NCBI RefSeq assembly: GCF_032108445.1
Contig: NZ_CP134876.1
Coordinates: forward strand, 2,604,001-2,668,000
DNA from: Micromonospora halotolerans
GTDB lineage: Bacteria > Actinomycetota > Actinomycetes > Mycobacteriales > Micromonosporaceae
Direction: 5' to 3'
DNA length: 64,000 bases
The translations under genes were made by a program, and so were the position numbers. Positions 1-64,000 of the stretch are shown here, piece by piece. How positions within the stretch are numbered: position 1 is the first letter of the stretch; every line of letters begins with the position of its first letter. Below the pieces are notes generated by a model. It was given only the letters and a program-made list of their open reading frames with translations, had not been told where the DNA came from and ran no database searches.

Positions 1-432
1 CTCCGGTCCGGGCCCGGCGGCCGGCCCCCAGTCGCCCGGCCCGCCGTGCCCGGCCCAGTCGGTGTCCCCGCCGTGTGGCGGCCAGTCCTGCTCCCCGCCG
101 TGCGGCGGCCAGTCGTACTCCCCGCCGTGCGCCGGCAGGTCGACGTCCGCCGCCCGGGCCGCCGGGTCGGCGTCCGGGTGCCCGGCCGGGCCGGCCTGCC
201 GCGTCGGCCAGGCGTATCCCGGGTCGGCGCCGGCCCACCGGGGGTCGGGGTCGCCGTGACCGGGCCCGGCCTCCGGCCAGGGCAGGCCGGATCGGGCCTC
301 GGCCGGTGGCACCGGCGGCGCGGCCTCGGGCCAGGGCAGGACGGGCGCGCCCTGCTGGCGCGGGACGTCCTGCCCCGGCCAGAGGCCGGTCGGCTGTCCG
401 AAGGCGTTGTGCTGGTCTCGCTCGGCCGGCAT
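1..432 (-). CDS. Partial Pro/Gly/Trp-rich repeat protein (C-terminus outside window)
   Basis: The reading frame opens at an ATG at 432 and runs off the left edge without a stop, so only the first 144 codons are visible. The start is supported by a GGGAGGG ribosome site 4 bases upstream. The visible part is low complexity, rich in Pro, Gly, Asp and Trp with no predicted membrane segment, and it contains recurring LPWPEA and YAWPTRQ-like phrases followed by four nonapeptide units of the form HGGxxDWxx (about residues 102-137). It looks like the disordered N-terminal region of a larger protein; actinobacterial membrane or secretion proteins often carry such tails, but the functional domain lies outside the window and no function can be given. 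It lies 104 bp downstream of cysQ on the same strand. Confidence 0.7.
   Translation of the reverse strand, partial: MPAERDQHNAFGQPTGLWPGQDVPRQQGAPVLPWPEAAPPVPPAEARSGLPWPEAGPGHGDPDPRWAGADPGYAWPTRQAGPAGHPDADPAARAADVDLPAHGGEYDWPPHGGEQDWPPHGGDTDWAGHGGPGDWGPAAGPGPE
22..129 (-). repeat. Four tandem 27-bp units coding HGGxxDW nonapeptides
   Basis: Read on the minus strand from 129, four in-frame 27-bp units follow one another (129-103, 102-76, 75-49, 48-22). Each begins CAC GGC GGG and has GAC TGG at codons 6-7. The first two units differ mainly at codon 5 (Tyr or Gln), and the last two have drifted further. Confidence 0.75.
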
Positions 433-536
433 GACCCTCCCTGGCTGGCGGTGGCCCGTCTCTCGGGACTCAGGTCGGACGTGCATTCCGACCGAACGAT
501 ATCCTCCGGTCACCTGGGCCGTGCGTACCGCAACAC

Positions 537-1418
537 TCAGCCGAACGCCCCACCCGGGGTGTCGGTGACGGTCGAAGCGGGCATCTCGACCCCGGTGCGG
601 GCGATCGCGTCGAGCAGCTGGTCGGCCAGCTCGGGGCGGCAGACCAGCAGATCCGGCAGCCGGGGGTCGGCCCGGTTGTAGCGCAGCGGCGACCCGTCGA
701 TCCGGGACGCGTGCATCCCGGCGCCCAGGGCCACCGCCACCGGGGCGGCGCTGTCCCATTCGTACTGGCCGCCCGCGTGGACGTACGCGTCGACCTCGCC
801 GGTCACCACGGCGCACACCTTGACCCCGGCGGAGCCCATGGGGACGGCCTGCGCGCCGAGCAGCTCGACCAGCTCGCCGACGAAGGCCGGCGGTCGGCTG
901 CGGCTCACCGCGATCCGGATCGGCCCGTCGGCCGGCTTCGGGGTCGGGCAGGTGGTGCCGAGGATGAGCTGGTCACCGTCCACCGTGGTGCGGGCCGGCA
1001 TGCCCACGGCGCCGGCGACCAGGGCGCCGTCCGGCGCGGCCGAGCGCTGCCAGAGCGCCACGTGCACCGCCCAGTCGTCCCGCCCGGCCTCGGAGAACTC
1101 CCGGGTGCCGTCCAGCGGGTCGATGATCCAGACCCGGTCGGCGTCGTGCCGGGGCGCCCGCTCGCCGTCCGCCCAGGCCCGGCGCGAGTCGGCCTCCTCC
1201 TCGGAGAGCACCGCGTCGGCGGGCCGCCAGCGGGCCAGCGCGGCGGTCATCAGCTCGTGCGACGCGCGGTCCCCGGCGTCCTTGAGTGCCCTGGGGTCCG
1301 CGAAGCCCTGCCGGTCCCGCAGCGCGGTGAGCGCCTCGCCCGCCCGGCCGGCGAGCCACTGCGCGAACTGCTGGTCGTCGAGCCGTCCGGCGTCGTCCTC
1401 GGTCACGAGCCTCACCAC
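537..1418 (-). CDS. cysQ: CysQ-like 3'(2'),5'-bisphosphate nucleotidase / inositol monophosphatase family
   Basis: Belongs to the lithium-sensitive inositol monophosphatase fold. Members hydrolyse 3'-phosphoadenosine 5'-phosphate (PAP) to AMP and phosphate, recycling a product of sulfate assimilation in the cytoplasm. Family signatures are clear: an acidic EEEADSR segment, the metal-binding DPLDGTREF motif, and the C-terminal EWDSAAPVAVA motif. I place the start at the GTG at 1418, which has GGGGAGA just upstream, giving 293 residues, a normal family length; the frame stays open further upstream but the added residues look non-coding. Other GTG choices at 1415 or 1406 are possible. It diverges from the aminotransferase gene. 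Substrate choice between PAP and inositol phosphate cannot be settled from sequence alone. Confidence 0.85.
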   Translation of the reverse strand: MVRLVTEDDAGRLDDQQFAQWLAGRAGEALTALRDRQGFADPRALKDAGDRASHELMTAALARWRPADAVLSEEEADSRRAWADGERAPRHDADRVWIIDPLDGTREFSEAGRDDWAVHVALWQRSAAPDGALVAGAVGMPARTTVDGDQLILGTTCPTPKPADGPIRIAVSRSRPPAFVGELVELLGAQAVPMGSAGVKVCAVVTGEVDAYVHAGGQYEWDSAAPVAVALGAGMHASRIDGSPLRYNRADPRLPDLLVCRPELADQLLDAIARTGVEMPASTVTDTPGGAFG

Positions 1419-1601
1419 CTGTCTCCCCGGGTCTGCCGCGACCCGCAATCCTTCGGCGGCCGGTGGTTCCGGCGCCAGCTTCCGGTCGGATGGTAGACAG
1501 CCGTGAACTCGTTTCGAATCCGCGTCGCCCCTGGTGGACGGAGCGGCCGCCCGCATGTTGAACTTCGCGTGTATGGCGGTCGGACCCGCCGGGCCAGGCC
1601 C

Positions 1602-1607
1602 TAGGCT
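1602..1607 (+). promoter_or_regulatory. -10 hexamer of a leaderless promoter
   Basis: TAGGCT is followed by exactly 7 bases and then the ATG of the aminotransferase. There is no Shine-Dalgarno sequence. This spacing puts the expected transcription start on the start codon. Confidence 0.6.
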
Positions 1608-1614
1608 CGTGCGC

Positions 1615-2709
1615 ATGACCGCCGAGCAGCTGATCTCCTTCGCCCGTGGGGCTCCCTCGCTGGACATCGTCGATGTCGAGGGGCTCAAGGCCGCCGCCGT
1701 CCGCGCCTTCGACGCCGACCCCGCCGGGATCACGGCGTACGGCACTTCCGTCGGCTACCCGCCCCTGCGGAAGTGGATCGCGGAGAAGCACGGCGTCGAG
1801 ACCGACCAGGTGCTGATCACCAACGGTTCGCTCCAGGCCGACGCGTTCCTCTTCGACCACCTGGTCCGCCGGGGCGACGCGGTGGTGGTCGAGCGCCCGA
1901 CGTACGACCGGACGCTGCTCAACCTCCAGCAGATGGGCAGCGAGATCCACGGCGTCACGATCCAGCCGGACGGCCTGGACACCGCCGAGCTGCGCAAGCT
2001 GCTGGAGTCGGGGGTCCGGCCGCGGCTGGCCCACGTCATCCCGAACTACCAGAATCCGGCCGGCGTGACGCTCTCCCTGGAGAAGCGCCGTGAGCTGCTC
2101 GACCTGGCCGCCGAGTACGACTTCACGATCTTCGAGGACGACCCGTACGCGGACATCCGGTTCCGGGGCGAGCCGCTGCCCTCGATGCTGTCGATGGACA
2201 CGCGGGGTGTGGTGGTGCACGCCTCCAGCTTCACGAAGACGGTCTGCCCGGGCGTCCGGGTCGGCTACCTGGTCGGCCCGCCCGACGTGATCGCGAAGAT
2301 CGCCAAGCGGGCCACCAACCTCTACATCTCGCCGGGCATGGTCTCCGAGGCGATCGTGCACCAGTTCTGCGTCTCCGGCGAGATCGACCGGTCGATCCAC
2401 ACGGTGCGCACGGCGCTGGGTGAGCGCGCCGAGGTGCTGGCCGACTCGCTGCGCCGGCACATCCCGGAGGCCCGGTTCGTGGAGCCGGACGGCGGCTACT
2501 TCCTCTGGATCGAGCTGCCCGAGGACGTGGAGGTCGACCGGCTCGCCCCGGCCGCGGCGGAGCGCGGCGTCGCGGTGGTCAAGGGCAGCGACTTCATGAT
2601 CGACGGTGGCCGGCACGCGCTGCGGCTGGCGTTCTCGGCGGTGACGGCCGACCGGATCGACGAGGGCGTCCGGCGGCTGGCAGAGGCGATGGCATCCGTC
2701 CGGGGCTAG
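1615..2709 (+). CDS. PLP-dependent class I/II aminotransferase (2-aminoadipate / LysN-like)
   Basis: Fold-type I aminotransferase of 364 residues, transferring amino groups between an amino acid and a 2-oxo acid through pyridoxal phosphate. Visible signatures: SLQADAFLFDHL near the cofactor phosphate site, PNYQNPAGVT (substrate and cofactor Asn), FEDDPYADIRF (Asp binding the pyridine N) and SSFTKTVCPGVRVGY with the Schiff-base lysine at about residue 208. These match the MocR/LysN/KAT II branch but there is no N-terminal GntR domain. The ATG at 1615 was preferred over a longer frame from 1534 because the family N-terminus starts here and a leaderless -10 lies 7 bases upstream. Exact substrate is unknown; 2-aminoadipate or aromatic and branched amino acids are typical. 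Confidence 0.85.
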   Translation: MTAEQLISFARGAPSLDIVDVEGLKAAAVRAFDADPAGITAYGTSVGYPPLRKWIAEKHGVETDQVLITNGSLQADAFLFDHLVRRGDAVVVERPTYDRTLLNLQQMGSEIHGVTIQPDGLDTAELRKLLESGVRPRLAHVIPNYQNPAGVTLSLEKRRELLDLAAEYDFTIFEDDPYADIRFRGEPLPSMLSMDTRGVVVHASSFTKTVCPGVRVGYLVGPPDVIAKIAKRATNLYISPGMVSEAIVHQFCVSGEIDRSIHTVRTALGERAEVLADSLRRHIPEARFVEPDGGYFLWIELPEDVEVDRLAPAAAERGVAVVKGSDFMIDGGRHALRLAFSAVTADRIDEGVRRLAEAMASVRG

Positions 2710-2711
2710 CT

Positions 2712-2733
2712 TTCTGTCGGGTTCCCGACAGAA
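2712..2733 (+). terminator. Perfect 10-bp hairpin after the aminotransferase
   Basis: TTCTGTCGGG and CCCGACAGAA flank a TT loop starting 3 bases after the stop codon. There is no T-tract, as is usual in high-GC actinobacteria. Confidence 0.65.
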
Positions 2734-3078
2734 GGGCGATACCGGCCGGTCCGGCTCTCCCGCTGGGCCGGTCGGCGACCCACAATGCTGCGAGCGCCGC
2801 TCACCTTTTCTCGGTGACCGGTCCGCCGACCGGGCGGCCACGGGCCGCCCCGTCCGGGCCGCCGGCGCGCACAGCACTACTCCCGCCCCCAAATGGGTGC
2901 CGGGTGGGCCGTGTCGCCCCTCACCCCCCTGACGCGGCCGGCCCGCCCGGCGCCGTCACCGCTCCCGCCCGGGCGTGACGCGGGTCGCAGTCCGGCAGGC
3001 CGCCCCGTGCTCGCCCGCGCTGCGCCCCGTCCCGACCGGCGTAACCTGCAAGCCGCAGCTTCGTGGAGAGGGGGCGAG
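2734..3078. other. Intergenic region before corA
   Basis: About 345 bp without a convincing gene. The open frames here are GC-driven. A TAACCT at 3041-3046, about 33 bases upstream of the corA ATG, is a plausible -10 element; I see no other clear signal. Confidence 0.4.
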
Positions 3079-4227
3079 ATGACGGACCGGGTGGCACGCG
3101 ACCGCGGCGCCGCGCAGAACGGCGACCGGGCACCCCGACCACGGGCCTGGGCGGCGCCGGTACGCGCCATGTCCCGCATCCTCAACGCCGACGGCTCTCC
3201 GCGTACGACCGAGCCGGCCGGCTCCGGCCGGAGCGGGATCGTCGACTGCGGCCTGTACGTCGACGGCGAGCGCCGGCCCGGCGACTGGACCTACGCCGAC
3301 GCCCTGACCGCCGCTCGCCGGGAGCGAAACGGTTTCGTGTGGCTCGGCCTGCACGAGCCGGAGCTGGAGGAGATGACCGCGATCGCGGCCACCTTCGGCC
3401 TGCACGAGCTGGCCGTCGAGGACGCGGTCAAGGCCCAGCAGCGTCCGAAGCTGGAGCGCTTCGGCGACGTGGCCTTCCTCGTGCTGCGCACTGCCCGCTA
3501 CTGCGAGCACACCGAGCTGACCGAGAACTCCGAGGTGGTGGAGACCGGCCAGGTGATGCTCTTCATCGGGCCGAACTTCCTGATCAGCGTGCGGCACGGG
3601 GACGCCTGCCGGCTGTCGCCGGTCCGGGCCGACCTGGAGGCGAAGCGGGACCTGCTGCTGCACGGCCCGTGGGCTGTCGCGTACGCGGTCACCGACCGGG
3701 TGGTGGACCTCTACCTGGAGGTGGCCGACCGGCTGGAGGACGACCTCGACGTGCTGGAGGCGGACGTCTTCGACCGGCAGGGCAGCGGGCGGATCCAGCG
3801 GATCTACCAGATGAAGCGGGAGCTGGTGGAGTTCAAGCGGGCCGTGGTGCCGTTGCAGCGCCCGCTGCTCACCCTCACCTCGCAGGTCAACCGGGAGGTG
3901 CCGCAGGAGGTGCGACGCTACTTCCGGGACGTGCAGGACCACCTGAGCCGCACCGTCGAGCAGGTGAACTCCTACGACGACCTGCTCAACTCGATCCTCC
4001 AGGCGCGGCTGGCCCAGGTCACCGTCGACCAGAACAACGACATGCGCAAGATCGCGGCGTGGGCCGCGATAGGTGCCGTGTGGACCGCCATCGCCGGCAT
4101 TTACGGCATGAACTTCAAGAACATGCCGGAGCTGGGCTGGACCTACGGCTACCCGGGGGTGTGGGCGCTGATGCTGATCTCGTCGTTCACGCTCTACCGG
4201 TTGTTCCGCCGCAACGGCTGGTTGTGA
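3079..4227 (+). CDS. corA: CorA family magnesium/cobalt transporter
   Basis: A 382-residue CorA protein forming pentameric Mg2+/Co2+ channels in the cytoplasmic membrane. The long N-terminal cytoplasmic domain is followed by the willow helix and two C-terminal membrane helices; the first ends in the invariant GMN selectivity motif (residues about 343-345, YGMNFKNMPEL), and the protein ends in the basic RRNGWL tail. The open frame extends back to 2893, but the ATG at 3079 has a GGGGGCGAG purine-rich site and gives a family-like length. The N-terminal 45 residues are poorly conserved and disordered. A hairpin separates it from the convergent gene downstream. Confidence 0.9.
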   Translation: MTDRVARDRGAAQNGDRAPRPRAWAAPVRAMSRILNADGSPRTTEPAGSGRSGIVDCGLYVDGERRPGDWTYADALTAARRERNGFVWLGLHEPELEEMTAIAATFGLHELAVEDAVKAQQRPKLERFGDVAFLVLRTARYCEHTELTENSEVVETGQVMLFIGPNFLISVRHGDACRLSPVRADLEAKRDLLLHGPWAVAYAVTDRVVDLYLEVADRLEDDLDVLEADVFDRQGSGRIQRIYQMKRELVEFKRAVVPLQRPLLTLTSQVNREVPQEVRRYFRDVQDHLSRTVEQVNSYDDLLNSILQARLAQVTVDQNNDMRKIAAWAAIGAVWTAIAGIYGMNFKNMPELGWTYGYPGVWALMLISSFTLYRLFRRNGWL

Positions 4228-4235
4228 CCGGCAGA

Positions 4236-4283
4236 CGGAAGCGCCGGCCGCGCGGGGGCGTCCCCGCACGCCGGCGCTTTCCG
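4236..4283. terminator. Bidirectional hairpin between convergent genes
   Basis: GGAAGCGCCGGC pairs with GCCGGCGCTTTCC around a GC-rich inner stem, between the corA stop and the stop of the convergent gene. Confidence 0.65.
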
Positions 4284-4294
4284 TGACCGTCGGG

Positions 4295-5065
4295 TCAGCG
4301 ACGACCGCTGGACTTGGCGGTGCTCCGGCCGTTCTGCGTGGCCTTGGTGACGTCGTCCGCCGGGCGGCCGGACACGTCCTTGGCGCCCTCGGCGACCGAG
4401 GGAACCTTGTCGTTCGGGTGGATCACCGGCTGGCTGCTCGACGTGGCGGTCGAGGCGCTGCCGCTGCCGGCCACGGCCGAGCTGCCGGCGCCGGTCGGCC
4501 CGGCCTGGGTGACCTTCGCGGTCGCGTCGGGGGTCTCCACCACGATCGTGTCCACGTCCTCCCGCATCGGCTCCAGCTTGCCCGTCGGGTCGTACTCGGC
4601 CCATTCCTGCTGCTCGCGGCGGCGGCGCATGGCCATCGCCCCGGCCAGGCCGGCGACCGTGCCGGCGACCAGCAGGCCGGTCGTCATACCGCGCGACCTC
4701 TTCTGCTTCTTCTTCGCGGCCTTCATGTTCTTCGCCTTCACCTTCTTGCTCATCGCGGCCTGCTTGGCGGCGGCGGCCCTCCGGCCGGTCAGGGCCTTGC
4801 CGGCGGCCTCGGCCTGCGCGTTCCGCATCGCCATGAGCAGCGGCGCGAGCGCGGCGGCCGTCGACGCCACGCCGCTCGACGCCCGGTCCCGGACGACGAT
4901 CGCGGTGGGCGCGACAGCGCCCCGGGCCGCCTGGACGCGCGGGCCGACCGTGGCGCCGGCACCCTTCGCCGCATGCGTGGCGGCCTGCCTCAGGTGACCG
5001 ATGCCCTGGTTCAGCTCGGCCTTCGCGAGCTGCCCCCGGGTCTTGCGCCGCCCGATTCCAAACAC
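4295..5065 (-). CDS. Hypothetical Ala/Lys-rich membrane-anchored protein
   Basis: 256 residues from a GTG at 5065 that has an excellent AGGAGGTG site; the much longer open frame upstream is antisense to ppiA and not real. The first 110 residues look like amphipathic Ala-rich helices (AKAELNQGIGHLRQAATHAAKG...), followed by a strongly basic KKVKAKNMKAAKKKQKR stretch, one membrane segment (GLLVAGTVAGLAGAMAM) and an acidic/Ser-Thr-rich tail. The layout resembles the DUF5324 type of Streptomyces helical membrane proteins, but I cannot confirm this. The Lys-rich stretch before the membrane helix suggests the N-terminus is cytoplasmic. Function unknown. Confidence 0.6.
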   Translation of the reverse strand: MFGIGRRKTRGQLAKAELNQGIGHLRQAATHAAKGAGATVGPRVQAARGAVAPTAIVVRDRASSGVASTAAALAPLLMAMRNAQAEAAGKALTGRRAAAAKQAAMSKKVKAKNMKAAKKKQKRSRGMTTGLLVAGTVAGLAGAMAMRRRREQQEWAEYDPTGKLEPMREDVDTIVVETPDATAKVTQAGPTGAGSSAVAGSGSASTATSSSQPVIHPNDKVPSVAEGAKDVSGRPADDVTKATQNGRSTAKSSGRR

Positions 5066-5182
5066 GGTCCCACCTCCTGGGAGTTGTTCCTTCGTCATCC
5101 TCCACCTTCGGATGCCTCCGCATGGCCAGATCGGGCACATGGGAGGATCCGCATGGAACTGACCAACGAGTGAGGAGTACCC

Positions 5183-5713
5183 GTGGCCGAGGCTGTCTAC
5201 GCCACCTTGCACACCAACGCTGGCCCGATCCGGTTGGAGCTCTTCCCGAACCACGCGCCGAAGACCGTCCGCAACTTCGTCGAGCTGGCCGAGGGCACCC
5301 GGGAGTACATCGACCCGCGCACCGGCCAGCCGGGCAGCGGGCCGTACTACGACGGCACCATCTCGCACCGCGTGATCAGCGGCTTCATGATCCAGATGGG
5401 TGACCCGACCGGCACCGGTCGCGGTGGGCCGGGCTACAAGTTCGGCGACGAGTTCCACCCGGAGCTGCGCTTCGACCGGCCGTACCTGCTGGCGATGGCG
5501 AACGCCGGGCCGGGCACCAACGGCTCGCAGTTCTTCATCACGGTGGGCGCGACGCCGCACCTGAACAACCGGCACACCATCTTCGGTCAGGTCGCGGACG
5601 AGGAGTCGGCGAAGGTCGTGGACTCGATCGCGAACACCCCGACCGGCCCGAGCGACCGGCCGCTCCAGGACGTGGTCATCGAGCGCGTCGAGATCGAGCG
5701 CAAGCCGGCGTGA
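5183..5713 (+). CDS. ppiA: Cyclophilin-type peptidyl-prolyl cis-trans isomerase
   Basis: 176-residue cytoplasmic cyclophilin catalysing proline cis-trans isomerisation in protein folding. Recognisable blocks are FPNHAPKTVRNFVELA, YYDGTISHRVISGFMIQMGDPTGTG (catalytic Arg and the FxxQ-like region), GPGTNGSQFFIT and HTIFGQV, with length and order of the actinobacterial single-domain PpiA. GTG start at 5183 with GAGGAG upstream. There is no signal peptide or lipobox. Its stop lies 25 bases before the rhomboid gene, which has its own promoter. Confidence 0.92.
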   Translation: MAEAVYATLHTNAGPIRLELFPNHAPKTVRNFVELAEGTREYIDPRTGQPGSGPYYDGTISHRVISGFMIQMGDPTGTGRGGPGYKFGDEFHPELRFDRPYLLAMANAGPGTNGSQFFITVGATPHLNNRHTIFGQVADEESAKVVDSIANTPTGPSDRPLQDVVIERVEIERKPA

Positions 5714-5725
5714 GCGTGACGCGGG

Positions 5726-5731
5726 TACCTT
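5726..5731 (+). promoter_or_regulatory. -10 hexamer of a leaderless promoter
   Basis: TACCTT, 7 bases, then the ATG of the rhomboid gene at 5739; no Shine-Dalgarno. Confidence 0.55.
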
Positions 5732-5738
5732 TGCTCGC

Positions 5739-6683
5739 ATGACTGAGCGCTCCGGGCAGGCAGGTGACGCCACAGGCGGGCCGGCGCCGACCACTCCGGT
5801 CTGCTACCGGCACCCGGATCGGGAGACGTACGTCCGGTGCACCCGCTGTGACCGGCCGATCTGCCCGGAGTGCATGCGGGACGCCTCCGTCGGCCACCAG
5901 TGCCCGGAGTGTGTCAGCGAGGGACGCCGCACCGTGCGGCCGGCGCGTACCGCCTTCGGGGGCGGTGCCGCCGGCCGCCAGGGCTACGTCACGAAGACCC
6001 TGATCGCGCTGAACGCGCTGGTCATGGTGCTGTCCCTGGCCTCCGACCGGGGCGGGCTGGGCGCTCTAGGCGGCTCCGGCCTCGGCGGCCTGTTTGGCGA
6101 CTCGACGCCGCTGACCGACTGGGGCGCGGTGCTGGGCCAGGCGATTCTTCCCGACCACACCCTCGGCGGGGTGGCGCAGGGCCAGTGGTACCGGCTGGTC
6201 ACCGCGATGTTCCTGCACTACGGCCTGCCGCACCTGCTGCTCAACATGTGGGCGCTCTGGGTGCTGGGTCGGACCCTGGAGGCGGCACTCGGCCCGCTGC
6301 GCTTCCTGGCGCTCTACCTGATCGCCGGGCTCGGCGGCAACGTCGCGGTCTACCTGTTCAGCGCCCCCAACCAACCCGCCGTCGGGGCGTCGACGGCCAT
6401 CTTCGGCCTGTTCGCCGCGATCTTCGTGATCATGCGGCGGCTGGGCCGGGACACCTCGGCCATCGTGCCGATCCTGGTGATCAACCTGATCTTCACGTTC
6501 ACCGTGCCGGGCATCTCGGTGGCCGGGCACCTCGGCGGGCTGGTGGTCGGCGCGCTGATGGCGCTCGTCCTGGCGTACGCCCCGCGGATGCGGCGGACCG
6601 CCTTCCAGGCGGCCGGTGGGGCGATCCTGCTGGTGGCGCTGCTCGGGCTGGTCCTCGTCCGCACCGCCGCGCTGACCGGCTGA
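5739..6683 (+). CDS. Rhomboid family intramembrane serine protease with N-terminal zinc ribbon
   Basis: 314 residues. The N-terminal part (about residues 22-60) carries a B-box-like Cys/His cluster (CYRH, CTRC, CPEC, CPEC), a common addition in actinobacterial rhomboids. Six or so membrane segments follow, with the catalytic serine in GASTAIFG (about S218) and the partner histidine in GHLGGLVVG (about H264), plus LLNMWALWVLG in the expected position. Rhomboids cleave substrates within or next to the membrane; the substrate here is unknown. It is expressed from a leaderless promoter and converges on the PH-domain gene. Confidence 0.88.
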   Translation: MTERSGQAGDATGGPAPTTPVCYRHPDRETYVRCTRCDRPICPECMRDASVGHQCPECVSEGRRTVRPARTAFGGGAAGRQGYVTKTLIALNALVMVLSLASDRGGLGALGGSGLGGLFGDSTPLTDWGAVLGQAILPDHTLGGVAQGQWYRLVTAMFLHYGLPHLLLNMWALWVLGRTLEAALGPLRFLALYLIAGLGGNVAVYLFSAPNQPAVGASTAIFGLFAAIFVIMRRLGRDTSAIVPILVINLIFTFTVPGISVAGHLGGLVVGALMALVLAYAPRMRRTAFQAAGGAILLVALLGLVLVRTAALTG

Positions 6684-6689
6684 CCGGTC

Positions 6690-7124
6690 TCAGCGCGCGG
6701 CCGCGCGGGCGGCCTCCAGGGCGGCGGCGACCTCCTCGGGCGGCGCGTCCAGGTCGTAGCGGCCGAACAGGTGCAGCGACTCGCCCGCGTCGATCTCCAG
6801 CGTCTCGGCGGTGAGCCCGCGCCGGGTACGCCGTTCCACCCGGATCGCCTCCACAGCCGCCCAGGGCAGCCGCCGGCGGCCGGCGTAGCCGTGGACCACG
6901 GTGATCCCCTCGGGGTCGGCGGCCAGCCGGACCGGCGCGACCAGGTCGCGCAGCGCCCAGCCGAGCAGCGCGGCGGCGGCGAGCCCGGCGAGCACCAGCT
7001 GGACCCGGTCCTCGGCGGCGAAGAGCAGGCCGAGCGCGACCAGGACGAGCGCGCCGAGTGCCTTGACCGCCGGCAGCACCGGCGACACCCGCCACTGCGG
7101 GGCCGGGGACGACTGTGGAGTCAC
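6690..7124 (-). CDS. Small membrane protein with bacterial PH domain
   Basis: 144 residues from a GTG at 7124. Two adjacent N-terminal membrane segments (VKALGALVLVALGLLF and VQLVLAGLAAAALLGWAL) precede a short beta-rich PH-like domain (VRLAADPEGITVVHGYAGRR..LPWAAVEAIRV) typical of the actinobacterial bPH_6 type. Start choice: an ORF extends far upstream but that part is antisense to the thiolase. Function in the family is unknown, probably membrane associated. Stop is 6 bases from the rhomboid stop (convergent). Confidence 0.7.
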   Translation of the reverse strand: MTPQSSPAPQWRVSPVLPAVKALGALVLVALGLLFAAEDRVQLVLAGLAAAALLGWALRDLVAPVRLAADPEGITVVHGYAGRRRLPWAAVEAIRVERRTRRGLTAETLEIDAGESLHLFGRYDLDAPPEEVAAALEAARAAAR

Positions 7125-7223
7125 CGCCCCAGCATGCCAGCCGGGTGGGCCCGGGAACGGGGGAGGACGACCGCCCCGGTCAGCACGTAGGATCGGGGCA
7201 AGCCAGGTTACCGGGGAGTAGAC

Positions 7224-8396
7224 ATGAGTGACGCGGTCATCGTCGGAGCGGTCCGGACCCCGGTCGGGCGGCGCAAGGGCAGCCTCGCCGGCGTCCACCC
7301 GGTCGACCTCTCGGCGCACGTGCTGCGCGCCCTCGCCGAGCGGACCGGCATCGACCCCGAGCAGGTCGACGACGTGGTCTGGGGCTGCGTGTCGCAGGTC
7401 GGCGAGCAGTCGTGGAACGTCGCGCGCAACGCCGTCCTCGCCGCCGGCTGGCCCGAGTCGGTCCCCGGCACCACGCTCGACCGGCAGTGCGGGTCGAGCC
7501 AGCAGGCGCTGCACTTCGCCGCCGCCACCGTGCTCTCCGGCCAGGCCGACCTGGTGGTCGCCGGGGGCGTCGAGTCGATGACCCGGGTGCCGATGGGCTC
7601 CAGCGTGGCCGGCGGGATGCCGTTCAGCGCCGCGATCCTGGAGCGCTACCGCGGCGTCGAGGGCGTCGCCGCGGACAGCCCGCTCCCGTTCAACCAGGGC
7701 GTCGGGGCCGAGCTGATCGCCCAGCGGTGGCGTTTCTCGCGCACCCAGCTCGACGAGTTCGCCCTCGCCAGCCACGAGAAGGCGGCCGCCGCGCAGGACG
7801 CCGGGGCGTTCGACCCGGAGCTGGCCCCGGTGGCGCTGGCCGACGGCGGCAAGTTCACCGCCGACGAGGGCATCCGGCGGGACACGTCGCTCGCCAAGCT
7901 GGGCGAGCTGCCCACCCCGTTCAAGGCCGACGGCGTGGTCACCGCCGGGTCTGCGTCGCAGATCTCCGACGGGGCGGCGGCGCTCGCGGTCACCACGAGC
8001 GAGTGGGCCAGCCGGCACGGCCTGCGCCCGCTGGCCCGGGTGCACACCGCCGTGGTCGCCGCCGACGACCCGGTCGCCATGCTCACCGCCCCCATCCCGG
8101 CCACCGCGAAGGCGCTGCGCCGCGCGGGGCTGGGCATCGAGGAGATCGGGGTGTACGAGGTGAACGAGGCGTTCGCCCCGGTGCCGCTGGCCTGGCTGGC
8201 GGAGACCGAGGCGGACCCGGAGCGGCTGAACCCGCGCGGCGGGGCGATCGCGCTCGGCCACCCGCTCGGCGGGTCCGGCGCCCGGATCATGACCACCATG
8301 CTCCAGCACATGCGGGACAACGGGATCCGCTACGGCCTGCAGACCATGTGCGAGGGCGGCGGCATGGCCAACGCCACCATCGTCGAGCTGCTCTGA
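7224..8396 (+). CDS. Acetyl-CoA C-acyltransferase (thiolase)
   Basis: 390-residue thiolase that cleaves or forms 3-ketoacyl-CoA in fatty acid or steroid degradation. All catalytic parts are present: nucleophile Cys89 in DRQCGSSQ, His346 in GHPLGGSG and Cys376 in MCEGGGMANA, plus the NEAFAP motif. RBS GGGGAG lies 7 bases before the ATG. No hydroxyacyl-CoA dehydrogenase sits beside it, so the pathway cannot be read from context. The sequence looks closer to degradative FadA-type enzymes than to biosynthetic PhaA, with moderate certainty. Confidence 0.9.
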   Translation: MSDAVIVGAVRTPVGRRKGSLAGVHPVDLSAHVLRALAERTGIDPEQVDDVVWGCVSQVGEQSWNVARNAVLAAGWPESVPGTTLDRQCGSSQQALHFAAATVLSGQADLVVAGGVESMTRVPMGSSVAGGMPFSAAILERYRGVEGVAADSPLPFNQGVGAELIAQRWRFSRTQLDEFALASHEKAAAAQDAGAFDPELAPVALADGGKFTADEGIRRDTSLAKLGELPTPFKADGVVTAGSASQISDGAAALAVTTSEWASRHGLRPLARVHTAVVAADDPVAMLTAPIPATAKALRRAGLGIEEIGVYEVNEAFAPVPLAWLAETEADPERLNPRGGAIALGHPLGGSGARIMTTMLQHMRDNGIRYGLQTMCEGGGMANATIVELL

Positions 8397-8425
8397 AATC
8401 GCTGGCCGCCGCCGCGGGCAGCGCC

Positions 8426-8431
8426 TAGCGT
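8426..8431 (+). promoter_or_regulatory. -10 hexamer of a leaderless promoter
   Basis: TAGCGT, 7 bases, then the GTG at 8439. This spacing decides the start of the kinase gene in favour of 8439 over the GTG at 8430. Confidence 0.55.
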
Positions 8432-8438
8432 GCCGACC

Positions 8439-9416
8439 GTGACGACAACGGACTGGTCCGATCCGTCCTGGCGGGACGCCGCGCTGGCCTGGGTCGGTGA
8501 CGCGCTGGCCCGGCACGGCCGGCGGGTGACCGGGCCCGTCGAGCCCCGGGTCCGCCCCTGGTCGCTGGTCTGGCGGGTGCCCACCGGGGCCGGTCCGGTC
8601 TGGTTCAAGGCCAACAACCCGGGCACCCGTTACGAGGCGGCGCTCCTGGCCGAGCTGGCCCGGCTCGCCCCGGGCACCGTCCTCGACCCGATCGCCGTGG
8701 ACGCCGCGCGCGGCTGGTCGCTGCTGCCCGACGGCGGCCCGAGCCTGCGCGACGTGCTCGCCGGGGACCTGAGCCGCTGGTTACGGGTGCTGCCCGCGTA
8801 CGCGGCCCTGCAGGTCGCGGTCGCGCCGCAGGCCGGACGGCTGCTCGCCGCGGGGGTGCCCGACCACCGGCCGGAGCTGATGCCGGAACTCCTCGACGGC
8901 CTGCTCGACGACTCCGACGCCCTGCTGGTCGGCCAGCCGGACGGGCTGACCCCGGAGCTGCGCGCGCGGCTGCGGGCGTACCGGCCGGAGTTCGCCGCGA
9001 CCTGCCGGCGCCTCGCGGAGTTCGGCGTCCCGGCCAGCGTGCAGCACGACGACCTGCACGACGGGAACGTCTTCGTCACCGACGACGGCTACCGCTTCTT
9101 CGACTGGGGGGACGCCTCGGTGGCCCACCCCTTCGGCACCCTGCTCGTGACGCTCAACTCCGTGGCGCACGGCGTCGGTCTGGCTCCGGGCGACCCGGTG
9201 CTGGGTCGGCTGCGGGACGCCTACCTGGAGGCGTGGACCGACCGGTACGACCGGGCCGCCCTGCGGGAGGCCGCCGGCCTGGCCATGACGGTCGCCACGG
9301 TGAGCCGGTCGCTGTCGTGGCGGCGTGCCCTGGCCACCCCCGACCCGGCCCGGGCCGAGTACGCCGCCGCCGTGCCCGGCTGGCTCGGCGAACTCTTCGG
9401 CCGGAACCCGGTCTGA
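8439..9416 (+). CDS. Aminoglycoside phosphotransferase-like (APH) kinase family protein
   Basis: 325 residues with the APH/choline kinase fold: nucleotide-binding N-lobe, catalytic loop HDDLHDGN (catalytic Asp about D205, Asn about N210) and the Mg-binding FDWGD (about D222). Members phosphorylate small molecules such as aminoglycosides, hygromycin, homoserine or sugars; the substrate here cannot be told. Start set to the GTG at 8439 by the leaderless -10. There is no linked antibiotic cluster, so a resistance role is only a possibility. Confidence 0.78.
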   Translation: MTTTDWSDPSWRDAALAWVGDALARHGRRVTGPVEPRVRPWSLVWRVPTGAGPVWFKANNPGTRYEAALLAELARLAPGTVLDPIAVDAARGWSLLPDGGPSLRDVLAGDLSRWLRVLPAYAALQVAVAPQAGRLLAAGVPDHRPELMPELLDGLLDDSDALLVGQPDGLTPELRARLRAYRPEFAATCRRLAEFGVPASVQHDDLHDGNVFVTDDGYRFFDWGDASVAHPFGTLLVTLNSVAHGVGLAPGDPVLGRLRDAYLEAWTDRYDRAALREAAGLAMTVATVSRSLSWRRALATPDPARAEYAAAVPGWLGELFGRNPV

Positions 9417-9422
9417 CCGGCC

Positions 9423-9462
9423 GTTCACCACAGGGCTTCGCCCTGGTTGCGCGACGGTGAAC
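9423..9462 (+). terminator. Nested hairpins after the APH-like gene
   Basis: CAGGG-CTTCG-CCCTG sits inside outer arms GTTCACC and GGTGAAC, starting just after the stop codon. Confidence 0.55.
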
Positions 9463-9623
9463 AGTGGACGGTGGGTGGGCCGGTGCGTAACGCCGACCCG
9501 CCCGGCAACGCCTGAATCGACGGATGCCGGCGGAGGTCGACCCGGCCCCGACGGGGTGCGGTGGCGGCCTCCGGCACCCCGGTGGCGCCGGTCGCGCCGC
9601 CGTCCGATCGACGAAAGGCAGGC

Positions 9624-11354
9624 ATGCCCGTCATCCGTTTCATCCGTCCCGAGGGCCCGGCACTGCGCGCCGGAGCGGCCGCCCTCGCCCTCTCCGCCGC
9701 CGTCACCGCTCTCGGTGCGGGCCCCGTCTCCGCCGCCCCGGCCCGGGCCGACCTGGGCCTCACGGTGACCCCCGACCCCGCGCGCGTCCTGGTCGCCGGT
9801 CAGGTTGCCGGCATCGGGGTCGACCTGGTCAACCACGGCCGCGCCGGTGCCGAGGGGATCACCCTCACCTTCCGCCTCCCGCAGGTCGTCGCGCCCGCCG
9901 GTGAGGGCGGGATCCCGTCCGACAGCCCGTGGCACTGCGCCCTCGCCACCCCGGTCACGACCTGCACCCACCCCGCGCTCGCCGCCGGGGCGGCCGCCGC
10001 CCCGCTGAAGCTCCAGGTGCGGCTGCCCGCCGGGCGGGACGGCGCCACCGTCGCCGTGCCGGTCGGCGTGACCACGACCAGCCGGGAGAGTTCCACAGCC
10101 GACAACGCCGGTACGGCCGTCTTCACCTACGACGCGAGCATCGTGGTGCCGGAGCCGGAGGTAGCCGACCTCGGGCTCACCGTCACCCCCGACCCCGAGC
10201 GCGTCCTGGTCGACGGCCAGGCGGCCGGCGTCGGGCTGGCCCTGGTCAACCGGGGCGACGCCGTCGCCGACGGAATCAGCCTCCATGTCCGGCTGCCCGA
10301 CGGCGTGACCGTCGCCGGCGAGGGGGGCGGAGTGCCCGCGGACGGCCCGTGGCGGTGTGACGTCTCCTCGCCGGTGGTCGCCTGCACGCACCCGGCGCTC
10401 GCCGCGGGGGAGGCCGCCGCCGCGCTGACCCTGGGGGTGCAGCTCCCGGTGGGCGCGGACGGTTCGACCGTCACCGTGCCGGTGGACGTCAGCACCACCA
10501 GCGCGGAGACGAACAGCGGCGACAACATCGGCGACGCGGTCTTCACCTACGACGCGAGCATCGTGCCCGAGCCGCACGGCGCCGACCTCCGCTTCACCAC
10601 CCTCGACGTGCGGCCGTACTGGGTCGTCGAAGGGGACACGGTTCGCACGACCTGGGAGTTCGAGAACGTCGGCGACCTGGTCGCCGAGGACGTCACCATG
10701 CGGATCACCCTCGACCCGCGGCTGCGCCCGGTCCCGGCGGACGGGGTGACCGCGCCCTGGCAGTGCACCACGGTCGCCGACGGCTGGGACTGCCGCCACG
10801 AGCCGATGGTCACCGGCGAGCAGGCCGTGCTACCGCTGGACTTCACGGTGGTCGGCGGGGTCGCCGGCGACCTGATCCCGTTCCAGGGCGTGCTCACCAC
10901 CTCGACCCCGGAACTTCCCTCCGGGGCCAACGAGATCGGCACCAGCGTCGAGTTCGCGGACACCAGCACCGTGCACGGTCGGCTCTGGCAGGACCTGGAC
11001 GGCGACGGCCGGCGTGACGCCGAGGACCCGGCGGTCGACCCGGTCGCCGCGAACGCCTCGGTGTGGGTGGTGCCCACCTTCGGCGGCGAGCCGGACGGCG
11101 CCCCGATCGCCGTGCCGGTGGCGGCCGACGGCAGCTGGACCGTGGAGGTCAAGCCGGACCAGTACCGGATCGAGGTGCGGGTCGCGGCCACGTACGACTT
11201 CACGGGGCGGGACGCCACCGACGACGCCGTGGACTCCGACGTCTCCCGGTACGCGGTCGAGGGCGACGAGGTGATCGGCCACAGCGTCAGCACGTACGTG
11301 CCGAACGGCAGCGAGTGGCAGGTGGACGCCGGACTGGTCCAGGTCACCCCCTGA
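9624..11354 (+). CDS. Secreted protein with repeated Ig-like (DUF11-type) domains and SdrD-like B domain
   Basis: 576 residues from the ATG at 9624 (AAAGGCAGG upstream). A signal peptide ends near GPVSAAPARA. Two closely related domains of about 135 residues follow, each starting ADLGLTVTPDP.RVLV and ending AVFTYDASIV, then a more diverged third copy (ADLRFTTLDVRPYWVVEGD) and a final B-type domain starting VHGRLWQDLDGDGRRDAEDP, which has the calcium-binding look of SdrD B repeats. There is no LPxTG sorting signal or C-terminal anchor, so the protein is probably released or loosely attached to the wall. Function unknown; adhesive or structural roles are typical. The first two repeats are also similar at DNA level, suggesting recent duplication. 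Confidence 0.75.
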   Translation: MPVIRFIRPEGPALRAGAAALALSAAVTALGAGPVSAAPARADLGLTVTPDPARVLVAGQVAGIGVDLVNHGRAGAEGITLTFRLPQVVAPAGEGGIPSDSPWHCALATPVTTCTHPALAAGAAAAPLKLQVRLPAGRDGATVAVPVGVTTTSRESSTADNAGTAVFTYDASIVVPEPEVADLGLTVTPDPERVLVDGQAAGVGLALVNRGDAVADGISLHVRLPDGVTVAGEGGGVPADGPWRCDVSSPVVACTHPALAAGEAAAALTLGVQLPVGADGSTVTVPVDVSTTSAETNSGDNIGDAVFTYDASIVPEPHGADLRFTTLDVRPYWVVEGDTVRTTWEFENVGDLVAEDVTMRITLDPRLRPVPADGVTAPWQCTTVADGWDCRHEPMVTGEQAVLPLDFTVVGGVAGDLIPFQGVLTTSTPELPSGANEIGTSVEFADTSTVHGRLWQDLDGDGRRDAEDPAVDPVAANASVWVVPTFGGEPDGAPIAVPVAADGSWTVEVKPDQYRIEVRVAATYDFTGRDATDDAVDSDVSRYAVEGDEVIGHSVSTYVPNGSEWQVDAGLVQVTP

Positions 11355-11362
11355 CCTTCGGG

Positions 11363-11390
11363 CGGGTCCCGGCCGGCGGGCCGGGACCCG
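11363..11390 (+). terminator. 10-bp stem hairpin after the secreted protein gene
   Basis: CGGGTCCCGG and CCGGGACCCG pair around a short GC loop 8 bases after the stop. Confidence 0.6.
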
Positions 11391-11487
11391 TCGTCCGTCG
11401 CACATCGGGTGCGAGTTGCACGGGTGGAACTTCCAGAAATCGGGAGTGACCCATATCACCCCTGCTCACATGCTCGTTGCATCTTGC

Positions 11488-12000
11488 ATGGACGTGTTCT
11501 CGCGAACGTTCCTTCCGGCCGCCGCCGAGACCGGCCTGGCCACCCAGACCGTCAGCCGACACATGCCGGTCTTCCGCCGGTGTGTCGGCTCCGGTGACGC
11601 CACCATCCTGGTCACCCGGTGCAGCCGCCCGGACCACCCGGTCGGCGGCGACTACCTCATGCTGCTCACCCACCGCCGCCTCGTGGTCACCCGGCAGACC
11701 CGGGTGCTGCACCGGCTGCGCCTGCACCTCAACACCGAGCTGCGCGAACTGAGCAACGTCACCTGGAGCCCCGACCCCCGGTCGCACAGCCTGGAGCTGG
11801 CGGCCACCGCGATCGACGGGGCCCGGGAGCGGTTCCTCATCCGGACCCACCACCCGAAGCAGGTGTGGCAGCTCGACGCCCTGCTCAACCACGCCTTCCG
11901 GACCCGGCTCCGGACGCCCGCGGAGCGGCTGGTCGCCACCATCGGCGAGCCGCCGGCCGCCGCCCGCCCGGCCGTGTTCCGCCCCGCGCCGGTCCGCTGA
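11488..12000 (+). CDS. Hypothetical protein, possible PH-like fold
   Basis: 170 residues if the ATG at 11488 is used; a longer frame from 11416 and a GTG at 11494 are alternatives, and no strong RBS decides. The central part (YLMLLTHRRLVVTRQTRVLHRL, then ELRELSNVTWSPD, then ERFLIRTHHPKQVWQLDALL) alternates short strands with a closing helix, as in bacterial PH-like domains, but that is a pattern judgement only. It has no membrane segment and lies just upstream of the two-component operon, separated by the candidate operator at 12007. Function unknown. Confidence 0.55.
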   Translation: MDVFSRTFLPAAAETGLATQTVSRHMPVFRRCVGSGDATILVTRCSRPDHPVGGDYLMLLTHRRLVVTRQTRVLHRLRLHLNTELRELSNVTWSPDPRSHSLELAATAIDGARERFLIRTHHPKQVWQLDALLNHAFRTRLRTPAERLVATIGEPPAAARPAVFRPAPVR

Positions 12001-12006
12001 CCGGCT

Positions 12007-12034
12007 CCTTACCGAATCCGAACACTCCCCTGAC
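12007..12034 (+). promoter_or_regulatory. Candidate response-regulator operator (three repeats, 11-bp period), copy 1
   Basis: CCTTAC (12007-12012), CCGAAC (12018-12023) and CCTGAC (12029-12034) recur with an exact 11-bp period, one helical turn, upstream of the response regulator gene. OmpR/PhoB-family regulators bind direct repeats with this spacing. A second copy with the same three hexamers lies at 14174-14201. Confidence 0.5.
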
Positions 12035-12069
12035 CTTCCGGGCGGCCCGCGGTCGGTAATCATGGGCCG

Positions 12070-12762
12070 GTGACCGCCGACGCCGCACCGCGCGGGCTCG
12101 TCCTCGTGGTGGAGGACGAGCCGGCCATCGCCGACCTGGTCCGGCTCTACCTGAGCCGGGACGGGTTCGGCGTACACCTGGAACGGGACGGGGCGGCCGG
12201 ACTGGCCGCCGCGCGGCGGCTGCGCCCGGTGGCCTGCGTGCTCGACATCGCGCTGCCCGGCCTGGCCGGCACCGAGGTGTGCCGGCGGCTGCGCGAGGCC
12301 GGCGACTGGACGCCGGTCATCTTCCTCACCGCCCGCGACGACGAGGTGGACCGGATCGTCGGCCTGGAGTTGGGCGCCGACGACTACGTGACCAAGCCGT
12401 TCAGCCCGCGCGAGCTGGTCGCCCGGGTCCGGGCCGTGCTGCGCCGCACCGCCGGCGCGCCCGCCACGGCCGAGCAGCCCCGGGTGGTCGGCGCGGTCAC
12501 CCTCGACCCGGCCCGCCGCACGGTCACCGCCGCCGGCTCCCCGGTGCAGCTCACCTCCACCGAGTTCGACCTCCTCGCGCACCTGATGGCCCGGCCGGGC
12601 CGGGTCTTCACCCGGGAGGAGCTGCTGGCCGGCGTCTGGGGGTACGCGGCACACGCCGGCACCCGGACCGTCGACGTGCACGTGGCGCAGGTGCGGGCCA
12701 AGCTCGGCCAAGCCAGCGTGATCCGCACCCACCGCGGCGTCGGGTACGCGGCCGATGCCTGA
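12070..12762 (+). CDS. OmpR/PhoB-family response regulator
   Basis: 230 residues. The receiver domain has the acidic pair VVEDEP, phospho-acceptor Asp about D59 (CVLDIALPG), conserved Thr in FLTARDD and Lys about K109 in VTKPFSP; a winged-helix DNA-binding domain follows (LTSTEFDLLAHLMARPGRVFTREELL ... RTVDVHVAQVRAKL). GTG start at 12070 has no RBS; a TAATCA element 7 bases upstream suggests leaderless expression. It overlaps the kinase gene by 8 bp. The triple repeat 12007-12034 is a likely autoregulatory site. Confidence 0.92.
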   Translation: MTADAAPRGLVLVVEDEPAIADLVRLYLSRDGFGVHLERDGAAGLAAARRLRPVACVLDIALPGLAGTEVCRRLREAGDWTPVIFLTARDDEVDRIVGLELGADDYVTKPFSPRELVARVRAVLRRTAGAPATAEQPRVVGAVTLDPARRTVTAAGSPVQLTSTEFDLLAHLMARPGRVFTREELLAGVWGYAAHAGTRTVDVHVAQVRAKLGQASVIRTHRGVGYAADA

Positions 12763-14200
12763 ACAGCCCACCGTCGCGCTGCCGGTCATCGGGCCCGGCC
12801 CGCCGGCACCGCCCCGGCGGCGGTTCGCGCACACCCTGACCGCCCGCGCCGTGCTGGTCACCTGCGCGGTGGCGCTGGTGTCGGTGCTGGTCACCGCGCT
12901 GGTCGCGGTGCCCCTGGCGGTACGCGGGGCGGAGCGGCGCGACCAGGAGGCGCTGGCCGCCCAGGCCCGGCTCGCCGCCGAGGTGCTCCGGGTCCGGGCG
13001 GCGCGCCAGCGGGACAACGCCGGGGACCGGCTCATCCGCCAGCTCCGCCAGCAGCAGATCGAGGTCTACCTGATCCGGGCCGGCCAGGCCGACCACGCCG
13101 GCCTGCCCCCGCCGGTGGTGAACCGGCTGGCGTCCGGCCGGGACGTCTCCGGCCGGCGCGTCGTCGCCGGCCAGCGGGCCCTGGTCGAGGGGCGGGCGCT
13201 GCCCGGCGGGGACGGCGTCGTGCTGGCCCGGCCGACCCGGAACGGGCCGTGGCGGCAGGTGCTGCTCAGCCTCTGGTTGCCGATGCTCGCCGGCCTCGGC
13301 GCCGGGGTGGCCGCCGGCCTGCTGCTGGCCCGCCGGCTGGCCCGGCCGATCCGGAGTGCGGCCACCGCCGCGGCGCGGCTGCGCGCCGGGGACCGGGCGG
13401 TCCGGGTGCCGGTCGAACCGCCCGACGAGGTGGCCGACCTGGCGTACGCGCTGAACGGGCTGGCCGCCGCGCTGGCCACCAGCGAGGGGCGGCAGCGGGA
13501 GTTCCTGCTCTCGGTCTCGCACGAGCTGCGCACCCCGCTCACCGCCATCCGCGGCTACGCCGAGGCGCTGGCCGACGGGGTGATCGACGCCGACGGGGTG
13601 CCGGCCACCGGCCGGACCGTGCTCGCCGAGGCCGAGCACCTGGACCGGCTGGTCAGTGACCTGCTGGCGCTGGCCCGGCTGGAGGCCGCCGACTTCCCGC
13701 TGGAACCCGGGCCGGTCGACCTGACCCGGCTCGCCGCCGACGCGGCGCGCACCTGGTCCGACCGGTGCGCGGCGGTCGGCGTGCCGTTCCGGGTGGAGGC
13801 GCCGGACGGGCCGGTGCCCGCGTACACCGATCCGGGGCGGATCCGGCAGGTCGTGGACGGGCTGCTGGAGAACGCGCTGCGCGTCGTACCCCCGGGGGCG
13901 CCCGTGGTGCTCGCGGTCCGGGCGGCCGGGGCGGACCCGGCGGCGGGCGGCGTCGTCGAGGTCCGGGACGGCGGACCCGGCTTCACCGACGACGACCTCG
14001 CGGTGGCGTTCGAGCGCGGGGCACTGCACCAGCGGTACCGGGGGGTGCGCAAGGTGGGCAGCGGCCTGGGGTTGGCCCTCGCCGCCGGGCTGGTCCGGCG
14101 GCTCGGCGGCGACATCACGGCCGGGCACGCCCCGGAGGGCGGCGCGGCCTTCACCGTCCGGCTGCCCGGCGATCCTTACCTGACCCGAACATCGGCCTGA
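12755..14200 (+). CDS. Sensor histidine kinase, partner of the upstream regulator
   Basis: 481 residues. An N-terminal membrane helix (AVLVTCAVALVSVLVTALVAVPLAV), a short extracytoplasmic domain of about 110 residues and a second helix (LWLPMLAGLGAGVAAGLLLA) are followed by HAMP, the dimerisation domain with phospho-His about H256 (SVSHELRTPLTAIRGY), and the ATPase domain with N box LLENALR, G1 RDGGPGF and G2 GSGLGLALA. It overlaps the regulator gene (ATGCCTGA), consistent with translational coupling. The signal is unknown. The downstream lipoprotein is a plausible target or accessory sensor. Confidence 0.92.
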   Translation: MPEQPTVALPVIGPGPPAPPRRRFAHTLTARAVLVTCAVALVSVLVTALVAVPLAVRGAERRDQEALAAQARLAAEVLRVRAARQRDNAGDRLIRQLRQQQIEVYLIRAGQADHAGLPPPVVNRLASGRDVSGRRVVAGQRALVEGRALPGGDGVVLARPTRNGPWRQVLLSLWLPMLAGLGAGVAAGLLLARRLARPIRSAATAAARLRAGDRAVRVPVEPPDEVADLAYALNGLAAALATSEGRQREFLLSVSHELRTPLTAIRGYAEALADGVIDADGVPATGRTVLAEAEHLDRLVSDLLALARLEAADFPLEPGPVDLTRLAADAARTWSDRCAAVGVPFRVEAPDGPVPAYTDPGRIRQVVDGLLENALRVVPPGAPVVLAVRAAGADPAAGGVVEVRDGGPGFTDDDLAVAFERGALHQRYRGVRKVGSGLGLALAAGLVRRLGGDITAGHAPEGGAAFTVRLPGDPYLTRTSA

Positions 14201-14201
14201 C
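14174..14201 (+). promoter_or_regulatory. Candidate response-regulator operator, copy 2
   Basis: CCTTAC (14174-14179), CCGAAC (14185-14190) and CCTGAC (14196-14201) repeat the copy-1 hexamers with the same 11-bp period and mostly different spacers. The site covers the last codons of the kinase gene and lies 56 bp before the lipoprotein ATG. Confidence 0.5.
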
Positions 14202-14256
14202 GATCCGCTCGCGCGCGCGGGGGAGGCTGACGGCACCACGGACGAGAGGAACACTG

Positions 14257-14856
14257 ATGGCACGTCAGGGAATCGTCACCGGCGTCACCGCGCTGCTCGC
14301 CGCCGCCGCGCTCGGGCTCGCCGGATGCGGCCCGGCGCAGGTCGCGCAGGACTCGGCCAAGGAGACCGCCGTCGAGGTGGCCGCCGCCCTGGGCGCGGAC
14401 GGCCAGGCGCTGGCCGCGCTCGGTGTCGACGCCGCCGAGCTGGACGTCGACCCGGTCGCCGCCCCGGCGCCCTCGGCCTCCGGCGCGCCCGGTGTGAAGG
14501 CCGGCCCGCAGGACAAGCGGGCGCAGGAGTGGCGCAAGCGGCACCGCGCCCGGGTGCTGCTGCGGAAGAACACCCTGCACGGCGAGGTCGTGGTGCAGAC
14601 CAAGGACGGCGGTACGAAGAGCGTCGCCGTGCAGCGCGGCCAGGTGACCGCGATCGACGCGAAGTCGATGACCGTGAAGTCCACCGACGGCTTCTCGATG
14701 ACCTGGACCTTCGACGAGAAGCTCCGCGTGGTCGAGCGGCGCACCACCGTGCAGTCCGGCGACATCAAGGTCGGCTCGACGGTCGGCGTGGCCGGCGCCA
14801 AGGACGGCGACAACGGGGTGGCCCGGCTGATCGTGGTTCCGGTCAAGCAGAAGTAA
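14257..14856 (+). CDS. Secreted lipoprotein in the two-component operon
   Basis: 199 residues from the ATG at 14257 (AGAGGA upstream). The lipobox LGLAGC places the lipidated cysteine at residue 24. The mature protein is Ala-rich, then has a basic QDKRAQEWRKRHRARVLLRKN segment and a beta-rich C-terminal domain (LHGEVVVQTKDGG.., VTAIDAKSMTVKSTDG, KVGSTVGVAG) resembling DUF5666-type domains that measure or bind small surface ligands. Its position behind the kinase and a candidate operator suggests it is regulated by the two-component system. Function unknown. Confidence 0.75.
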   Translation: MARQGIVTGVTALLAAAALGLAGCGPAQVAQDSAKETAVEVAAALGADGQALAALGVDAAELDVDPVAAPAPSASGAPGVKAGPQDKRAQEWRKRHRARVLLRKNTLHGEVVVQTKDGGTKSVAVQRGQVTAIDAKSMTVKSTDGFSMTWTFDEKLRVVERRTTVQSGDIKVGSTVGVAGAKDGDNGVARLIVVPVKQK

Positions 14857-14866
14857 CGCGCAACCA

Positions 14867-14898
14867 CCGGGGGTCGGCGCGACCGCGCCGGCCCCCGG
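14867..14898 (+). terminator. GC-rich hairpin ending the two-component/lipoprotein unit
   Basis: CCGGGGG..CCCCCGG outer arms with CGGCGC..GCGCCG inner arms, 10 bases after the lipoprotein stop. Confidence 0.6.
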
Positions 14899-15041
14899 CC
14901 GGGGTGCGGATGGGCACTTCTCCGGCCTATCGGGCGGGCGGCGCCGGGATGTCCGCCCAGGCCGGGGGCAGGCTGTGGTGACCTCGGCGACCAACCGGGT
15001 TAGGCTAGGCCCCGATCTGCCGTCGCCACCGTGGAGAACCC

Positions 15042-15749
15042 GTGAAGCTCTCGATCCTCATGCCGGTCTACAACGAGGAAGAACGCATCGCGGATGCCCT
15101 CAAGCAGGCACTGGCGGTGGACTACCCCTGCGAGATCGAACTCGTCGTCGTGGACGACGGCAGCCGCGACGGCACCGGCGAGGTGCTCGGCCGGGTGGAC
15201 GACGCCCGGCTGCGGGTGATCACCCACCAGCGCAACGCCGGCAAGGGCGCCGCGATCAAGACCGCCGTCGACAACGCCGAGGGTGAGTACATGGTCATCC
15301 TCGACGCCGACCTCGAGTACGACCCGCAGGACATCCCGCGGCTCCTCGAGCCGGTGCTCGACGGCCGGGCCACCGTGGTCTACGGCAACCGGACCTTCGG
15401 CAGCCACAGCTCCTACAGCTTCTGGTACGTGATGGGCAACAAGGGCGTGACGCTCGCCGCCAACGTGCTCTACAACTCGTACATCGGCGACCTGGAGACC
15501 TGCTTCAAGCTGATGCCGCTGGAGCTCTACCGCTCGCTCCAGGTCCGCTCGCGCGGCTTCGGCATGGAGGCCGAGGTCACCGGCAAGCTGCTCCGCCAGC
15601 GCATCCGCCCCTACGAGGTCCCGATCAGCTACCGCGCCCGGGGCCGCGAGGAGGGCAAGAAGATCACCTGGAAGGACGGCGTCGAGGCGATCTGGATCCT
15701 GGCCCGCGAGCGCGCCCGCCGCCGCCCGGTCGGCCCCAGCGCCCGCTGA
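15042..15749 (+). CDS. GT2 family glycosyltransferase (dolichyl/polyprenyl-phosphate sugar synthase-like)
   Basis: 235-residue GT-A enzyme: SILMPVYNEEERI, VVVDDGSRDGTGEVL, the metal-binding DADLEYDP and a later QRNAGKGAAIKTA block. This is the DPM1/polyprenol-phosphate mannose synthase style of GT2, without a C-terminal membrane domain, so it probably transfers a sugar from a nucleotide donor to polyprenyl phosphate on the cytoplasmic face. GTG start at 15042 with GGAG upstream; a TAGGCT at 15001 about 35 bases before it is a likely -10. A polyprenyl-sugar product would feed GT-C enzymes such as the one at 22061, but that link is inference. Confidence 0.8.
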   Translation: MKLSILMPVYNEEERIADALKQALAVDYPCEIELVVVDDGSRDGTGEVLGRVDDARLRVITHQRNAGKGAAIKTAVDNAEGEYMVILDADLEYDPQDIPRLLEPVLDGRATVVYGNRTFGSHSSYSFWYVMGNKGVTLAANVLYNSYIGDLETCFKLMPLELYRSLQVRSRGFGMEAEVTGKLLRQRIRPYEVPISYRARGREEGKKITWKDGVEAIWILARERARRRPVGPSAR

Positions 15750-15765
15750 CGCCCCCGCACGACAC

Positions 15766-15804
15766 GGACCCCGCACCCCGGCCCAGGCCGGTGTCGCGGG
15801 GTCC
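15766..15804. terminator. Hairpin between convergent genes
   Basis: GGACCCCGC and GCGGGGTCC form the outer stem with CCGGCC-CA-GGCCGG inside. Confidence 0.65.
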
Positions 15805-15818
15805 CGTCGTCTCGGCGG

Positions 15819-16718
15819 TCAGGCGGCTGCGCGGGCCGGGGTGAGGAACGCGTCGACCGAGCGGCGCAGGCCGGCCGCGTCCAGGCCGTGCCAGCGATCG
15901 TGGTCCTCGGGCGTGCCGTAGCGGCGCAGGTCCGACCGTCCCACCCCGAGGGTGAGCAGCCGGTGCGGCCGGTCGGCCAGCGCCGCGCCGACCACCCGGG
16001 CCGAGGTGCCCGCCAGGTACGGCTCGACCAGGATCACCTCGGTGCCCGCGAGCGCCCGCAGCCCGGCCGTGTCGAACGGGCGCGGCCGGTGGGTCCAGGC
16101 CACCGTGACCGGCCGGTCGGCCACCGCCGCGAGGGCCGCGTCCAGCAGCGGCCCGACGGCCACCAGCAGCGGCGCGCCCGGCCCGGCGTCCCGCATCACC
16201 CGCAGGTCACCCGCCTCGGGGTACGCCCGCGCGTTGGTCTGTGTGGACAGCCGCAGGTACGCCGAACCACGCCCGCACACGGCGTCACGCAGCAGACCCG
16301 GCACCTCGTCCGGGTGGCCGGGCACGTGCACGGTCCAGTCGTTCAGCGTGTCGATCAGCGCCACGTCGGCCGGGGCGAGGTGGGTCCGCCCCGCCGCCGC
16401 CCGGTCGTACGACGCGCCGACGCTGACCAGCACCGCCCCGACCCCCTGGTGGTCGAGGTCCAGCTTGATCTGCTCGTACGCCCGCTCGACCAGGAACGGC
16501 GCGTAGCTGTGCACGATCGGCCGCTGACCGGTCAGCGCCAGCCCGCCGGCCACGCCCATCATCAACTGCTCCCGGATGCCGACGTTGACCACCCGGTCCG
16601 GGTAGCGCGCGGCGGCCGGGGCGAACGCGGCGGCCGAGATGTCGGCGAGCACGATCGTGGTGCGGGCATCGGCCAGCACCTCCTCGGCGGCGGTCACGAA
16701 GATCTCGCGCATGGTCAT
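15819..16718 (-). CDS. Transketolase, C-terminal subunit (Pyr and C-terminal domains)
   Basis: 299 residues corresponding to the pyrimidine-binding and C-terminal domains of transketolase: IREQLMMGVAGGLALTG carries the conserved Glu that activates thiamine diphosphate, and QRPIVHSYAPFLVERAYEQIKLD follows. With the N-terminal subunit it would form a heteromeric transketolase of the split type found in many archaea and actinobacteria, moving two-carbon units between sugar phosphates. The start is taken as the ATG at 16718, with GGGGAG 5 bases upstream; a GTG at 16724 overlapping the preceding stop is possible. It is translationally coupled to the upstream subunit. Confidence 0.82.
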   Translation of the reverse strand: MTMREIFVTAAEEVLADARTTIVLADISAAAFAPAAARYPDRVVNVGIREQLMMGVAGGLALTGQRPIVHSYAPFLVERAYEQIKLDLDHQGVGAVLVSVGASYDRAAAGRTHLAPADVALIDTLNDWTVHVPGHPDEVPGLLRDAVCGRGSAYLRLSTQTNARAYPEAGDLRVMRDAGPGAPLLVAVGPLLDAALAAVADRPVTVAWTHRPRPFDTAGLRALAGTEVILVEPYLAGTSARVVGAALADRPHRLLTLGVGRSDLRRYGTPEDHDRWHGLDAAGLRRSVDAFLTPARAAA

Positions 16719-16720
16719 GG

Positions 16721-17413
16721 TCACTCCCCGTCGGTGACGACCGCGACGACGACGTGCGGCCGGTGGTGATCGTGCTTGGTCAGGGCGGTGTGCAGGGCCG
16801 CGTGGTCCCGGCCGTCGACGGTCGCGGCGGTCCACCCGTTGACGGTGAACCGGCTGGCCGCGCCGCCCGGCCAGCCGTGACTCGCCGACCGGTTGTCCAC
16901 CACGATCGCGGTGAGGTTGCCGAGCCCGGTGGCGCCCGCGTAGGCGATCGCCTCGTGGTTCGAGCCCTCGTCCAGCTCGGCGTCGCCGAGCAGCACGTAC
17001 ACCCGGGGGTCGGTGCGGCCCTGGGCCCGCAGCCCCAGCGCGGTGCCCACGCCCAGGCCGAGGCCGTGGCCCAGCGACCCGGAGCCGATCTCCACCCCGG
17101 GCACCAGCAGCCGGTCCGGGTGGTCGCCGAGCCGGCTCTCCGGGCCGCCCTGGTCGTCCAGCCAGTCCGCCGGGACGAAGCCCTTGGCGGCGAGCAGCGC
17201 GTAGTAGCCCGCGACCGCGTGCCCCTTGGAGAGCAGGAAGCGGTCGCGGTCCGGGTCGTCCACCGTCGCCGGGGTGATCCGGAGCACCCGGTCGTAAAGC
17301 ACCTGGAGCACGTCCAGCGTCGAGTACACGTTGGCGCCGAACTCGCGGCCGGCGCGTACCCGGTCGAGCAGCGCCCCCAGCAGCGCGGGGTCGGTGGCGG
17401 TTGTCGTCGTCAT
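16721..17413 (-). CDS. Transketolase, N-terminal (thiamine diphosphate-binding) subunit
   Basis: 230 residues with the PP domain of transketolase: SKGHAVAGYYALLAAKG, GSLGHGLGLGVG and the diphosphate motif GDAELDEGSNHEA...DN. Typical transketolases are one chain of 650 residues; here the two halves are separate, adjacent genes. I use the ATG at 17413 with GAGG 8 bases upstream; a GTG at 17440 would start inside the SoxR-like operator and is less likely. It diverges from soxR, and the 20-bp dyad between them makes SoxR control plausible. The enzyme would serve the pentose phosphate pathway, which supplies NADPH under oxidative stress; this link is inference. Confidence 0.82.
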   Translation of the reverse strand: MTTTTATDPALLGALLDRVRAGREFGANVYSTLDVLQVLYDRVLRITPATVDDPDRDRFLLSKGHAVAGYYALLAAKGFVPADWLDDQGGPESRLGDHPDRLLVPGVEIGSGSLGHGLGLGVGTALGLRAQGRTDPRVYVLLGDAELDEGSNHEAIAYAGATGLGNLTAIVVDNRSASHGWPGGAASRFTVNGWTAATVDGRDHAALHTALTKHDHHRPHVVVAVVTDGE

Positions 17414-17427
17414 GCGGATAGCCTCGG

Positions 17428-17447
17428 ACTTGAAGCGCACTTCAACT
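17428..17447. promoter_or_regulatory. MerR/SoxR-type operator dyad
   Basis: TTGAAG-N4-CTTCAA lies between the transketolase and soxR genes, extendable to 20 bp with 8 of 10 pairs matching. Toward the transketolase gene, TTGAAG and TATCCG are separated by 19 bp, the long spacer typical of MerR-family promoters, although this -10 lies very close to the ATG. Confidence 0.55.
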
Positions 17448-17459
17448 CAAGGCCCTGTG

Positions 17460-17918
17460 ATGCACGAAGCAACCCTGACCATCGGCCAGCTCGCCGACCG
17501 CAGCGGCGTGGCTCCCTCCGCGCTGCGCTACTACGAGCGGCTCGGGCTGATCCGCGCCGAACGGACCGGCGGCAACCAGCGCCGCTACGCCCGCACCGAG
17601 CTGCGCCGGGTGGCCTTCATCCGGATCTCCCAGCAGGTCGGCGTCTCGCTGGAGGAGATCCGGGAGGCGCTGGACTCGCTGCCGTCCGGGCGGACCCCCA
17701 CCCCCGAGGACTGGGCCGCCCTCTCCCGCGCCTGGCGCGAGCGGCTGAACGAGAAGATCCGGCTACTCGGCAAGCTCCGCGACGACCTCGACGGCTGCAT
17801 CGGCTGCGGCTGCCTGTCGTTGCAGCGCTGCACCCTCTACAACCCGGGGGACGCGCTCGCCGCCGAGGGGGCCGGCGCCCGGCTCATGCTCCCCCGCCCC
17901 GGACCCGACGCCGCCTGA
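17460..17918 (+). CDS. soxR: SoxR, redox-sensing [2Fe-2S] MerR-family regulator
   Basis: 152 residues. MerR helix-turn-helix (TIGQLADRSGVAPSALRYYERLGLI), dimerisation helix and the diagnostic cluster CIGCGCLSLQRC, giving four iron-sulfur ligands at about C113, C116, C118 and C124. In actinobacteria SoxR responds to redox-active metabolites and controls oxidoreductases rather than a SoxS. Here it diverges from a split transketolase and converges on a quinone oxidoreductase. ATG at 17460, AAGG 7 bases before; a GTG immediately upstream is an alternative. Confidence 0.95.
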   Translation: MHEATLTIGQLADRSGVAPSALRYYERLGLIRAERTGGNQRRYARTELRRVAFIRISQQVGVSLEEIREALDSLPSGRTPTPEDWAALSRAWRERLNEKIRLLGKLRDDLDGCIGCGCLSLQRCTLYNPGDALAAEGAGARLMLPRPGPDAA

Positions 17919-17921
17919 CCG

Positions 17922-18896
17922 TCAGCGGACCAGCAGCACCTTGCCCACGTGGTCGCTGGTCTCCACCAGCCGGTGCGTGGCGGCGGCCTCGGCCATCGTC
18001 GCCCGCGCGTGGACGACCGGCCGGATCTTCCCCGACTCGACCAGCGGCCACACCTGCTCGCGGACGCCCCGGACGATCTCCGCCTTCTCGGCGAGTGGGC
18101 GGGAGCGCAACGCGGTCGCGTGCACCGACGCGCGCTTCGCCAGCAGCATCCCCAGGTCCAGCTCGCCCTTACGGCCGCCCTGCATGCCGATCACCACGAG
18201 CCGGCCGCCGGTGGCCAGCGACGCCACGTTCCCCGGCAGGTAGGCGGCACCCATGATGTCCAGGATCACGTCCGCCCCCCGGCCGTCGGTGAACCGGCGA
18301 AGCTCCTCGACGAAGTCCTGCTCCGCGTAGTCGATCGTGTGGGCGGCGCCCAGCTCGCGCAGCTGCTCGTGCTTCGCCGCCCGCGCGGTCACCACCACGG
18401 TCGCGCCCAGCGCCACCCCGAGCTGGATGGCGAACGTGCCGATCCCGCTGCCGCCGCCGTGCACCAGCAGCGTCTCGCCCTCGGCCAGCCGGGCCAGCTG
18501 CACCACGTTCGACCAGACCGTGCAGGCCACCTCCGGTAGCGCCGCCGCGTCGACCAGGTCCACCCCCGCCGGCACCGGCAACAACTGGCCGGCCGGCACG
18601 GCGACCCGCTCGGCGTACCCGCCGCCGGCCAGCAGCGCGCAGACCTCGTCGCCCACCGACCAGCCGGTCACCTCCGGCCCGACCGCGGCCACCACCCCGG
18701 CACACTCCAACCCCGGGTACGCCGGCGCGCCCGGCGGCGGCGGATAGTGCCCCTGGCGTTGCAGCAGGTCGGCCCGGTTCACCGCACTGGAACACACCTC
18801 GACCACCACCTCTCCCGGGCCGGGCTCCGGGTCGGGCACCACCGCCCAGACGAGCGCCTCGGGGCCACCGGGTTTCGGGATCGTGATCGCGTGCAT
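17922..18896 (-). CDS. NAD(P)H quinone oxidoreductase, zinc-free MDR family
   Basis: 324 residues of the PIG3/QOR type: NRADLLQRQGHYPPPPGAP substrate-side motif, Rossmann loop VHGGGSGIGTFAIQLG, then GATVVVTARAAKHEQLRELGA for NADPH. There are no catalytic or structural zinc cysteines. These enzymes reduce quinones and related electrophiles. The stop lies 4 bases from the soxR stop, so the pair is convergent. SoxR regulons in Streptomyces include an oxidoreductase of this kind, but I see no clear SoxR dyad upstream of this gene. Confidence 0.85.
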   Translation of the reverse strand: MHAITIPKPGGPEALVWAVVPDPEPGPGEVVVEVCSSAVNRADLLQRQGHYPPPPGAPAYPGLECAGVVAAVGPEVTGWSVGDEVCALLAGGGYAERVAVPAGQLLPVPAGVDLVDAAALPEVACTVWSNVVQLARLAEGETLLVHGGGSGIGTFAIQLGVALGATVVVTARAAKHEQLRELGAAHTIDYAEQDFVEELRRFTDGRGADVILDIMGAAYLPGNVASLATGGRLVVIGMQGGRKGELDLGMLLAKRASVHATALRSRPLAEKAEIVRGVREQVWPLVESGKIRPVVHARATMAEAAATHRLVETSDHVGKVLLVR

Positions 18897-18905
18897 GCCC
18901 CAGTC

Positions 18906-19445
18906 TTACCCGATCCGACCCGCCGTCCACGCCCGGGCCAGGATCTCGTCCACCGTCTCCTCCGGTGTCTGCGCCGAGGTGTCCAGCCAGAGCCCGATCC
19001 GCGGCGTGGTGGCCCGGAAGTCGGCGTCCAGGTCGGCCACCGGCCAGTCGCCGTACCCCTGCTTGGGCCGGTCCCGTTCCCGGGCGGCGACCACGTCGGC
19101 GCGCGGGGCGAGCACCACCACGGCCAGCGGGCGGTGCCGGATCCGCTCGACCAGCGCCGGTAGCTCCGGACCGAGCACCACGTCCTGGAGCACCACGGTG
19201 AAGCCCGCCGCGGCGTAGCGGTCGGCCGCCGACGCGGCGAGGTCGTAGCGGAGCCGGAGCTGCCGCCACGCCTCGTCGGTGAGGCCGGCCGTCATCTCCG
19301 CCCGCCCGCTGACGATCATGCGGCGGAACACGTCCCCGCGCAGGTGCACCGCGCGGGGCAGCCGCCGGGCCAGCAACTGGGCCACAGTGGACTTGCCGGC
19401 CGCCATGATTCCACTGATCAGCACCACCGCCGGGGTCTCCCACAC
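18906..19445 (-). CDS. P-loop kinase / AAA-type NTPase (Zeta or Cpt-like)
   Basis: 179 residues with Walker A GIMAAGKST near the N-terminus, LRGDVFRRMI after it, and a lid-like RERDRPKQGYGDWP region. The layout is that of small-molecule kinases such as chloramphenicol 3-O-phosphotransferase, shikimate or gluconate kinase; substrate unknown. GTG start at 19445 with AGGA upstream. It lies 9 bp upstream of the quinone oxidoreductase, so the two probably share a transcript. Confidence 0.75.
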   Translation of the reverse strand: MWETPAVVLISGIMAAGKSTVAQLLARRLPRAVHLRGDVFRRMIVSGRAEMTAGLTDEAWRQLRLRYDLAASAADRYAAAGFTVVLQDVVLGPELPALVERIRHRPLAVVVLAPRADVVAARERDRPKQGYGDWPVADLDADFRATTPRIGLWLDTSAQTPEETVDEILARAWTAGRIG

Positions 19446-19542
19446 GGGAGCATCCTGACAGCAGGGGTGGGACGGCGGCTCGCCGGTTCCATCGCCCGTG
19501 GCAGACTAGGCACGGCCGCGCACCCCGTCGGGGACGTGGCAG

Positions 19543-19629
19543 GGAGGGTTCGCCTAGTGGCCGATGGCGCTGGTCTTGAAAACCGGTAAGGCAGCGATGT
19601 CTTCGTGGGTTCGAATCCCACACCCTCCG
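19543..19629 (+). tRNA. tRNA-Ser (UGA)
   Basis: 87 nt with acceptor GGAGGGT/ACCCTCC, anticodon loop containing TGA (CTTGAAA), a long class II variable arm and T-loop TTCGAAT; discriminator G. The CCA end is not encoded. Confidence 0.95.
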
Positions 19630-19644
19630 CCCCTGACCGGCCGG

Positions 19645-19996
19645 TCACCCCTCGGCGAGCCAGCTCACCCCGTCCGGGCCGGGCAACTGCTTCGCGGCCA
19701 GCATCGCGTCGAGCGCGGACGCCAGCCGGACCAGGCCGGCGCGGGTCCGGGGAAGCGCCGCGCCGAGACGAAGACGATTCCCGCGTGCGGCGTCGACGCC
19801 GTCATCCGCGCGAAGTCGGCGACGTTCTCGGTGACGACGCAGCGCTGGTGCCGGCTGCCCACGCGAGTACATCCTCGTCCGACCGGGAGGCGAGGCCGAC
19901 CTCCAGGTCTAGGGCGGCGAGCACGTCATGGCCCCGTTCCCGCAACCGGCGGCCGAGCGCCGGCGGGTACATCTCGTCGAGGAGCAGCCCGGTCAT
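19645..19996 (-). pseudogene. DUF5615-like PIN-type toxin, disrupted by two frameshifts
   Basis: The start MTGLLLDEMYPPALGRRLRE at 19996 is the typical beginning of DUF5615 PIN-like toxins, which have an early acidic residue after a short strand. The continuation SRHQRCVVTENVADFARM lies in a second frame from about 19855, and the end LVRLASALDAMLAAK lies in a third frame from about 19760, stop at 19645. Both shifts have the same direction, and together the three pieces give a full-length family member of about 115 residues. The start codon overlaps the antitoxin stop (ATGA). Either the gene is dead or the sequence has two indel errors in GC-rich stretches. Confidence 0.65.
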
Positions 19997-20442
19997 GCCG
20001 GCGGGCGCCCCAGCAGGCCCTGCTCCGCCTGCCAGAGTCGTTCCTCCCGCTCGGCGGCTTCGTGGTTGGCCCGGATGAGCAGGTCGATCTCGGCCGAGTA
20101 GGTGGCGTAGTAGCGGAGCGCCGTCGCGATCTGGTCACGGCCGAGGCCGGTGACCTCCATCAGCTCCGCGGCCAGCTCCTCGCCCTCCAGGTCGGGCGAC
20201 TCGGCGCGCACCGCGTGGAGGGCGCCGATCACCTCCCAGATGTCGGGTCCACCGTTCAGCGAGGCGCGGCGCCCGGCCGGCCCCGCCCGGAAGACCACAC
20301 CAGGATGCTCGTACGTGCGGAGCGACTCGTCGACGAACATGTTCGCCACCGACGAGGACGACGAGCCGGGGTGCTCACGCACGTAGCGGTCCAGGCGGGC
20401 GAGGACACTCTCATCGAAGCGGACACTCCGGGGACTACTCAT
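19993..20442 (-). CDS. Ribbon-helix-helix type antitoxin
   Basis: 149 residues from the ATG at 20442. The N-terminus SVRFDESVLARLDRYVREHPGSS...VANMFVDESLRTYEHPGV looks like a CopG/RHH DNA-binding fold; the rest is helical (DLEGEELAAELMEVTGLGRDQIATALRYYATY) and resembles the DUF433-like antitoxin half paired with DUF5615 toxins. Its stop overlaps the toxin start in an ATGA. A palindrome over the -10 region is a likely autoregulatory operator. The longer ORF upstream of 20442 is antisense to the next gene. Confidence 0.72.
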   Translation of the reverse strand: MSSPRSVRFDESVLARLDRYVREHPGSSSSSVANMFVDESLRTYEHPGVVFRAGPAGRRASLNGGPDIWEVIGALHAVRAESPDLEGEELAAELMEVTGLGRDQIATALRYYATYSAEIDLLIRANHEAAEREERLWQAEQGLLGRPPA

Positions 20443-20459
20443 GACTACAGTGTAGCCAT
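20441..20459. promoter_or_regulatory. Antitoxin operator overlapping a leaderless promoter
   Basis: CTACA-G-TGTAG at 20445-20455 is a perfect dyad, extended to ATG..CAT on both sides with one mismatched pair. It covers the minus-strand -10 TACACT (20454-20449), which sits 6 bases before the antitoxin ATG. Confidence 0.55.
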
Positions 20460-20566
20460 CCGTGACGCGCCGTGAGGACCCGGACACGGGGCACTTCCGG
20501 TTCGATCCTGGCTGCGGAAGGGGTATGAAGGTGCAGGACATTCGCGCACCCGGAAGGACCGTTTCG

Positions 20567-21100
20567 ATGAGCCTGGAACGACCGATCGCCCCGGACCCGT
20601 ACGAGCTGCTGCCGACGGTGCCGTCGTTCAACCTCACCAGTGACGACGTGCACAACGGCGAGCCGATGGACGCCCGGTACGCGCACGGCAGCGCCGGCGG
20701 CGAGAACGTCTCCCCGCACCTGGCCTGGTCGGGCTTCCCGGACGAGACCAAGAGCTTCGTGGTCACCTGCTTCGACCCGGACGCACCGACCGGCAGCGGC
20801 TTCTGGCACTGGGTGCTGGTGGATGTGCCCGCCTCGGTGACCGAGCTGCCGACCGCGGTCAAGGAGGGCGACCTCGGGGCCGCCTTCAGCATCCGCAACG
20901 ACTACGGCGACACCGGCTACGGCGGCGCCGCCCCGCCGGCCGGGGACCGGCCGCACCGCTACGTGTTCGCGGTGCACGCCGTGGACGTGGAGCGGCTCGA
21001 CGTGGGCAAGGGCGCGAGCCCCGCGTACGTGGGCTTCAACCTGGCCTTCCACACCCTGGCCCGGGCGGTCATCCGCCCGACGTACCAGGTCAAGGAGTGA
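20567..21100 (+). CDS. YbhB/YbcL family (Raf kinase inhibitor-like) protein
   Basis: 177 residues of the PEBP fold: [40 protein letters not shown] holds the ligand-pocket DPDAP and HW motifs, with [18 protein letters not shown] later. Bacterial members are cytoplasmic or secreted with unknown ligands. ATG at 20567, GGAAGGA 8 bases upstream; there is no signal peptide. Confidence 0.88.
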
Positions 21101-21106
21101 GGCGAC

Positions 21107-21132
21107 GGGGCCTCCGCGCCGGCGGAGGCCCC
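21107..21132. terminator. 11-bp stem hairpin between convergent genes
   Basis: GGGGCCTCCGC pairs with GCGGAGGCCCC around a 4-base loop. Confidence 0.7.
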
Positions 21133-21139
21133 GCTCCGG

Positions 21140-21850
21140 TCAGCTCGGAACGCGGGCGACCGCGAAGACGGACTGGCCGAACGGCGGCCGGACGCGCTGC
21201 TCGGCGGCCTTGGTGGCCGGGAGGACCAGGGTGTCGTAGACCTTCACCATCGGGCCCTCCTTCGGCATCAGCCGGAAGACCTTGGTGGCCATGAAGTAGC
21301 CGATCAGGCCGAGCGCGTTCGCATAGTGGATCTTCTCCACGGTGAGGCCCGCCTCGGTCATCGCCGCGGCCAGGGTCTTCTTCGTGTAGCGCCGGACGTG
21401 GCCGGTGGCGACGTCCGCCGGGCTCATCGCGAACTGGAACGCGGGCACGATGATGATCACCGCACCGCCGGGACGGACCAGGTCGCGCATGCTCCGCAGC
21501 GCGCCCACGTGGTCGTCGATGTGCTCCAGCACGTTGTACGAGACGGCCGCGCTGTAGTCGCCCCGCTCGGAGTGCGGCAGCAGCATCTGCCGGACCTCGA
21601 TGCCCGGGTGCTCGGCCAGCCGTTCCTTGAGCCGGACCAGGCGGTCGGGGTCCGCCTCGGTGGCCGTGATCCGGGGCAGGTGCTCGGCCCACTCGAGGGC
21701 GTAGTCGCCCAGCCCGCTGCCGATCTCGATGGGGTTGTCACCGAGGTAGGGCACGGCGAGCTCGACGAACCAGCGACGGTGGTTGACCGCCGTCGCGAGG
21801 CCCTCCAGCACCTCCGACTGGACGCGCTGATCCCCAGTGATATCTGCCAT
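21140..21850 (-). CDS. Class I SAM-dependent methyltransferase
   Basis: 236 residues with the Methyltransf_11-type fold: motif I PIEIGSGLGDYALEWAEHL, acidic ATEADPDRLV, motif II YSAAVSYNVLEHIDDHVGALRSM and RPGGAVIIIVPAF. The conserved VRRYTKKTL and a C-terminal stretch (ALGLIGYFMATKVFRL) that may touch the membrane are typical of methyltransferases next to polyprenyl-sugar transferases. ATG at 21850 with GAGGA. Substrate unknown. It diverges from the membrane protein at 22061. Confidence 0.82.
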   Translation of the reverse strand: MADITGDQRVQSEVLEGLATAVNHRRWFVELAVPYLGDNPIEIGSGLGDYALEWAEHLPRITATEADPDRLVRLKERLAEHPGIEVRQMLLPHSERGDYSAAVSYNVLEHIDDHVGALRSMRDLVRPGGAVIIIVPAFQFAMSPADVATGHVRRYTKKTLAAAMTEAGLTVEKIHYANALGLIGYFMATKVFRLMPKEGPMVKVYDTLVLPATKAAEQRVRPPFGQSVFAVARVPS

Positions 21851-22060
21851 GCGTCGATTCCTCACGATATGACTGACCCGCGCCTGGACCGACAGAGTCA
21901 ACCATCCGGATGGATGGCGGGGGAATCGGGGCACCGGGGGTGGCCGAATTGCGGTCGGGGGTGGGCACGTGATCGGCGGTCGGCGAACCCGGCACATAGT
22001 ACGCCAGTACCCAGAAACATGTCACGGCCCTGCCATACCCTGACTACGCTCTGAATTGTC

Positions 22061-23872
22061 ATGACTACTCCTGAATCGGACGCCGCCGCGGGTGGTGCCG
22101 CCGAGGACGGGCCCGACGAGGGCGGACGACCGGGGCAGGGCAGGTGGGTCGACGTCGTCGCCGTGCTCAGTTTCGTGCTGCTCGCCTTCTGGATCACCGC
22201 TCGAGTCTGGCTGGACCCGGCCAACGGGGTCCGGGACAACCGCACCGATCAGGCGCAGTTCGAGTGGATGATGGCCCACGGTGCGCGGGTCGTGACCGAT
22301 TTCGCCTATCCCTTCACCTCGGACCGGATGAATGTGCCGGACGGCGTCAATTTGATGGCCAATACGTCCGTATTATCCATTTCACTGCCAATGACGCCGA
22401 TCACCGTCCTGTTCGGGCCGCGCTGGTCGTTCCTGCTCTTTCTCACCCTCGGAATGGCCGCCACCGGCGCGGCCTGGTATTTCGTCCTCTCCCGGGTGTT
22501 GATCGGCGCCCGCGGCCCGGCCTGGCTGGGCGCCGGCATCTGCGCGTTCGCGCCGGCCATGGTCTCCCACGCCAACGCCCACCCGAACATCGTCAGCCAG
22601 TTCGTGGTGCCGCTGATCGTCTGGCGGACGCTGCGCCTGACCGAGCCGGGCCGCTGGCTGCGCAACGGCCTGCTGCTCGGTCTGCTGATCGTCTGGCAGG
22701 CCTTCCTCAACCTGGAGATCCTGCTGATGACCGCGATCGGCCTGGGCGTCGTGGTCCTGGCGCTCGCCCTCGGCCGGCCCGAACTGCGTGCGGCCGCCCG
22801 GCCCTTCGCGGCCGGGCTCGCGGTGGCCGCCGTGCTCTCCGGGGCGCTGCTGGCGTACCCGCTCTCCGTGCAGTTCTTCGGACCCGGCGCCTACCAGGGG
22901 CTCTCCACGCTGATCCGCGGCTACCGCACCGACCTGGCCTCCTACGTCGCCTGGTCCCGGGAGTCCCTGGCCGGCGACGCGCGGGGCAGCGTCTGGCTGG
23001 CCAAGAACGCCACCGAGGAGAACGCCTTCTTCGGCTGGCCACTCGCCGTGCTGGCGGTCGCGCTGGTCTGGTGGCTGCGCCGCAACGTCGTGGTGCTCGG
23101 GCTGGCCGGCGTCGGCGCGATCTTCGTGCTGTTCTCGCTCGGCCGGGAGATCCGCTTCGACGGGCGGGACACCGGCATCCCGGGCCCCTGGGCGGCGCTG
23201 GAGCACCTGCCGATCCTGCACTCCGTGGTGCCCACGCGGTGGTCCCTGGCGCTCACGCCGATCGTCGGCATCCTGCTCGCGCTCGGCGCCGAGCACATCC
23301 GGCGGCTGGCCCGGCGGCACCCGGCCGCCCGGGGGCAGATCCGGTTCGCCACCGCCACGGTGCTCACCATGGCGCTGCTGCCGCTCCTGCCGACCCCACT
23401 GCCGTCGGTACGCCTCGACCCCACCCCGACCTTCGTCACCTCCGGCGCCTGGCGGCCCTACGTGGCGGGCGGGCGCAGCATCGTCACGCTCCCGCTGCCC
23501 GACACCACGTACGCCGTCCCGCTGCGCTGGTCCGCCGAGACCCGGCTGGACATGCCGCTGGCCCGCGGCTACTTCCTCTACCCGGACACGCGGCCCGGCG
23601 CCGGCCGGGTCGCGCTCTTCACCGCCCCGCCCCGTCCCACCAGCACGTTCTTCACCACCATCCGGCAGACCGACGCGGTGCCGCCGATCACGCCGCAGGA
23701 CCGGGTGGCCGCCGTGGACGACCTGCGGTACTGGCGGGCGGGCGCGGTGGTGCTCGACCCGCGGCTGCGGCAGGCCGGGTCGCTGTACCGGGGGATGACC
23801 GAGCTGACCGGGATCACGCCGACCTTCACCGGCGGGGTCTGGCTCTGGGACGTGCGTCCCCTGGTCGACTGA
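22061..23872 (+). CDS. Large multipass membrane protein, GT-C glycosyltransferase-like
   Basis: 603 residues with about ten membrane segments in the first 400 residues and a C-terminal extracytoplasmic part of about 160 residues (LPSVRLDPTPTFVTSGAWRPY ...). The layout and the acidic DNRTDQAQFEW loop after the first helix resemble GT-C transferases that use polyprenyl-phosphate sugars, and glycosyltransferases of this shape are common next to methyltransferases like that at 21140. No diagnostic catalytic motif can be confirmed by eye. ATG at 22061; TACGCT 10 bases upstream suggests a very short leader. It is divergent from the methyltransferase, so the two may share regulation. Confidence 0.65.
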   Translation: MTTPESDAAAGGAAEDGPDEGGRPGQGRWVDVVAVLSFVLLAFWITARVWLDPANGVRDNRTDQAQFEWMMAHGARVVTDFAYPFTSDRMNVPDGVNLMANTSVLSISLPMTPITVLFGPRWSFLLFLTLGMAATGAAWYFVLSRVLIGARGPAWLGAGICAFAPAMVSHANAHPNIVSQFVVPLIVWRTLRLTEPGRWLRNGLLLGLLIVWQAFLNLEILLMTAIGLGVVVLALALGRPELRAAARPFAAGLAVAAVLSGALLAYPLSVQFFGPGAYQGLSTLIRGYRTDLASYVAWSRESLAGDARGSVWLAKNATEENAFFGWPLAVLAVALVWWLRRNVVVLGLAGVGAIFVLFSLGREIRFDGRDTGIPGPWAALEHLPILHSVVPTRWSLALTPIVGILLALGAEHIRRLARRHPAARGQIRFATATVLTMALLPLLPTPLPSVRLDPTPTFVTSGAWRPYVAGGRSIVTLPLPDTTYAVPLRWSAETRLDMPLARGYFLYPDTRPGAGRVALFTAPPRPTSTFFTTIRQTDAVPPITPQDRVAAVDDLRYWRAGAVVLDPRLRQAGSLYRGMTELTGITPTFTGGVWLWDVRPLVD

Positions 23873-23893
23873 GCGGCCCCGAGGGCCGCCGGG

Positions 23894-24688
23894 TCAGGGC
23901 TGGCGGACGCAGCAGCCCTGGCAGATCTTCGGCCGGGGCAGGGTGAAGGCCAGGCAGCAGGTGCGCCGCTGCACGGTGGGCTCGCCGGCCGGGCCGGGCA
24001 CCAGCTCGACCAGGTCGCTCAGGTCGAGCGCGTCGAGCAGCGTGCCGATGGTCGCGGTGGAGGAGCCGGGCAGCGCGTCCGAGGCCCGCAGGATGCCGTG
24101 CGCGATGCCGGAGGCGACCGAGCCGAGCAGGGTACGGGTGCCGATCCGGACCTCGCCCTGGATGGCCGTGATCAGCGGGGCGAAGTGAGCGTCGAGCAGC
24201 GTGGCGCGCAGCGCGTCGAGAAGCGCGGCCTCGTCGGCGACCACCCGGACCCCCGGGTCGCCGGCCAGCGCCAGCGGGTCACCGGGGAGCACCGCGACCG
24301 TGGTGGAGCTGCGCAGGCCGAGGGTGAGCAGCTGGTGGTGGTCCTCGAAGTGGACCAGCACATCGGCCGGGTCGAGCAGCGGGACCCGCCGAGCCGAGGC
24401 CCAGCCGAGCACGGCCGGCAGCGCGGTCCAGTAGCTGTAGGACTTCCAGGCCAGCGCGGCGCAGGCGTGCGGGGTGCCGCCCCAGCGCCGACCGGCCGCC
24501 CGGAGGAACTCGGGGAGCAGGGTGCCGTCGACCAGCCGGGTGGCCGGGATCCAGCGGGGCGCGCCGTCGGAGACCAGCAGGCCCGGCGCGAGACCGGGCA
24601 GGTCGTCGGTGCCGAACATGGCCCGCAGGGTCGCCGTGACCGGGGCGAACGGGGTGGCGACGTTCCGCCCCGGCATCACCGCAGTCAC
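23894..24688 (-). CDS. FhuF-like ferric siderophore reductase ((2Fe-2S)-binding)
   Basis: 264 residues. The C-terminus has the FhuF-type cysteine set: CC at 244-245 followed by C256 and C259 (TCCLAF ... KICQGCCV), which bind a [2Fe-2S] cluster used to reduce ferric siderophores in the cytoplasm. The N-terminal part has HFEDHHQLL and Trp-rich YSYWTALPAVLGW. GTG start at 24688, AGGGGA 7 bases upstream. A palindrome like an IdeR/DmdR iron box lies 56-69 bp upstream, which fits iron regulation. Confidence 0.82.
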   Translation of the reverse strand: MTAVMPGRNVATPFAPVTATLRAMFGTDDLPGLAPGLLVSDGAPRWIPATRLVDGTLLPEFLRAAGRRWGGTPHACAALAWKSYSYWTALPAVLGWASARRVPLLDPADVLVHFEDHHQLLTLGLRSSTTVAVLPGDPLALAGDPGVRVVADEAALLDALRATLLDAHFAPLITAIQGEVRIGTRTLLGSVASGIAHGILRASDALPGSSTATIGTLLDALDLSDLVELVPGPAGEPTVQRRTCCLAFTLPRPKICQGCCVRQP

Positions 24689-24743
24689 CTGGTCGTCCCC
24701 TGTCTGGTCGCCGCACCGGCCGCCGGCTGCCGCCGGCTCGGAC

Positions 24744-24757
24744 TAAGGCTAGCCTAA
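24744..24757. promoter_or_regulatory. Iron-box-like palindrome (IdeR/DmdR type)
   Basis: TAAGGCTAGCCTAA is palindromic apart from one pair. Its right half matches the actinobacterial iron box half CTAACCTAA closely; the left half is weaker. It lies upstream of the FhuF-like gene and could cover its promoter. Confidence 0.45.
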
Positions 24758-24998
24758 CCACAGCTCCCGGTGGAGGGGAAGTGGTCCGGTGGGCTCAGGG
24801 GAGAGGTCCCGGTCACTCCGTCGCCCATCGCGTACTACCCGGCGACGTGGGCGGAAAACGCCGCCGAGCGGGGCGGCGGGCCGCGCAAGCATCGACGGAT
24901 GCCGCTGAATTGTCAAGGCGAGTGTCGAATACGAGGCAGTTTCCGTACACGTTCGGCCACTAAACGTGAAAATGGTCCTCCCGCGTACGAGGAAGCTG

Positions 24999-26528
24999 AT
25001 GACGACCTCACCGATCGAGCGTGCCGCCGACTCGTTCGCGGCCGAACTCGCCCGGCACCGCACTGGCCGAGGGCTGTCCAAGAAGCAGTTGGCGACGCTG
25101 ATGGGCTTCGACCCGTCGTACGTCAGCCACGTCGAGGGGCGCCGGCACCGGCCCACCGAGGACTTCGCCCGCCGCGCCGAGGCCGTGCTGGAAGCCAGCG
25201 GCGCGATCTGGCAGCGCTTCCGGGAGTACGACGAGCTGCGGCACAGCCGCTCCGGCGGTCCGTACCGGGACCCGCCCGTGCCCGGCCAGTGGCTACCGCC
25301 CGGCACCGGGCTGGTGGTCGAGCGCGAGACCGCCACCCTCACCCACAGCGAGGACGGCTACCACTGCGCCATCCGGCGCGAGCTGTACAACGCGGGCACC
25401 GAGCCGGTCACCCGCTACCTGGTCCGGGTCGCCGTCGACCGCTACCCCGACGACCCCGGCCGCTCCAACCGGCACCACCGCGAGCACCCGCTGACCTTCG
25501 CCGAGCTGCAACTCAGCGCCTACCGGGACGACGGGGGCGCGCGGGAGCCGATGCACTGGCGGGCCAAGCACGACCGCGACGCGTTCAAGGAGATCTGGCT
25601 GCTCTTCGAGAACGACGAGGGGCGCTTCCCGCTCTACCCCGGCGACCGGGTCACCATCGAGTACGCGTACCGGGTCGGGCGGGACAAGTGGGGCCCGTGG
25701 TTCCAGCGGGCCGTACGCCTGCCCACCCGGCACCTCGGCGTCCGCCTCGACCTCCCCGCCGACCTCGACCCCAAGGTGTGGGGTGCGGAGACCTCCCTCT
25801 CCGCCGAGGAGGGGCCGCTGCGTACCCCGATCCAGCGCGCCGACGAGGGCGGCCGTGCGATCTTCGAATGGGCGACCGACGACCCGCCGCTGAACGCCCG
25901 CTACCGGATGCAGTGGCGGTTCCGCAGCCAGCCGCCGGACGTCGAGCCCGAAGGGCCGGCCCCCGACACCCGGATCCGGGCCAGCGACCGGATGCGCGCC
26001 ATCGGCATCGTGCAGCGCGGCGACGACCTGCTCCGGCAGCAGGCCCGACCGTTCGACCTGCCGCGCGAGGAACAACTCGCCCGGGACGTGGTCGACCGGC
26101 TCTCCGGCCTGCTGGTCCGCCTCGACGAGCTGCACCCCTTCAGCAAGGGCGTGGGCATCGCCGCACCGCAGCTCGGGCTCGGCTGGGCCGCCGCCCTGGT
26201 CCGCCCCGCCGACCGGGCCGCCGAACCCGTCGTGCTGCTCAACCCCCGGGTGGTGGACAGCTCCCCCGACACCGACGAGCAGTACGAGGGGTGCCTCTCC
26301 TTCTTCGACCACCGGGGCCTGGTGCCCCGGCCGCTGCGGATCGACGTCGAGCACGCCCAGTGGGACGGCAGCCGCGTCATCACCTCCTTCGAGTACGCGA
26401 TGGCGCGGCTGGTCGCCCACGAGATCGACCACCTGGAGGGCCGCCTCTACGCCGACCGGATGGCCCCCGGCGTGCCGCTGGTGCCCGTCGAGGAGTACCG
26501 GGAGAGCGGCAACCCCTGGCGCTACTGA
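24999..26528 (+). CDS. XRE-type HTH regulator fused to a complete peptide deformylase domain
   Basis: 509 residues from the ATG at 24999 (GAGGAAG upstream). Residues about 10-65 form an XRE helix-turn-helix (GLSKKQLATLMGFDPSYVSHVEGRRHRP). Residues about 90-310 are a beta-rich region with many aromatic residues (EIWLLFENDEGRFPLYPGD, YAYRVGRDKWGPWFQ) that I do not recognise. Residues about 335-505 are a peptide deformylase with all three motifs: GVGIAAPQLG (384-393, Gln391), EGCLS (430-434, metal ligand Cys432) and HEIDH (474-478, metal ligands His474/His478 and catalytic Glu475). The deformylase therefore looks active. Normal deformylases are free-standing enzymes of about 170-190 residues. 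The fusion suggests a sensor or effector acting on N-formyl-methionine peptides, but function is unknown. Confidence 0.85.
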   Translation: MTTSPIERAADSFAAELARHRTGRGLSKKQLATLMGFDPSYVSHVEGRRHRPTEDFARRAEAVLEASGAIWQRFREYDELRHSRSGGPYRDPPVPGQWLPPGTGLVVERETATLTHSEDGYHCAIRRELYNAGTEPVTRYLVRVAVDRYPDDPGRSNRHHREHPLTFAELQLSAYRDDGGAREPMHWRAKHDRDAFKEIWLLFENDEGRFPLYPGDRVTIEYAYRVGRDKWGPWFQRAVRLPTRHLGVRLDLPADLDPKVWGAETSLSAEEGPLRTPIQRADEGGRAIFEWATDDPPLNARYRMQWRFRSQPPDVEPEGPAPDTRIRASDRMRAIGIVQRGDDLLRQQARPFDLPREEQLARDVVDRLSGLLVRLDELHPFSKGVGIAAPQLGLGWAAALVRPADRAAEPVVLLNPRVVDSSPDTDEQYEGCLSFFDHRGLVPRPLRIDVEHAQWDGSRVITSFEYAMARLVAHEIDHLEGRLYADRMAPGVPLVPVEEYRESGNPWRY

Positions 26529-26541
26529 CCCGCACGGACTC

Positions 26542-26635
26542 CGGTACGCGGGCCGGTTGCCGGCCCGACCCGCGTACCGGTGAACGGGGGGCCGGGTCGC
26601 GTGCCCCAGGGGGCAGGGGCACGCGACCCGGCCCG
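26542..26635. terminator. Two successive long hairpins between convergent genes
   Basis: Hairpin 1 (26542-26581) has a 12-bp stem starting CCGGTACGCGGG. Hairpin 2 (26590-26635) has a 19-bp perfect stem between 26590-26608 and 26617-26635. Each probably terminates one of the convergent genes. Confidence 0.75.
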
Positions 26636-26648
26636 GGGGGAGCAGGGT

Positions 26649-27770
26649 CTACAGGTTGCCGAAGGTGTCGTAGCGGATGTTGTCCGGCGGCACGTCGTCC
26701 GCGGCCAGCGCGCGCAGGGTCGCCCGGACCATCGCTGCCGAGCCGGAGACGTAGCAGTCGTGCGTGGTCCACGGGCCGTACCGGGTGACCACCTCCGAGA
26801 TGTCCCCCAGTTCGCCGTCGAAGTCCGGGTCGTCGCTGCACGCCGTGGTCACCGACAGCCACGGATGGACGGCCACCAGCTTCTCCAGGCCGGGCAGCCC
26901 GTACAGATCCGCGGGCCGGCGGGCCCCGTAGAAGACGTGCACCCAGCGGGTGCGGTTGACCCGGGTCAGCTCCTCCACCAGCGCCTTGATCGGGGCCAGC
27001 CCGACCCCGCCCGCCACGCAGAGGATGTCCCGGGTGGAGGCCCGGTCCAGGGTCATCGAGCCCATCGGCGCGGCCACCCGCAGCAGGTCACCCGGCCTGG
27101 TCCGGCGGACCAGCGCCCCGGACACCCAGCCCGCCGCCCCGGCCGGCGTCCGCACGTGGAACTCCAGCACGTTGTCCTCGTTCGGGGCGTTCGCCACCGA
27201 GTACGTCCGCCACACCCGCGGGTGGTGGCGGGGCGCCTCGACGCTCACGTACTGGCCGGCCTGCCAGGTCATCGGATGCTGGAGGGCGCGGACGGTCAGC
27301 ACCGCGGTGTCCGGGCCGTGCCGCTCGTGCGTGAGCACCTCGGCGTGCCAGAACGGCGGGTTGTCGTCGGCCGCCGCGCCGGCCAGCATCCGCTCGCTGA
27401 TGCTCGCGTACGCCTCCCGCCACGCCTGGTCGTACTCCAGGTTCCAGCCGTCGCCGGCGGTGCTGCGCAGCGCGTCCAGCAGGGCGACACCCATGCTCTC
27501 GTAGTGGCTCGCCTCGACGTGGAACTTCCGGTGGTCCCGGCCCAGCGCGCGCAGGTACTCGTCGAAGCTCTCCGGGTCGTCCACCGTCTGGGTGGCGGTG
27601 ACGATCGCCTCCAGGATCCGGTCGCCCTGGCCGTTCATCTGCACCGGGAAGAGCATGCGCAGCGCCGGGTCGAGGAGGAACAGCCGGGCGTAGAAGTGAC
27701 CGCTGAGCCGCTCCCGGTCCTCCTCGACCAGGGTCCAGCTCTCCTTCAGCAACCGCGCGAAGTTCTCCAC
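26649..27770 (-). CDS. Flavohemoglobin-type globin/ferredoxin-NAD(P) reductase
   Basis: 373 residues. An N-terminal globin domain (residues 1-135, proximal His about H80 in GRDHRKFHV) is joined to an FAD domain (RTYSVANAPNEDNVLEFHVR, the RxYS flavin motif) and an NAD(P) domain (CVAGGVGLAPIKALVEEL, CYVSGSAAMV). Flavohemoglobins detoxify nitric oxide to nitrate using NAD(P)H and oxygen. The distal-pocket residues differ from E. coli Hmp in places, as in the actinobacterial oxygen-binding group, so activity on NO is likely but not certain. GTG start at 27770 with AAGGAG upstream. It diverges from a CPBP protease, with a perfect 17-bp dyad between them. Confidence 0.88.
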   Translation of the reverse strand: MENFARLLKESWTLVEEDRERLSGHFYARLFLLDPALRMLFPVQMNGQGDRILEAIVTATQTVDDPESFDEYLRALGRDHRKFHVEASHYESMGVALLDALRSTAGDGWNLEYDQAWREAYASISERMLAGAAADDNPPFWHAEVLTHERHGPDTAVLTVRALQHPMTWQAGQYVSVEAPRHHPRVWRTYSVANAPNEDNVLEFHVRTPAGAAGWVSGALVRRTRPGDLLRVAAPMGSMTLDRASTRDILCVAGGVGLAPIKALVEELTRVNRTRWVHVFYGARRPADLYGLPGLEKLVAVHPWLSVTTACSDDPDFDGELGDISEVVTRYGPWTTHDCYVSGSAAMVRATLRALAADDVPPDNIRYDTFGNL

Positions 27771-27838
27771 AGGGGCACGCTCCTTCTCCTGGCGGGCGGA
27801 TCGGCCCCCATAGAATCTCCACGGAGCGTGCCGGCCGG

Positions 27839-27855
27839 TCGCACAGAATGTGCGA
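27839..27855. promoter_or_regulatory. Perfect 17-bp inverted repeat between flavohemoglobin and CPBP genes
   Basis: TCGCACA-GAA-TGTGCGA, extendable by two more pairs beyond one mismatch. It lies in the 144-bp divergent intergenic region, so a single regulator could act on both genes. Confidence 0.55.
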
Positions 27856-27914
27856 TCGGCTCACCTGGCCGCCGGGACGTGCCGACCGGTCCCCGGGTGC
27901 GGCACAGTGGTCCG

Positions 27915-28688
27915 GTGACGGTTGACGAGCTGACCCGCCCGGTCTCCCGCCGGACGCTGGGCAGCGAGACGTTGCTCGTGCTCGGCCTCTCCCTCGGCCA
28001 GTCGGCCGTGTACGCCCTGGTGTCGCTGGTCGCCAAGCTGACCGCCACGGGCGGGCTGTCGAAGCAGACCGCCTCGCTGAACACCTCCGCGTCGGCCCGC
28101 CCCTACCTCGACCTGACGTACCAGCTCCTCGGGATCCTCTTCGCGCTGCTGCCGGTGCTGCTCGCCGTACACCTGCTGGCGCGCGACCCCGGCGACCCGG
28201 CGCGGACGCTCGGCGCCGACCTCACCCGGCCCGGGTCGGACCTGGCCCGGGGCGCGGGCCTGGCCGCGCTGATCGGCCTCCCCGGGCTGGCCCTGTTCTG
28301 GGCGGCCGCCCAGCTCGGCATCAACGCCACCCTCGTGCCGGCCGCCCTGCCGCCCCTCTGGTGGGCGGTGCCGGTGCTGATCCTGGCCGCCGTGCAGAAC
28401 GCCGTGCTGGAGGAGGTGATCGTGGTCGGCTACCTGGTCACCCGGCTGCGACAGCTCCGGTGGCGGCTCGCCGCCGTGCTCGCGGCGAGTGCCCTGCTGC
28501 GCGGTTCCTACCACCTCTACCAGGGCTTCGGCGCGTTCCTCGGCAACGCCGTGATGGGCGTGATCTTCGGCCTGTTCTACCTGCGTACCCGGCGGGTGGG
28601 GCCGCTGATCGTCGCGCACACCCTGCTCGACGTGGTCGCCTTCGTCGGCTACGCCCTCCTGCCGAAATCCTGGTTCGGCTGGCTCTGA
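27915..28688 (+). CDS. CPBP family intramembrane glutamic endopeptidase
   Basis: 257 residues, about eight membrane segments. CPBP (Abi/CAAX) motifs are present: the EE pair in VLEEVIVVGYL, the downstream SYHLYQ with its His, and the final HTLLDVV. Some bacterial members act in bacteriocin self-immunity or prenyl-protein-like processing; the role here is unknown. GTG start at 27915. Its 3' end overlaps the convergent gene by 40 bp. Confidence 0.8.
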   Translation: MTVDELTRPVSRRTLGSETLLVLGLSLGQSAVYALVSLVAKLTATGGLSKQTASLNTSASARPYLDLTYQLLGILFALLPVLLAVHLLARDPGDPARTLGADLTRPGSDLARGAGLAALIGLPGLALFWAAAQLGINATLVPAALPPLWWAVPVLILAAVQNAVLEEVIVVGYLVTRLRQLRWRLAAVLAASALLRGSYHLYQGFGAFLGNAVMGVIFGLFYLRTRRVGPLIVAHTLLDVVAFVGYALLPKSWFGWL

Positions 28689-30259
28689 CGGCGGGTCGGG
28701 CGGTAGAGGCTGATCGCCCGGGCGGCCAGGCGCTCGGCGGCGGTCGCGTCGCCCGTCGCCGCGGCGAGCGCCGCCGCGCCGGGAAGCAGCCGCGCGGCCA
28801 GCCGCAGACCCAACCAGCCAGCGGCCTGCGCGGCCAGCGGGGTGGCCAGCCGCCACGCCGCCTCGGCCGCCCGGGACCACGACCCCTCCGCCGGAGCCCC
28901 GGCCGAGCGCACCCCGTCCAGCGCGGCGCGAGCCGTGCCGGCGTCCGGGTGCACCTGCGTCAGCACCAGCAGCTCGACCACCCGGTCGGGATGCGCCGGC
29001 TCCCGGCCGTAGACGGCGGCCAGGTGCAGCACCAGGTTCGCCTGCGTCCACAGCACCGCCGTGAGCTCCGCCACCGGCGCGAACAGCCCGGCGCCCGCCG
29101 CGAGCGCGCCACCCGTGCCGGCCAGCCGCACGAACCGCCGGGTCACCAGCCGGGCCAGCCCGTCGGCGTCGGCGTCCGGGTAGGCGTCGCGGGTCCGGTC
29201 CACCCAGTCCGCGGCGCGCGGCCCGAGGGCCTCCACCGCGGCGAGGGCCAGCAGCTCCGGCGCGAAGCCCGGGTGTTCGAGTACGCGCACGCCGACCGCC
29301 CGCCAGCCCGACCCGGTGTCGCGCCGTTCCACCTGAACCGTCGCCGGGGCCTCACCGGCGGCGGACCGGGTTCCGGCCAGCTCGACCTTGGCGGGTGGTT
29401 CCGGTTGGTCGCGGTGTGGGGCGGTCGGTTCGGCCGGAACCTGTGCGGCGTCCTGCTCCGGCGGGAGCTGCGCGGTGGTTTCCGCCGGAAGCTGCCCCCC
29501 AGGAGTTTCGGTAGCGGCCTGGGAACTGGCGGGCGCGGCGGCCTCCACGCTGGCGGTGGATCCCCGGCGAGCAGTTGGGCGCTTCGCCGTCTCCTTCGCC
29601 GGGGTCGCCCTGGTGCCCTTCCGTGCCCGCCCGTTGCGTGCCGGCGTCACGGTTCCCGCCGGCGTCGCGGCCGGCTCGGCCGCCCCCGGCTCGGACCCGG
29701 CCGTCCCGGCGACGTCGGTTCCCGGGGACGCCGTGGTTCCGGGCTCCGCCGGAGCCTTGCGCGCGGCTTCGGACCCGGCGGCGTCGGTCTCCGCAGGCGC
29801 GGTCGCTCCGAGCGCCGCCGGAGCCTTGGGCGCCGCCGCGGACTTCCGCGCGGCCGGGGCGGCCTTCTTCGGCGGGGTGGCCTTCTTCGCGGCCGGGGCA
29901 CGGCGGGTCCGCTTCGGCGGCTCCTCGCTCACCGGCTCATCGGCGGGAGCGTAGGCCGGTGGCGGCGCGACGGCCGGCGTACCCGCATCCGTGGTGGCGA
30001 CGACCTCGGCGGACGGGCGCGGGCGTGGGGCCGCCGGCACCTCGGCGGCCGGGGCGGCCTGCGTCGGGTCCGGCGGCTGGAACAGCACCGTCGGCGCCGC
30101 CGTGGCCCGCCGGGGCCGCGGCGGTGTGTCGTCCACCACCTCGGCCGGAGCGGGCTCGGGCGTGGGCGGCGGGGTGAAGGTCGGGCGGGGGGAGCGGCTC
30201 CGCCGGCCCTTGGCGGCGGGCTCGCGACGGGGCTGATCGCTCGGCGACTGCTCCTGCAT
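28649..30259 (-). CDS. Large Ala/Pro-rich protein with histone-like linker and conserved helical C-terminus
   Basis: 536 residues. Residues 1-320 are disordered and of low complexity with several basic AAKKATPPKKAAPAARKSAAAPKA-like stretches resembling the tails of actinobacterial histone-like proteins. The C-terminal 200 residues (from VRVLEHPGFAPELLALAAVEALGPRAADWVDRTRDAYPDA) are helical with hydrophobic stretches (GTGGALAAGAGLFAPVAELTAVLWTQANLVLHLAAVYG) similar to EcsC-type membrane-associated proteins. The first 120 codons contain strings of repeated APA/PAP. ATG at 30259; TACGCT 8 bases upstream suggests near-leaderless expression. Function unknown. Confidence 0.65.
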   Translation of the reverse strand: MQEQSPSDQPRREPAAKGRRSRSPRPTFTPPPTPEPAPAEVVDDTPPRPRRATAAPTVLFQPPDPTQAAPAAEVPAAPRPRPSAEVVATTDAGTPAVAPPPAYAPADEPVSEEPPKRTRRAPAAKKATPPKKAAPAARKSAAAPKAPAALGATAPAETDAAGSEAARKAPAEPGTTASPGTDVAGTAGSEPGAAEPAATPAGTVTPARNGRARKGTRATPAKETAKRPTARRGSTASVEAAAPASSQAATETPGGQLPAETTAQLPPEQDAAQVPAEPTAPHRDQPEPPAKVELAGTRSAAGEAPATVQVERRDTGSGWRAVGVRVLEHPGFAPELLALAAVEALGPRAADWVDRTRDAYPDADADGLARLVTRRFVRLAGTGGALAAGAGLFAPVAELTAVLWTQANLVLHLAAVYGREPAHPDRVVELLVLTQVHPDAGTARAALDGVRSAGAPAEGSWSRAAEAAWRLATPLAAQAAGWLGLRLAARLLPGAAALAAATGDATAAERLAARAISLYRPTRRQSQPNQDFGRRA

Positions 30260-30392
30260 ATCGATGGAGCGTAGACCCGAGCGTGACGCGGCACACGACG
30301 AAAACGCGGGGGATGGGCGCTTCCCGGTAGTCGCTTTGCCCCCGGTGGGTGCGGGCCTGTATCCTCGGGCGCGGTGGTCTCCGGGCCACCTG

Positions 30393-30483
30393 GGAGACTT
30401 CGCCTAGTCTGGTCTATGGCGCCGCACTGCTAATGCGGTTGGGGTCTTAAAGCCCCTCCCGGGTTCGAATCCCGGAGTCTCCG
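30393..30483 (+). tRNA. tRNA-Ser (GCU)
   Basis: 91 nt, acceptor GGAGACT/AGTCTCC, anticodon loop CTGCTAA, long variable arm, T-loop TTCGAAT, discriminator G. Confidence 0.95.
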
Positions 30484-30518
30484 CGCGAAAGCCGGTGTGT
30501 AGACTGGCCGAGCAGCAA

Positions 30519-30591
30519 GCGCCCGTAGCTCAATGGATAGAGCATCTGACTACGGATCAGAAGGTTAGGGGTTCGAGTCCCTTCGGGCGCA
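30519..30591 (+). tRNA. tRNA-Arg (ACG), integration target
   Basis: 73 nt, acceptor GCGCCCG/CGGGCGC, anticodon loop CTACGGA, T-loop TTCGAGT, discriminator A. The gene is intact. The sequence from its anticodon loop to 2 bases past its end is repeated exactly at 32912-32955, so the gene marks the left end of an inserted element. Confidence 0.95.
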
Positions 30592-30593
30592 CA
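30550..30593 (+). mobile_element. attL: left 44-bp copy of the tRNA-Arg 3' half
   Basis: The 44 bases run from the first base of the anticodon loop to just past the tRNA end and are identical to 32912-32955. Tyrosine recombinases of actinobacterial integrative elements commonly cross over in the anticodon loop. Confidence 0.85.
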
Positions 30594-30614
30594 CAGTTGA
30601 ACAGCAAGAACGCA

Positions 30615-30642
30615 CAGGGCCGGTCGCAAGCGACCGGCCCTG
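30615..30642 (+). terminator. Perfect 12-bp hairpin after tRNA-Arg
   Basis: CAGGGCCGGTCG and CGACCGGCCCTG around a CAAG loop, 24 bases after the tRNA. Confidence 0.75.
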
Positions 30643-30663
30643 ACAGCAACCGGTGACAGCAAC
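30641..30663 (+). repeat. Left arm-type repeat pair
   Basis: Two direct copies of TGACAGCAAC separated by CGG. The same arrangement (spacer CGT) occurs at 32794-32816 near the right end. Confidence 0.65.
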
Positions 30664-31125
30664 GTCATTCCTCGGGCTCCTCATCAAGGCGGCCCGCAAA
30701 GCGGGCCGCGCCGGCCCGGCCCCGGCCTGCTGGCGACCTCCGGCCGGCATCGGCCGGGCCGGCCGGCCACACTGCGGGGCGTGATGAACGAGAGGCTGGG
30801 GCGGGACGATCGCCATCGGGGTCGCTCTCCATCGAGGTGTGGGCGATCGCTGCCGCGCAGCAGAGCTGCTTGCCTCCGAGTCTTGTGGGCGCTGTCGACC
30901 GCCCGATGACGACGAGGACCAGGGCGTGACCCATCCCCCGGGTGCCCGATCCTCTACGCCACCCGACCGGCGTCAAGGGCGCTACGCGTCGGCACGCCGA
31001 TGGCCTACGGCCACCCTTGACCCCGACCGGGCGCCGCAGTCTTTGGCACCTATCCCGGGGGATGGGAGCAGACTGGCAATCACCTTCCGCGCCTATGCGT
31101 GCAGGGCAGGGCCTATGGTGTCGCG

Positions 31126-31491
31126 GTGGACGATCACATCATCCAGACCTCCGGGCACTCGGACCGGCATGAGATGTTCAGATCCCTGCCCTTCCCCTTC
31201 AACGGGGACCGGTTCCCGGACAATCTGGGAGCAGTCGTGCAGCGCACCGTGCTGGAGGGCAGAGAGCCAGCCCGCGAGGTGATCCACACCGACGACAACT
31301 CATGGATTGTCGGCGACGGCGTCAACGACCCGAAGCAGCCTGGCACAGTAGTCGCGACATGCATTAGGCATGTCATCGAACTGAACTCATCGGTGGCTGA
31401 ACTCGCCAGTCTCCCGCTCGGCCAGTCTGCTTTCCGGAAGAACCCCGGCGAGCCGTGGGTGATCGAGCCTCACTCCTGGTGGGAGGAGTGA
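31126..31491 (+). CDS. DUF2185/Imm33-like protein
   Basis: 121 residues if the GTG at 31126 is used; TATGGT lies 6 bases upstream (leaderless), and a longer frame from 31099 has no better signal. The pattern W-V-GDGxNDP .. IELNSSVAELASLPLGQSAFRK..GEPW recalls the DUF2185/Imm33 immunity fold, which protects against polymorphic toxins, but key DUF2185 residues cannot be verified by eye. It is cargo of the tRNA-Arg element; no partner toxin is visible. Confidence 0.5.
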   Translation: MDDHIIQTSGHSDRHEMFRSLPFPFNGDRFPDNLGAVVQRTVLEGREPAREVIHTDDNSWIVGDGVNDPKQPGTVVATCIRHVIELNSSVAELASLPLGQSAFRKNPGEPWVIEPHSWWEE

Positions 31492-31642
31492 GTTACAAAC
31501 CTCGCCAGTTGCCGTGCCATACACGTGCCAGTAGTCGGTACCCAAGACGGTCGCCAGGGGGCACGAACGGTCGCGCGCTTCCTGCCTTGACCTCGCCCGC
31601 CAGGTCCAGGTCGGCCGTGATCTTCGTCCTTCCAAACTGCGG

Positions 31643-32053
31643 CTACGACCCGGCGGGGGACCAAAACTCGTCGTCCTCCTCGTCTGGCGACGAAGGGGCA
31701 TACTGCCGCAGAGCGCCGTCGCGAATCATCCAGACGCGGAAGAAGGGCTCCTCCTGGTCCATCGCGAAGAGTTGCACTGCGTTGGGGTTGTGCCAGGCCA
31801 GGGAACCGAAATGCTCCACAACAGCAGCGAGGTCGGCGTGGTTGAGCGCCCCGCCGTACACCTCGCATTCGGGGTTCTTGTGTCCGCCCCACTGGTTGTC
31901 GGCAGCGGTGATCAGGCGCAGGTTGCCGCAGCCGCCCGGCCGCATGCCTAGCTCGCGACGGGGGCACTCGTTGTCGAGCCACCCGCTGAACGCCTCGGCG
32001 TTGAGGCGGTCCTCCGGACCCACCGACAGCATCACGTTGGCAACCCAGCTCAC
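31643..32053 (-). CDS. Conserved actinobacterial hypothetical protein in the element
   Basis: 136 residues from the GTG at 32053, which has GGGGGA 5 bases upstream; a TTG at 32065 is another in-frame option. The sequence is compact with no membrane segment: LSVGPEDRLNAEAFSGWLDNE, a GCGNLRLITAADNQWGGHKNPECEVYGGALNHADL block and a FFRVWMIRDGALRQYAP end. I recall similar unannotated proteins in Streptomyces, but cannot give a function. It points toward the DUF2185-like gene (convergent). Confidence 0.6.
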   Translation of the reverse strand: MSWVANVMLSVGPEDRLNAEAFSGWLDNECPRRELGMRPGGCGNLRLITAADNQWGGHKNPECEVYGGALNHADLAAVVEHFGSLAWHNPNAVQLFAMDQEEPFFRVWMIRDGALRQYAPSSPDEEDDEFWSPAGS

Positions 32054-32188
32054 CGCATCCCCCAATCCACGACCCGGGACCGTACAGCCATTCGTACAGC
32101 CAAGACCATCCGCTTACGCTGACAATGCCGGACGGTCACGGACGGGCCGACCAGCGCCGAGCCCAGTCGACCAGCCAGCCGGGATCTT

Positions 32189-32233
32189 CTTCTAATCCCA
32201 AGGCCGCCGGTTTGAATCCTTGCCGGCGCACCA
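32189..32233 (+). pseudogene. Degraded tRNA-Arg(UCU) 3' half, possible old att site
   Basis: The lengths fit a tRNA exactly: loop CTTCTAA (anticodon TCT), 5-nt anticodon stem TCCCA, 5-nt variable loop, 5-nt T-stem, T-loop TTTGAAT, 5-nt T-stem, 7-nt acceptor, discriminator A and CCA. Three T-stem pairs are mismatched and there is no 5' half. Confidence 0.5.
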
Positions 32234-32266
32234 CTGTCAGGGTCAACGGCGATGTTTTCCAGTCAC

Positions 32267-32272
32267 TAGGGT
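32267..32272 (+). promoter_or_regulatory. -10 hexamer of a leaderless promoter
   Basis: TAGGGT, 7 bases, then the ATG of the GNAT gene at 32280; no Shine-Dalgarno. Confidence 0.55.
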
Positions 32273-32279
32273 CTCCGCC

Positions 32280-32780
32280 ATGATCGAGACGGAGCGACTG
32301 CGACTGGAAACCCTCGACGTCGCGGCGGCGCGGGCCGTCGCGGCCGGCGACCGGGACGGTCGCGCCTGGCACGCGGAGTTTCCTCGGGAGGACGACCGGG
32401 ACGCGGCGGCCATGGTCCTCCCGCACTCGAACCTGACGTTCGGCTGCCGGCTCATCATCGAGAGGATCTCCGGCCTGGCCGTGGGGACGATCGGATTTTT
32501 TGGGCCACCGGACAACACCGGTACCGTGATGGTCGGCTATGGCCTCGTACCGCCGGCGCGGGGTCATGGCCTCGCCACCGAGGCGCTACGCGCCCTGGTG
32601 GCATATGGGTTCGCGCAACCGTCGGTACGGACCATCACGGCTGATCCGCTGCACGACAACGTCGCCTCCCATCGGGTGCTGGAGAAGGCCGGTTTTTTGC
32701 ACACGTACTCCACCAAGGACGCGCGCTGGTACGCGATCGAGCGCACCGACCGACAGCATGACAACCAACAACCCTGCTGA
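32280..32780 (+). CDS. GNAT family N-acetyltransferase (RimJ/RimL type)
   Basis: 166 residues: IETERLRLETLDVAAARAV start, VGYGLVPPARGHGLATEALRALVAYGF with the acetyl-CoA pyrophosphate loop (RGHGLA), and DNVASHRVLEKAGF, the RimJ/RimL-type closing motif. Members acetylate ribosomal protein N-termini, antibiotics or small amines; substrate unknown. Start set by the leaderless -10 7 bases upstream. It is the third cargo gene of the element. Confidence 0.85.
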   Translation: MIETERLRLETLDVAAARAVAAGDRDGRAWHAEFPREDDRDAAAMVLPHSNLTFGCRLIIERISGLAVGTIGFFGPPDNTGTVMVGYGLVPPARGHGLATEALRALVAYGFAQPSVRTITADPLHDNVASHRVLEKAGFLHTYSTKDARWYAIERTDRQHDNQQPC

Positions 32781-32793
32781 CCGTCACGGCGTT

Positions 32794-32816
32794 TGACAGC
32801 AACCGTTGACAGCAAC
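32794..32816 (+). repeat. Right arm-type repeat pair
   Basis: Two direct copies of TGACAGCAAC separated by CGT, matching 30641-30663 with one difference. Confidence 0.65.
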
Positions 32817-32911
32817 AGCCCCGCACCCGGGAGGACGGGCCCGGACGATGGCAGGCCTAGGGCCAGCGGCAGAAGCCGGGGGCCGAACCGTTCCGGACGG
32901 GTTCGCCGAGG

Positions 32912-32955
32912 CTACGGATCAGAAGGTTAGGGGTTCGAGTCCCTTCGGGCGCACA
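32912..32955 (+). mobile_element. attR: right 44-bp copy of the tRNA-Arg 3' half
   Basis: Identical to 30550-30593. The 5' half of the tRNA is absent, so this is not a functional tRNA gene. Confidence 0.85.
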
Positions 32956-32962
32956 ACAGGTC

Positions 32963-32997
32963 AAGGGCCGGTCTCCTGTCACAGGAGACCGGCCCTT
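32963..32997. terminator. Perfect 16-bp stem terminator beside attR
   Basis: AAGGGCCGGTCTCCTG pairs with CAGGAGACCGGCCCTT around a TCA loop. Its GGGCCGGTC core resembles the hairpin at 30615; the end overlaps the stop of the integrase remnant. Confidence 0.75.
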
Positions 32998-33133
32998 AAT
33001 CGTGTTGACCCCCACGGCTGACCCCTACGCCCTGCGCGTCGAACAGGAAGCCGAGCCGCTCCACCAAGTCCTGCTGCATCCGCCGCGTCGCCTCCGCGTA
33101 GATCGACTTGGTCACGGTCGGGGAGCTGCGCCC
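32996..33133 (-). pseudogene. Tyrosine recombinase (integrase) C-terminal remnant
   Basis: About 45 codons ending in TAA at 32996. SSPTVTKSIYAEATRRMQQDLVERL matches the last block of actinobacterial phage/ICE integrases, including the catalytic Tyr in SIYAEA. The upstream part is missing or out of frame, and the box-II HxxR region cannot be found. It faces and nearly touches attR, which is where int genes sit in tRNA-targeted elements. Confidence 0.65.
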
Positions 33134-33183
33134 GGGGGCATGCTGCCGCTTTCTCAGACAAGCTCCTCGTGAAGGAATCGCGC

Positions 33184-33747
33184 TCAGCGCTTCGTCTCGT
33201 ACCTGGTCATGATCACGCCGCCGGGAAACGTCTGCGTCTCCACCAGGTTCAGGTTCACCCAGCCGTTCAGCGCACTGAAGAACGGTGTGCCGCCGCCCAC
33301 GAGGACCGGATGGGTGACGATCTCGTACTCGTCGATCAGCCCGGCCCGCATGGCCGCCCCGGCGAGAGTTGCGCCACCGACCCTCATCGGCCCGCCGTCC
33401 TCGGCCTTGAGCCGGGTGATCTCGGAGATCGCCTCGCCGGTGACCAGGCGAGCGTTCCAGTCGACCTTGTCGATTGTTGAGGAGAACACCACCTTCGGCG
33501 TGTCCCGCCAGTTCCGCGCGAAATCGATCTGCGCCGGGGTGGCGCCCGGCTGCTGGTCGCCGGTCGGCCAGTAGGCGCTCATGATCTCCCACAGTTGGCG
33601 CCCATACAGAAACAGGCTGATCACCCGCTCCTGATCGAGCCACCACTGGAACAGCTCATCGCTCGGCCTGCTCCAGCCGAGGTCGTCGCCGGGCGCCGAA
33701 ACGTAGCCGTCCAGACTCAGGTTCATGCCGTAGATCAGTTTCCGCAT
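33184..33747 (-). CDS. Dihydrofolate reductase-like (RibD C-terminal) family protein
   Basis: 187 residues of the RibD_C fold: LIYGMNLSLDGYVSAPGDDLGW at the start, LFLYGRQLWEIMSAYWP, then GGPMRVGGATLAGAAMRAGLIDEYEIVTHPVLVGGGTPFF with the NADPH-binding GG pair. Family members reduce pyrimidine or unknown substrates; many are horizontally spread. ATG at 33747, GAAGG about 10 bases upstream. It lies just outside attR in the accessory zone. Confidence 0.85.
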   Translation of the reverse strand: MRKLIYGMNLSLDGYVSAPGDDLGWSRPSDELFQWWLDQERVISLFLYGRQLWEIMSAYWPTGDQQPGATPAQIDFARNWRDTPKVVFSSTIDKVDWNARLVTGEAISEITRLKAEDGGPMRVGGATLAGAAMRAGLIDEYEIVTHPVLVGGGTPFFSALNGWVNLNLVETQTFPGGVIMTRYETKR

Positions 33748-33819
33748 AGCGCCATGCCTTCCGTCAGTCGGTCTCGGAAGACTAGACGGTTCACGCGGAG
33801 GAAACTGATCTGTGCGCAA

Positions 33820-33871
33820 GCAGTCTTTGGCGCCTATCCGGGGATGGGGACAGGCTGGCGGCCACCATTTC
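33820..33871. repeat. Second copy of a 45-bp sequence found at 31036
   Basis: GCAGTCTTTGGC, CCTATCC, GGGG, ATGGG and CTGGC blocks occur in the same order as at 31036-31085, with two single-base gaps and a few changes (roughly 37 of 45 positions agree). No gene covers either copy. Confidence 0.55.
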
Positions 33872-34007
33872 ACCGGGCAGTGGATGGACTACAAGCGCCA
33901 GGCGATGCCGACCGGGCCAGGCGAGGCCTCTTCAGTCGTAGCTGATCCGGGTGCAGATCTCCGTCGTGACCTTGAATTCAGCGTGCCGACAGCACGGCGG
34001 GGCGGAG

Positions 34008-34388
34008 TCAGGACCAGGGCGGTTCGCCCAGCAAGTTCTGACACGCCGTCATCAGCTTCTGCTGAGCGTCGGTAATCCCGGCCTCGACCTGCGTCATGTC
34101 CGCCTTGCCGTGGCTGCTCACATCCAGGTCGCCGGCCGCCTTCACAGCTGCAGCCAACTCCTTGCCAGCATCGCTGACACCAGCGTCCGTCGAGCGGGCG
34201 GCCCGACCAGCAACAGTGCCGTTCGACATCCAGCTGTGGTCATTCTCGTCCAGCCGTTGCGCCAGCGAAACGCAACCACCGCGGCCGTACTGGTCGGGGC
34301 TGGGCTGACTTGCCTCCGGCTTGTCGTCGCTGCAAGCGGCGACTAGGAGGGTCGCGCCCACGAGCGTCGCGACGAGGGATCGATTCAC
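34008..34388 (-). CDS. Small lipoprotein, unknown function
   Basis: 126 residues from a GTG at 34388. Lipobox LVAAC with Cys at residue 19, followed by a Ser/Pro linker and a helical domain with a Cys pair (GGCVSLAQRLDENDHSWM ... LMTACQNLLGE). TACGAT lies 6 bases upstream of the GTG, suggesting leaderless expression. No family recognised. Located in the accessory region to the right of the tRNA-Arg insertion. Confidence 0.68.
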   Translation of the reverse strand: MNRSLVATLVGATLLVAACSDDKPEASQPSPDQYGRGGCVSLAQRLDENDHSWMSNGTVAGRAARSTDAGVSDAGKELAAAVKAAGDLDVSSHGKADMTQVEAGITDAQQKLMTACQNLLGEPPWS

Positions 34389-34409
34389 CGGCGGATCGTA
34401 TACGGGTGA

Positions 34410-34958
34410 TCATGAGGGCCCGCGGCTACTTGACTGGGGCCAGCCCGGGCCGCAGCGGCGGTCGCCGACGGCCGGACGGCCGAACTTGCCGGCGACCGCG
34501 TGCTCGGTGTCGGTGACTTCCCCCGTCTCCAGGAGCTGTTTCAGCCTGCGCAGGTTCGCCGCCACCTCGGCGCCGGGCGGCTTTCCGACCAGGGTCAGCG
34601 CCAGGCGGCCCAGTCGTCCGAAGGGTGTCTTCAGCACCTCGTGGACCTCGGTCCGGCCCGGTTCCGACCCCGGGCGGAACTCGACCGTCCAATGGGTTCG
34701 CATCCCGGGCGGGGTGGTGGTCTCGTACCGGAGCAGTTCGTTCGTCCGCTCCTCGGTGAGCCGCACCGTGGAGCTCAGCCTGACGCCGAGCGGTCCCCGG
34801 ATCGTCCATCGGAACGTCGCCGGCCCGACCTGTTCGCTGGCCATGACGTCGCCCAGGAAACGGGGCAGGTTCTGGAAGTCGCGGTAGAAGTGGAAGACGT
34901 CCGCGACCCGGCGCTCGATCGTCACTCTCGCCTCGGCCGGGGATGGTGAGCGGCGCAT
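34410..34958 (-). CDS. SRPBCC (START-like) family protein
   Basis: 182 residues with the polyketide cyclase/START fold: VTIERRVADVFHFYRDFQNLPRFLGDVMASEQVG, then the strand-rich core (TFRWTIRGPLGVRLSSTVRLTEE, HWTVEFRPG) and the long C-terminal helix (LRRLKQLLETGE). Probably binds a hydrophobic ligand; substrate unknown. ATG at 34958 with GGAGG 6 bases upstream. Confidence 0.82.
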   Translation of the reverse strand: MRRSPSPAEARVTIERRVADVFHFYRDFQNLPRFLGDVMASEQVGPATFRWTIRGPLGVRLSSTVRLTEERTNELLRYETTTPPGMRTHWTVEFRPGSEPGRTEVHEVLKTPFGRLGRLALTLVGKPPGAEVAANLRRLKQLLETGEVTDTEHAVAGKFGRPAVGDRRCGPGWPQSSSRGPS

Positions 34959-35074
34959 CGCTGCCTCCGACGGTTCTTCCCGTTTGAGCCCTGCCGCTTG
35001 CCCGAGCGCCTGCCCACTAAACCCCGACGAGACCGTGGGCGATCTCCGGGAGAGACGCCAACCTGCGGGTCTGC

Positions 35075-35104
35075 TTGACAGGTAGGAAGTTCCCTACCTA
35101 TTGT
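35075..35104 (+). promoter_or_regulatory. Consensus promoter with operator dyad for the VOC/ABC operon
   Basis: -35 TTGACA (35075-35080), 18-bp spacer, -10 TATTGT (35099-35104), then 7 bases to the ATG at 35112. AGGTAGG (35080-35086) and CCTACCT (35093-35099) are a perfect 7-bp inverted repeat filling the spacer, where a bound repressor would block polymerase. Confidence 0.7.
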
Positions 35105-35111
35105 CGCCGGC

Positions 35112-35483
35112 ATGAGCATCAGGGGAATCAAGCTGATCACCGTGCCCGTGTCCGACCAGGACGCCGCCAAGCAGTTCTACGTCGAGCAGCTCGGCTTCGA
35201 GGTGTCACAGGACTCCCGGATGGGGCCGATGCGCTGGCTCGAGGTGGTACCCCAGGGGTCGCCGGTCGGTCTCGCGCTGCTGCCGAGCGTGCTGGGTGTG
35301 CCTGTGGGCGGGCTCAAGGGCGTCCAGCTCCACAGCGACGACCTCGACGGCGACTGCGAGAGCCTGCGCGCCGCCGGCGTCAAGGTCGACGGGCCGAACG
35401 ACCGCCCGTGGGGTCGTGACGCCAGCTTCTCCGACCCGGACGGCAACGGCTTCGTCCTCATGGCGGTGCACGGCGGCCGGTAG
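35112..35483 (+). CDS. VOC family (glyoxalase/bleomycin resistance-like) protein
   Basis: 123 residues with the paired beta-alpha-beta-beta-beta units of the vicinal oxygen chelate superfamily: VPVSDQDAAKQFYVEQLGFE and FSDPDGNGFVLMAVH, the latter with a Glu/His-type metal site only partly conserved. First gene of a five-gene unit with an ABC exporter, an ArsR regulator and an SRPBCC protein, so detoxification or drug binding is plausible. Leaderless ATG at 35112. Confidence 0.82.
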   Translation: MSIRGIKLITVPVSDQDAAKQFYVEQLGFEVSQDSRMGPMRWLEVVPQGSPVGLALLPSVLGVPVGGLKGVQLHSDDLDGDCESLRAAGVKVDGPNDRPWGRDASFSDPDGNGFVLMAVHGGR

Positions 35484-35542
35484 GCCGACGCGCTCCGCCG
35501 CTCCACCGGACGGGCTTCCGGCCCTCGATTCGAGAGAGTGCG

Positions 35543-36561
<1,019 letters not shown>

Positions 36562-36565
<4 letters not shown>

Positions 36566-37371
36566 CCGCCGTGGCCGCGCCGCACCCGGCCCGCACCGCC
36601 CGCCTGCTGCCCAGTGTCGGTGTGCTGACCGGGCGTGCCCTGCGCATCTACCGGCGTACGCCCCAGCTGCTGGTCCTGCGGATCGTGCAGTCGGTGGCGT
36701 TCCTGCTGATCTTCCGGTACGTGTTCGGCGGCGCGATCGGCGCCGGCACGATGCGCTACGTCGACTTCATGGCGCCCGGCCTGCTCACGGTGGGCATCAT
36801 GTTCGCCACCATCGGCACCGCGCTCGGGGTGGCCGAGGACCACGTCGGGGGCCTGTTCGACCGGCTGCGGTCGCTGCCCATGCCGCGCAGCGCCGTGCTC
36901 GCCGGCCGCGTGCTGGCCGACCTCGCCATGACCGTCGCGGTGCTCGTCCCGAGCATCGCGATCGCCTTCGCGGTGGGGATGCGGGTGCACACCGACTGGG
37001 CCTCCGCCCTCGGCGCGCTGGGCCTCCTCGTGCTCTTCGGGCTCGCCTTCGTCTGGATCTTCGTGGCGGTCGGGTTGCTGGCCGGCAGCGTCCAAGCGGC
37101 GCAGGGCATCTCGTTCATCGTGATGCCGGTCAGCTTCGCGTCCAGCGCCTTCGTGCCCACCGCCAGCATGCCGGGCTGGCTCCAGGCGTTCACCGAGCAC
37201 CAGCCGGTGACGGTGGTGGTCAACGCGGTCCGCACCCTCACCCAGGGCGCGCCCGCCGAGGCGCTGCTCGGCCACGGCACCGGCTACTACGTCACCCGGG
37301 CGCTGATCTGGATCATCACGCTGATCGTGGTCTTCGCGGGTCTGGCCGTCTCCCGCTACCGGAGTCGCTGA
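36562..37371 (+). CDS. ABC-2 type permease, DrrB-like
   Basis: 269 residues with six membrane helices and the ABC2_membrane domain: FRYVFGGAIGAGTMRYVDFMAPGLL, DRLRSLPMPRSAVLAGRVLADL and QGISFIVMPVSFASSAFVPTASMPGWLQ are typical DrrB blocks. With the upstream ATPase it forms a probable drug or lipid exporter. Start ATG overlaps the ATPase stop. Confidence 0.9.
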
Positions 37372-37437
37372 CCTGCGGCTATCGTTCCGGTGCCGGGTCG
37401 TACCGGCTCCAGGCCGGATGAACTCCAGGGGGTGTCG

Positions 37438-37782
37438 GTGTCCTCCGCCACGGGAGTGGACGTCTTCGCGGCGCTGGCCAGTCCGGTCCGGCGCGACCTC
37501 ATCCGGCTGCTGCGCGACGGCGGCCCCCAGTCGGTGCAGGATCTGGCCGCCTCGTTCGACATGCGCCGGCCCAGCGTCTCCGAGCACCTCAAGGTGCTCC
37601 GCGACGCCGGGCTGGTGACCGAGCGCCGCAGCGGCCGCAAGCGGCTCTACCGGCTGGAGCCGGAGCCGCTCATGGGCCTGCGTGACTGGCTCACCCCCTA
37701 CGAGCGGTTCTGGCGCGAGCGGATGAGCGACTTCGCCGCGCTGGTCGCCGAGGAGTCCGCAACCGAGGGGGAGCCGGCGTGA
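37438..37782 (+). CDS. ArsR family transcriptional regulator
   Basis: 114 residues of winged helix: FAALASPVRRDLIRLLRDGGPQSVQDLAASFDMRRPSVSEHLKVLRDAGLVTERRSGRKRLYRLEP, with a closing helix. No metal-binding ELCVCD-like motif, so it belongs to the group paired with SRPBCC genes rather than to metal sensors. Start taken as the GTG at 37438 (AGGGGG upstream); 37432 and 37390 are alternatives. It may bind the dyad at 35080-35099, which is inference. Stop overlaps the next gene (GTGA). Confidence 0.85.
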   Translation: MSSATGVDVFAALASPVRRDLIRLLRDGGPQSVQDLAASFDMRRPSVSEHLKVLRDAGLVTERRSGRKRLYRLEPEPLMGLRDWLTPYERFWRERMSDFAALVAEESATEGEPA

Positions 37783-38219
37783 CCCGACCGGACAAGATCG
37801 AAGTCGACCAGTTCCTGCCGTACCCGCCGGCGCAGGTGTGGCGGATCCTGGTCGACCCCGACCTGATGGCCCGGTGGCTGATGCCCAACGACTTCAAGCC
37901 GGTGGTCGGTCACCGGTTCACCTTCCAGGCCAAGCCCATGCCGGCGCTGCGCTTCGCCGGGACCATCCACTGCGAGGTCCTGGCCGTCGAGCCGGAACGG
38001 CTGCTCCGGATCACCTGGGCGGACCGCAGCGGCAGCGGCCTCGACTCGATCGTCACCTGGCGGCTGGAGCCCGAGGGCCGGGGCACCCGGATGCTGATGG
38101 AGCACTCCGGGTTCGACCTGGACAGCCCGTTCCAGGCGGTCGCCCACCGCACCATGGGCAGCGGCTGGCGCTCCGCCGTGGTGCGCTCCATGCTCACGGT
38201 GCTGGAGCAGGAGGCCTGA
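37779..38219 (+). CDS. SRPBCC family protein (AHSA1/CalC-like) coupled to ArsR
   Basis: 146 residues: IEVDQFLPYPPAQVWRILVDPDLMARWLMPNDFKP, then MPALRFAGTIHCEVLAVEPERLLRITW, SIVTWRLEPEGRGTRMLMEHSGF and a long closing helix. ArsR-SRPBCC pairs are widespread; some SRPBCC members of this type protect against enediynes by sacrificing themselves. GTG start overlapping the ArsR stop. Confidence 0.85.
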   Translation: MTRPDKIEVDQFLPYPPAQVWRILVDPDLMARWLMPNDFKPVVGHRFTFQAKPMPALRFAGTIHCEVLAVEPERLLRITWADRSGSGLDSIVTWRLEPEGRGTRMLMEHSGFDLDSPFQAVAHRTMGSGWRSAVVRSMLTVLEQEA

Positions 38220-38221
38220 CG

Positions 38222-38262
38222 GGCCGGGGCGCCACCCTGAGCACGGTGGCGGACCCCCGGCC
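38222..38262. terminator. Hairpin between convergent genes
   Basis: GGCCGGGG..CCCCGGCC outer arms enclose CGCCACC..GGTGGCG. Confidence 0.6.
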
Positions 38263-38275
38263 CCGGCCGCCGTCC

Positions 38276-39994
38276 TCAGAGCCGCTCGGGTGTGCGGATG
38301 CCGAGCAGGTGGAGGCCCTGCCCGAGCACCCGCGCGGTCAGGTCGCAGAGCACGAGCCGGCTCTCCCGGACCGGCTCGTCGGCCCGCAGCACCGGGCACC
38401 GCTCGTAGAAGGCGCTGAACGCGGCGGCGAGCCGGGACAGGTATCCGGTCAGGTGGTGGAACTCCAGGTTCTCCGCCACCGCGCCGACCACCGCGCCGAA
38501 GCCGACCAGCTCGACGGCGAGCGCCCGCTCGGCCGGCTCGGCCAGCGAGATCCCGGCCTCGGGCCGGGCCGCCACCCCCGCCCGCCGGAAGATCGACCGG
38601 ATCCGGGAGTACGCGTACTGGAGGTAGGGCGCGGTGTTGCCGTCCAGCGACAGCATCCGTTCCCAGTCGAGCACGTAGTCCTTGTGCCGGTCGCTGGACA
38701 GGTCGGCGTACTTGATCGCGCCGATGCCGACGGCCCGGCCCACCTCGGCCGCCTCCGCCTCGTCCAGCTCCGGGTTCCGCTCCCGGGCCAGCGCGGTGGC
38801 CCGGGCCACCGCCTCCTCCAGCAGCCCGACCAGCTTCACCGACCCGCCGGCCCGGCTGCGCAGCATCCGCCCGTCCGGCCCGAGGATCGAGCCGAACCCG
38901 ACGTGCTCGGCGCGGGCGGGCGGGGCCAGCCAGCCGGCCTGCGCGGCGGCGGCGTAGACCATCTCGAAGTGCCGCCGCTGCGGCAGCCCGACCACGTAGA
39001 GCAGCCGGGTCGCGCCCAGCGTGCCGGTCCGGTGCCGGATCGCCGCGAGGTCCGTGGCTGGGTAGCCGTACCCGCCGTCGGACTTGCGCACGATCAGCGG
39101 CAGCGGCTCGCCGTCCCGGCCCACGGAGCCGGGCGGGAACACGCAGGCCGCGCCGTCGCTCTCGCGCAGCAGACCGAGCCGGTCCAGCTCCTCGACCACC
39201 GGGCCGAGCAGGTCGTTGTAGCTGCTCTCTCCGTGGAAGTCCCGCTGGGTGAGGGTCACGTCGAGCAGGTCGTACACGGTGAGGAAGTAGCGCTCGGACT
39301 GCTCCACCAGCAGCCGCCACAGCCGCAGCGTCGCCGGGTCCCCGCCCTGCAACGCCACCACCCGCAGCCGGGACCGCTCGCGGAACGCCTCGTCGGCGTC
39401 GAACTTGGCCCGGGCCGCCTTGTAGAACGAGTCCAGGTCGCCCATCGACAGCTCCTGCGCCGCCTCGGCCTCGCCCAGGTCGGCCAGGTGCTCGATCAGC
39501 ATGCCGAAGGGTGTGCCCCAGTCGCCCAGATGGTTGGCCCGCAGCACCCGGTGCCCCAGCCACTGCAGCAGCCGGGCCGCCGCGTCGCCGATCACCGTCG
39601 AGCGCAGGTGCCCGACGTGCATCTCCTTCGCGACGTTCGGCGCCGAGTAGTCGACCACCACGGTCTCCGGCGCGCTGGCCACCGGCACCCCGAGCCGCGG
39701 GGCGGCGGCCAGCGCGGAAACCAGCCCGGCCAGGGCCCCGTCGGCGACGGTCAGGTTGAGGAAACCGGGACCGGAGACCTCCGCGGCGCTGCACAGGTCG
39801 GCCAGTTCCGCGCGCTCCAGCACCTCGGTGGCGACGGCGCGCGGCGGCCGGCCGATCCGCCGGGCCAGCGCCAGCGCCGCGTCGGACTGGAAGTCCGCGC
39901 GCTGCGAGCGCCGGACGACCGGGTCGACCGGCTCGCCGGCCACCGTCGCGAACGCCGGCGCCAGCCGGTCGGTCAGCAGTTTCTCCAGATCCAT
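38276..39994 (-). CDS. argS: Arginyl-tRNA synthetase
   Basis: 572 residues, class I synthetase charging tRNA-Arg. HIGH-type motif HVGHLRST, NHLGDWGTPFGMLIEHL, KSDGGYGYPATDLAAIRHR, YVVGLPQRRHFEMVY, the MLRSRAG motif in place of KMSKS, and the DALR anticodon-binding domain at the C-terminus are all present. ATG at 39994 has only a weak RBS (GAGCGAG about 14 bases upstream). The 207-bp leader holds an Arg-rich ORF and two hairpins, suggesting attenuation by arginyl-tRNA level. Whether this is the only argS of the genome cannot be judged from the window. Confidence 0.95.
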   Translation of the reverse strand: MDLEKLLTDRLAPAFATVAGEPVDPVVRRSQRADFQSDAALALARRIGRPPRAVATEVLERAELADLCSAAEVSGPGFLNLTVADGALAGLVSALAAAPRLGVPVASAPETVVVDYSAPNVAKEMHVGHLRSTVIGDAAARLLQWLGHRVLRANHLGDWGTPFGMLIEHLADLGEAEAAQELSMGDLDSFYKAARAKFDADEAFRERSRLRVVALQGGDPATLRLWRLLVEQSERYFLTVYDLLDVTLTQRDFHGESSYNDLLGPVVEELDRLGLLRESDGAACVFPPGSVGRDGEPLPLIVRKSDGGYGYPATDLAAIRHRTGTLGATRLLYVVGLPQRRHFEMVYAAAAQAGWLAPPARAEHVGFGSILGPDGRMLRSRAGGSVKLVGLLEEAVARATALARERNPELDEAEAAEVGRAVGIGAIKYADLSSDRHKDYVLDWERMLSLDGNTAPYLQYAYSRIRSIFRRAGVAARPEAGISLAEPAERALAVELVGFGAVVGAVAENLEFHHLTGYLSRLAAAFSAFYERCPVLRADEPVRESRLVLCDLTARVLGQGLHLLGIRTPERL

Positions 39995-40014
39995 GGGTAC
40001 GCCGATCTCGCTCG

Positions 40015-40033
40015 GATCCGCCGCACGCGGATC
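40015..40033 (-). promoter_or_regulatory. argS leader hairpin 2, alternative pairing element
   Basis: GATCCGC-CGCAC-GCGGATC on the plus strand gives a perfect 7-bp hairpin just upstream of argS. Its GCGGATC segment (40027-40033) can also pair with the second GATCCGC copy at 40086-40092, which lies in hairpin 1, so the two folds exclude each other. Confidence 0.5.
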
Positions 40034-40073
40034 ACCGGATGGGGATGCGGGCGGACCGAGGACGAACGGCGAT

Positions 40074-40097
40074 GACCGGCGGCTCGATCCGCCGGTC
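40074..40097 (-). promoter_or_regulatory. argS leader hairpin 1
   Basis: GACCGGCGG and CCGCCGGTC form a perfect 9-bp stem with a 6-base loop, 14 bases beyond the stop of the leader ORF. Confidence 0.55.
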
Positions 40098-40111
40098 GCA
40101 GTGAGGAATGC

Positions 40112-40201
40112 TCAGCGCAGGCGGTCGCGGGACCGCCGGCGTCGCAGCGCGCCGAACAGGACGTCCGGGGACGCCGTCGGGTACGCGTGCGAGCTGGTCA
40201 T
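40112..40201 (-). CDS. Arginine-rich leader peptide of argS
   Basis: 29-codon ORF from the ATG at 40201 to the TGA at 40112. The last 11 residues are LRRRRSRDRLR, with seven arginines, four of them consecutive. TAGGCT lies 6 bases upstream of the ATG, so translation would begin on a leaderless transcript. Ribosome stalling at the Arg codons when charged tRNA-Arg is scarce would change folding of the hairpins downstream. Such leaders are known for amino acid biosynthesis and some synthetase genes in actinobacteria; here assignment rests on position, composition and structure. Confidence 0.68.
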   Translation of the reverse strand: MTSSHAYPTASPDVLFGALRRRRSRDRLR

Positions 40202-40207
40202 GGCAGC

Positions 40208-40213
40208 AGCCTA
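40208..40213 (-). promoter_or_regulatory. -10 hexamer of the argS leader promoter
   Basis: TAGGCT on the minus strand, 6 bases before the leader ATG; a possible -35 TTGCGC lies 19 bases further upstream inside the trpS terminator hairpin. Confidence 0.5.
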
Positions 40214-40214
40214 A

Positions 40215-40259
40215 CCGGCCGGCCCGGGGGTGGCGCAAGGCCGTACCCGGGCCGGCCGG
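40215..40259 (-). terminator. 14-bp stem hairpin after trpS
   Basis: CCGGCCGGCCCGGG (40215-40228) pairs perfectly with CCCGGGCCGGCCGG (40246-40259). It separates trpS from the argS promoter. Confidence 0.65.
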
Positions 40260-40276
40260 GCGGCGTACCCGACATC

Positions 40277-41335
40277 TCAGGCCGGCGTGCCGACGGCCTT
40301 GCGGTAGCGCTCGGCCCGCCGCCGCACCTGGGTGTACGCGCTGGTCAGGCCCATCGCCCGGCGGACCTCGACCAGGGTGCGGCGCACCTCGGCGCGGGTC
40401 CGCTCGGTGCCCTCGACGATCAGCTCGTCGACCAGGCCGGGCTGCCCCTCGAACCGGGCCCGCCGCTCCCGGACCGGGTCGAGGAACCGGTTGAGCGCGT
40501 CCGCCAGCTCCTCCTTGACCTCCACGTCGCCGACCCGGCCGGCCCGGTAGCGCGCCTTCAGCTCCTCGACCGTGGCCCGGTCGGGGTGGAACACGTCGAG
40601 GTACGCGAAGACCGGGTTCCCCTCGACCGTGCCCGGCACGTCGGCGCGGATCCGGTTCGGGTCGGTGTACATGCCCATCACCTTGCGCCGCACGGTGGCC
40701 GGGTCGTCGGAGAGCGCGATGGCGTTCCCCCTGCTCTTGCTCATCTTCCCGGCGCCGTCGGTGCCGACCAGCGTGGGCGTCTCCGACATGATCATTTCCG
40801 GGACGGGGAAGACCTCGCGGTAGAGGTGGTTGAAGCGCCGGGCGATCTCCCGGGTCACCTCCACGTGCGCGGCGTTGTCCTTGCCCACCGGCACGACCTG
40901 CCCCTTCACGCAGAGGATGTCGGCGGCCTGGAGGACGGGATAGCCGAGCAGCCCGTACGGCATCTCCTCCTTGCCGGCGTCCCGGCTCATCTCCTTGAGC
41001 GACGGAACCCGTTCCAGCCGAGGCACGGTGACCAGGTTCTGGAACAGGGTGTTCAGGTCGCCGACCTCGGGGATCGCCGACTGGAGATAGAACGTGGCCC
41101 GGTCCGGCTCGACGCCGGCGGCGAGGATGTCGGTGACCATCTCGCGGGCGTTGCGGGACACCTGCTCGATGTCCTCGCGGCTGTTCCGCGTGGTGAGCAT
41201 GTGCAGGTCGGCGATGATGAAGAAGCTCTCGTAGCGCTGGTGCAGCTTCACCCGGTTGGCGATGCTGCCGACGTAGTGGCCGAGGTGCAGCCGCCCGGTC
41301 GGGCGGTCACCGGTGAGCATCCGTGCTGCGGACAT
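40277..41335 (-). CDS. trpS: Tryptophanyl-tRNA synthetase
   Basis: 352 residues, class I synthetase for tRNA-Trp: TGDRPTGRLHLGHYVGS (HIGH motif), YPVLQAADILCVKGQVVPVGKDNAAHVEVTREIARRFN, GAGKMSKSRGNAI (KMSKS) and the helical C-terminal part. ATG at 41335, GAGAGG 9 bases upstream. Actinobacteria often have a second, indolmycin-resistant TrpRS under attenuation; the type cannot be assigned by eye. A small leaderless ORF upstream (41425-41592) contains one Trp codon near its end. Confidence 0.93.
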   Translation of the reverse strand: MSAARMLTGDRPTGRLHLGHYVGSIANRVKLHQRYESFFIIADLHMLTTRNSREDIEQVSRNAREMVTDILAAGVEPDRATFYLQSAIPEVGDLNTLFQNLVTVPRLERVPSLKEMSRDAGKEEMPYGLLGYPVLQAADILCVKGQVVPVGKDNAAHVEVTREIARRFNHLYREVFPVPEMIMSETPTLVGTDGAGKMSKSRGNAIALSDDPATVRRKVMGMYTDPNRIRADVPGTVEGNPVFAYLDVFHPDRATVEELKARYRAGRVGDVEVKEELADALNRFLDPVRERRARFEGQPGLVDELIVEGTERTRAEVRRTLVEVRRAMGLTSAYTQVRRRAERYRKAVGTPA

Positions 41336-41424
41336 GGTCGTACGCCTCTCGTGGCTGTTCGGTGGAGGACGCGCGGGCGCGCGGAAGAGACCCGGGGTGT
41401 GCCCGGATCAGTGGGGTTTGCTCG

Positions 41425-41592
41425 TCAGTGCGAGCGCCGCCATCGCCCGCCGGCGCGGAACCGCAGCCCACCGGCACGGAGGACGTCGAGGATCTGCTCC
41501 CGACCGTCGTCGACACGGGCCGGGAGAACCGGAGCGGCAGCCGCCGGGAGACCGTCGAGGGTCTCCGGGGCGCAGGTGCTCGGCCGGACCAT
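41425..41592 (-). CDS. Small leaderless ORF upstream of trpS (possible leader or small protein)
   Basis: 55 residues from the ATG at 41592 to 41425. TACCGT sits exactly 7 bases before the ATG (41605-41600), a perfect leaderless layout. The peptide starts MVRPSTCAPETLDGLP, then VDDGREQILDVLRAGGLRF and ends RWRRSH. A single Trp codon lies 5 codons before the stop. The stop is 89 bp upstream of trpS. It may be a leader peptide sensing Trp-tRNA, or a small regulatory protein. Confidence 0.45.
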   Translation of the reverse strand: MVRPSTCAPETLDGLPAAAAPVLPARVDDGREQILDVLRAGGLRFRAGGRWRRSH

Positions 41593-41644
41593 GCCTGACA
41601 CGGTAGCCGGTCCACCGCCCCGCGCGCAGACCGGAACGCCCTGC

Positions 41645-42091
41645 TCAGTCGCGCCGGTAGCTCTCGGCGTAGTAGTTCCCGACCTGCTCGCGGTACTCGG
41701 CGCGGTCGAAGTCGTCCGGGTCGAAGGCCGGTGACTCCTTGACCTGCTCCCGGGTCCGGTCCACGTGCACGACGCGCTCCAGGTGGTCGACCCGGGCCAC
41801 CGTGCCGACCGGCAGCAGCACCTTCCGGCCGAAGATCCACGGGCCGGTGTCCACCACCAGGTAGCCCGCTCCGGCGTCCTCACTCGCCCGGTCGACCGCG
41901 CCGATCCGGCCGTCGGTCGCCTCCACGTGATAGCCCGTCAGGTCGATCGGGGTGCCCGGGCCGGGCGCGTCGGGGCCGTCGTCGGCGGCGCCCTCGGACC
42001 GCTGCCGCGGCACGTCGTCCGGGCGGGTCTGCTCGTAGCCGCCCGCCAGGGCCGACGGGTCCCGCCAGAGCCACGGGTTGAACGGCTGCAT
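41645..42091 (-). CDS. PRC-barrel domain protein
   Basis: 148 residues from the ATG at 42091 (GGAGGTG 5 bases upstream). Short Pro-rich N-terminus, then a PRC-barrel: DLTGYHVEATDGRIGAVDRASEDAGAGYLVVDTGPWIFGRKVLLPVGTVARVDHLERVVHVDRTREQVKES. PRC-barrels occur in RimM and in stress-related or photosynthetic proteins; actinobacterial versions like this are usually abundant stress proteins of unknown role. Confidence 0.85.
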   Translation of the reverse strand: MQPFNPWLWRDPSALAGGYEQTRPDDVPRQRSEGAADDGPDAPGPGTPIDLTGYHVEATDGRIGAVDRASEDAGAGYLVVDTGPWIFGRKVLLPVGTVARVDHLERVVHVDRTREQVKESPAFDPDDFDRAEYREQVGNYYAESYRRD

Positions 42092-42379
42092 GCTGCACCT
42101 CCGGGTGTCGTCGTGTCGCCACCCGAACAGTGCCCGATGGGCGAATCCGGGAAACACGAATGCAATTCCAAATACGTGGGAGGGCGATTCTGCGAGATAC
42201 CTCATAATCGACTGCCGCCGATCAACTCCTCAGCTCCCGCCGAGGTCAGAGACGGTGTCGCGGCCGGCCGGCACACCGGAATGCGGGCCGGAGTGTCCAC
42301 CGCGCACATTCGGCGGGGCCGGCGGCCGCACCATTCTGATCCCGCATCCGAGAGTCGGCACCAGCGAAAGGAAACGCAG

Positions 42380-42847
42380 ATGCAGCGGGTCGTTGGACGA
42401 ATCGGGGTGGCGGCGGCCGGGGCGGCCGTCCTGGTGGCGGTGGCGGGCACGGGCGCGGGGGCCGCCGTGGTCAACCCGTACACCCCGGAGGCGCTCTGCG
42501 GGCTCGGCTTCACCGCCGTCGACCAGGACCCGATCCACGACGCCGCCACCGGCGCGCGGCTCGGGACCGTCCACCTTCTCCGCAACCCCCTCACCGGGTA
42601 CGGCTGCACGGTCACCCTCAAGTCCGCGTACGTCGGCACGCTCACCGGCACCCGCGTCTACCTCGCCCCGGAGTGGACGCCCGTCGGCCTGGACGAGGGC
42701 AGCCGGCGCTACGCCGCCGGCCCGGTCCACCGCCACCTCGGCGCCGGCTGCGCGATCTGGGGCGGCTCGATGACCGATCCCGCCGGCGTCGTCCACCACC
42801 ACGACCGGGCGAACCCGGCGATCGGCGGAGCGGTCACGTGCTTCTGA
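42380..42847 (+). CDS. Small secreted protein, unknown function
   Basis: 155 residues from the ATG at 42380 (AAAGGA upstream). Signal peptide with hydrophobic core VAAAGAAVLVAVAGTGAGA, cleavage near GAA-VV. The mature domain has four Cys (CGLGF, GCTVT, GCAIWGG and CF at the C-terminus), probably two disulfides, and is beta-rich. It has no recognised family. A 290-bp AT-richer intergenic stretch precedes it. Confidence 0.72.
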   Translation: MQRVVGRIGVAAAGAAVLVAVAGTGAGAAVVNPYTPEALCGLGFTAVDQDPIHDAATGARLGTVHLLRNPLTGYGCTVTLKSAYVGTLTGTRVYLAPEWTPVGLDEGSRRYAAGPVHRHLGAGCAIWGGSMTDPAGVVHHHDRANPAIGGAVTCF

Positions 42848-42896
42848 CCATCCAGGGGCGGGCCGGATTCGCGCGGCGCGCGGGCCGGCCCGCCGT

Positions 42897-42902
42897 TACG
42901 GT
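42897..42902 (+). promoter_or_regulatory. -10 hexamer of a leaderless promoter
   Basis: TACGGT, 6 bases, then the GTG of the AlkB-like gene at 42909. Confidence 0.5.
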
Positions 42903-42908
42903 CGCCAG

Positions 42909-43478
42909 GTGGGCAGGATGCGGGGAATCCACGAGCGGCCGGCCGGGCTCACCTACCAGCCCGACCTGGTCGACGACGACGAGGAACGTTCCCTGGTCGC
43001 CGCCCTCGACGCGCTCGACTTCCACGAGGTCCGCATGCACGGGCAGATCGCCCGGCGCACGGTGCGGCACTTCGGCTACGACTACGACTACGGCTCCTTC
43101 CAGCTCACGGCCACCGAGGCGCTGCCCGTGGCACTGCGCTGGGTGCGCGAGCGGTGCGCGGCGCTCGCCGGGGTCGACCCCGAGGTGCTCGCCCAGACGC
43201 TCGTCACGCGCTACCCGCCGGACTCCGTCATCGGCTGGCACCGCGACGCACCCGCCTTCGGGCCGACCGTCGTCGGCCTGTCGCTGGGCTCCGCGTGCCT
43301 GTTGCGGTTCCAGCGCGGGACCGGAGCGAACCGCCGGGTGTACGAGCTGGAGCTGGCGCCCCGCTCCGGGTACGCGCTCACCGGGGCGGCCCGGACCGCG
43401 TGGCAGCACAGCATCCCGCCGGTTCCGGCGCTGCGCTACTCGCTGACCTTCCGCATGCTCCGGTCCGCGCCCGCTTGA
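42909..43478 (+). CDS. AlkB-like alpha-ketoglutarate-dependent dioxygenase
   Basis: 189 residues of the 2OG-Fe(II) oxygenase fold. Iron ligands are H111 and D113 in GWHRDAP and the His in WQHSIPPV; RYSLTFR holds the Arg pair that binds 2-oxoglutarate. The substrate-side YDYDYGSF and RYPPDSVIGWH are as in AlkB. AlkB repairs methylated DNA or RNA bases; this shorter AlkB-like group may act on other substrates. Leaderless GTG start at 42909. Confidence 0.88.
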   Translation: MGRMRGIHERPAGLTYQPDLVDDDEERSLVAALDALDFHEVRMHGQIARRTVRHFGYDYDYGSFQLTATEALPVALRWVRERCAALAGVDPEVLAQTLVTRYPPDSVIGWHRDAPAFGPTVVGLSLGSACLLRFQRGTGANRRVYELELAPRSGYALTGAARTAWQHSIPPVPALRYSLTFRMLRSAPA

Positions 43479-43518
43479 CCTGACCTGGGACGACCTCCCG
43501 CTGGCATACTGGCCAGCC

Positions 43519-43773
43519 ATGGTGCTGTCGCGCGGCTGGTCGCTGTTCCTGGTCGGGGTCGGGGTGTGGACCTGGGTGATCTGGCCGAGGTTCGCGGTCG
43601 CCATCTGGAACGACCCGCGGGCGTGGTCGGCCGGCACGGTGGGCGAGGGCAGCCCGACCAGCTTCCTCTGGGTGCACGCGCTGCTCATCGCGGCCTCGCT
43701 GGCCATCGGCACGACCGTCGGGGTGCTCGGCATCCGGAGCTGGCTGGCGGACCGCCGCCGGCGGAGCGCCTGA
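43519..43773 (+). CDS. SCO4848-like small membrane protein
   Basis: 84 residues with two membrane segments (SLFLVGVGVWTWVIWPRFAVAIW and FLWVHALLIAASLAIGTTVGVLGIRSWL) and a basic tail. Sequence and length match the Streptomyces SCO4848 family of unknown function as I remember it. CATACT about 8 bases upstream of the ATG suggests a near-leaderless promoter. It sits at the border of the rRNA operon. Confidence 0.75.
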   Translation: MVLSRGWSLFLVGVGVWTWVIWPRFAVAIWNDPRAWSAGTVGEGSPTSFLWVHALLIAASLAIGTTVGVLGIRSWLADRRRRSA

Positions 43774-44570
43774 GCGCCGGGAGTTCGGACAAGATTCGGC
43801 GCCGCCGGGGATGCGGGAGGCGATCCGGACCGCTCTCTCCCGTGCGCGGGCGGGTCCCGAGGGTGCCGAAGTGGGTGCGACTCCGCCGCCACCCGATCGC
43901 TGAGCAGGCCAGATAGCTCGGCGGTGATGGTGTGACGCGGGACGCTACCCCTGGATTTGACGATCAAACCCGAACCCGCGTAACTTTCTCTCTGCCAGCG
44001 CGGAACGGGGCAAACGGGACGAACATCCCGGGCGTCGCGGACCGGGCTCGGCACCCGGAACCACCGAGGTTGCACCTCGTCGGAGCCGGGGCGGGCGGGG
44101 CTCGCCGAAACGCCGCAGGGCGGATTTGGCGGAGCGGAACCGACCGAGTAAGGTTGACGACCGGCAGGGCACCGGGCGAGCTAGCGGGAGACCGCAGCGG
44201 CCGGCCTGCCAAATCCGATGACCAAGCACAGCGGTCCGCCGCTGCGCGAGTTCAGCGGCGCCGACCCGTACGAAGCGTGACAGACCGGGACACACGGTTT
44301 GACACGGCAGAGACGGTGAGGTAACGTAGTAAAAGTGCCCGGCGCGAGAGCGGCGGGTGCGGTTGAACGAAATGCCCCGGACGGGGGCCTCACGGTGTGG
44401 GGTTTTCGGATGGTGTGTGGTTGTTCTTTGAGAACTCAACAGGGTGCTTGATAAGCCAGTGCCAAATTGATTTATACCCCGGACTGGCAGGTCTTCTTTT
44501 GGAGGGCTTTGCTGGTTGGGATTCCTTTGGCAACACTTTTGTTGTCAGGATGATTGTTCAACAAAGATTT
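43774..44570 (+). promoter_or_regulatory. rRNA promoter region and leader
   Basis: About 800 bp without a gene. Three candidate promoters in tandem: TTGACG-18-TAACTT (43957-43986), TTGGCG-17-TAAGGT (44126-44154) and TTGACA-17-TAACGT (44299-44327). Then an AT-rich leader with the actinobacterial antitermination/processing stretch around 44421-44440 (TTCTTTGAGAACTC) that ends at the 16S gene. Confidence 0.7.
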
Positions 44571-49567
<4,997 letters not shown>

Positions 49568-49639
49568 AAGCTGCTACGCGTCCACTGTGCAACTCTGAAC
49601 GAGCGAACAACCGTGTGGTTGTTTTGACATGTTCATAGA

Positions 49640-49757
49640 GTTACGGCGGTCATGGCGGAGGGGAAACGCCCGGTCACATTCCGAACCCGGAAGCTAAGCC
49701 CTCCAGCGCCGATGGTACTGCACTCGGGAGGGTGTGGGAGAGTAGGACACCGCCGGA
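49640..49757 (+). rRNA. rrf: 5S ribosomal RNA
   Basis: About 118 nt with the ACGGCGGTCATGGCGGAGGG start, GAACCCGGAAGCTAAGCCC loop and closing ACACCGCCGG. Confidence 0.92.
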
Positions 49758-49765
49758 CAATCTTC

Positions 49766-49799
49766 CAGTCAGGGCCACCCTTCGGGGTGGCCCTGACTG
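49766..49799 (+). terminator. rRNA operon terminator
   Basis: 15-bp perfect stem from CAGTCAGGGCCACCC with a TTCG loop, followed by CGTTTGT. Confidence 0.8.
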
Positions 49800-50007
49800 C
49801 GTTTGTGGCGCGCTTCCGTGAATCGCCCCGGGCACGCCGCCGCGTCTCGTACCGTCGGTGCGGGAACCGCCCGCGCCTGCCCCGGCAGGCGGGCGGAAAA
49901 CGTGACGTGGTGTACCCGCCGTTCGTGATCGGGGCGGACCGGTGGGGGTACCTGCTGATGGTTCGGCCGGAACTGACCGCCAGGCGCTGGCGGAGGCAGG
50001 AGTGGTC

Positions 50008-50634
50008 ATGAAGATCGGAATCATCGGGTCGGGGCACATCGGAGGCACCCTCACCCGGCGGCTGCGCACGCTGGGCCACGACGTCACGGTGGCGAACTCG
50101 CGCGGGCCGCAGAGCCTGGCCGACCTCGCCGCGGAAACCGGTGCCATGGCCGGGACCCTGGAGGAGGCCGTCCAGGGCGCCGAGCTGGTCGTCATCGCCA
50201 TTCCGCTCAGGGCCGTGCCGGAGCTGCCGGCGGCGCTGTTCGACGGCAAGCTGGTCGTCGACGCGGACAACTACTATCCCGAGCGGGACGGCGACATCCC
50301 CGAGCTGCTCGACCGCAGCCTCAGCTCGAGCCGCTGGACCGCCGACCACCTCAAGGGCGCCCGGGTGGTGAAGGTCTTCAACAACATCCAGGCCGCGTAC
50401 CTGATGGACCGCGGGCAGCCGGCGGGCACGCCCGACCGCATCGGGTTGCCGGTGGCCGCGGATGACGCCGACGCCAAGCGGCTGGTCATGGAACTCGTGG
50501 ACGAGCTGGGCTTCGACCCGGTGGATGCCGGCACGCTCGACGAGAGCTGGCGGCAGCAGCCGGGCACCCCGGTCTACGGCACCGACCGCGACGCGGACGG
50601 CGTACGGCAGGGGTTGGCCGCGGCGCGGCCCTGA
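50008..50634 (+). CDS. F420-dependent NADP reductase-like (NADP_oxidored_F420) protein
   Basis: 208 residues with the Rossmann start KIGIIGSGHIGGTLTRRLRTLGHDVTVANSRGP, later DADNYYPERDGDI and VKVFNNIQAAYLMDRG, as in the NADPH-dependent F420 reductase/dinucleotide-binding family. These enzymes pass hydride between NADP and coenzyme F420 or act as reductases with NADP. ATG at 50008, AGGAG 6 bases upstream. F420 use is plausible in actinobacteria but not shown. Confidence 0.85.
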   Translation: MKIGIIGSGHIGGTLTRRLRTLGHDVTVANSRGPQSLADLAAETGAMAGTLEEAVQGAELVVIAIPLRAVPELPAALFDGKLVVDADNYYPERDGDIPELLDRSLSSSRWTADHLKGARVVKVFNNIQAAYLMDRGQPAGTPDRIGLPVAADDADAKRLVMELVDELGFDPVDAGTLDESWRQQPGTPVYGTDRDADGVRQGLAAARP

Positions 50635-50649
50635 GCGGGCGTACGACAG

Positions 50650-50691
50650 GGGAAAGCCCCGCCGGCCAGGTGGCTTTGGCGGGGCTTTCCC
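50650..50691. terminator. 14-bp stem hairpin between convergent genes
   Basis: GGGAAAGCCCCGCC pairs with GGCGGGGCTTTCCC around a 14-base loop. Confidence 0.7.
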
Positions 50692-50711
50692 GTGCGTGCG
50701 CTCGGTGGGCG

Positions 50712-52526
50712 TCAGGCGGGTGGCTTGGCGCAGATGAAACGCGGCTCGGGGTCGTAGCGCCAGCTGAACTTCTCCCGCTTCACCACCTTGCCGTCCTTCT
50801 TGATCACCCGATAGGCGTCCTGGGCGAAGCCCACGCTGCCCGCGGCGGAGATGCAGTCCGGGCCGGGGTCCAGGTAGACCGTCCTGGGCTGGGTGATGTT
50901 GCGGCGGGGGCCGTACTCCGTCTTGACGCTGTCGTAGATCTTGGTGCTCCACATCGACACGGTGATCGTGCTGCCCGTGTAGGACGTGTCGATCAGGACG
51001 CCGTACGGGGTGTTGTTGCGGAACTTGAAGTCCAGCTGGGGCCAGTAGATGGTCGACTCGATGACCGCTGGGTAGCGGCTGAAGTAGAACGAGTGCGGCT
51101 TGTGCTCGACGTCCTGCAGCCCGGCGTAGTAGCTGGCGTTGAAGAGTGTCGTGGTGAACTGGGAGACACCGCCGCCCACGCCCGGCACGAGCTTGCCGCC
51201 GACGATCGTGGGCGCGTCCTTGTAGCCCTGGTCGTAGCCGCGCTCGCCGGTGTGGCCGTTGAGCGAGAAGGTCTCCCCCGGCCGCACGATGGCGCCGTCC
51301 ACGTCCTTGGCGGCCTGAACGATGTTCTGGCTGCGCGGCGAGGAGAGACCACCGGGGAACCGGGTGGTGAAGGTGGAGACCCGCTCCTTGATGCCCAGCT
51401 CGGCGAGCTTGGCCTCGGTCAGCTCGGGCTCGGCCGGCTTCAGCGCCGCGGTCACCGTGCGGCCGTCCGCCTTGGGCAGCACGGCGAGCAGGTCCCGGCC
51501 GAGCGCTGTCGCGTCGACCTGCCGGCCGGCCCGGCCGGGCACCACCTTCGGCTTGCCGCCGCTGATGGTCAGTCCGGCGTCCCTGGGCGCGACCTCCAGC
51601 TTCGCCAGCGCGTCGCCGAGCGCGGCCCGCAGCCGCTTGACGTCGACGCGGGGAGTCAGCTTGCCCGTGTCGTCGGCGGCGAAGCGCAGGCCCCGGGCGA
51701 TGGCGGCGGGCGGGATGGTGACCTTGCCACCGTCGGTGGTCAGCGTGACGGGTGCCGCGACGGCGGGACGGGCCAGCTCGGCGAGGAGCCGTTCGACCTC
51801 CTCGCGGGTGGTGGCCGGCCACTTCTCGACCAGCGGCACGGTCACCGGCTCCCCGGCCAGCCAGCCGGCCTTCACGACGCCGGCCGCGCCGGCCGCGTCG
51901 ACGGTCAGCGCCGGCTTCGGGTAGACCGGCTTGGGGGTGGTGCCGGTGAAGATGATGGCGGGCATGGTCATCTCGCGGCCCTGGTCGCCCATGGCCGTGC
52001 GCAGCGCGGTCTCCAGGCGGGCGGTGTCGACGGTCACCACCGGCTCGACCGTGCGGGAGCCGACGAGGCGGCTCACCGGGTGCGCCTCGGCGGCGGCCGC
52101 CGCCGCCACGGTGGCGTCCACGTCGATGGCAAGCCCCACGTCGGCCGGCTTCAGCTCGGCCCGCTTCTCCCCGACGGTGACGGCGATCGGGGCGTTGAGC
52201 GTCGCGGCCCGGCGGGCCAGCTCGGCGTCGAGCGCCCGGGCCGCCTCGGCCCGGCTCCGACCGCCCAGCTCGGTGCCGAGGACCGTGGTGCCCCGGGGCA
52301 CGTCGCCGGCGTACGCGTAGGTGCCCAGACCGGTGCCGGCGGCCACCACGGCGGCGACGATCCCGCCGGCGAGCAGCATCCGCCGCCGGGACCGCCCCGG
52401 CTTCCCGGGCCCGCCCGCGGCGGGTGCAGCGACCGGCTCCGGCTCGACGTCCGGCCAGCTCACCGCGGTCACCTTCACGGTGGGCCGGTCGTCGGCGGAA
52501 GGCACCTTTTCGCCGTACAGCGTCAC
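50712..52526 (-). CDS. VanW family protein with peptidoglycan-binding-like repeats
   Basis: 604 residues from the GTG at 52526 (GAGG 5 bases upstream). Cytoplasmic N-tail of about 45 residues, one membrane helix (RMLLAGGIVAAVVAAGTGLGTYAYA), then two PG_binding_4 (YoaR-like) domains (DVPRGTTVLGTELGGRSRAEAARALDAEL and the APVTLTTDGGKVTIPP repeat) and a VanW domain (RPGETFSLNGHTGERGYDQGYKDAPTIVGGKLVPGVGGGVSQFTTTLFNASYYAGL). Originally found next to vancomycin resistance genes, VanW function is unknown; the extracytoplasmic layout suggests cell-wall work. No vanHAX genes are present. Confidence 0.87.
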   Translation of the reverse strand: MTLYGEKVPSADDRPTVKVTAVSWPDVEPEPVAAPAAGGPGKPGRSRRRMLLAGGIVAAVVAAGTGLGTYAYAGDVPRGTTVLGTELGGRSRAEAARALDAELARRAATLNAPIAVTVGEKRAELKPADVGLAIDVDATVAAAAAAEAHPVSRLVGSRTVEPVVTVDTARLETALRTAMGDQGREMTMPAIIFTGTTPKPVYPKPALTVDAAGAAGVVKAGWLAGEPVTVPLVEKWPATTREEVERLLAELARPAVAAPVTLTTDGGKVTIPPAAIARGLRFAADDTGKLTPRVDVKRLRAALGDALAKLEVAPRDAGLTISGGKPKVVPGRAGRQVDATALGRDLLAVLPKADGRTVTAALKPAEPELTEAKLAELGIKERVSTFTTRFPGGLSSPRSQNIVQAAKDVDGAIVRPGETFSLNGHTGERGYDQGYKDAPTIVGGKLVPGVGGGVSQFTTTLFNASYYAGLQDVEHKPHSFYFSRYPAVIESTIYWPQLDFKFRNNTPYGVLIDTSYTGSTITVSMWSTKIYDSVKTEYGPRRNITQPRTVYLDPGPDCISAAGSVGFAQDAYRVIKKDGKVVKREKFSWRYDPEPRFICAKPPA

Positions 52527-52720
52527 AGCAACCTCGATCGGAAGTACCACGTGGGGACCGCTTCCCCCACGGGAGACACCTACGGTAACCAACGCCCGAG
52601 CCGGCCGGGAGTCTCCGCCCCGGGGGTCGTCGGGGCCGCCGCGCCCGCCGTACCCCGGTGTCGCCGTCATCACCCCCGGGCGGGGCTCCGCGCCGGTCCG
52701 GATCGTGGGACGGTGGCCGG

Positions 52721-53644
52721 GTGCGGACGGATGAGCGGACCCAGGCGTACGGCGGTGGCTGGCTGGACCGGGCGGGGGCGCTGCGCGCCGACCCGGGGTG
52801 GGTCGCCGCCCGGCTGAGCGACCCGGAGACCGAGTTGCTGCCGCTGTGGCGGGACCGGTGCCTGGTCGCGGCCGACCGGGTGCCGGTTCGCCGTTCCGCA
52901 GCCGGGGCGGCCGGGCTGCGCGCCGCCGCCGGCGAGACGGTGTTCCTCGGGCTGGACGCCGGCCGGGCGGTGTTCGCCGTGGACCTTTCCGGCCTGGGCG
53001 AGGCCGAGGCGTGCGGGCTGGCCGGTGCGGCCGAGGCGGTGGACGTGCGGGCGCTGGTGGGCGGGCTGGGGCCGGCCGAGGCGGCCGTCCAGGCGTACGC
53101 CAAGGGGCTGCTGCACTGGCACCGGGGCCAGCGGTTCTGCGGCGGCTGCGGGTCGGCCACGGTGGCGGGCGACGGCGGGCACACCCGGTCCTGCACCGGC
53201 CCCGGTTGCGGCCGGCTGCACTTCCCCCGGATCGAACCGGCGGTCATCGTGCTGGTCGAGGCGCCCGGCGAGCCGGAGCGCTGCCTGCTGGCCCGGCACC
53301 GGGGTGCGGCGGAGGACTCCTGGTCGACCCTGGCGGGCTTCGTGGAGGTCGGCGAGAGCCTGGAGGACGCGGTCCGTCGGGAGCTGGCCGAGGAGGCGGG
53401 CGTGGCGGTGGTCGACGTGGCGTACCAGGGTTCGCAGGCCTGGCCGTTCCCGGCCGGGCTGATGGTGGGCTTCCGCGCGACGGCCGCCTCGACCGAGGTG
53501 CGGGTGGACGGCGAGGAGCTGGTGGACGCCCGCTGGTTCACGCGGGCGGAGCTGCGGGAGCGGGTGGCGGCGGGGCGCCCGCTGGGCCGGATCGACTCGA
53601 TCGACCATCATCTGCTCGGATCCTGGTTGGACGGCCGGAGCTGA
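52721..53644 (+). CDS. nudC: NADH/NAD+ pyrophosphatase (NudC, Nudix family)
   Basis: 307 residues. Zinc ribbon with four Cys (FCGGCGSA ... SCTGPGCGRLHFPR) and the Nudix box GFVEVGESLEDAVRRELAEEAGV; AWPFPAGLMVGF is the NudC-specific block after the box. NudC hydrolyses NADH and can remove NAD caps from RNA. GTG start at 52721 is chosen because it fits the family N-terminus; no good RBS is visible. Confidence 0.92.
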   Translation: MRTDERTQAYGGGWLDRAGALRADPGWVAARLSDPETELLPLWRDRCLVAADRVPVRRSAAGAAGLRAAAGETVFLGLDAGRAVFAVDLSGLGEAEACGLAGAAEAVDVRALVGGLGPAEAAVQAYAKGLLHWHRGQRFCGGCGSATVAGDGGHTRSCTGPGCGRLHFPRIEPAVIVLVEAPGEPERCLLARHRGAAEDSWSTLAGFVEVGESLEDAVRRELAEEAGVAVVDVAYQGSQAWPFPAGLMVGFRATAASTEVRVDGEELVDARWFTRAELRERVAAGRPLGRIDSIDHHLLGSWLDGRS

Positions 53645-54032
53645 CGGCCCGCCGTCCGGCCAGCCGGGCCGGCCGGACGGGTGAACGGGGCATCACCCTC
53701 AGCGGTCTGTCAGCTGCCCGTTACCGAACTGTGACGTACGTCCGTGACGGCTACCACAGGTGAAACGTCTCCGTCTTCCTGTCGTAATAGGGCCGTTTTG
53801 CCCCGAGCCCTTTGCTGTCGGGATGTTAACCGTTGGTAACCGTGGGCGATCTTGATACCACGGCTGTGTTACCCGTCAGTAGCAAGGGACTTGTGAGGTG
53901 TGTCGCTTCGCGGGAGCATGCAATCCGCGTACTGCGCGTCCGTCGGCACAACGGGCCCGCGCCGCCCCGCAGCTTTCCCCCGTCCCGCGTCGCGTCCCGC
54001 GCCGGTGACGCACCCCCGTCGAGGAGGACCTT
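53645..54032. promoter_or_regulatory. 388-bp region before the DUF6230 gene
   Basis: No gene. Two direct copies of TAACCGT with a 10-bp period near 53825-53845 and TTGATA near 53850 are candidate regulatory elements; a long 5' untranslated leader with a strong RBS (GAGGAGGA) precedes the gene. No element is certain. Confidence 0.4.
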
Positions 54033-54647
54033 GTGAGTGAATCGGAGAACCGCCAGATGAGTGGCGGCACCCGCTGGCGTCGTTTCGCCGCCGTGATGGT
54101 GCCCGCCACCGTCGTGGCCGGCGGCATCGTGCTGGGCATGGCCAACGGCGCCATCGCGGCCTCGTTCGCCGTCTCGGGCTCGACCTTCAAGGTCGGCGCC
54201 TCGAAGCTGGAGGGCAACGGCTTCAAGCAGTACGGCGGCCTGGTCAAGGAGAGTGACGGCACCCAGCACCCGGTGGCCGTCTCCGAGATCGCCGACGCCA
54301 AGCTCTACGACCTCTGCCAGTCGGTCAACGCCAGCCTTCCGGGCATCCCGATCGTGCTGACCATCAACGCTGGTGGCGGCGGCAAGCCGGCGACCGCCAC
54401 CGACCTGCTGATCGACATGGACTCGCTCGAGGGTGACGCCACGTTCGAGAAGATCAAGATCGGCCGCGACGCGGGTGACATGAACCCGGCGCAGCCCGTC
54501 CTGCCCAAGTCCTTCGGTCAGAGCGCGGACAAGGTGACCATTACCGACCTGGAGCAGGTGGCCCGTTCCACCAGTGCCGGCGTCTTCACCCTCAACGGCC
54601 TGAAGCTGAAGGTCAACGTGGGCAAGGACGCCAAGGAATGCTTCTGA
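54033..54647 (+). CDS. DUF6230 family protein
   Basis: 204 residues. A Sec-like N-terminus (RWRRFAAVMVPATVVAGGIVLGMANGAIAASFAVSG) leads to a single beta-rich domain (KVGASKLEGNGFKQYGGLVKESDG). It is the usual upstream partner of DUF6114 genes in Streptomyces and Micromonospora. Function unknown; probably surface-associated. GTG start at 54033 with GAGGAGGA. A very strong hairpin separates it from the next gene. Confidence 0.82.
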   Translation: MSESENRQMSGGTRWRRFAAVMVPATVVAGGIVLGMANGAIAASFAVSGSTFKVGASKLEGNGFKQYGGLVKESDGTQHPVAVSEIADAKLYDLCQSVNASLPGIPIVLTINAGGGGKPATATDLLIDMDSLEGDATFEKIKIGRDAGDMNPAQPVLPKSFGQSADKVTITDLEQVARSTSAGVFTLNGLKLKVNVGKDAKECF

Positions 54648-54656
54648 TCTGATGTC

Positions 54657-54688
54657 GAGGCCCGCGGAGGGCGCCCTCCGCGGGCCTC
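54657..54688 (+). terminator. 14-bp stem terminator between DUF6230 and DUF6114 genes
   Basis: GAGGCCCGCGGAGG and CCTCCGCGGGCCTC with a GCGC loop, followed by GTTCTTGTCT. It would limit read-through, so the second gene may be expressed at a lower level. Confidence 0.8.
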
Positions 54689-54727
54689 GTTCTTGTCTCA
54701 CGCCGTCAGCACCGCCAGGAGGAGTAC

Positions 54728-56314
54728 GTGACAACCGCCGAGACGCAGCAGGCCGAGCCCGGTCGGGCCGGCCAGGCGTGGCGTAACTTCCGCCGGTGGC
54801 GGCGGACGCGGCCGTTCTGGGGCGGGCTCTTCACCGCGCTGGCCGGCCTCGAGATCTTCGGCACCACGCAGATGAGCCTCCACGGCCTCACCTTCCAGAT
54901 GGGGCCCACCGGCTTCCTGTCCTGGCTGATCCCGGTCATCCTCTTCGCCTGCGGCATGTTGCTCTGGTTCAGCCCGCAGCAGCGCATGTTCTACGCGGTG
55001 GTCGCCGCGGTCACCGCGCTCTACTCGATGATCGGGGTGAACCTCGGCGGCTTCTTCATCGGCCTGCTCCTCGGCATGGTCGGCAGCGCCCTCGGCTTCG
55101 CCTGGGTGCCACAGAAGCGGCCGGACCCGGCAGACGAGCCGGTGGAGCCGGTTGCCGGGTCCGAGGAGGACGACGAGGCCGGGGAGCCGGAGCCGGCCCT
55201 CGTCGACGAGCTGCTGCCCCGGCAGCGCGAGGACGAGACGACCGGGGTCCTGACCGACACCCTCCCCGAGCCGCGTAACCCGTTGCGCGAGGCCGCTCCG
55301 GCGGACCCGCCCGGCGCCGCCGACAGCACCCAGGTGCTGCCTGCGGTCGGACCGGACACGCCGCGGGGCGGCGGTCACCGGGACCCCAGGGCGTACGCGA
55401 TCCTGTTCGTCGTCGCCACCGTCTCGGCGGCCGGCCTGTTGGCGATCCGCGGTCAGGAACCGGCGGTCGCGGCGCCGGCCGCCTGCCCGACGGCCACCGC
55501 CCCGGCCCCGCGCCCGAGCGCGTCGGCGTCGGCCTCGGCGTCCGCTTCGGCCAGACCGAGCACCGCGCTGGCCGAGGAGAAGCCGGCCGAGGAGCAGAAG
55601 GACTCGGACGGCAACCTGCTGACCGACATCGTCGACGGCATCACGGACCTGTTCACCGGCGGCGACGACCCCGAGCCCTCGCCCAGCCCGAGCACCTCGA
55701 CCGCCCCGGCGGCGGCCGCCGCGCCGGCGGCCACCGCGACCGGCACCGCCACGCCGAAGCCGACCGGCAGCGCCACGACGACGCCGTCCACCCCGGCGAA
55801 GCCGGACGCCGACTGCGACAGCCCGGCGCCCACCAAGCCGAAGCCGGTCGAGGAGGGCAAGCCGCTGCCCAAGCTGGCCGCCGACCCGGACCAGCCCATG
55901 GTCGCGGACCCGCCGTCCAAGCTCACCGGGTCCAAGGTGACCATGACCGGGCTGCGGTTCGAGGGGATCGTCGAGCTGCCCACCCGGGACGGCACGCTCA
56001 AGTGCCTGAAGTTCACCATGGACAAGGCCGTGACGGACGACTTCACCCTCCTGGCTTCCGGTCCGGCGGGCAAGAGCCAGCGGTACGTCACCGACCGGCT
56101 CACCGTCGAGGGCGACGTCGCCTTCTACGCCACCCGCTTCGTCGGGCGGCTGCTCGGCATCAAGATCACGCTCACCCCGGACCTGCCGTTCCCCGACGGG
56201 CTCCCGATCACCTCGCCGATCCCGATCACCTTCACCGACCCGGTGATGGAGCTGGCCTACGAGAACTCCAAGTCGCTCACCGCCCGGCCGGTGCTCAAGC
56301 TCGACCTGACCTGA
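54728..56314 (+). CDS. DUF6114 membrane protein with long Ala/Pro linker and extra C-terminal domain
   Basis: 528 residues. Residues 25-140 carry the DUF6114 core (RTRPFWGGLFTALAGLEIFG, LSWLIPVILFACGMLLWFSPQQRMFYAVVAAVTALYSMIGVNLGGFFIGLLLGMVGSALGFAW), about four membrane helices. An acidic linker, another membrane helix (AYAILFVVATVSAAGLLAIRG), a long Ala/Pro/Ser/Thr-rich stretch and a C-terminal beta-rich domain (KLTGSKVTMTGLRFEGIVELP..) follow. DUF6114 proteins I recall are much shorter, so the C-terminal half looks like an addition. GTG start at 54728 with AGGAGGAG. Confidence 0.75.
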   Translation: MTTAETQQAEPGRAGQAWRNFRRWRRTRPFWGGLFTALAGLEIFGTTQMSLHGLTFQMGPTGFLSWLIPVILFACGMLLWFSPQQRMFYAVVAAVTALYSMIGVNLGGFFIGLLLGMVGSALGFAWVPQKRPDPADEPVEPVAGSEEDDEAGEPEPALVDELLPRQREDETTGVLTDTLPEPRNPLREAAPADPPGAADSTQVLPAVGPDTPRGGGHRDPRAYAILFVVATVSAAGLLAIRGQEPAVAAPAACPTATAPAPRPSASASASASASARPSTALAEEKPAEEQKDSDGNLLTDIVDGITDLFTGGDDPEPSPSPSTSTAPAAAAAPAATATGTATPKPTGSATTTPSTPAKPDADCDSPAPTKPKPVEEGKPLPKLAADPDQPMVADPPSKLTGSKVTMTGLRFEGIVELPTRDGTLKCLKFTMDKAVTDDFTLLASGPAGKSQRYVTDRLTVEGDVAFYATRFVGRLLGIKITLTPDLPFPDGLPITSPIPITFTDPVMELAYENSKSLTARPVLKLDLT

Positions 56315-56334
56315 CCCGGACGGCCCCGAGCGAA

Positions 56335-56374
56335 ACGGCCGGGAGCCGGAGGAACCCCTCCGACTCCCGGCCGT
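56335..56374. terminator. Long hairpin between convergent genes
   Basis: ACGGCCGGGAG and CTCCCGGCCGT with CGGAGG/CCTCCG inside and one mismatched pair. Confidence 0.7.
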
Positions 56375-56383
56375 CGTCGTCGC

Positions 56384-58054
56384 TCAGAGCCGGGCCAGCG
56401 CCCGGCGCAGCGGGTCGAGCCCCAGCGAGCCCAGGTCGAGCGCCTGGCGGTGGAACTCCTTGAGGTCGAAGTCGGCGCCCTTGCGGGCCTTCGCGTCCTC
56501 CCGTGCCTGGAGCCAGATCCGCTCGCCCACCTTGTACGAGGGCGCCTGCCCCGGCCAGCCCAGGTAGCGGTTCAGCTCGAAGCGGAGGTTCTCGTCCGGC
56601 ACCCGGCAGTGCGCCCGCATGAACTCCCAGCCCAGCTCCGGTGTCCAGCGCTCGCCGGGGTGGAAGCCGAACGGGTTGTCGGCCGGGATCTCCAGTTCCA
56701 GGTGCATGCCGATGTCGACGATCACCCGGGCGGCCCGGAACGCCTGCCCGTCGAGCATGCCGAGCTTGTCGCCCGGGTCCTCCAGGTAGCCCAGCTCGTC
56801 CATCAGCCGCTCGGAGTAGAGCGCCCAGCCCTCACCGTGCCCGGAGACCCAGCAGAGCAGCCGCTGCCAGCGGTTGAGCAGGTCGGCCCGGACGGCGGTC
56901 TGGGCGACCTGGAGGTGGTGGCCCGGCACGCCCTCGTGGTAGACCGTGGTCACCTCGCGCCAGGTGGAGAAGTCGGTGATGCCCTGCGGCACCGCCCACC
57001 ACATCCGGCCGGGCCGGGAGAAGTCCTCGCTCGGGCCGGTGTAGTAGATGGCGCCGTCGCTGGTGGGGGCGAGGCAGCACTCGATGCGGCGGACCTGCTC
57101 GGGGATGTCGAAGTGGGTGCCGTGCAGCTCGCTGATCGCCTTGTCGGCGAGCGCCTGCATCCAGTCCCGGAACGCCTCCTTGCCCTGGATGGTCCGGGCC
57201 GGGTCCGCGTCCAGAGCGCGCACGGCGTCGTCGATCGTGGCGCCCGGACCCACGATGCGCGCGGCAACGGCGCGCATCTCACTCTCCAGGCGGGCCAGCT
57301 CGGCGAAACCCCAGGCGTACGTCTCGTCGAGGTCGACCTTGGCGCCGAGGAAGTACTGCGAGGCCAGCTCGTAGCGTTCCCGGCCGGCGGCCTGCTTCTG
57401 CCGGCCACGCGGGGCCAGCTCGGTGCGGAGGAACTGCCCGAACTCGGCCGTGGCGGCCGTCGCGGCGGCCGCGCCCCTGCGCAGCTCCGTGCCGAGCGCG
57501 CCCTCGGCGCCGAGCCGCTCGGCGAGGCCGTGGAAGAAGTTGTCGCCGTTCGGGTCGACCCAGATGTCGCACTGCTTGGCGACCTCGACGAGCTGCACCT
57601 GCGAGCTGACCTGGCCGGCCGCCGCGGCCTCGCGCAGCGTGCGCTTGTAGCCCTCCAGCGCGCCGGCGAAGCCGTTGAGCCGGGCGGCCACGTTCGCCTT
57701 GGCGTCGTCGCCCTCGGTCGGCATGAGGTCGAAGACCATCCGCAGGTCGTGCAGCCCGCTGGCGATCACGTTGACCTCGCTGCCGGTCTCGCCGGCCTCG
57801 TAGCGGGCGAGCTCCAGGCCGAGGCGCTCCTGCATCGCCTCCTTGGCGGTCCGCTCCGCCTCGGTGTCCGGCTCGGTCACGTCGAGGTCGGCCAGCGTGC
57901 GCCGGGTCAGGTCGGCGCGGGCCGCGTAGCCCTCCGGGGAGAGGTCGTCGAGCTGGTCGTCGTAGCCGGCGATGCCGACGTAGGTGGCCCCGGTCGGGCT
58001 CAGCGGAGCCCAGTCGGCCACGTAGCGGTTGGCGAGGTCATCGATTCGTCCCAC
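56384..58054 (-). CDS. DUF885 family (metallopeptidase-like) protein
   Basis: 556 residues of the DUF885 family. The zinc-site-like YHEGVPGHHLQ and the downstream GEGWALYSERLMDELGY are the family hallmarks, recalling gluzincin peptidases, though activity in the family is little studied. The N-terminus starts directly with DLANRYVADWAPLSPTGATYVG, without a signal peptide, so it is cytoplasmic here. GTG at 58054 with TAGGGT 6 bases upstream (leaderless). Confidence 0.87.
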   Translation of the reverse strand: MGRIDDLANRYVADWAPLSPTGATYVGIAGYDDQLDDLSPEGYAARADLTRRTLADLDVTEPDTEAERTAKEAMQERLGLELARYEAGETGSEVNVIASGLHDLRMVFDLMPTEGDDAKANVAARLNGFAGALEGYKRTLREAAAAGQVSSQVQLVEVAKQCDIWVDPNGDNFFHGLAERLGAEGALGTELRRGAAAATAATAEFGQFLRTELAPRGRQKQAAGRERYELASQYFLGAKVDLDETYAWGFAELARLESEMRAVAARIVGPGATIDDAVRALDADPARTIQGKEAFRDWMQALADKAISELHGTHFDIPEQVRRIECCLAPTSDGAIYYTGPSEDFSRPGRMWWAVPQGITDFSTWREVTTVYHEGVPGHHLQVAQTAVRADLLNRWQRLLCWVSGHGEGWALYSERLMDELGYLEDPGDKLGMLDGQAFRAARVIVDIGMHLELEIPADNPFGFHPGERWTPELGWEFMRAHCRVPDENLRFELNRYLGWPGQAPSYKVGERIWLQAREDAKARKGADFDLKEFHRQALDLGSLGLDPLRRALARL

Positions 58055-58060
58055 GGTGCG

Positions 58061-58066
58061 ACCCTA
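58061..58066 (-). promoter_or_regulatory. -10 hexamer of a leaderless promoter
   Basis: TAGGGT on the minus strand, 6 bases before the GTG of the DUF885 gene. Confidence 0.5.
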
Positions 58067-58205
58067 CGTGACCGGGCCACCTGGTTGTCGACGCTGTTCG
58101 CCATGTTGGCGGGGGCGGTCCGGGTGCCGTCGGGCGGATGTGGCGGTCGACACGGCGTCCGAATATCGCGGGACTTCGTCGTACCCCTGCGGCAGAGTGT
58201 CAGGG

Positions 58206-59177
58206 GTGACAGTGGATATCACTCCTGACCGGGCGCCGCTGCGCAGCTGGCTGCCCGGGTTCATCGCACTCGGCGTGATCTGGGGTTCCAGCTTCCTCTT
58301 CATCAAGGTGGGGGTGGCCGAGCTGCACCCCCTGCACCTCACCCTCTACCGCGTGGCCACCGGCGCCGCGACGCTGCTGGTGGTGCTGGCCGTGCTGCGC
58401 GACCGGCTGCCCCGCGAGCCCCGGGTCTGGGCGCACCTCGTGGTGGTGGCCGCCTTCGGTGTCGCGCTGCCGTTCACCCTGTTCGGCTTCGGCGAGCAGC
58501 GGGTCGAGTCGATGCTCGCCGGCATCTGGAACGCCACCACGCCACTGATCGTGCTGCCGCTGGCGGTGCTGGTGTTCCGCACCGAGCGGCTGACCGTGCG
58601 GCGCGCGGTCGGCCTGGGGCTGGGCTTCGCCGGTGTGCTCGTGGTGCTCGGCGTCTGGGAGGGCGTGGGCGGGTCGCACTTCACCGGCCAGCTCATGTGC
58701 CTCGGGGCGGCCGCCTGCTACGGCGTGGCGATCCCCTACCAGAAGAAGTTCATCGCGGGCAGCGCGTACTCCGGGCTGTCGCTGTCGGCGGCGCAGCTGC
58801 TGGTGGCGACCGCGCAGCTCGCGCTGGTCGCGCCCCTCGTGGCGGGCGCGCCGCCGGTGCCCACCGGGCTCTCCGCGAAGGTGGTGGCCTCCGTGCTGGC
58901 GCTCGGCGCGCTCGGCACCGGGCTGGCCTTCGTGATCAACCTGCGCAACATCCGGGTCGCGGGAGCGAGCACGGCGTCCACCGTCACGTACCTGATCCCG
59001 GTGTTCGCGGTGCTGGTCGGCGCGGTGGTGCTCGGCGAGCGGATGAACTGGCACCAGCCGGTGGGCGCCCTGGTCGTGCTGCTCGGCGTGGCCGTCGCGC
59101 AGGGCATGCTGGGCCGGCGCCGGCCCGCCCGGACCTCCGCCCCGGCCACCCGTCCGGCGGTGCCGGCGGGTCGCTGA
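58206..59177 (+). CDS. EamA/DMT superfamily transporter
   Basis: 323 residues, ten membrane helices in two EamA repeats: LGVIWGSSFLFIKVGVAELHPLHLTLYRVATGA in the first and STASTVTYLIPVFAVLVGAVVLGERMNWHQPVGALVVLLGVAVAQ in the second. Likely exports a metabolite; substrate unknown. GTG at 58206; CAGAGT 7 bases upstream is a weak leaderless -10. It diverges from the DUF885 gene. Confidence 0.88.
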   Translation: MTVDITPDRAPLRSWLPGFIALGVIWGSSFLFIKVGVAELHPLHLTLYRVATGAATLLVVLAVLRDRLPREPRVWAHLVVVAAFGVALPFTLFGFGEQRVESMLAGIWNATTPLIVLPLAVLVFRTERLTVRRAVGLGLGFAGVLVVLGVWEGVGGSHFTGQLMCLGAAACYGVAIPYQKKFIAGSAYSGLSLSAAQLLVATAQLALVAPLVAGAPPVPTGLSAKVVASVLALGALGTGLAFVINLRNIRVAGASTASTVTYLIPVFAVLVGAVVLGERMNWHQPVGALVVLLGVAVAQGMLGRRRPARTSAPATRPAVPAGR

Positions 59178-59189
59178 CCGCCGGATCGG

Positions 59190-59228
59190 CGCGGTGGCGG
59201 GTCCGCGGCTCCGGATGCCGCCACCGCG
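59190..59228. terminator. 11-bp stem hairpin between convergent genes
   Basis: CGCGGTGGCGG and CCGCCACCGCG around a 17-base loop. Confidence 0.65.
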
Positions 59229-59246
59229 GCGCGGCGGCGGCCTCGT

Positions 59247-60317
59247 TCAGCGGCGGCCGGCCGTCCACTTCACCAGGCGGTCGGCCTTCCAGGTGTTGAC
59301 CACCCGGTCCGCCGGCACCCCGCAGAGCGCGGCGCGTTCGCAGCCGAAACGCTGCCAGTCCAGCTGGCCGGGGGCGTGCGCGTCGGTGTTGATGGCGAAC
59401 CAGCAGCCGGCCTCCAGGGCGCGGCGGATCAGCCGCTTCGGCGGGTCCTGCCGCTCCGGCCGGGAGTTGATCTCGACGGCCACGTCGTGCTCCGCGCAGG
59501 CCGCGAAGACCGCCTCCGCGTCGAAATCGCTCTCCTTGCGGGTACGCGCCCGGTGCCCCCGGTCGCCCGGGCCGGTCACCCCCGCCGGCCGGGAGGAGAC
59601 CATCCGCCCGGTGCAGTGACCGAGGATGTCCAGGTGCGGGTTGGCGATCGCGGCCAGCATCCGACGGGTCATCTTCGCCCGGTCGTCGTTGAGGCCGCTG
59701 TGCACCGAGCCGACCACCACGTCGAGGCGGGCCAGCAGCTCGTCGTCCTGGTCCAGCGAGCCGTCGGCCAGGATGTCCACCTCGATGCCGGTGAGGATGC
59801 GGAAGCCCTTCGGCAGCGCCTCGTTCACCGCGGCCACGTGGTCGAGCTGCTTGCGCAGCCGGTCCGCCGTGAGCCCCCGGGCCACCTTGAGCCGGGGCGA
59901 GTGGTCGGTGAGCACCACGTACTCGTGCCCCAGCTCGACGGCGGCCAGGGCCATCTCCTCGATGGGTGAGCCGCCGTCGGACCAGTCCGAGTGGGTGTGG
60001 CAGTCGCCGCGCAGCGTGTCCCGCAGCTTCGCCGCGGCCTCGTCCAGGTCGGTGCCCTCGGTGGCGAGCAGCCGGCGCAGGTAGACGGGCTCCTCGCCGG
60101 CCAGGGACTCGGACACGCAGCGGGCCGTGACGTCACCGACCCCGGACAGCTCGGTGAGCTTGCCGGTGCGGGCCCGCTCGGCCACCTCGCCGGCGGGCAG
60201 GGCGCCGAGCGCGTTGGCCGCCGACCGGAACGCCCGGACCCGGTAGGTGGCCTCGTTCGCCCGCTCCAGCAGGAACGCGATCCGCCGCAGGTCGGCGATG
60301 GGGTCCCGGGCAGTCAT
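59247..60317 (-). CDS. PHP domain protein with N-terminal helix-hairpin-helix
   Basis: 356 residues. N-terminal HhH region resembling the 8-kDa part of family X polymerases (IAFLLERANEATYRVRAFRSAANALGALPAG, LTELSGVGDVTARCVSESLAG), then a PHP phosphoesterase domain with metal ligands in GDCHTHSDWSDGGSP, VLTDHSP, GIEVDI, SVHS, HLDILGHCTGR and INTDAHAP. The family X polymerase catalytic palm is absent. PHP domains act as metal-dependent phosphoesterases, often in DNA repair. Leaderless ATG at 60317. Confidence 0.87.
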   Translation of the reverse strand: MTARDPIADLRRIAFLLERANEATYRVRAFRSAANALGALPAGEVAERARTGKLTELSGVGDVTARCVSESLAGEEPVYLRRLLATEGTDLDEAAAKLRDTLRGDCHTHSDWSDGGSPIEEMALAAVELGHEYVVLTDHSPRLKVARGLTADRLRKQLDHVAAVNEALPKGFRILTGIEVDILADGSLDQDDELLARLDVVVGSVHSGLNDDRAKMTRRMLAAIANPHLDILGHCTGRMVSSRPAGVTGPGDRGHRARTRKESDFDAEAVFAACAEHDVAVEINSRPERQDPPKRLIRRALEAGCWFAINTDAHAPGQLDWQRFGCERAALCGVPADRVVNTWKADRLVKWTAGRR

Positions 60318-60324
60318 GCCCTGC

Positions 60325-60330
60325 AAACTA
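60325..60330 (-). promoter_or_regulatory. -10 hexamer of a leaderless promoter
   Basis: TAGTTT on the minus strand, 7 bases before the ATG of the PHP gene. Confidence 0.55.
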
Positions 60331-60385
60331 CGCGCCCGGACCGCCCGCCGCGCGGCGTCGCCCGGGGTGTCGGGAGTGGACGGCG

Positions 60386-61147
60386 TCAGCCGGCCGCGGC
60401 GGAGCCGCTCGGCGCCTTCGGGCAGCCGTGCCGGCGCTGCCAGGCGGTCACCTCGGCGGCCGGCGCGCGGTTGCCCCGCTTGCGCCACGAGTCGAGGTAC
60501 TTCGCCGGCCAGACGACGCCCCGCCGGATCCACCAGTCGTCGTGGCCGGTGCACTTCGGCGAGAGCCCGAAGTGCAGGTGGCAGACGTTGTTGGCGTTGC
60601 CGGTGTGGCCCACCTTCCCGAGCTGCTGACCGGCCCGGACGCGGACGCCGGCGTCGACGCCGGCGGCGATCGCGCTCAGGTGCGACCCGTAGTAGCGGAC
60701 CCCGTCGTCACCGAGCAGCGACACCGACAGCCCGCCGTTGTTCGGGCCGAGCGGCCCGCGCCGGCTGAAGCGGTCCACCCGGCTCACCTCCAGGATCACG
60801 CCGTCGGTGACCGCCACCACCGGCTCGCCGCAGTCGGCGAAGATGTCCGTCCCCGGGTACGCGGAGTGGGTGGGGTGGTAGTCGACGTTGCCGGCGCGGA
60901 CCGGGAAGACGTGCCGCGACCCGGTGCGGCTCGGCGACGGGGACGGCGTGGGCGGCGCGGCCGACGTGGCCGGGCCGCTCGGCGGGGCGGCCTGCGCCCC
61001 GGTGGCCGGCGCGCTCGGGCTCTGCCACGAGTTGCCCGGCGCCGCCGTGGGCCCGCCGCCCGGGGCGCATCCCGCGGCCAGCGCCGCCACGAGCAGCAGG
61101 ACCGGGTACGCCGGACGCGTGCGGCGTCCGATCGATGACGAGCGCAT
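60386..61147 (-). CDS. M23 family metallopeptidase lipoprotein
   Basis: 253 residues from the ATG at 61147. Lipobox LAAGC, a Pro/Ser/Ala-rich linker and an LytM/M23 fold: HPTHSAYPGTDIFADCG contains the first zinc ligands (HxxxxxxxD) and HLHFGLSP the second His pair. M23 enzymes are endopeptidases of peptidoglycan cross-bridges. C-terminal extension ends with SWRKRGNRAPAAEVTAWQRRHGC. Sits outside the membrane, anchored by the lipid. Confidence 0.85.
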   Translation of the reverse strand: MRSSSIGRRTRPAYPVLLLVAALAAGCAPGGGPTAAPGNSWQSPSAPATGAQAAPPSGPATSAAPPTPSPSPSRTGSRHVFPVRAGNVDYHPTHSAYPGTDIFADCGEPVVAVTDGVILEVSRVDRFSRRGPLGPNNGGLSVSLLGDDGVRYYGSHLSAIAAGVDAGVRVRAGQQLGKVGHTGNANNVCHLHFGLSPKCTGHDDWWIRRGVVWPAKYLDSWRKRGNRAPAAEVTAWQRRHGCPKAPSGSAAAG

Positions 61148-61257
61148 CCGGCCATCCTGGCAGACCACTACCGTAGGGACGAACGCTGAGACGGGTCCGG
61201 CCGGAGCCGTCGCTCTGCGTGACCTCGATCCGTCTACGGTCCGTGAAGGAGACAGCG

Positions 61258-61653
61258 GTGACGAACGGGTGGCACGGCGTGGCCGGGGAGCCCGGCGCGG
61301 GTCCGGCGCGCCCGCTGCCGCGTACACCGTCCGGGCTCTTCCCGTCCGGTGCGCCGATGCGCCCGAGCTACCGCGAGCCGTACCCGGTGACCGGCGCCGG
61401 CGTCGCGGCCGGCGCGGTGACCGCGTTCGTCTGGCTGCTGCTGTTCGGCCTGCTCGGGCGGGACGTGCCCGGCTACGCCTGGTGGACGCTGCTCGCCGGC
61501 GGGCTGGCCTGGCTGGCCTCCGTCGTGCTGGTCCGCCTCGGCGACCGGGGGGTGGCCACCGGGGTCGCGATCGTCACGGCGGGTGGCTGGAGCATCGCCG
61601 CCGCGGTCGTCGCGGTGCGCTGGGCGCAGAGCGGCGACTGGCCGCTCTGGTGA
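61258..61653 (+). CDS. Small multi-span membrane protein, unknown function
   Basis: 131 residues from the GTG at 61258, which has AAGGAGA 6 bases upstream; an in-frame GTG at 61219 is less likely. A Pro-rich cytoplasmic N-terminus precedes three membrane segments (VAAGAVTAFVWLLLFGLLG, AWWTLLAGGLAWLASVVLVRLG, VATGVAIVTAGGWSIAAAVVAVRW). TACGGT at about 61230 is a possible -10. It diverges from the M23 lipoprotein. Confidence 0.65.
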   Translation: MTNGWHGVAGEPGAGPARPLPRTPSGLFPSGAPMRPSYREPYPVTGAGVAAGAVTAFVWLLLFGLLGRDVPGYAWWTLLAGGLAWLASVVLVRLGDRGVATGVAIVTAGGWSIAAAVVAVRWAQSGDWPLW

Positions 61654-61725
61654 CGGTCCGTGCCGGTTTCGCTGCGTAGCGAAGACCATCTTGACGTACG
61701 CGCGGTGACGGTCCACCCTCGCGGT

Positions 61726-61899
61726 ATGGCCTGGATCACCCCGCCGCGGCTCGACCCCGAACGGAGCCGCCGCCGCCTGCAACTCCTCGCCGAGCTGGCC
61801 GGTGCCCGCACGGTGCGGCAGCGTGAACGGCCGCAGCAGCGGGCCCGCTCCGAACGCCTGCGCGAGCTGATCGCGACCCGCCGGCGCATCGCCGGCTGA
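61726..61899 (+). CDS. Small Arg-rich conserved protein
   Basis: 57 residues from the ATG at 61726, rich in Arg and Leu helices (ERSRRRLQLLAELAGARTVRQRERPQQRARSERLREL). TTGACG at 61691, a 17-bp spacer and CACCCT 6 bases before the ATG suggest a leaderless promoter. No family recognised; strongly basic small proteins like this could bind nucleic acids, which is speculative. Confidence 0.45.
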   Translation: MAWITPPRLDPERSRRRLQLLAELAGARTVRQRERPQQRARSERLRELIATRRRIAG

Positions 61900-62018
61900 C
61901 CGACTTTCTCCAGGTTCGACCGGCCCTTCGGGGCGTTGACCGGTCGCCTGCCGACCCGACCGGTTAACGTGCATCGCGTGACGAGTCGGCGTGCTGCCGA
62001 GGCCAATTTGGGGGGACC

Positions 62019-62546
62019 GTGTCGTACTTCGCTGCTGCCGCGGCGCGCGTCGAGGGCGCCTGGACCGCCGACGAGGTGAACCTGCGGGGGGTCACCGACA
62101 TCGAGGAGGTGGCCGACCGGCTGCGCGACGTCGAGCCGGACGCCGACGTCTCCCTGCTGTTCGTCGAGGCCGACGACACGTACCTGGTGATCCTGCGCTT
62201 GGACGAGGGGGAGGACCTGCGGGTCTTCGGCTCCGACTCGGCGTACGCGGAGGAGTCCCGGCTGGGCGCGCTGCTGGTCGGGGACCTGAAGACCTCGGTC
62301 ACCGGCCTGGAGGACGCCGACGAGCCGCGCCCGGCCGCCGGTGGCGACGAGGAGACCGAGCAGCCCGCCGTGGACCCGGAGGCCGACCCGGTGGGCGATG
62401 CGGACCTCCTCGCCGACCTGGGCATCCCCGCGCCGAAGCTGCTCGCCCTCTGCGGCCACGAGGGGATGATGCCGGCCGACGTCACGGCCGAGATCTGCCA
62501 GGTGCTCGGCTGCGCCGACGAGGTCGAGGAGCTTCGTGAGGTCTGA
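62019..62546 (+). CDS. tRNA adenosine deaminase-associated protein
   Basis: 175 residues: SYFAAAAARVEGAWTADEVNLRGVTDIEEVADRLRDVEPDADVSLLFVEADDTYLVILRLD start, acidic middle, and a C-terminal GIPAPKLLALCGHEGMMPADVTAEICQVLGCADEVEEL block. This protein sits next to tadA in nearly all high-GC actinobacteria; its role is unknown. GTG at 62019 with GGGGGGA upstream. It overlaps tadA by 11 bp. Confidence 0.88.
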   Translation: MSYFAAAAARVEGAWTADEVNLRGVTDIEEVADRLRDVEPDADVSLLFVEADDTYLVILRLDEGEDLRVFGSDSAYAEESRLGALLVGDLKTSVTGLEDADEPRPAAGGDEETEQPAVDPEADPVGDADLLADLGIPAPKLLALCGHEGMMPADVTAEICQVLGCADEVEELREV

Positions 62547-63174
62547 GCCACCCGGCCCGGAGTGGACCGGCGGGGCGGAGCCGGCTGACGCGACCGACCC
62601 GGCGCTGGAGACCGTACGCCCCGGGCAGCCGACCCCGGGCCGGCCGGCACGCGTCGGTCCGGGCGCGGACGAGGGCCTGGCCGAGCTGGACGGCGTGGGT
62701 CGCCGGCAGCGGCACGAGCTGTGGATGCGCCGGGCCCTGGAGGTCGCGGTGACCGGCCCGGACAGCGTCCCCGGCGACGGCGCCGACGCGGTCGAGGACG
62801 TCCCGGTCGGCGCCGTGGTCTACGGCCCGGACGGCGCCGAACTGGCGATCGGCCGCAACGAGCGGGAGCTGACCGGCGACCCGACGGCGCACGCCGAGGT
62901 CCTGGCGCTGCGCCGGGCCGCCGAGCGGCTGGGCCGCTGGCGGCTGGAGGGCTGCACCCTGGTCGTGTCCCTGGAGCCGTGCACGATGTGCGCGGGCGCC
63001 ATCGCCCTGGCCCGGATCTCCACGGTGGTGTTCGGGGCGTGGGAGCCGAAGACGGGCGCCGTCGGCTCGCTCTGGGACGTGCTGCGCGACCGCCGCCTCA
63101 CCCACCGCCCCGAGGTGTACGGCGGGGTGCGGGAGGCGGAGAGCGCAGCCCTCCTGCGCGCCTTCTTCCGGTGA
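62536..63174 (+). CDS. tadA: tRNA-specific adenosine deaminase
   Basis: 212 residues; deaminates A34 to inosine in tRNA-Arg(ACG), which reads CGN codons and is encoded in this window at 30519. Zinc site: H119 and catalytic E121 in AHAEV, C149 and C152 in EPCTMC. The first 60 residues are an actinobacterial extension of low complexity; the GTG at 62536 is kept because GAGGAG lies 6 bases upstream. Starts inside the previous gene, so the two are translationally coupled. Confidence 0.93.
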   Translation: MRSEPPGPEWTGGAEPADATDPALETVRPGQPTPGRPARVGPGADEGLAELDGVGRRQRHELWMRRALEVAVTGPDSVPGDGADAVEDVPVGAVVYGPDGAELAIGRNERELTGDPTAHAEVLALRRAAERLGRWRLEGCTLVVSLEPCTMCAGAIALARISTVVFGAWEPKTGAVGSLWDVLRDRRLTHRPEVYGGVREAESAALLRAFFR

Positions 63175-63175
63175 G

Positions 63176-63225
63176 GAAGGGCCCCTTCTTAACGCCTCAG
63201 GTAGAGCAGGGGTCCCCTGTTAACA
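63176..63225. repeat. Twin 13-bp hairpin element, each followed by TTAAC
   Basis: GAAGGGCCCCTTC-TTAACG (63176-63194) and CAGGGGTCCCCTG-TTAACA (63207-63225) are two perfect small palindromes in a row after tadA. I recall this pair of palindromes as a recurring intergenic element in Micromonospora genomes, which I cannot verify here. It may also act as a terminator. Confidence 0.5.
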
Positions 63226-63238
63226 CGCCCGCGCCCGC

Positions 63239-63691
63239 TCAGGCGGGCAGGGGGGCCGGACGCAGCAGGGTCGCGGCCACCGCCCGGGCCGCCTCGGTCC
63301 AGGCGGTCGGGCGCAGGGTGGCAGGATCCAGCCGGACGATCGACCGGGTGCCGTCGGCGTGCAGGACGCTGCCGTCCACCGAGCGGAACTCGAAGGCGTA
63401 GCGGGCGCTGCTCGTGCCGAAATGGTCCAGCCAGAAGTGCACCGCCACCGGGCCGACCCCGGTGACCGGGGCACGGTAGGCGATGGTGAACTCCCGGACG
63501 GCGTGGAACACGTCGGGGGCGGCGTGCACGTCGCCGCGGAAGGCGACGCCGCGCTCGGCCCAGTACGGCGTCAGGGCGCGCTCCAGCAGCACCGCGTAGC
63601 GGGCGTTGTGCAGGATGCCCATGGCGTCGAGGTCGTCGAAGTGCACCGGGACGTGCTCGACGTGCCCGAACTCGACAGGGGTCTGGCTCAT
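63239..63691 (-). CDS. Acyl-CoA thioesterase (4HBT hot-dog fold)
   Basis: 150 residues: VHFDDLDAMGILHNARYAVLLERAL is the 4-hydroxybenzoyl-CoA thioesterase motif, with the conserved Asp and His/Asn around the CoA pocket; YEFEF-like strands follow. Substrate unknown. ATG at 63691 overlaps the stop of the upstream TetR gene (ATGA), so the two are coupled. Confidence 0.85.
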   Translation of the reverse strand: MSQTPVEFGHVEHVPVHFDDLDAMGILHNARYAVLLERALTPYWAERGVAFRGDVHAAPDVFHAVREFTIAYRAPVTGVGPVAVHFWLDHFGTSSARYAFEFRSVDGSVLHADGTRSIVRLDPATLRPTAWTEAARAVAATLLRPAPLPA

Positions 63692-64000
63692 GACGGGCCT
63701 TCCGGTAGCAGGGCCGGGTCGGGGCAGAGTGCCCGCAGCCGGTTCAGCAGGCCCCGGCGGGCGTGCTGGTAGGTGACGTCCGGGTCGAGCAGCCGGGACC
63801 GCATGACGGCGCTGATCCCCAAGGCGTCGATCTCGTACGCCAGTTGCGGGACGTCCAGGTCGGCGGGGAGTTCGCCGAGCTCGACGGCCTCCTGGACGAG
63901 GCGTTCGAGGAACGCGGTCCACCGGGCGAACGCCTCGGCGAGCCGGTCCCGGACCGGGCCGGGACGGGCGTTGTACTCGAAATCGGTGTTGGCGAAGAAG
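63688..64000 (-). CDS. TetR/AcrR-family regulator, C-terminal part (start outside window)
   Basis: The frame enters from the right edge and ends with TGA at 63688. The visible 103 residues (EYNARPGPVRDRLAEAFARW, LVQEAVELGELPADLDVPQLAYEIDALGISAVMRSRLL) match the ligand-binding domain of TetR regulators of the TetR_C_6-like kind. The HTH is outside the window. It probably controls the coupled thioesterase gene and itself. Confidence 0.7.
   Translation of the reverse strand, partial: FFANTDFEYNARPGPVRDRLAEAFARWTAFLERLVQEAVELGELPADLDVPQLAYEIDALGISAVMRSRLLDPDVTYQHARRGLLNRLRALCPDPALLPEGPS

What the first reader, a model, noticed from the sequence alone, without database searches (positions are those of the whole stretch)
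24999..26528. HTH regulator fused to a complete, apparently active peptide deformylase
Seen: an XRE helix-turn-helix, a 220-residue beta-rich region I cannot assign, and a deformylase with all three catalytic motifs (GVGIAAPQLG, EGCLS, HEIDH) in one 509-residue chain. Known: deformylases are single-domain housekeeping enzymes removing the formyl group from nascent proteins. Inference: the fusion may sense or process N-formyl peptides and regulate transcription, or it may be a stress or defence effector.
Basis: partly seen in the sequence, partly recalled or inferred. Interest (0 to 1): 0.75.

Follow-up and report, generated by a model that had tools for sequence, protein, structure and literature searches.

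The report
DNA-binding regulator fused to a deformylase
A soil-bacterium protein joins a DNA-binding part, an unnamed mostly-beta domain and a complete formyl-removing enzyme in one chain; the combination is widespread in actinobacteria, is often carried on mobile DNA, and looks like an enzyme that controls its own gene.

Summary
Window 24999-26528 (+) encodes a 509-aa chain: XRE helix-turn-helix (HTH, 13-71), an unnamed domain (MID, ~100-315) and a peptide deformylase (PDF, 337-490) with all catalytic motifs. The fusion is real: 16 of 16 same-genus and at least 97 of 150 family genomes have it; dN/dS is low in all three domains. In streptomycetes HTH-MID and PDF also occur as two genes overlapping by 4 bp, or fused at the same locus. 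These PDFs form a clade apart from this genome's other three, one of which precedes an fmt-like gene. Fusions also sit on plasmids and integrative elements. MID folds like Ost1 and the N-terminal domain of M1 aminopeptidases and also occurs without PDF. A 40-bp motif occurs 12 times in 121 streptomycete genomes, each time just upstream of a MID gene, but not upstream of the window gene. Best reading: a self-regulating accessory deformylase; the signal (formyl peptide or PDF inhibitor) is inferred. None of the papers my searches listed describes it.

The parts
24999..26528 (+). HTH-MID-PDF fusion gene, 509 aa
   Evidence: orthologues
25035..25211 (+). XRE-type helix-turn-helix (HTH_31), residues 13-71
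   Evidence: Pfam E 8e-13; median dN/dS 0.07 for residues 1-80
25296..25943 (+). MID: unnamed mostly-beta domain, residues 100-315
26007..26468 (+). peptide deformylase domain, residues 337-490
26148..26171 (+). PDF motif 1, GVGIAAPQ
26286..26300 (+). PDF motif 2, EGCLS (Cys432, metal ligand by family knowledge)
26418..26432 (+). PDF motif 3, HEIDH (His474, Glu475, His478)
24910..24931 (+). conserved upstream element TTGTCAAG-N5-TGTCG-N2-TA, 68-89 bp before the ATG; candidate operator or promoter element
   Evidence: looser form TGTCAA[GC]-N4-7-TGTC[GA] in 27 of 30 family upstream regions, 0.005 expected after mononucleotide shuffling (the regions are related by descent); only match with up to 1 mismatch in the own genome
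24745..24759 (.). iron-box-like palindrome AAGGCTAGCCTAACC, probably belonging to the divergent fhuF-like gene (IdeR/DtxR box recalled, not tested)
   Evidence: identical in 13 of 13 aligned same-genus regions
23894..24676 (-). divergent neighbour, FhuF-like (Pfam match below the cut-off, 21.3 against 25.2 bits)
26649..27770 (-). convergent neighbour, flavohaemoglobin-like (globin, FAD and NAD domains)

Best explanation
The protein is an accessory peptide deformylase built into a transcription factor. The HTH binds an operator upstream of its own gene, often between it and a divergently transcribed operon. MID links the DNA-binding end to the enzyme and probably binds or positions a peptide or partner. 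The PDF domain is a catalytically competent metal-dependent deformylase whose state (occupied by a formyl peptide or a natural PDF inhibitor, or with its metal lost) changes DNA binding. The cell or mobile element would then make more of this second deformylase, and switch the linked operon, when the housekeeping PDF is overloaded or inhibited. Shown: the three domains, the clade, the conserved motifs, operon/fusion equivalence, mobile carriage and conserved upstream motifs. Inferred: DNA binding at those motifs, enzymatic activity, the signal and the direction of regulation.
For: Fusion conserved and constrained: median dN/dS 0.07 / 0.24 / 0.23 for HTH / MID / PDF against 0.36 and 0.69 in the linkers. 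Strict catalytic motifs in 120 of 121 fusions. The same pair as two genes overlapping by 4 bp; a PDF of this clade at 17 of 19 streptomycete MID loci. Separate clade, support 99/98, with a def-fmt-like pair elsewhere (fmt by reading), so accessory. HTH-MID genes have a divergent 5' neighbour in 40 of 46 called cases against 180 of 612 other genes of the same loci; 11 of 16 hand-grouped contexts, p 0.0013. A 40-bp motif shared by unrelated loci; with up to 3 mismatches it is found 12 times in 121 genomes, each time upstream of a MID gene, and never with the reversed control. PDF inhibitors are made by actinomycetes and a cluster-borne PDF gives resistance (PMC12130866, passages); an accessory PDF lowers actinonin susceptibility (PMC12690207, abstract, passages and sections 5 and 29).
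Against: No experiment. HTH-MID exists without a PDF domain, at the same fhuF-like locus in some relatives and in L116 with the same motif, so the HTH-MID unit does not need PDF. The fused PDF has Arg where Vibrio Def2 has the actinonin-resistance Tyr (alignment), so that known resistance signature is absent. The streptomycete motif is not found upstream of the window gene (z -0.6) although the HTHs are 58-65% identical, and 7 of the 19 MID-bearing streptomycete genomes have no hit at 3 mismatches. The regions compared are partly related by descent, so motif conservation is not fully independent evidence.
Confidence: 0.42

Rival explanations
1. Repressor plus metallo-hydrolase switch of mobile elements, working like ImmR/ImmA: HTH-MID represses, and the PDF domain (also an HExxH metalloenzyme) cleaves, demodifies or destabilises it in response to a signal. 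Chromosomal copies are domesticated.
For: Divergent, regulator-like position in 11 of 12 IMG/VR element loci; two-gene and fused versions; ImmR/ImmA is a tandem of a repressor and a metallopeptidase that cleaves it (PMC8960796, abstract).
Against: No ImmA/IrrE-type domain among the Pfam matches up to E 1; PDFs are not known peptidases (recalled); deformylase motifs are strictly kept; the Micromonosporaceae copies lie at a stable chromosomal locus.
Confidence: 0.18
2. Mobile-element cargo that gives tolerance to PDF inhibitors: a spare deformylase whose HTH only autoregulates its level, without sensing by the PDF domain.
For: Carriage on Streptomyces, Nonomuraea and Nocardia plasmids and integrative elements; accessory PDFs on mobile elements reduce actinonin susceptibility (PMC12690207).
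Against: Arg kept at the residue-97 position, though LydA resistance does not use known mutations either (PMC12130866, passage); in Micromonosporaceae it is a chromosomal gene at one conserved locus; some relatives have HTH-MID without PDF there.
Confidence: 0.18
3. Stress or anti-phage conflict module: MID is a sensor or adaptor with exchangeable enzymes (PDF, inositol monophosphatase, phosphoesterase) and exchangeable N-terminal parts (HTH, STAND-like/TPR-like); the PDF acts as effector on nascent proteins.
For: Partner swapping; mobile carriage; STAND NTPases are typical of conflict systems (recalled).
Against: PADLOC gives only HTH-level matches; 'deformylase' does not occur in the main text of the conflict-system paper PMC7159879; conserved linkage and low dN/dS in Micromonosporaceae.
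Confidence: 0.12
4. Toxin-antitoxin pair: HTH-MID antitoxin and PDF toxin, often fused.
For: HTH gene first, 4-bp overlap, mobile carriage.
Against: PDF is an essential housekeeping activity, not a known toxin (recalled); HTH-MID also stands alone and fusion is the commoner state in Micromonosporaceae.
Confidence: 0.04

Closest known systems
Peptide deformylase (PF01327)
   Different: C-terminal domain of a DNA-binding chain; clade apart from this genome's other three PDFs and 15 phylum PDFs in the tree
Trigger enzymes such as BirA and PutA (recalled)
   Same: Enzyme and DNA-binding domain in one chain, likely autoregulation
   Different: I know of none with a deformylase (one search listed one fungal-genome paper, not opened); dual function unproven here
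ImmR/ImmA of ICEBs1 (PMC8960796, abstract)
   Same: XRE-like repressor paired with a metalloenzyme, on integrative elements
   Different: Enzyme is a deformylase, not an ImmA-type peptidase; extra MID domain
Accessory PDFs on plasmids and integrons (PMC12690207)
   Same: Extra PDF, often on mobile DNA
   Different: Fused to HTH-MID; Arg instead of Tyr at the residue-97 position; 'helix-turn-helix' and 'transcriptional regulator' have 0 hits in that paper's main text
Def-Fmt fusion of Exiguobacterium (PMC12690207, passage)
   Same: Natural PDF fusion
   Different: Partner is the formyltransferase, not a regulator
Ost1/ribophorin I, 3kd4 and the M1 aminopeptidase N-terminal domain (for MID)
   Same: Predicted MID fold
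   Different: 4-13% identity; MID sits between HTH and PDF, presumably in the cytoplasm

Membership tests
Peptide deformylase | motifs GxGxAxxQ, EGCxS, HExDH | tested here: met
   present in the window protein; strict in 120 of 121 fusions; the exception, P0088, has EACLS
Peptide deformylase | PDF fold | tested here: met
Peptide deformylase | deformylates formyl-Met peptides | not testable with these tools
   needs an assay
XRE/HTH_31 regulator | HTH domain over the Pfam cut-off | tested here: met
   48.9 bits against 27
XRE/HTH_31 regulator | binds an operator at its own promoter | tested here: inconclusive
   conserved upstream motifs; no binding data; the streptomycete motif is absent at the window gene
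Trigger enzyme | enzyme and DNA-binding domain in one chain | tested here: met
Trigger enzyme | enzyme state controls DNA binding | not testable with these tools
   needs binding assays with ligand
ImmR/ImmA module | ImmA/IrrE-type metallopeptidase domain | tested here: not met
   Pfam scan up to E 1 lists only Pep_deformylase, HTH_31 and HTH_3
Known anti-phage defence system | match to a described defence protein outside the HTH | tested here: not met
   PADLOC-DB 2.0.0 matches up to E 1 all fall within residues 11-67
M1 aminopeptidase N-terminal domain superfamily (for MID) | fold | tested here: met
M1 aminopeptidase N-terminal domain superfamily (for MID) | sequence homology | tested here: inconclusive
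   no M1 match up to E 5; DUF3857 weakly in 6 of 42 members, best E 0.019
Toxin-antitoxin | toxic partner neutralised by the HTH protein | not testable with these tools
   needs an expression test

The most novel reading that the evidence does not exclude
A new kind of one-component switch in which a deformylase is the sensor: HTH-MID-PDF reads the load of N-formylated nascent chains or the presence of PDF inhibitors through its own active site and converts it into transcription. MID would be a transferable peptide-handling module, with a fold known from aminopeptidases, that actinobacteria combine with HTH or STAND-like inputs and PDF or phosphatase outputs.
Probability: 0.25. Interest if true: 0.8.

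Novelty: new variant of a known kind. Interest (0 to 1): 0.6.

Why it matters
Most named entries in the listing call these proteins 'peptide deformylase', so a deformylase that is also a regulator has been hidden among housekeeping enzymes. If the reading is right, it is a direct genetic readout of N-terminal formylation or of PDF inhibition; it may explain part of the high PDF number in Micromonosporaceae (Dactylosporangium vinaceum holds the record with seven, PMC12690207 section 5; its membership of the family is recalled); and it gives a ready promoter-reporter for finding PDF inhibitors.

Tried and rejected
Artefactual fusion: rejected. Genes without HTH: my gene caller gave L112, L114 and L115 as lacking HTH and cut L121 short; the open frames of L112, L114 and L115 contain it and the region before L121 reads as HTH. 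So 'MID-PDF without HTH' was dropped. In the divergence count these four are outside the 46; with them it would be 42 of 50, since L112 and L114 follow a GntR gene in the same direction. L143 gave no called MID gene and is not in that count.

The 22-bp family element: (up to 1 mismatch) matched 87 of 150 genomes, and the reversed control also gave hits in many. Of its 26 exact matches, 22 lie within 150 bp upstream of an HTH-MID gene by the coordinates; G480, G444 and G464 lie by unrelated genes and G508 is about 1.46 kb away. The pattern came from members of this family.

Neighbours fhuF/hmp as functional partners: kept as linkage only, since streptomycete and plasmid loci have other neighbours. 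Dynein-lid, SecM, EAD1 and DUF4424 matches to MID and designed Ig proteins: taken as chance. Phages: no record among 50,697 has a place covering 80% of the query; 40 records match, and all 15 rows shown cover the PDF end only. Plasmids: 796 records match, most of them by the PDF part only in other genera; 13 cover at least 80%. PDF tree: the tool warns of long branches and that the join of L120 with 18 other rows may be false.

Literature: searches (nine of ten) in open-licence PMC papers. Three found no paper. In 16, 98 and 102 only 20 of 515, 8 of 34 and 10 of 30 papers were listed. None of the listed titles and abstract starts describes an HTH-deformylase fusion; the two papers and the one were not opened.

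Full report

The fusion is real and constrained. All 120 homologues listed have both Pfam domains. In 150 genomes of the family, 89 have a single full-length match and 8 more have both halves in one open frame, by my hand count of the listing; that is at least 97 of 150, because the listing was cut, and three of the 89 hold internal stops. All 16 genomes of the same genus are among them. In a sample of 396 genomes of the phylum three had a full-length match, but only three candidates per genome were scored there. Among 14 same-genus sequences (91 pairs; 90 for the first linker), median dN/dS is 0.07 for HTH, 0.24 for MID, 0.23 for PDF, and 0.36 and 0.69 for the two linkers. Strict catalytic motifs are kept in 120 of 121 fusions. 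Across 75 clade PDF rows from fetched loci (repeats of one gene included), HExDH is kept in 75 and EGCxS in 73, both exceptions being one gene of G204 with EGCLA; four divergent rows (L074, L080, L120, L125) miss my pattern for the first motif.

It is an accessory enzyme. The genome has four PF01327 loci. One of the others is directly followed by an fmt-like gene, the usual housekeeping pair (L001; fmt assigned by reading, not by a profile). In a 61-row tree of rows that I chose, the fused and separate PDFs of this kind form one clade (43 rows, support 99/98), apart from the other three of this genome and 15 PDFs of the phylum sample.

The parts belong together. In Streptomycetaceae 19 of 121 genomes have a MID match; 17 of these 19 loci also hold a PDF of this clade, 7 in one frame with HTH-MID and 10 as a separate frame, four of the latter with a broken or fragmentary HTH-MID (L099, L100, L102, L103). 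Several two-gene versions overlap by exactly 4 bp (L107, L111, L113; L080; plasmid NZ_CP109098.1); L108 has a short gap instead. L110 has the fused form at the same glycosyltransferase locus. In G434 and G456 the two genes are a few kb apart on opposite strands. Some Micromonosporaceae have HTH-MID without a PDF domain at the fhuF-like locus (L117-L119, L122-L124; L078); in L080 and L125 a divergent PDF of the clade lies nearby. MID also occurs in large proteins with weak, sub-threshold STAND and TPR matches, twice ending in an inositol monophosphatase, and behind a metallophosphoesterase. So MID is a module with exchangeable inputs and outputs. The own genome has only this one MID.

Mobile carriage. 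On plasmids, 13 records cover at least 80% of the query, in Streptomyces, Nonomuraea and Nocardia; two of them (H5, H6) are two-gene versions. All 12 IMG/VR loci found with MID hold a full fusion. Their neighbours (DUF2637 and DUF3987 matches, SSB) suggest integrative plasmid-like elements rather than typical phages; this is my reading of four informative hits. L109, L112, L114 and L115 lie among genes read as integrase, excisionase-like HTH, DUF3987 or GntR proteins.

Regulatory evidence. Among 46 HTH-MID genes with a called 5' neighbour, 40 are divergent, against 180 of 612 other genes in the same loci; grouped by context it is 11 of 16, p 0.0013. The loci were chosen by me, the grouping was done by hand, and many loci are related. 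Upstream alignments of two unrelated contexts, the glycosyltransferase locus (7 sequences) and the elements (10 sequences), share a motif GTGACnGnA-N3-TGA-N7-TCACTCACnGnTCAnTCA, its TCACTCAC half starting 35-98 bp before the called start. A matrix from these 17 also scores high in L109, L116 (a gene without PDF), L132 and L141 (z 7.5-14.8 against 60 shuffles). L138, L144, L081 and one gene of L080 are weaker (z 2.9-4.6), L121 reached z 3.7 inside HTH-coding sequence, and the remaining upstream regions, the window's included, are negative. In eight streptomycete genomes the 18-bp core occurs once each, always at the known place; chance alone would give few extra exact copies. A scan of 121 Streptomycetaceae genomes with up to 3 mismatches gave 12 hits in 12 genomes and none with the reversed control; by coordinates all 12 lie just upstream of a MID gene. 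Five of the 12 are training loci and seven are new, though related; 7 of the 19 MID genomes have no hit, and none of the 102 genomes without MID has one. The window's own group has another conserved element, TTGTCAAG-N5-TGTCG, 68-89 bp upstream, in looser form in 27 of 30 upstream regions and only once in the own genome. Whether it is an operator or a promoter part is open.

How it most likely works. The simplest model that uses all parts is an autoregulated accessory deformylase in which MID and PDF inform the HTH. The ecological reason could be natural PDF inhibitors: actinonin and lydiamycin come from actinomycetes, and uncharacterised clusters of the same clade are reported in Micromonospora and Actinoplanes (PMC12130866, passages). 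The accessory Vibrio PDF owes its reduced actinonin susceptibility to Tyr instead of Arg97 (PMC12690207, passages). The window protein has Arg (R439) at the aligned position, so it may be sensitive, which suits a sensor better than a resistant decoy; this last step is inference. Rivals are an ImmR/ImmA-like switch, plain resistance cargo, a conflict effector and a toxin-antitoxin pair.

Limits. No binding, activity or phenotype data exist here. Gene starts in unannotated genomes come from my own simple caller, which erred in at least four loci. The names of the G genomes are unknown; 'streptomycete' for the family of G023 is my reading of named protein hits and of the matching plasmids. The papers were seen as passages and abstracts and, for PMC12690207, sections 5 and 29, not in full.

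Noticed in passing
L076:4444-7200 and L076:9477-11828 (G400; P0242 and P0244 name Catenuloplanes japonicus): MID at the C-terminal side of large proteins with weak STAND and TPR matches, one ending in an inositol monophosphatase domain; MID has no Pfam model.
   Followed up: partly
P0246: Metallophosphoesterase-MID protein of 560 aa, a further partner of the domain.
   Followed up: partly
L064:2010-10571 (L065:6883-15229 looks alike): HTH-MID gene in a row with an FtsK-domain protein and two proteins without Pfam match, with the clade PDF about 3 kb away on the other strand.
   Followed up: no
streptomycete fusions L087, L092, L093, L094, L096, L097: PDF motif 2 reads EGCWS instead of EGCLS, a change next to the metal-ligand Cys that may alter specificity.
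   Followed up: no
window 24745-24759: Iron-box-like palindrome identical in 13 of 13 same-genus upstream regions beside the fhuF-like gene.
   Followed up: partly
L091 (G564): One HTH-MID gene with two PDFs of the same clade beside it.
   Followed up: no
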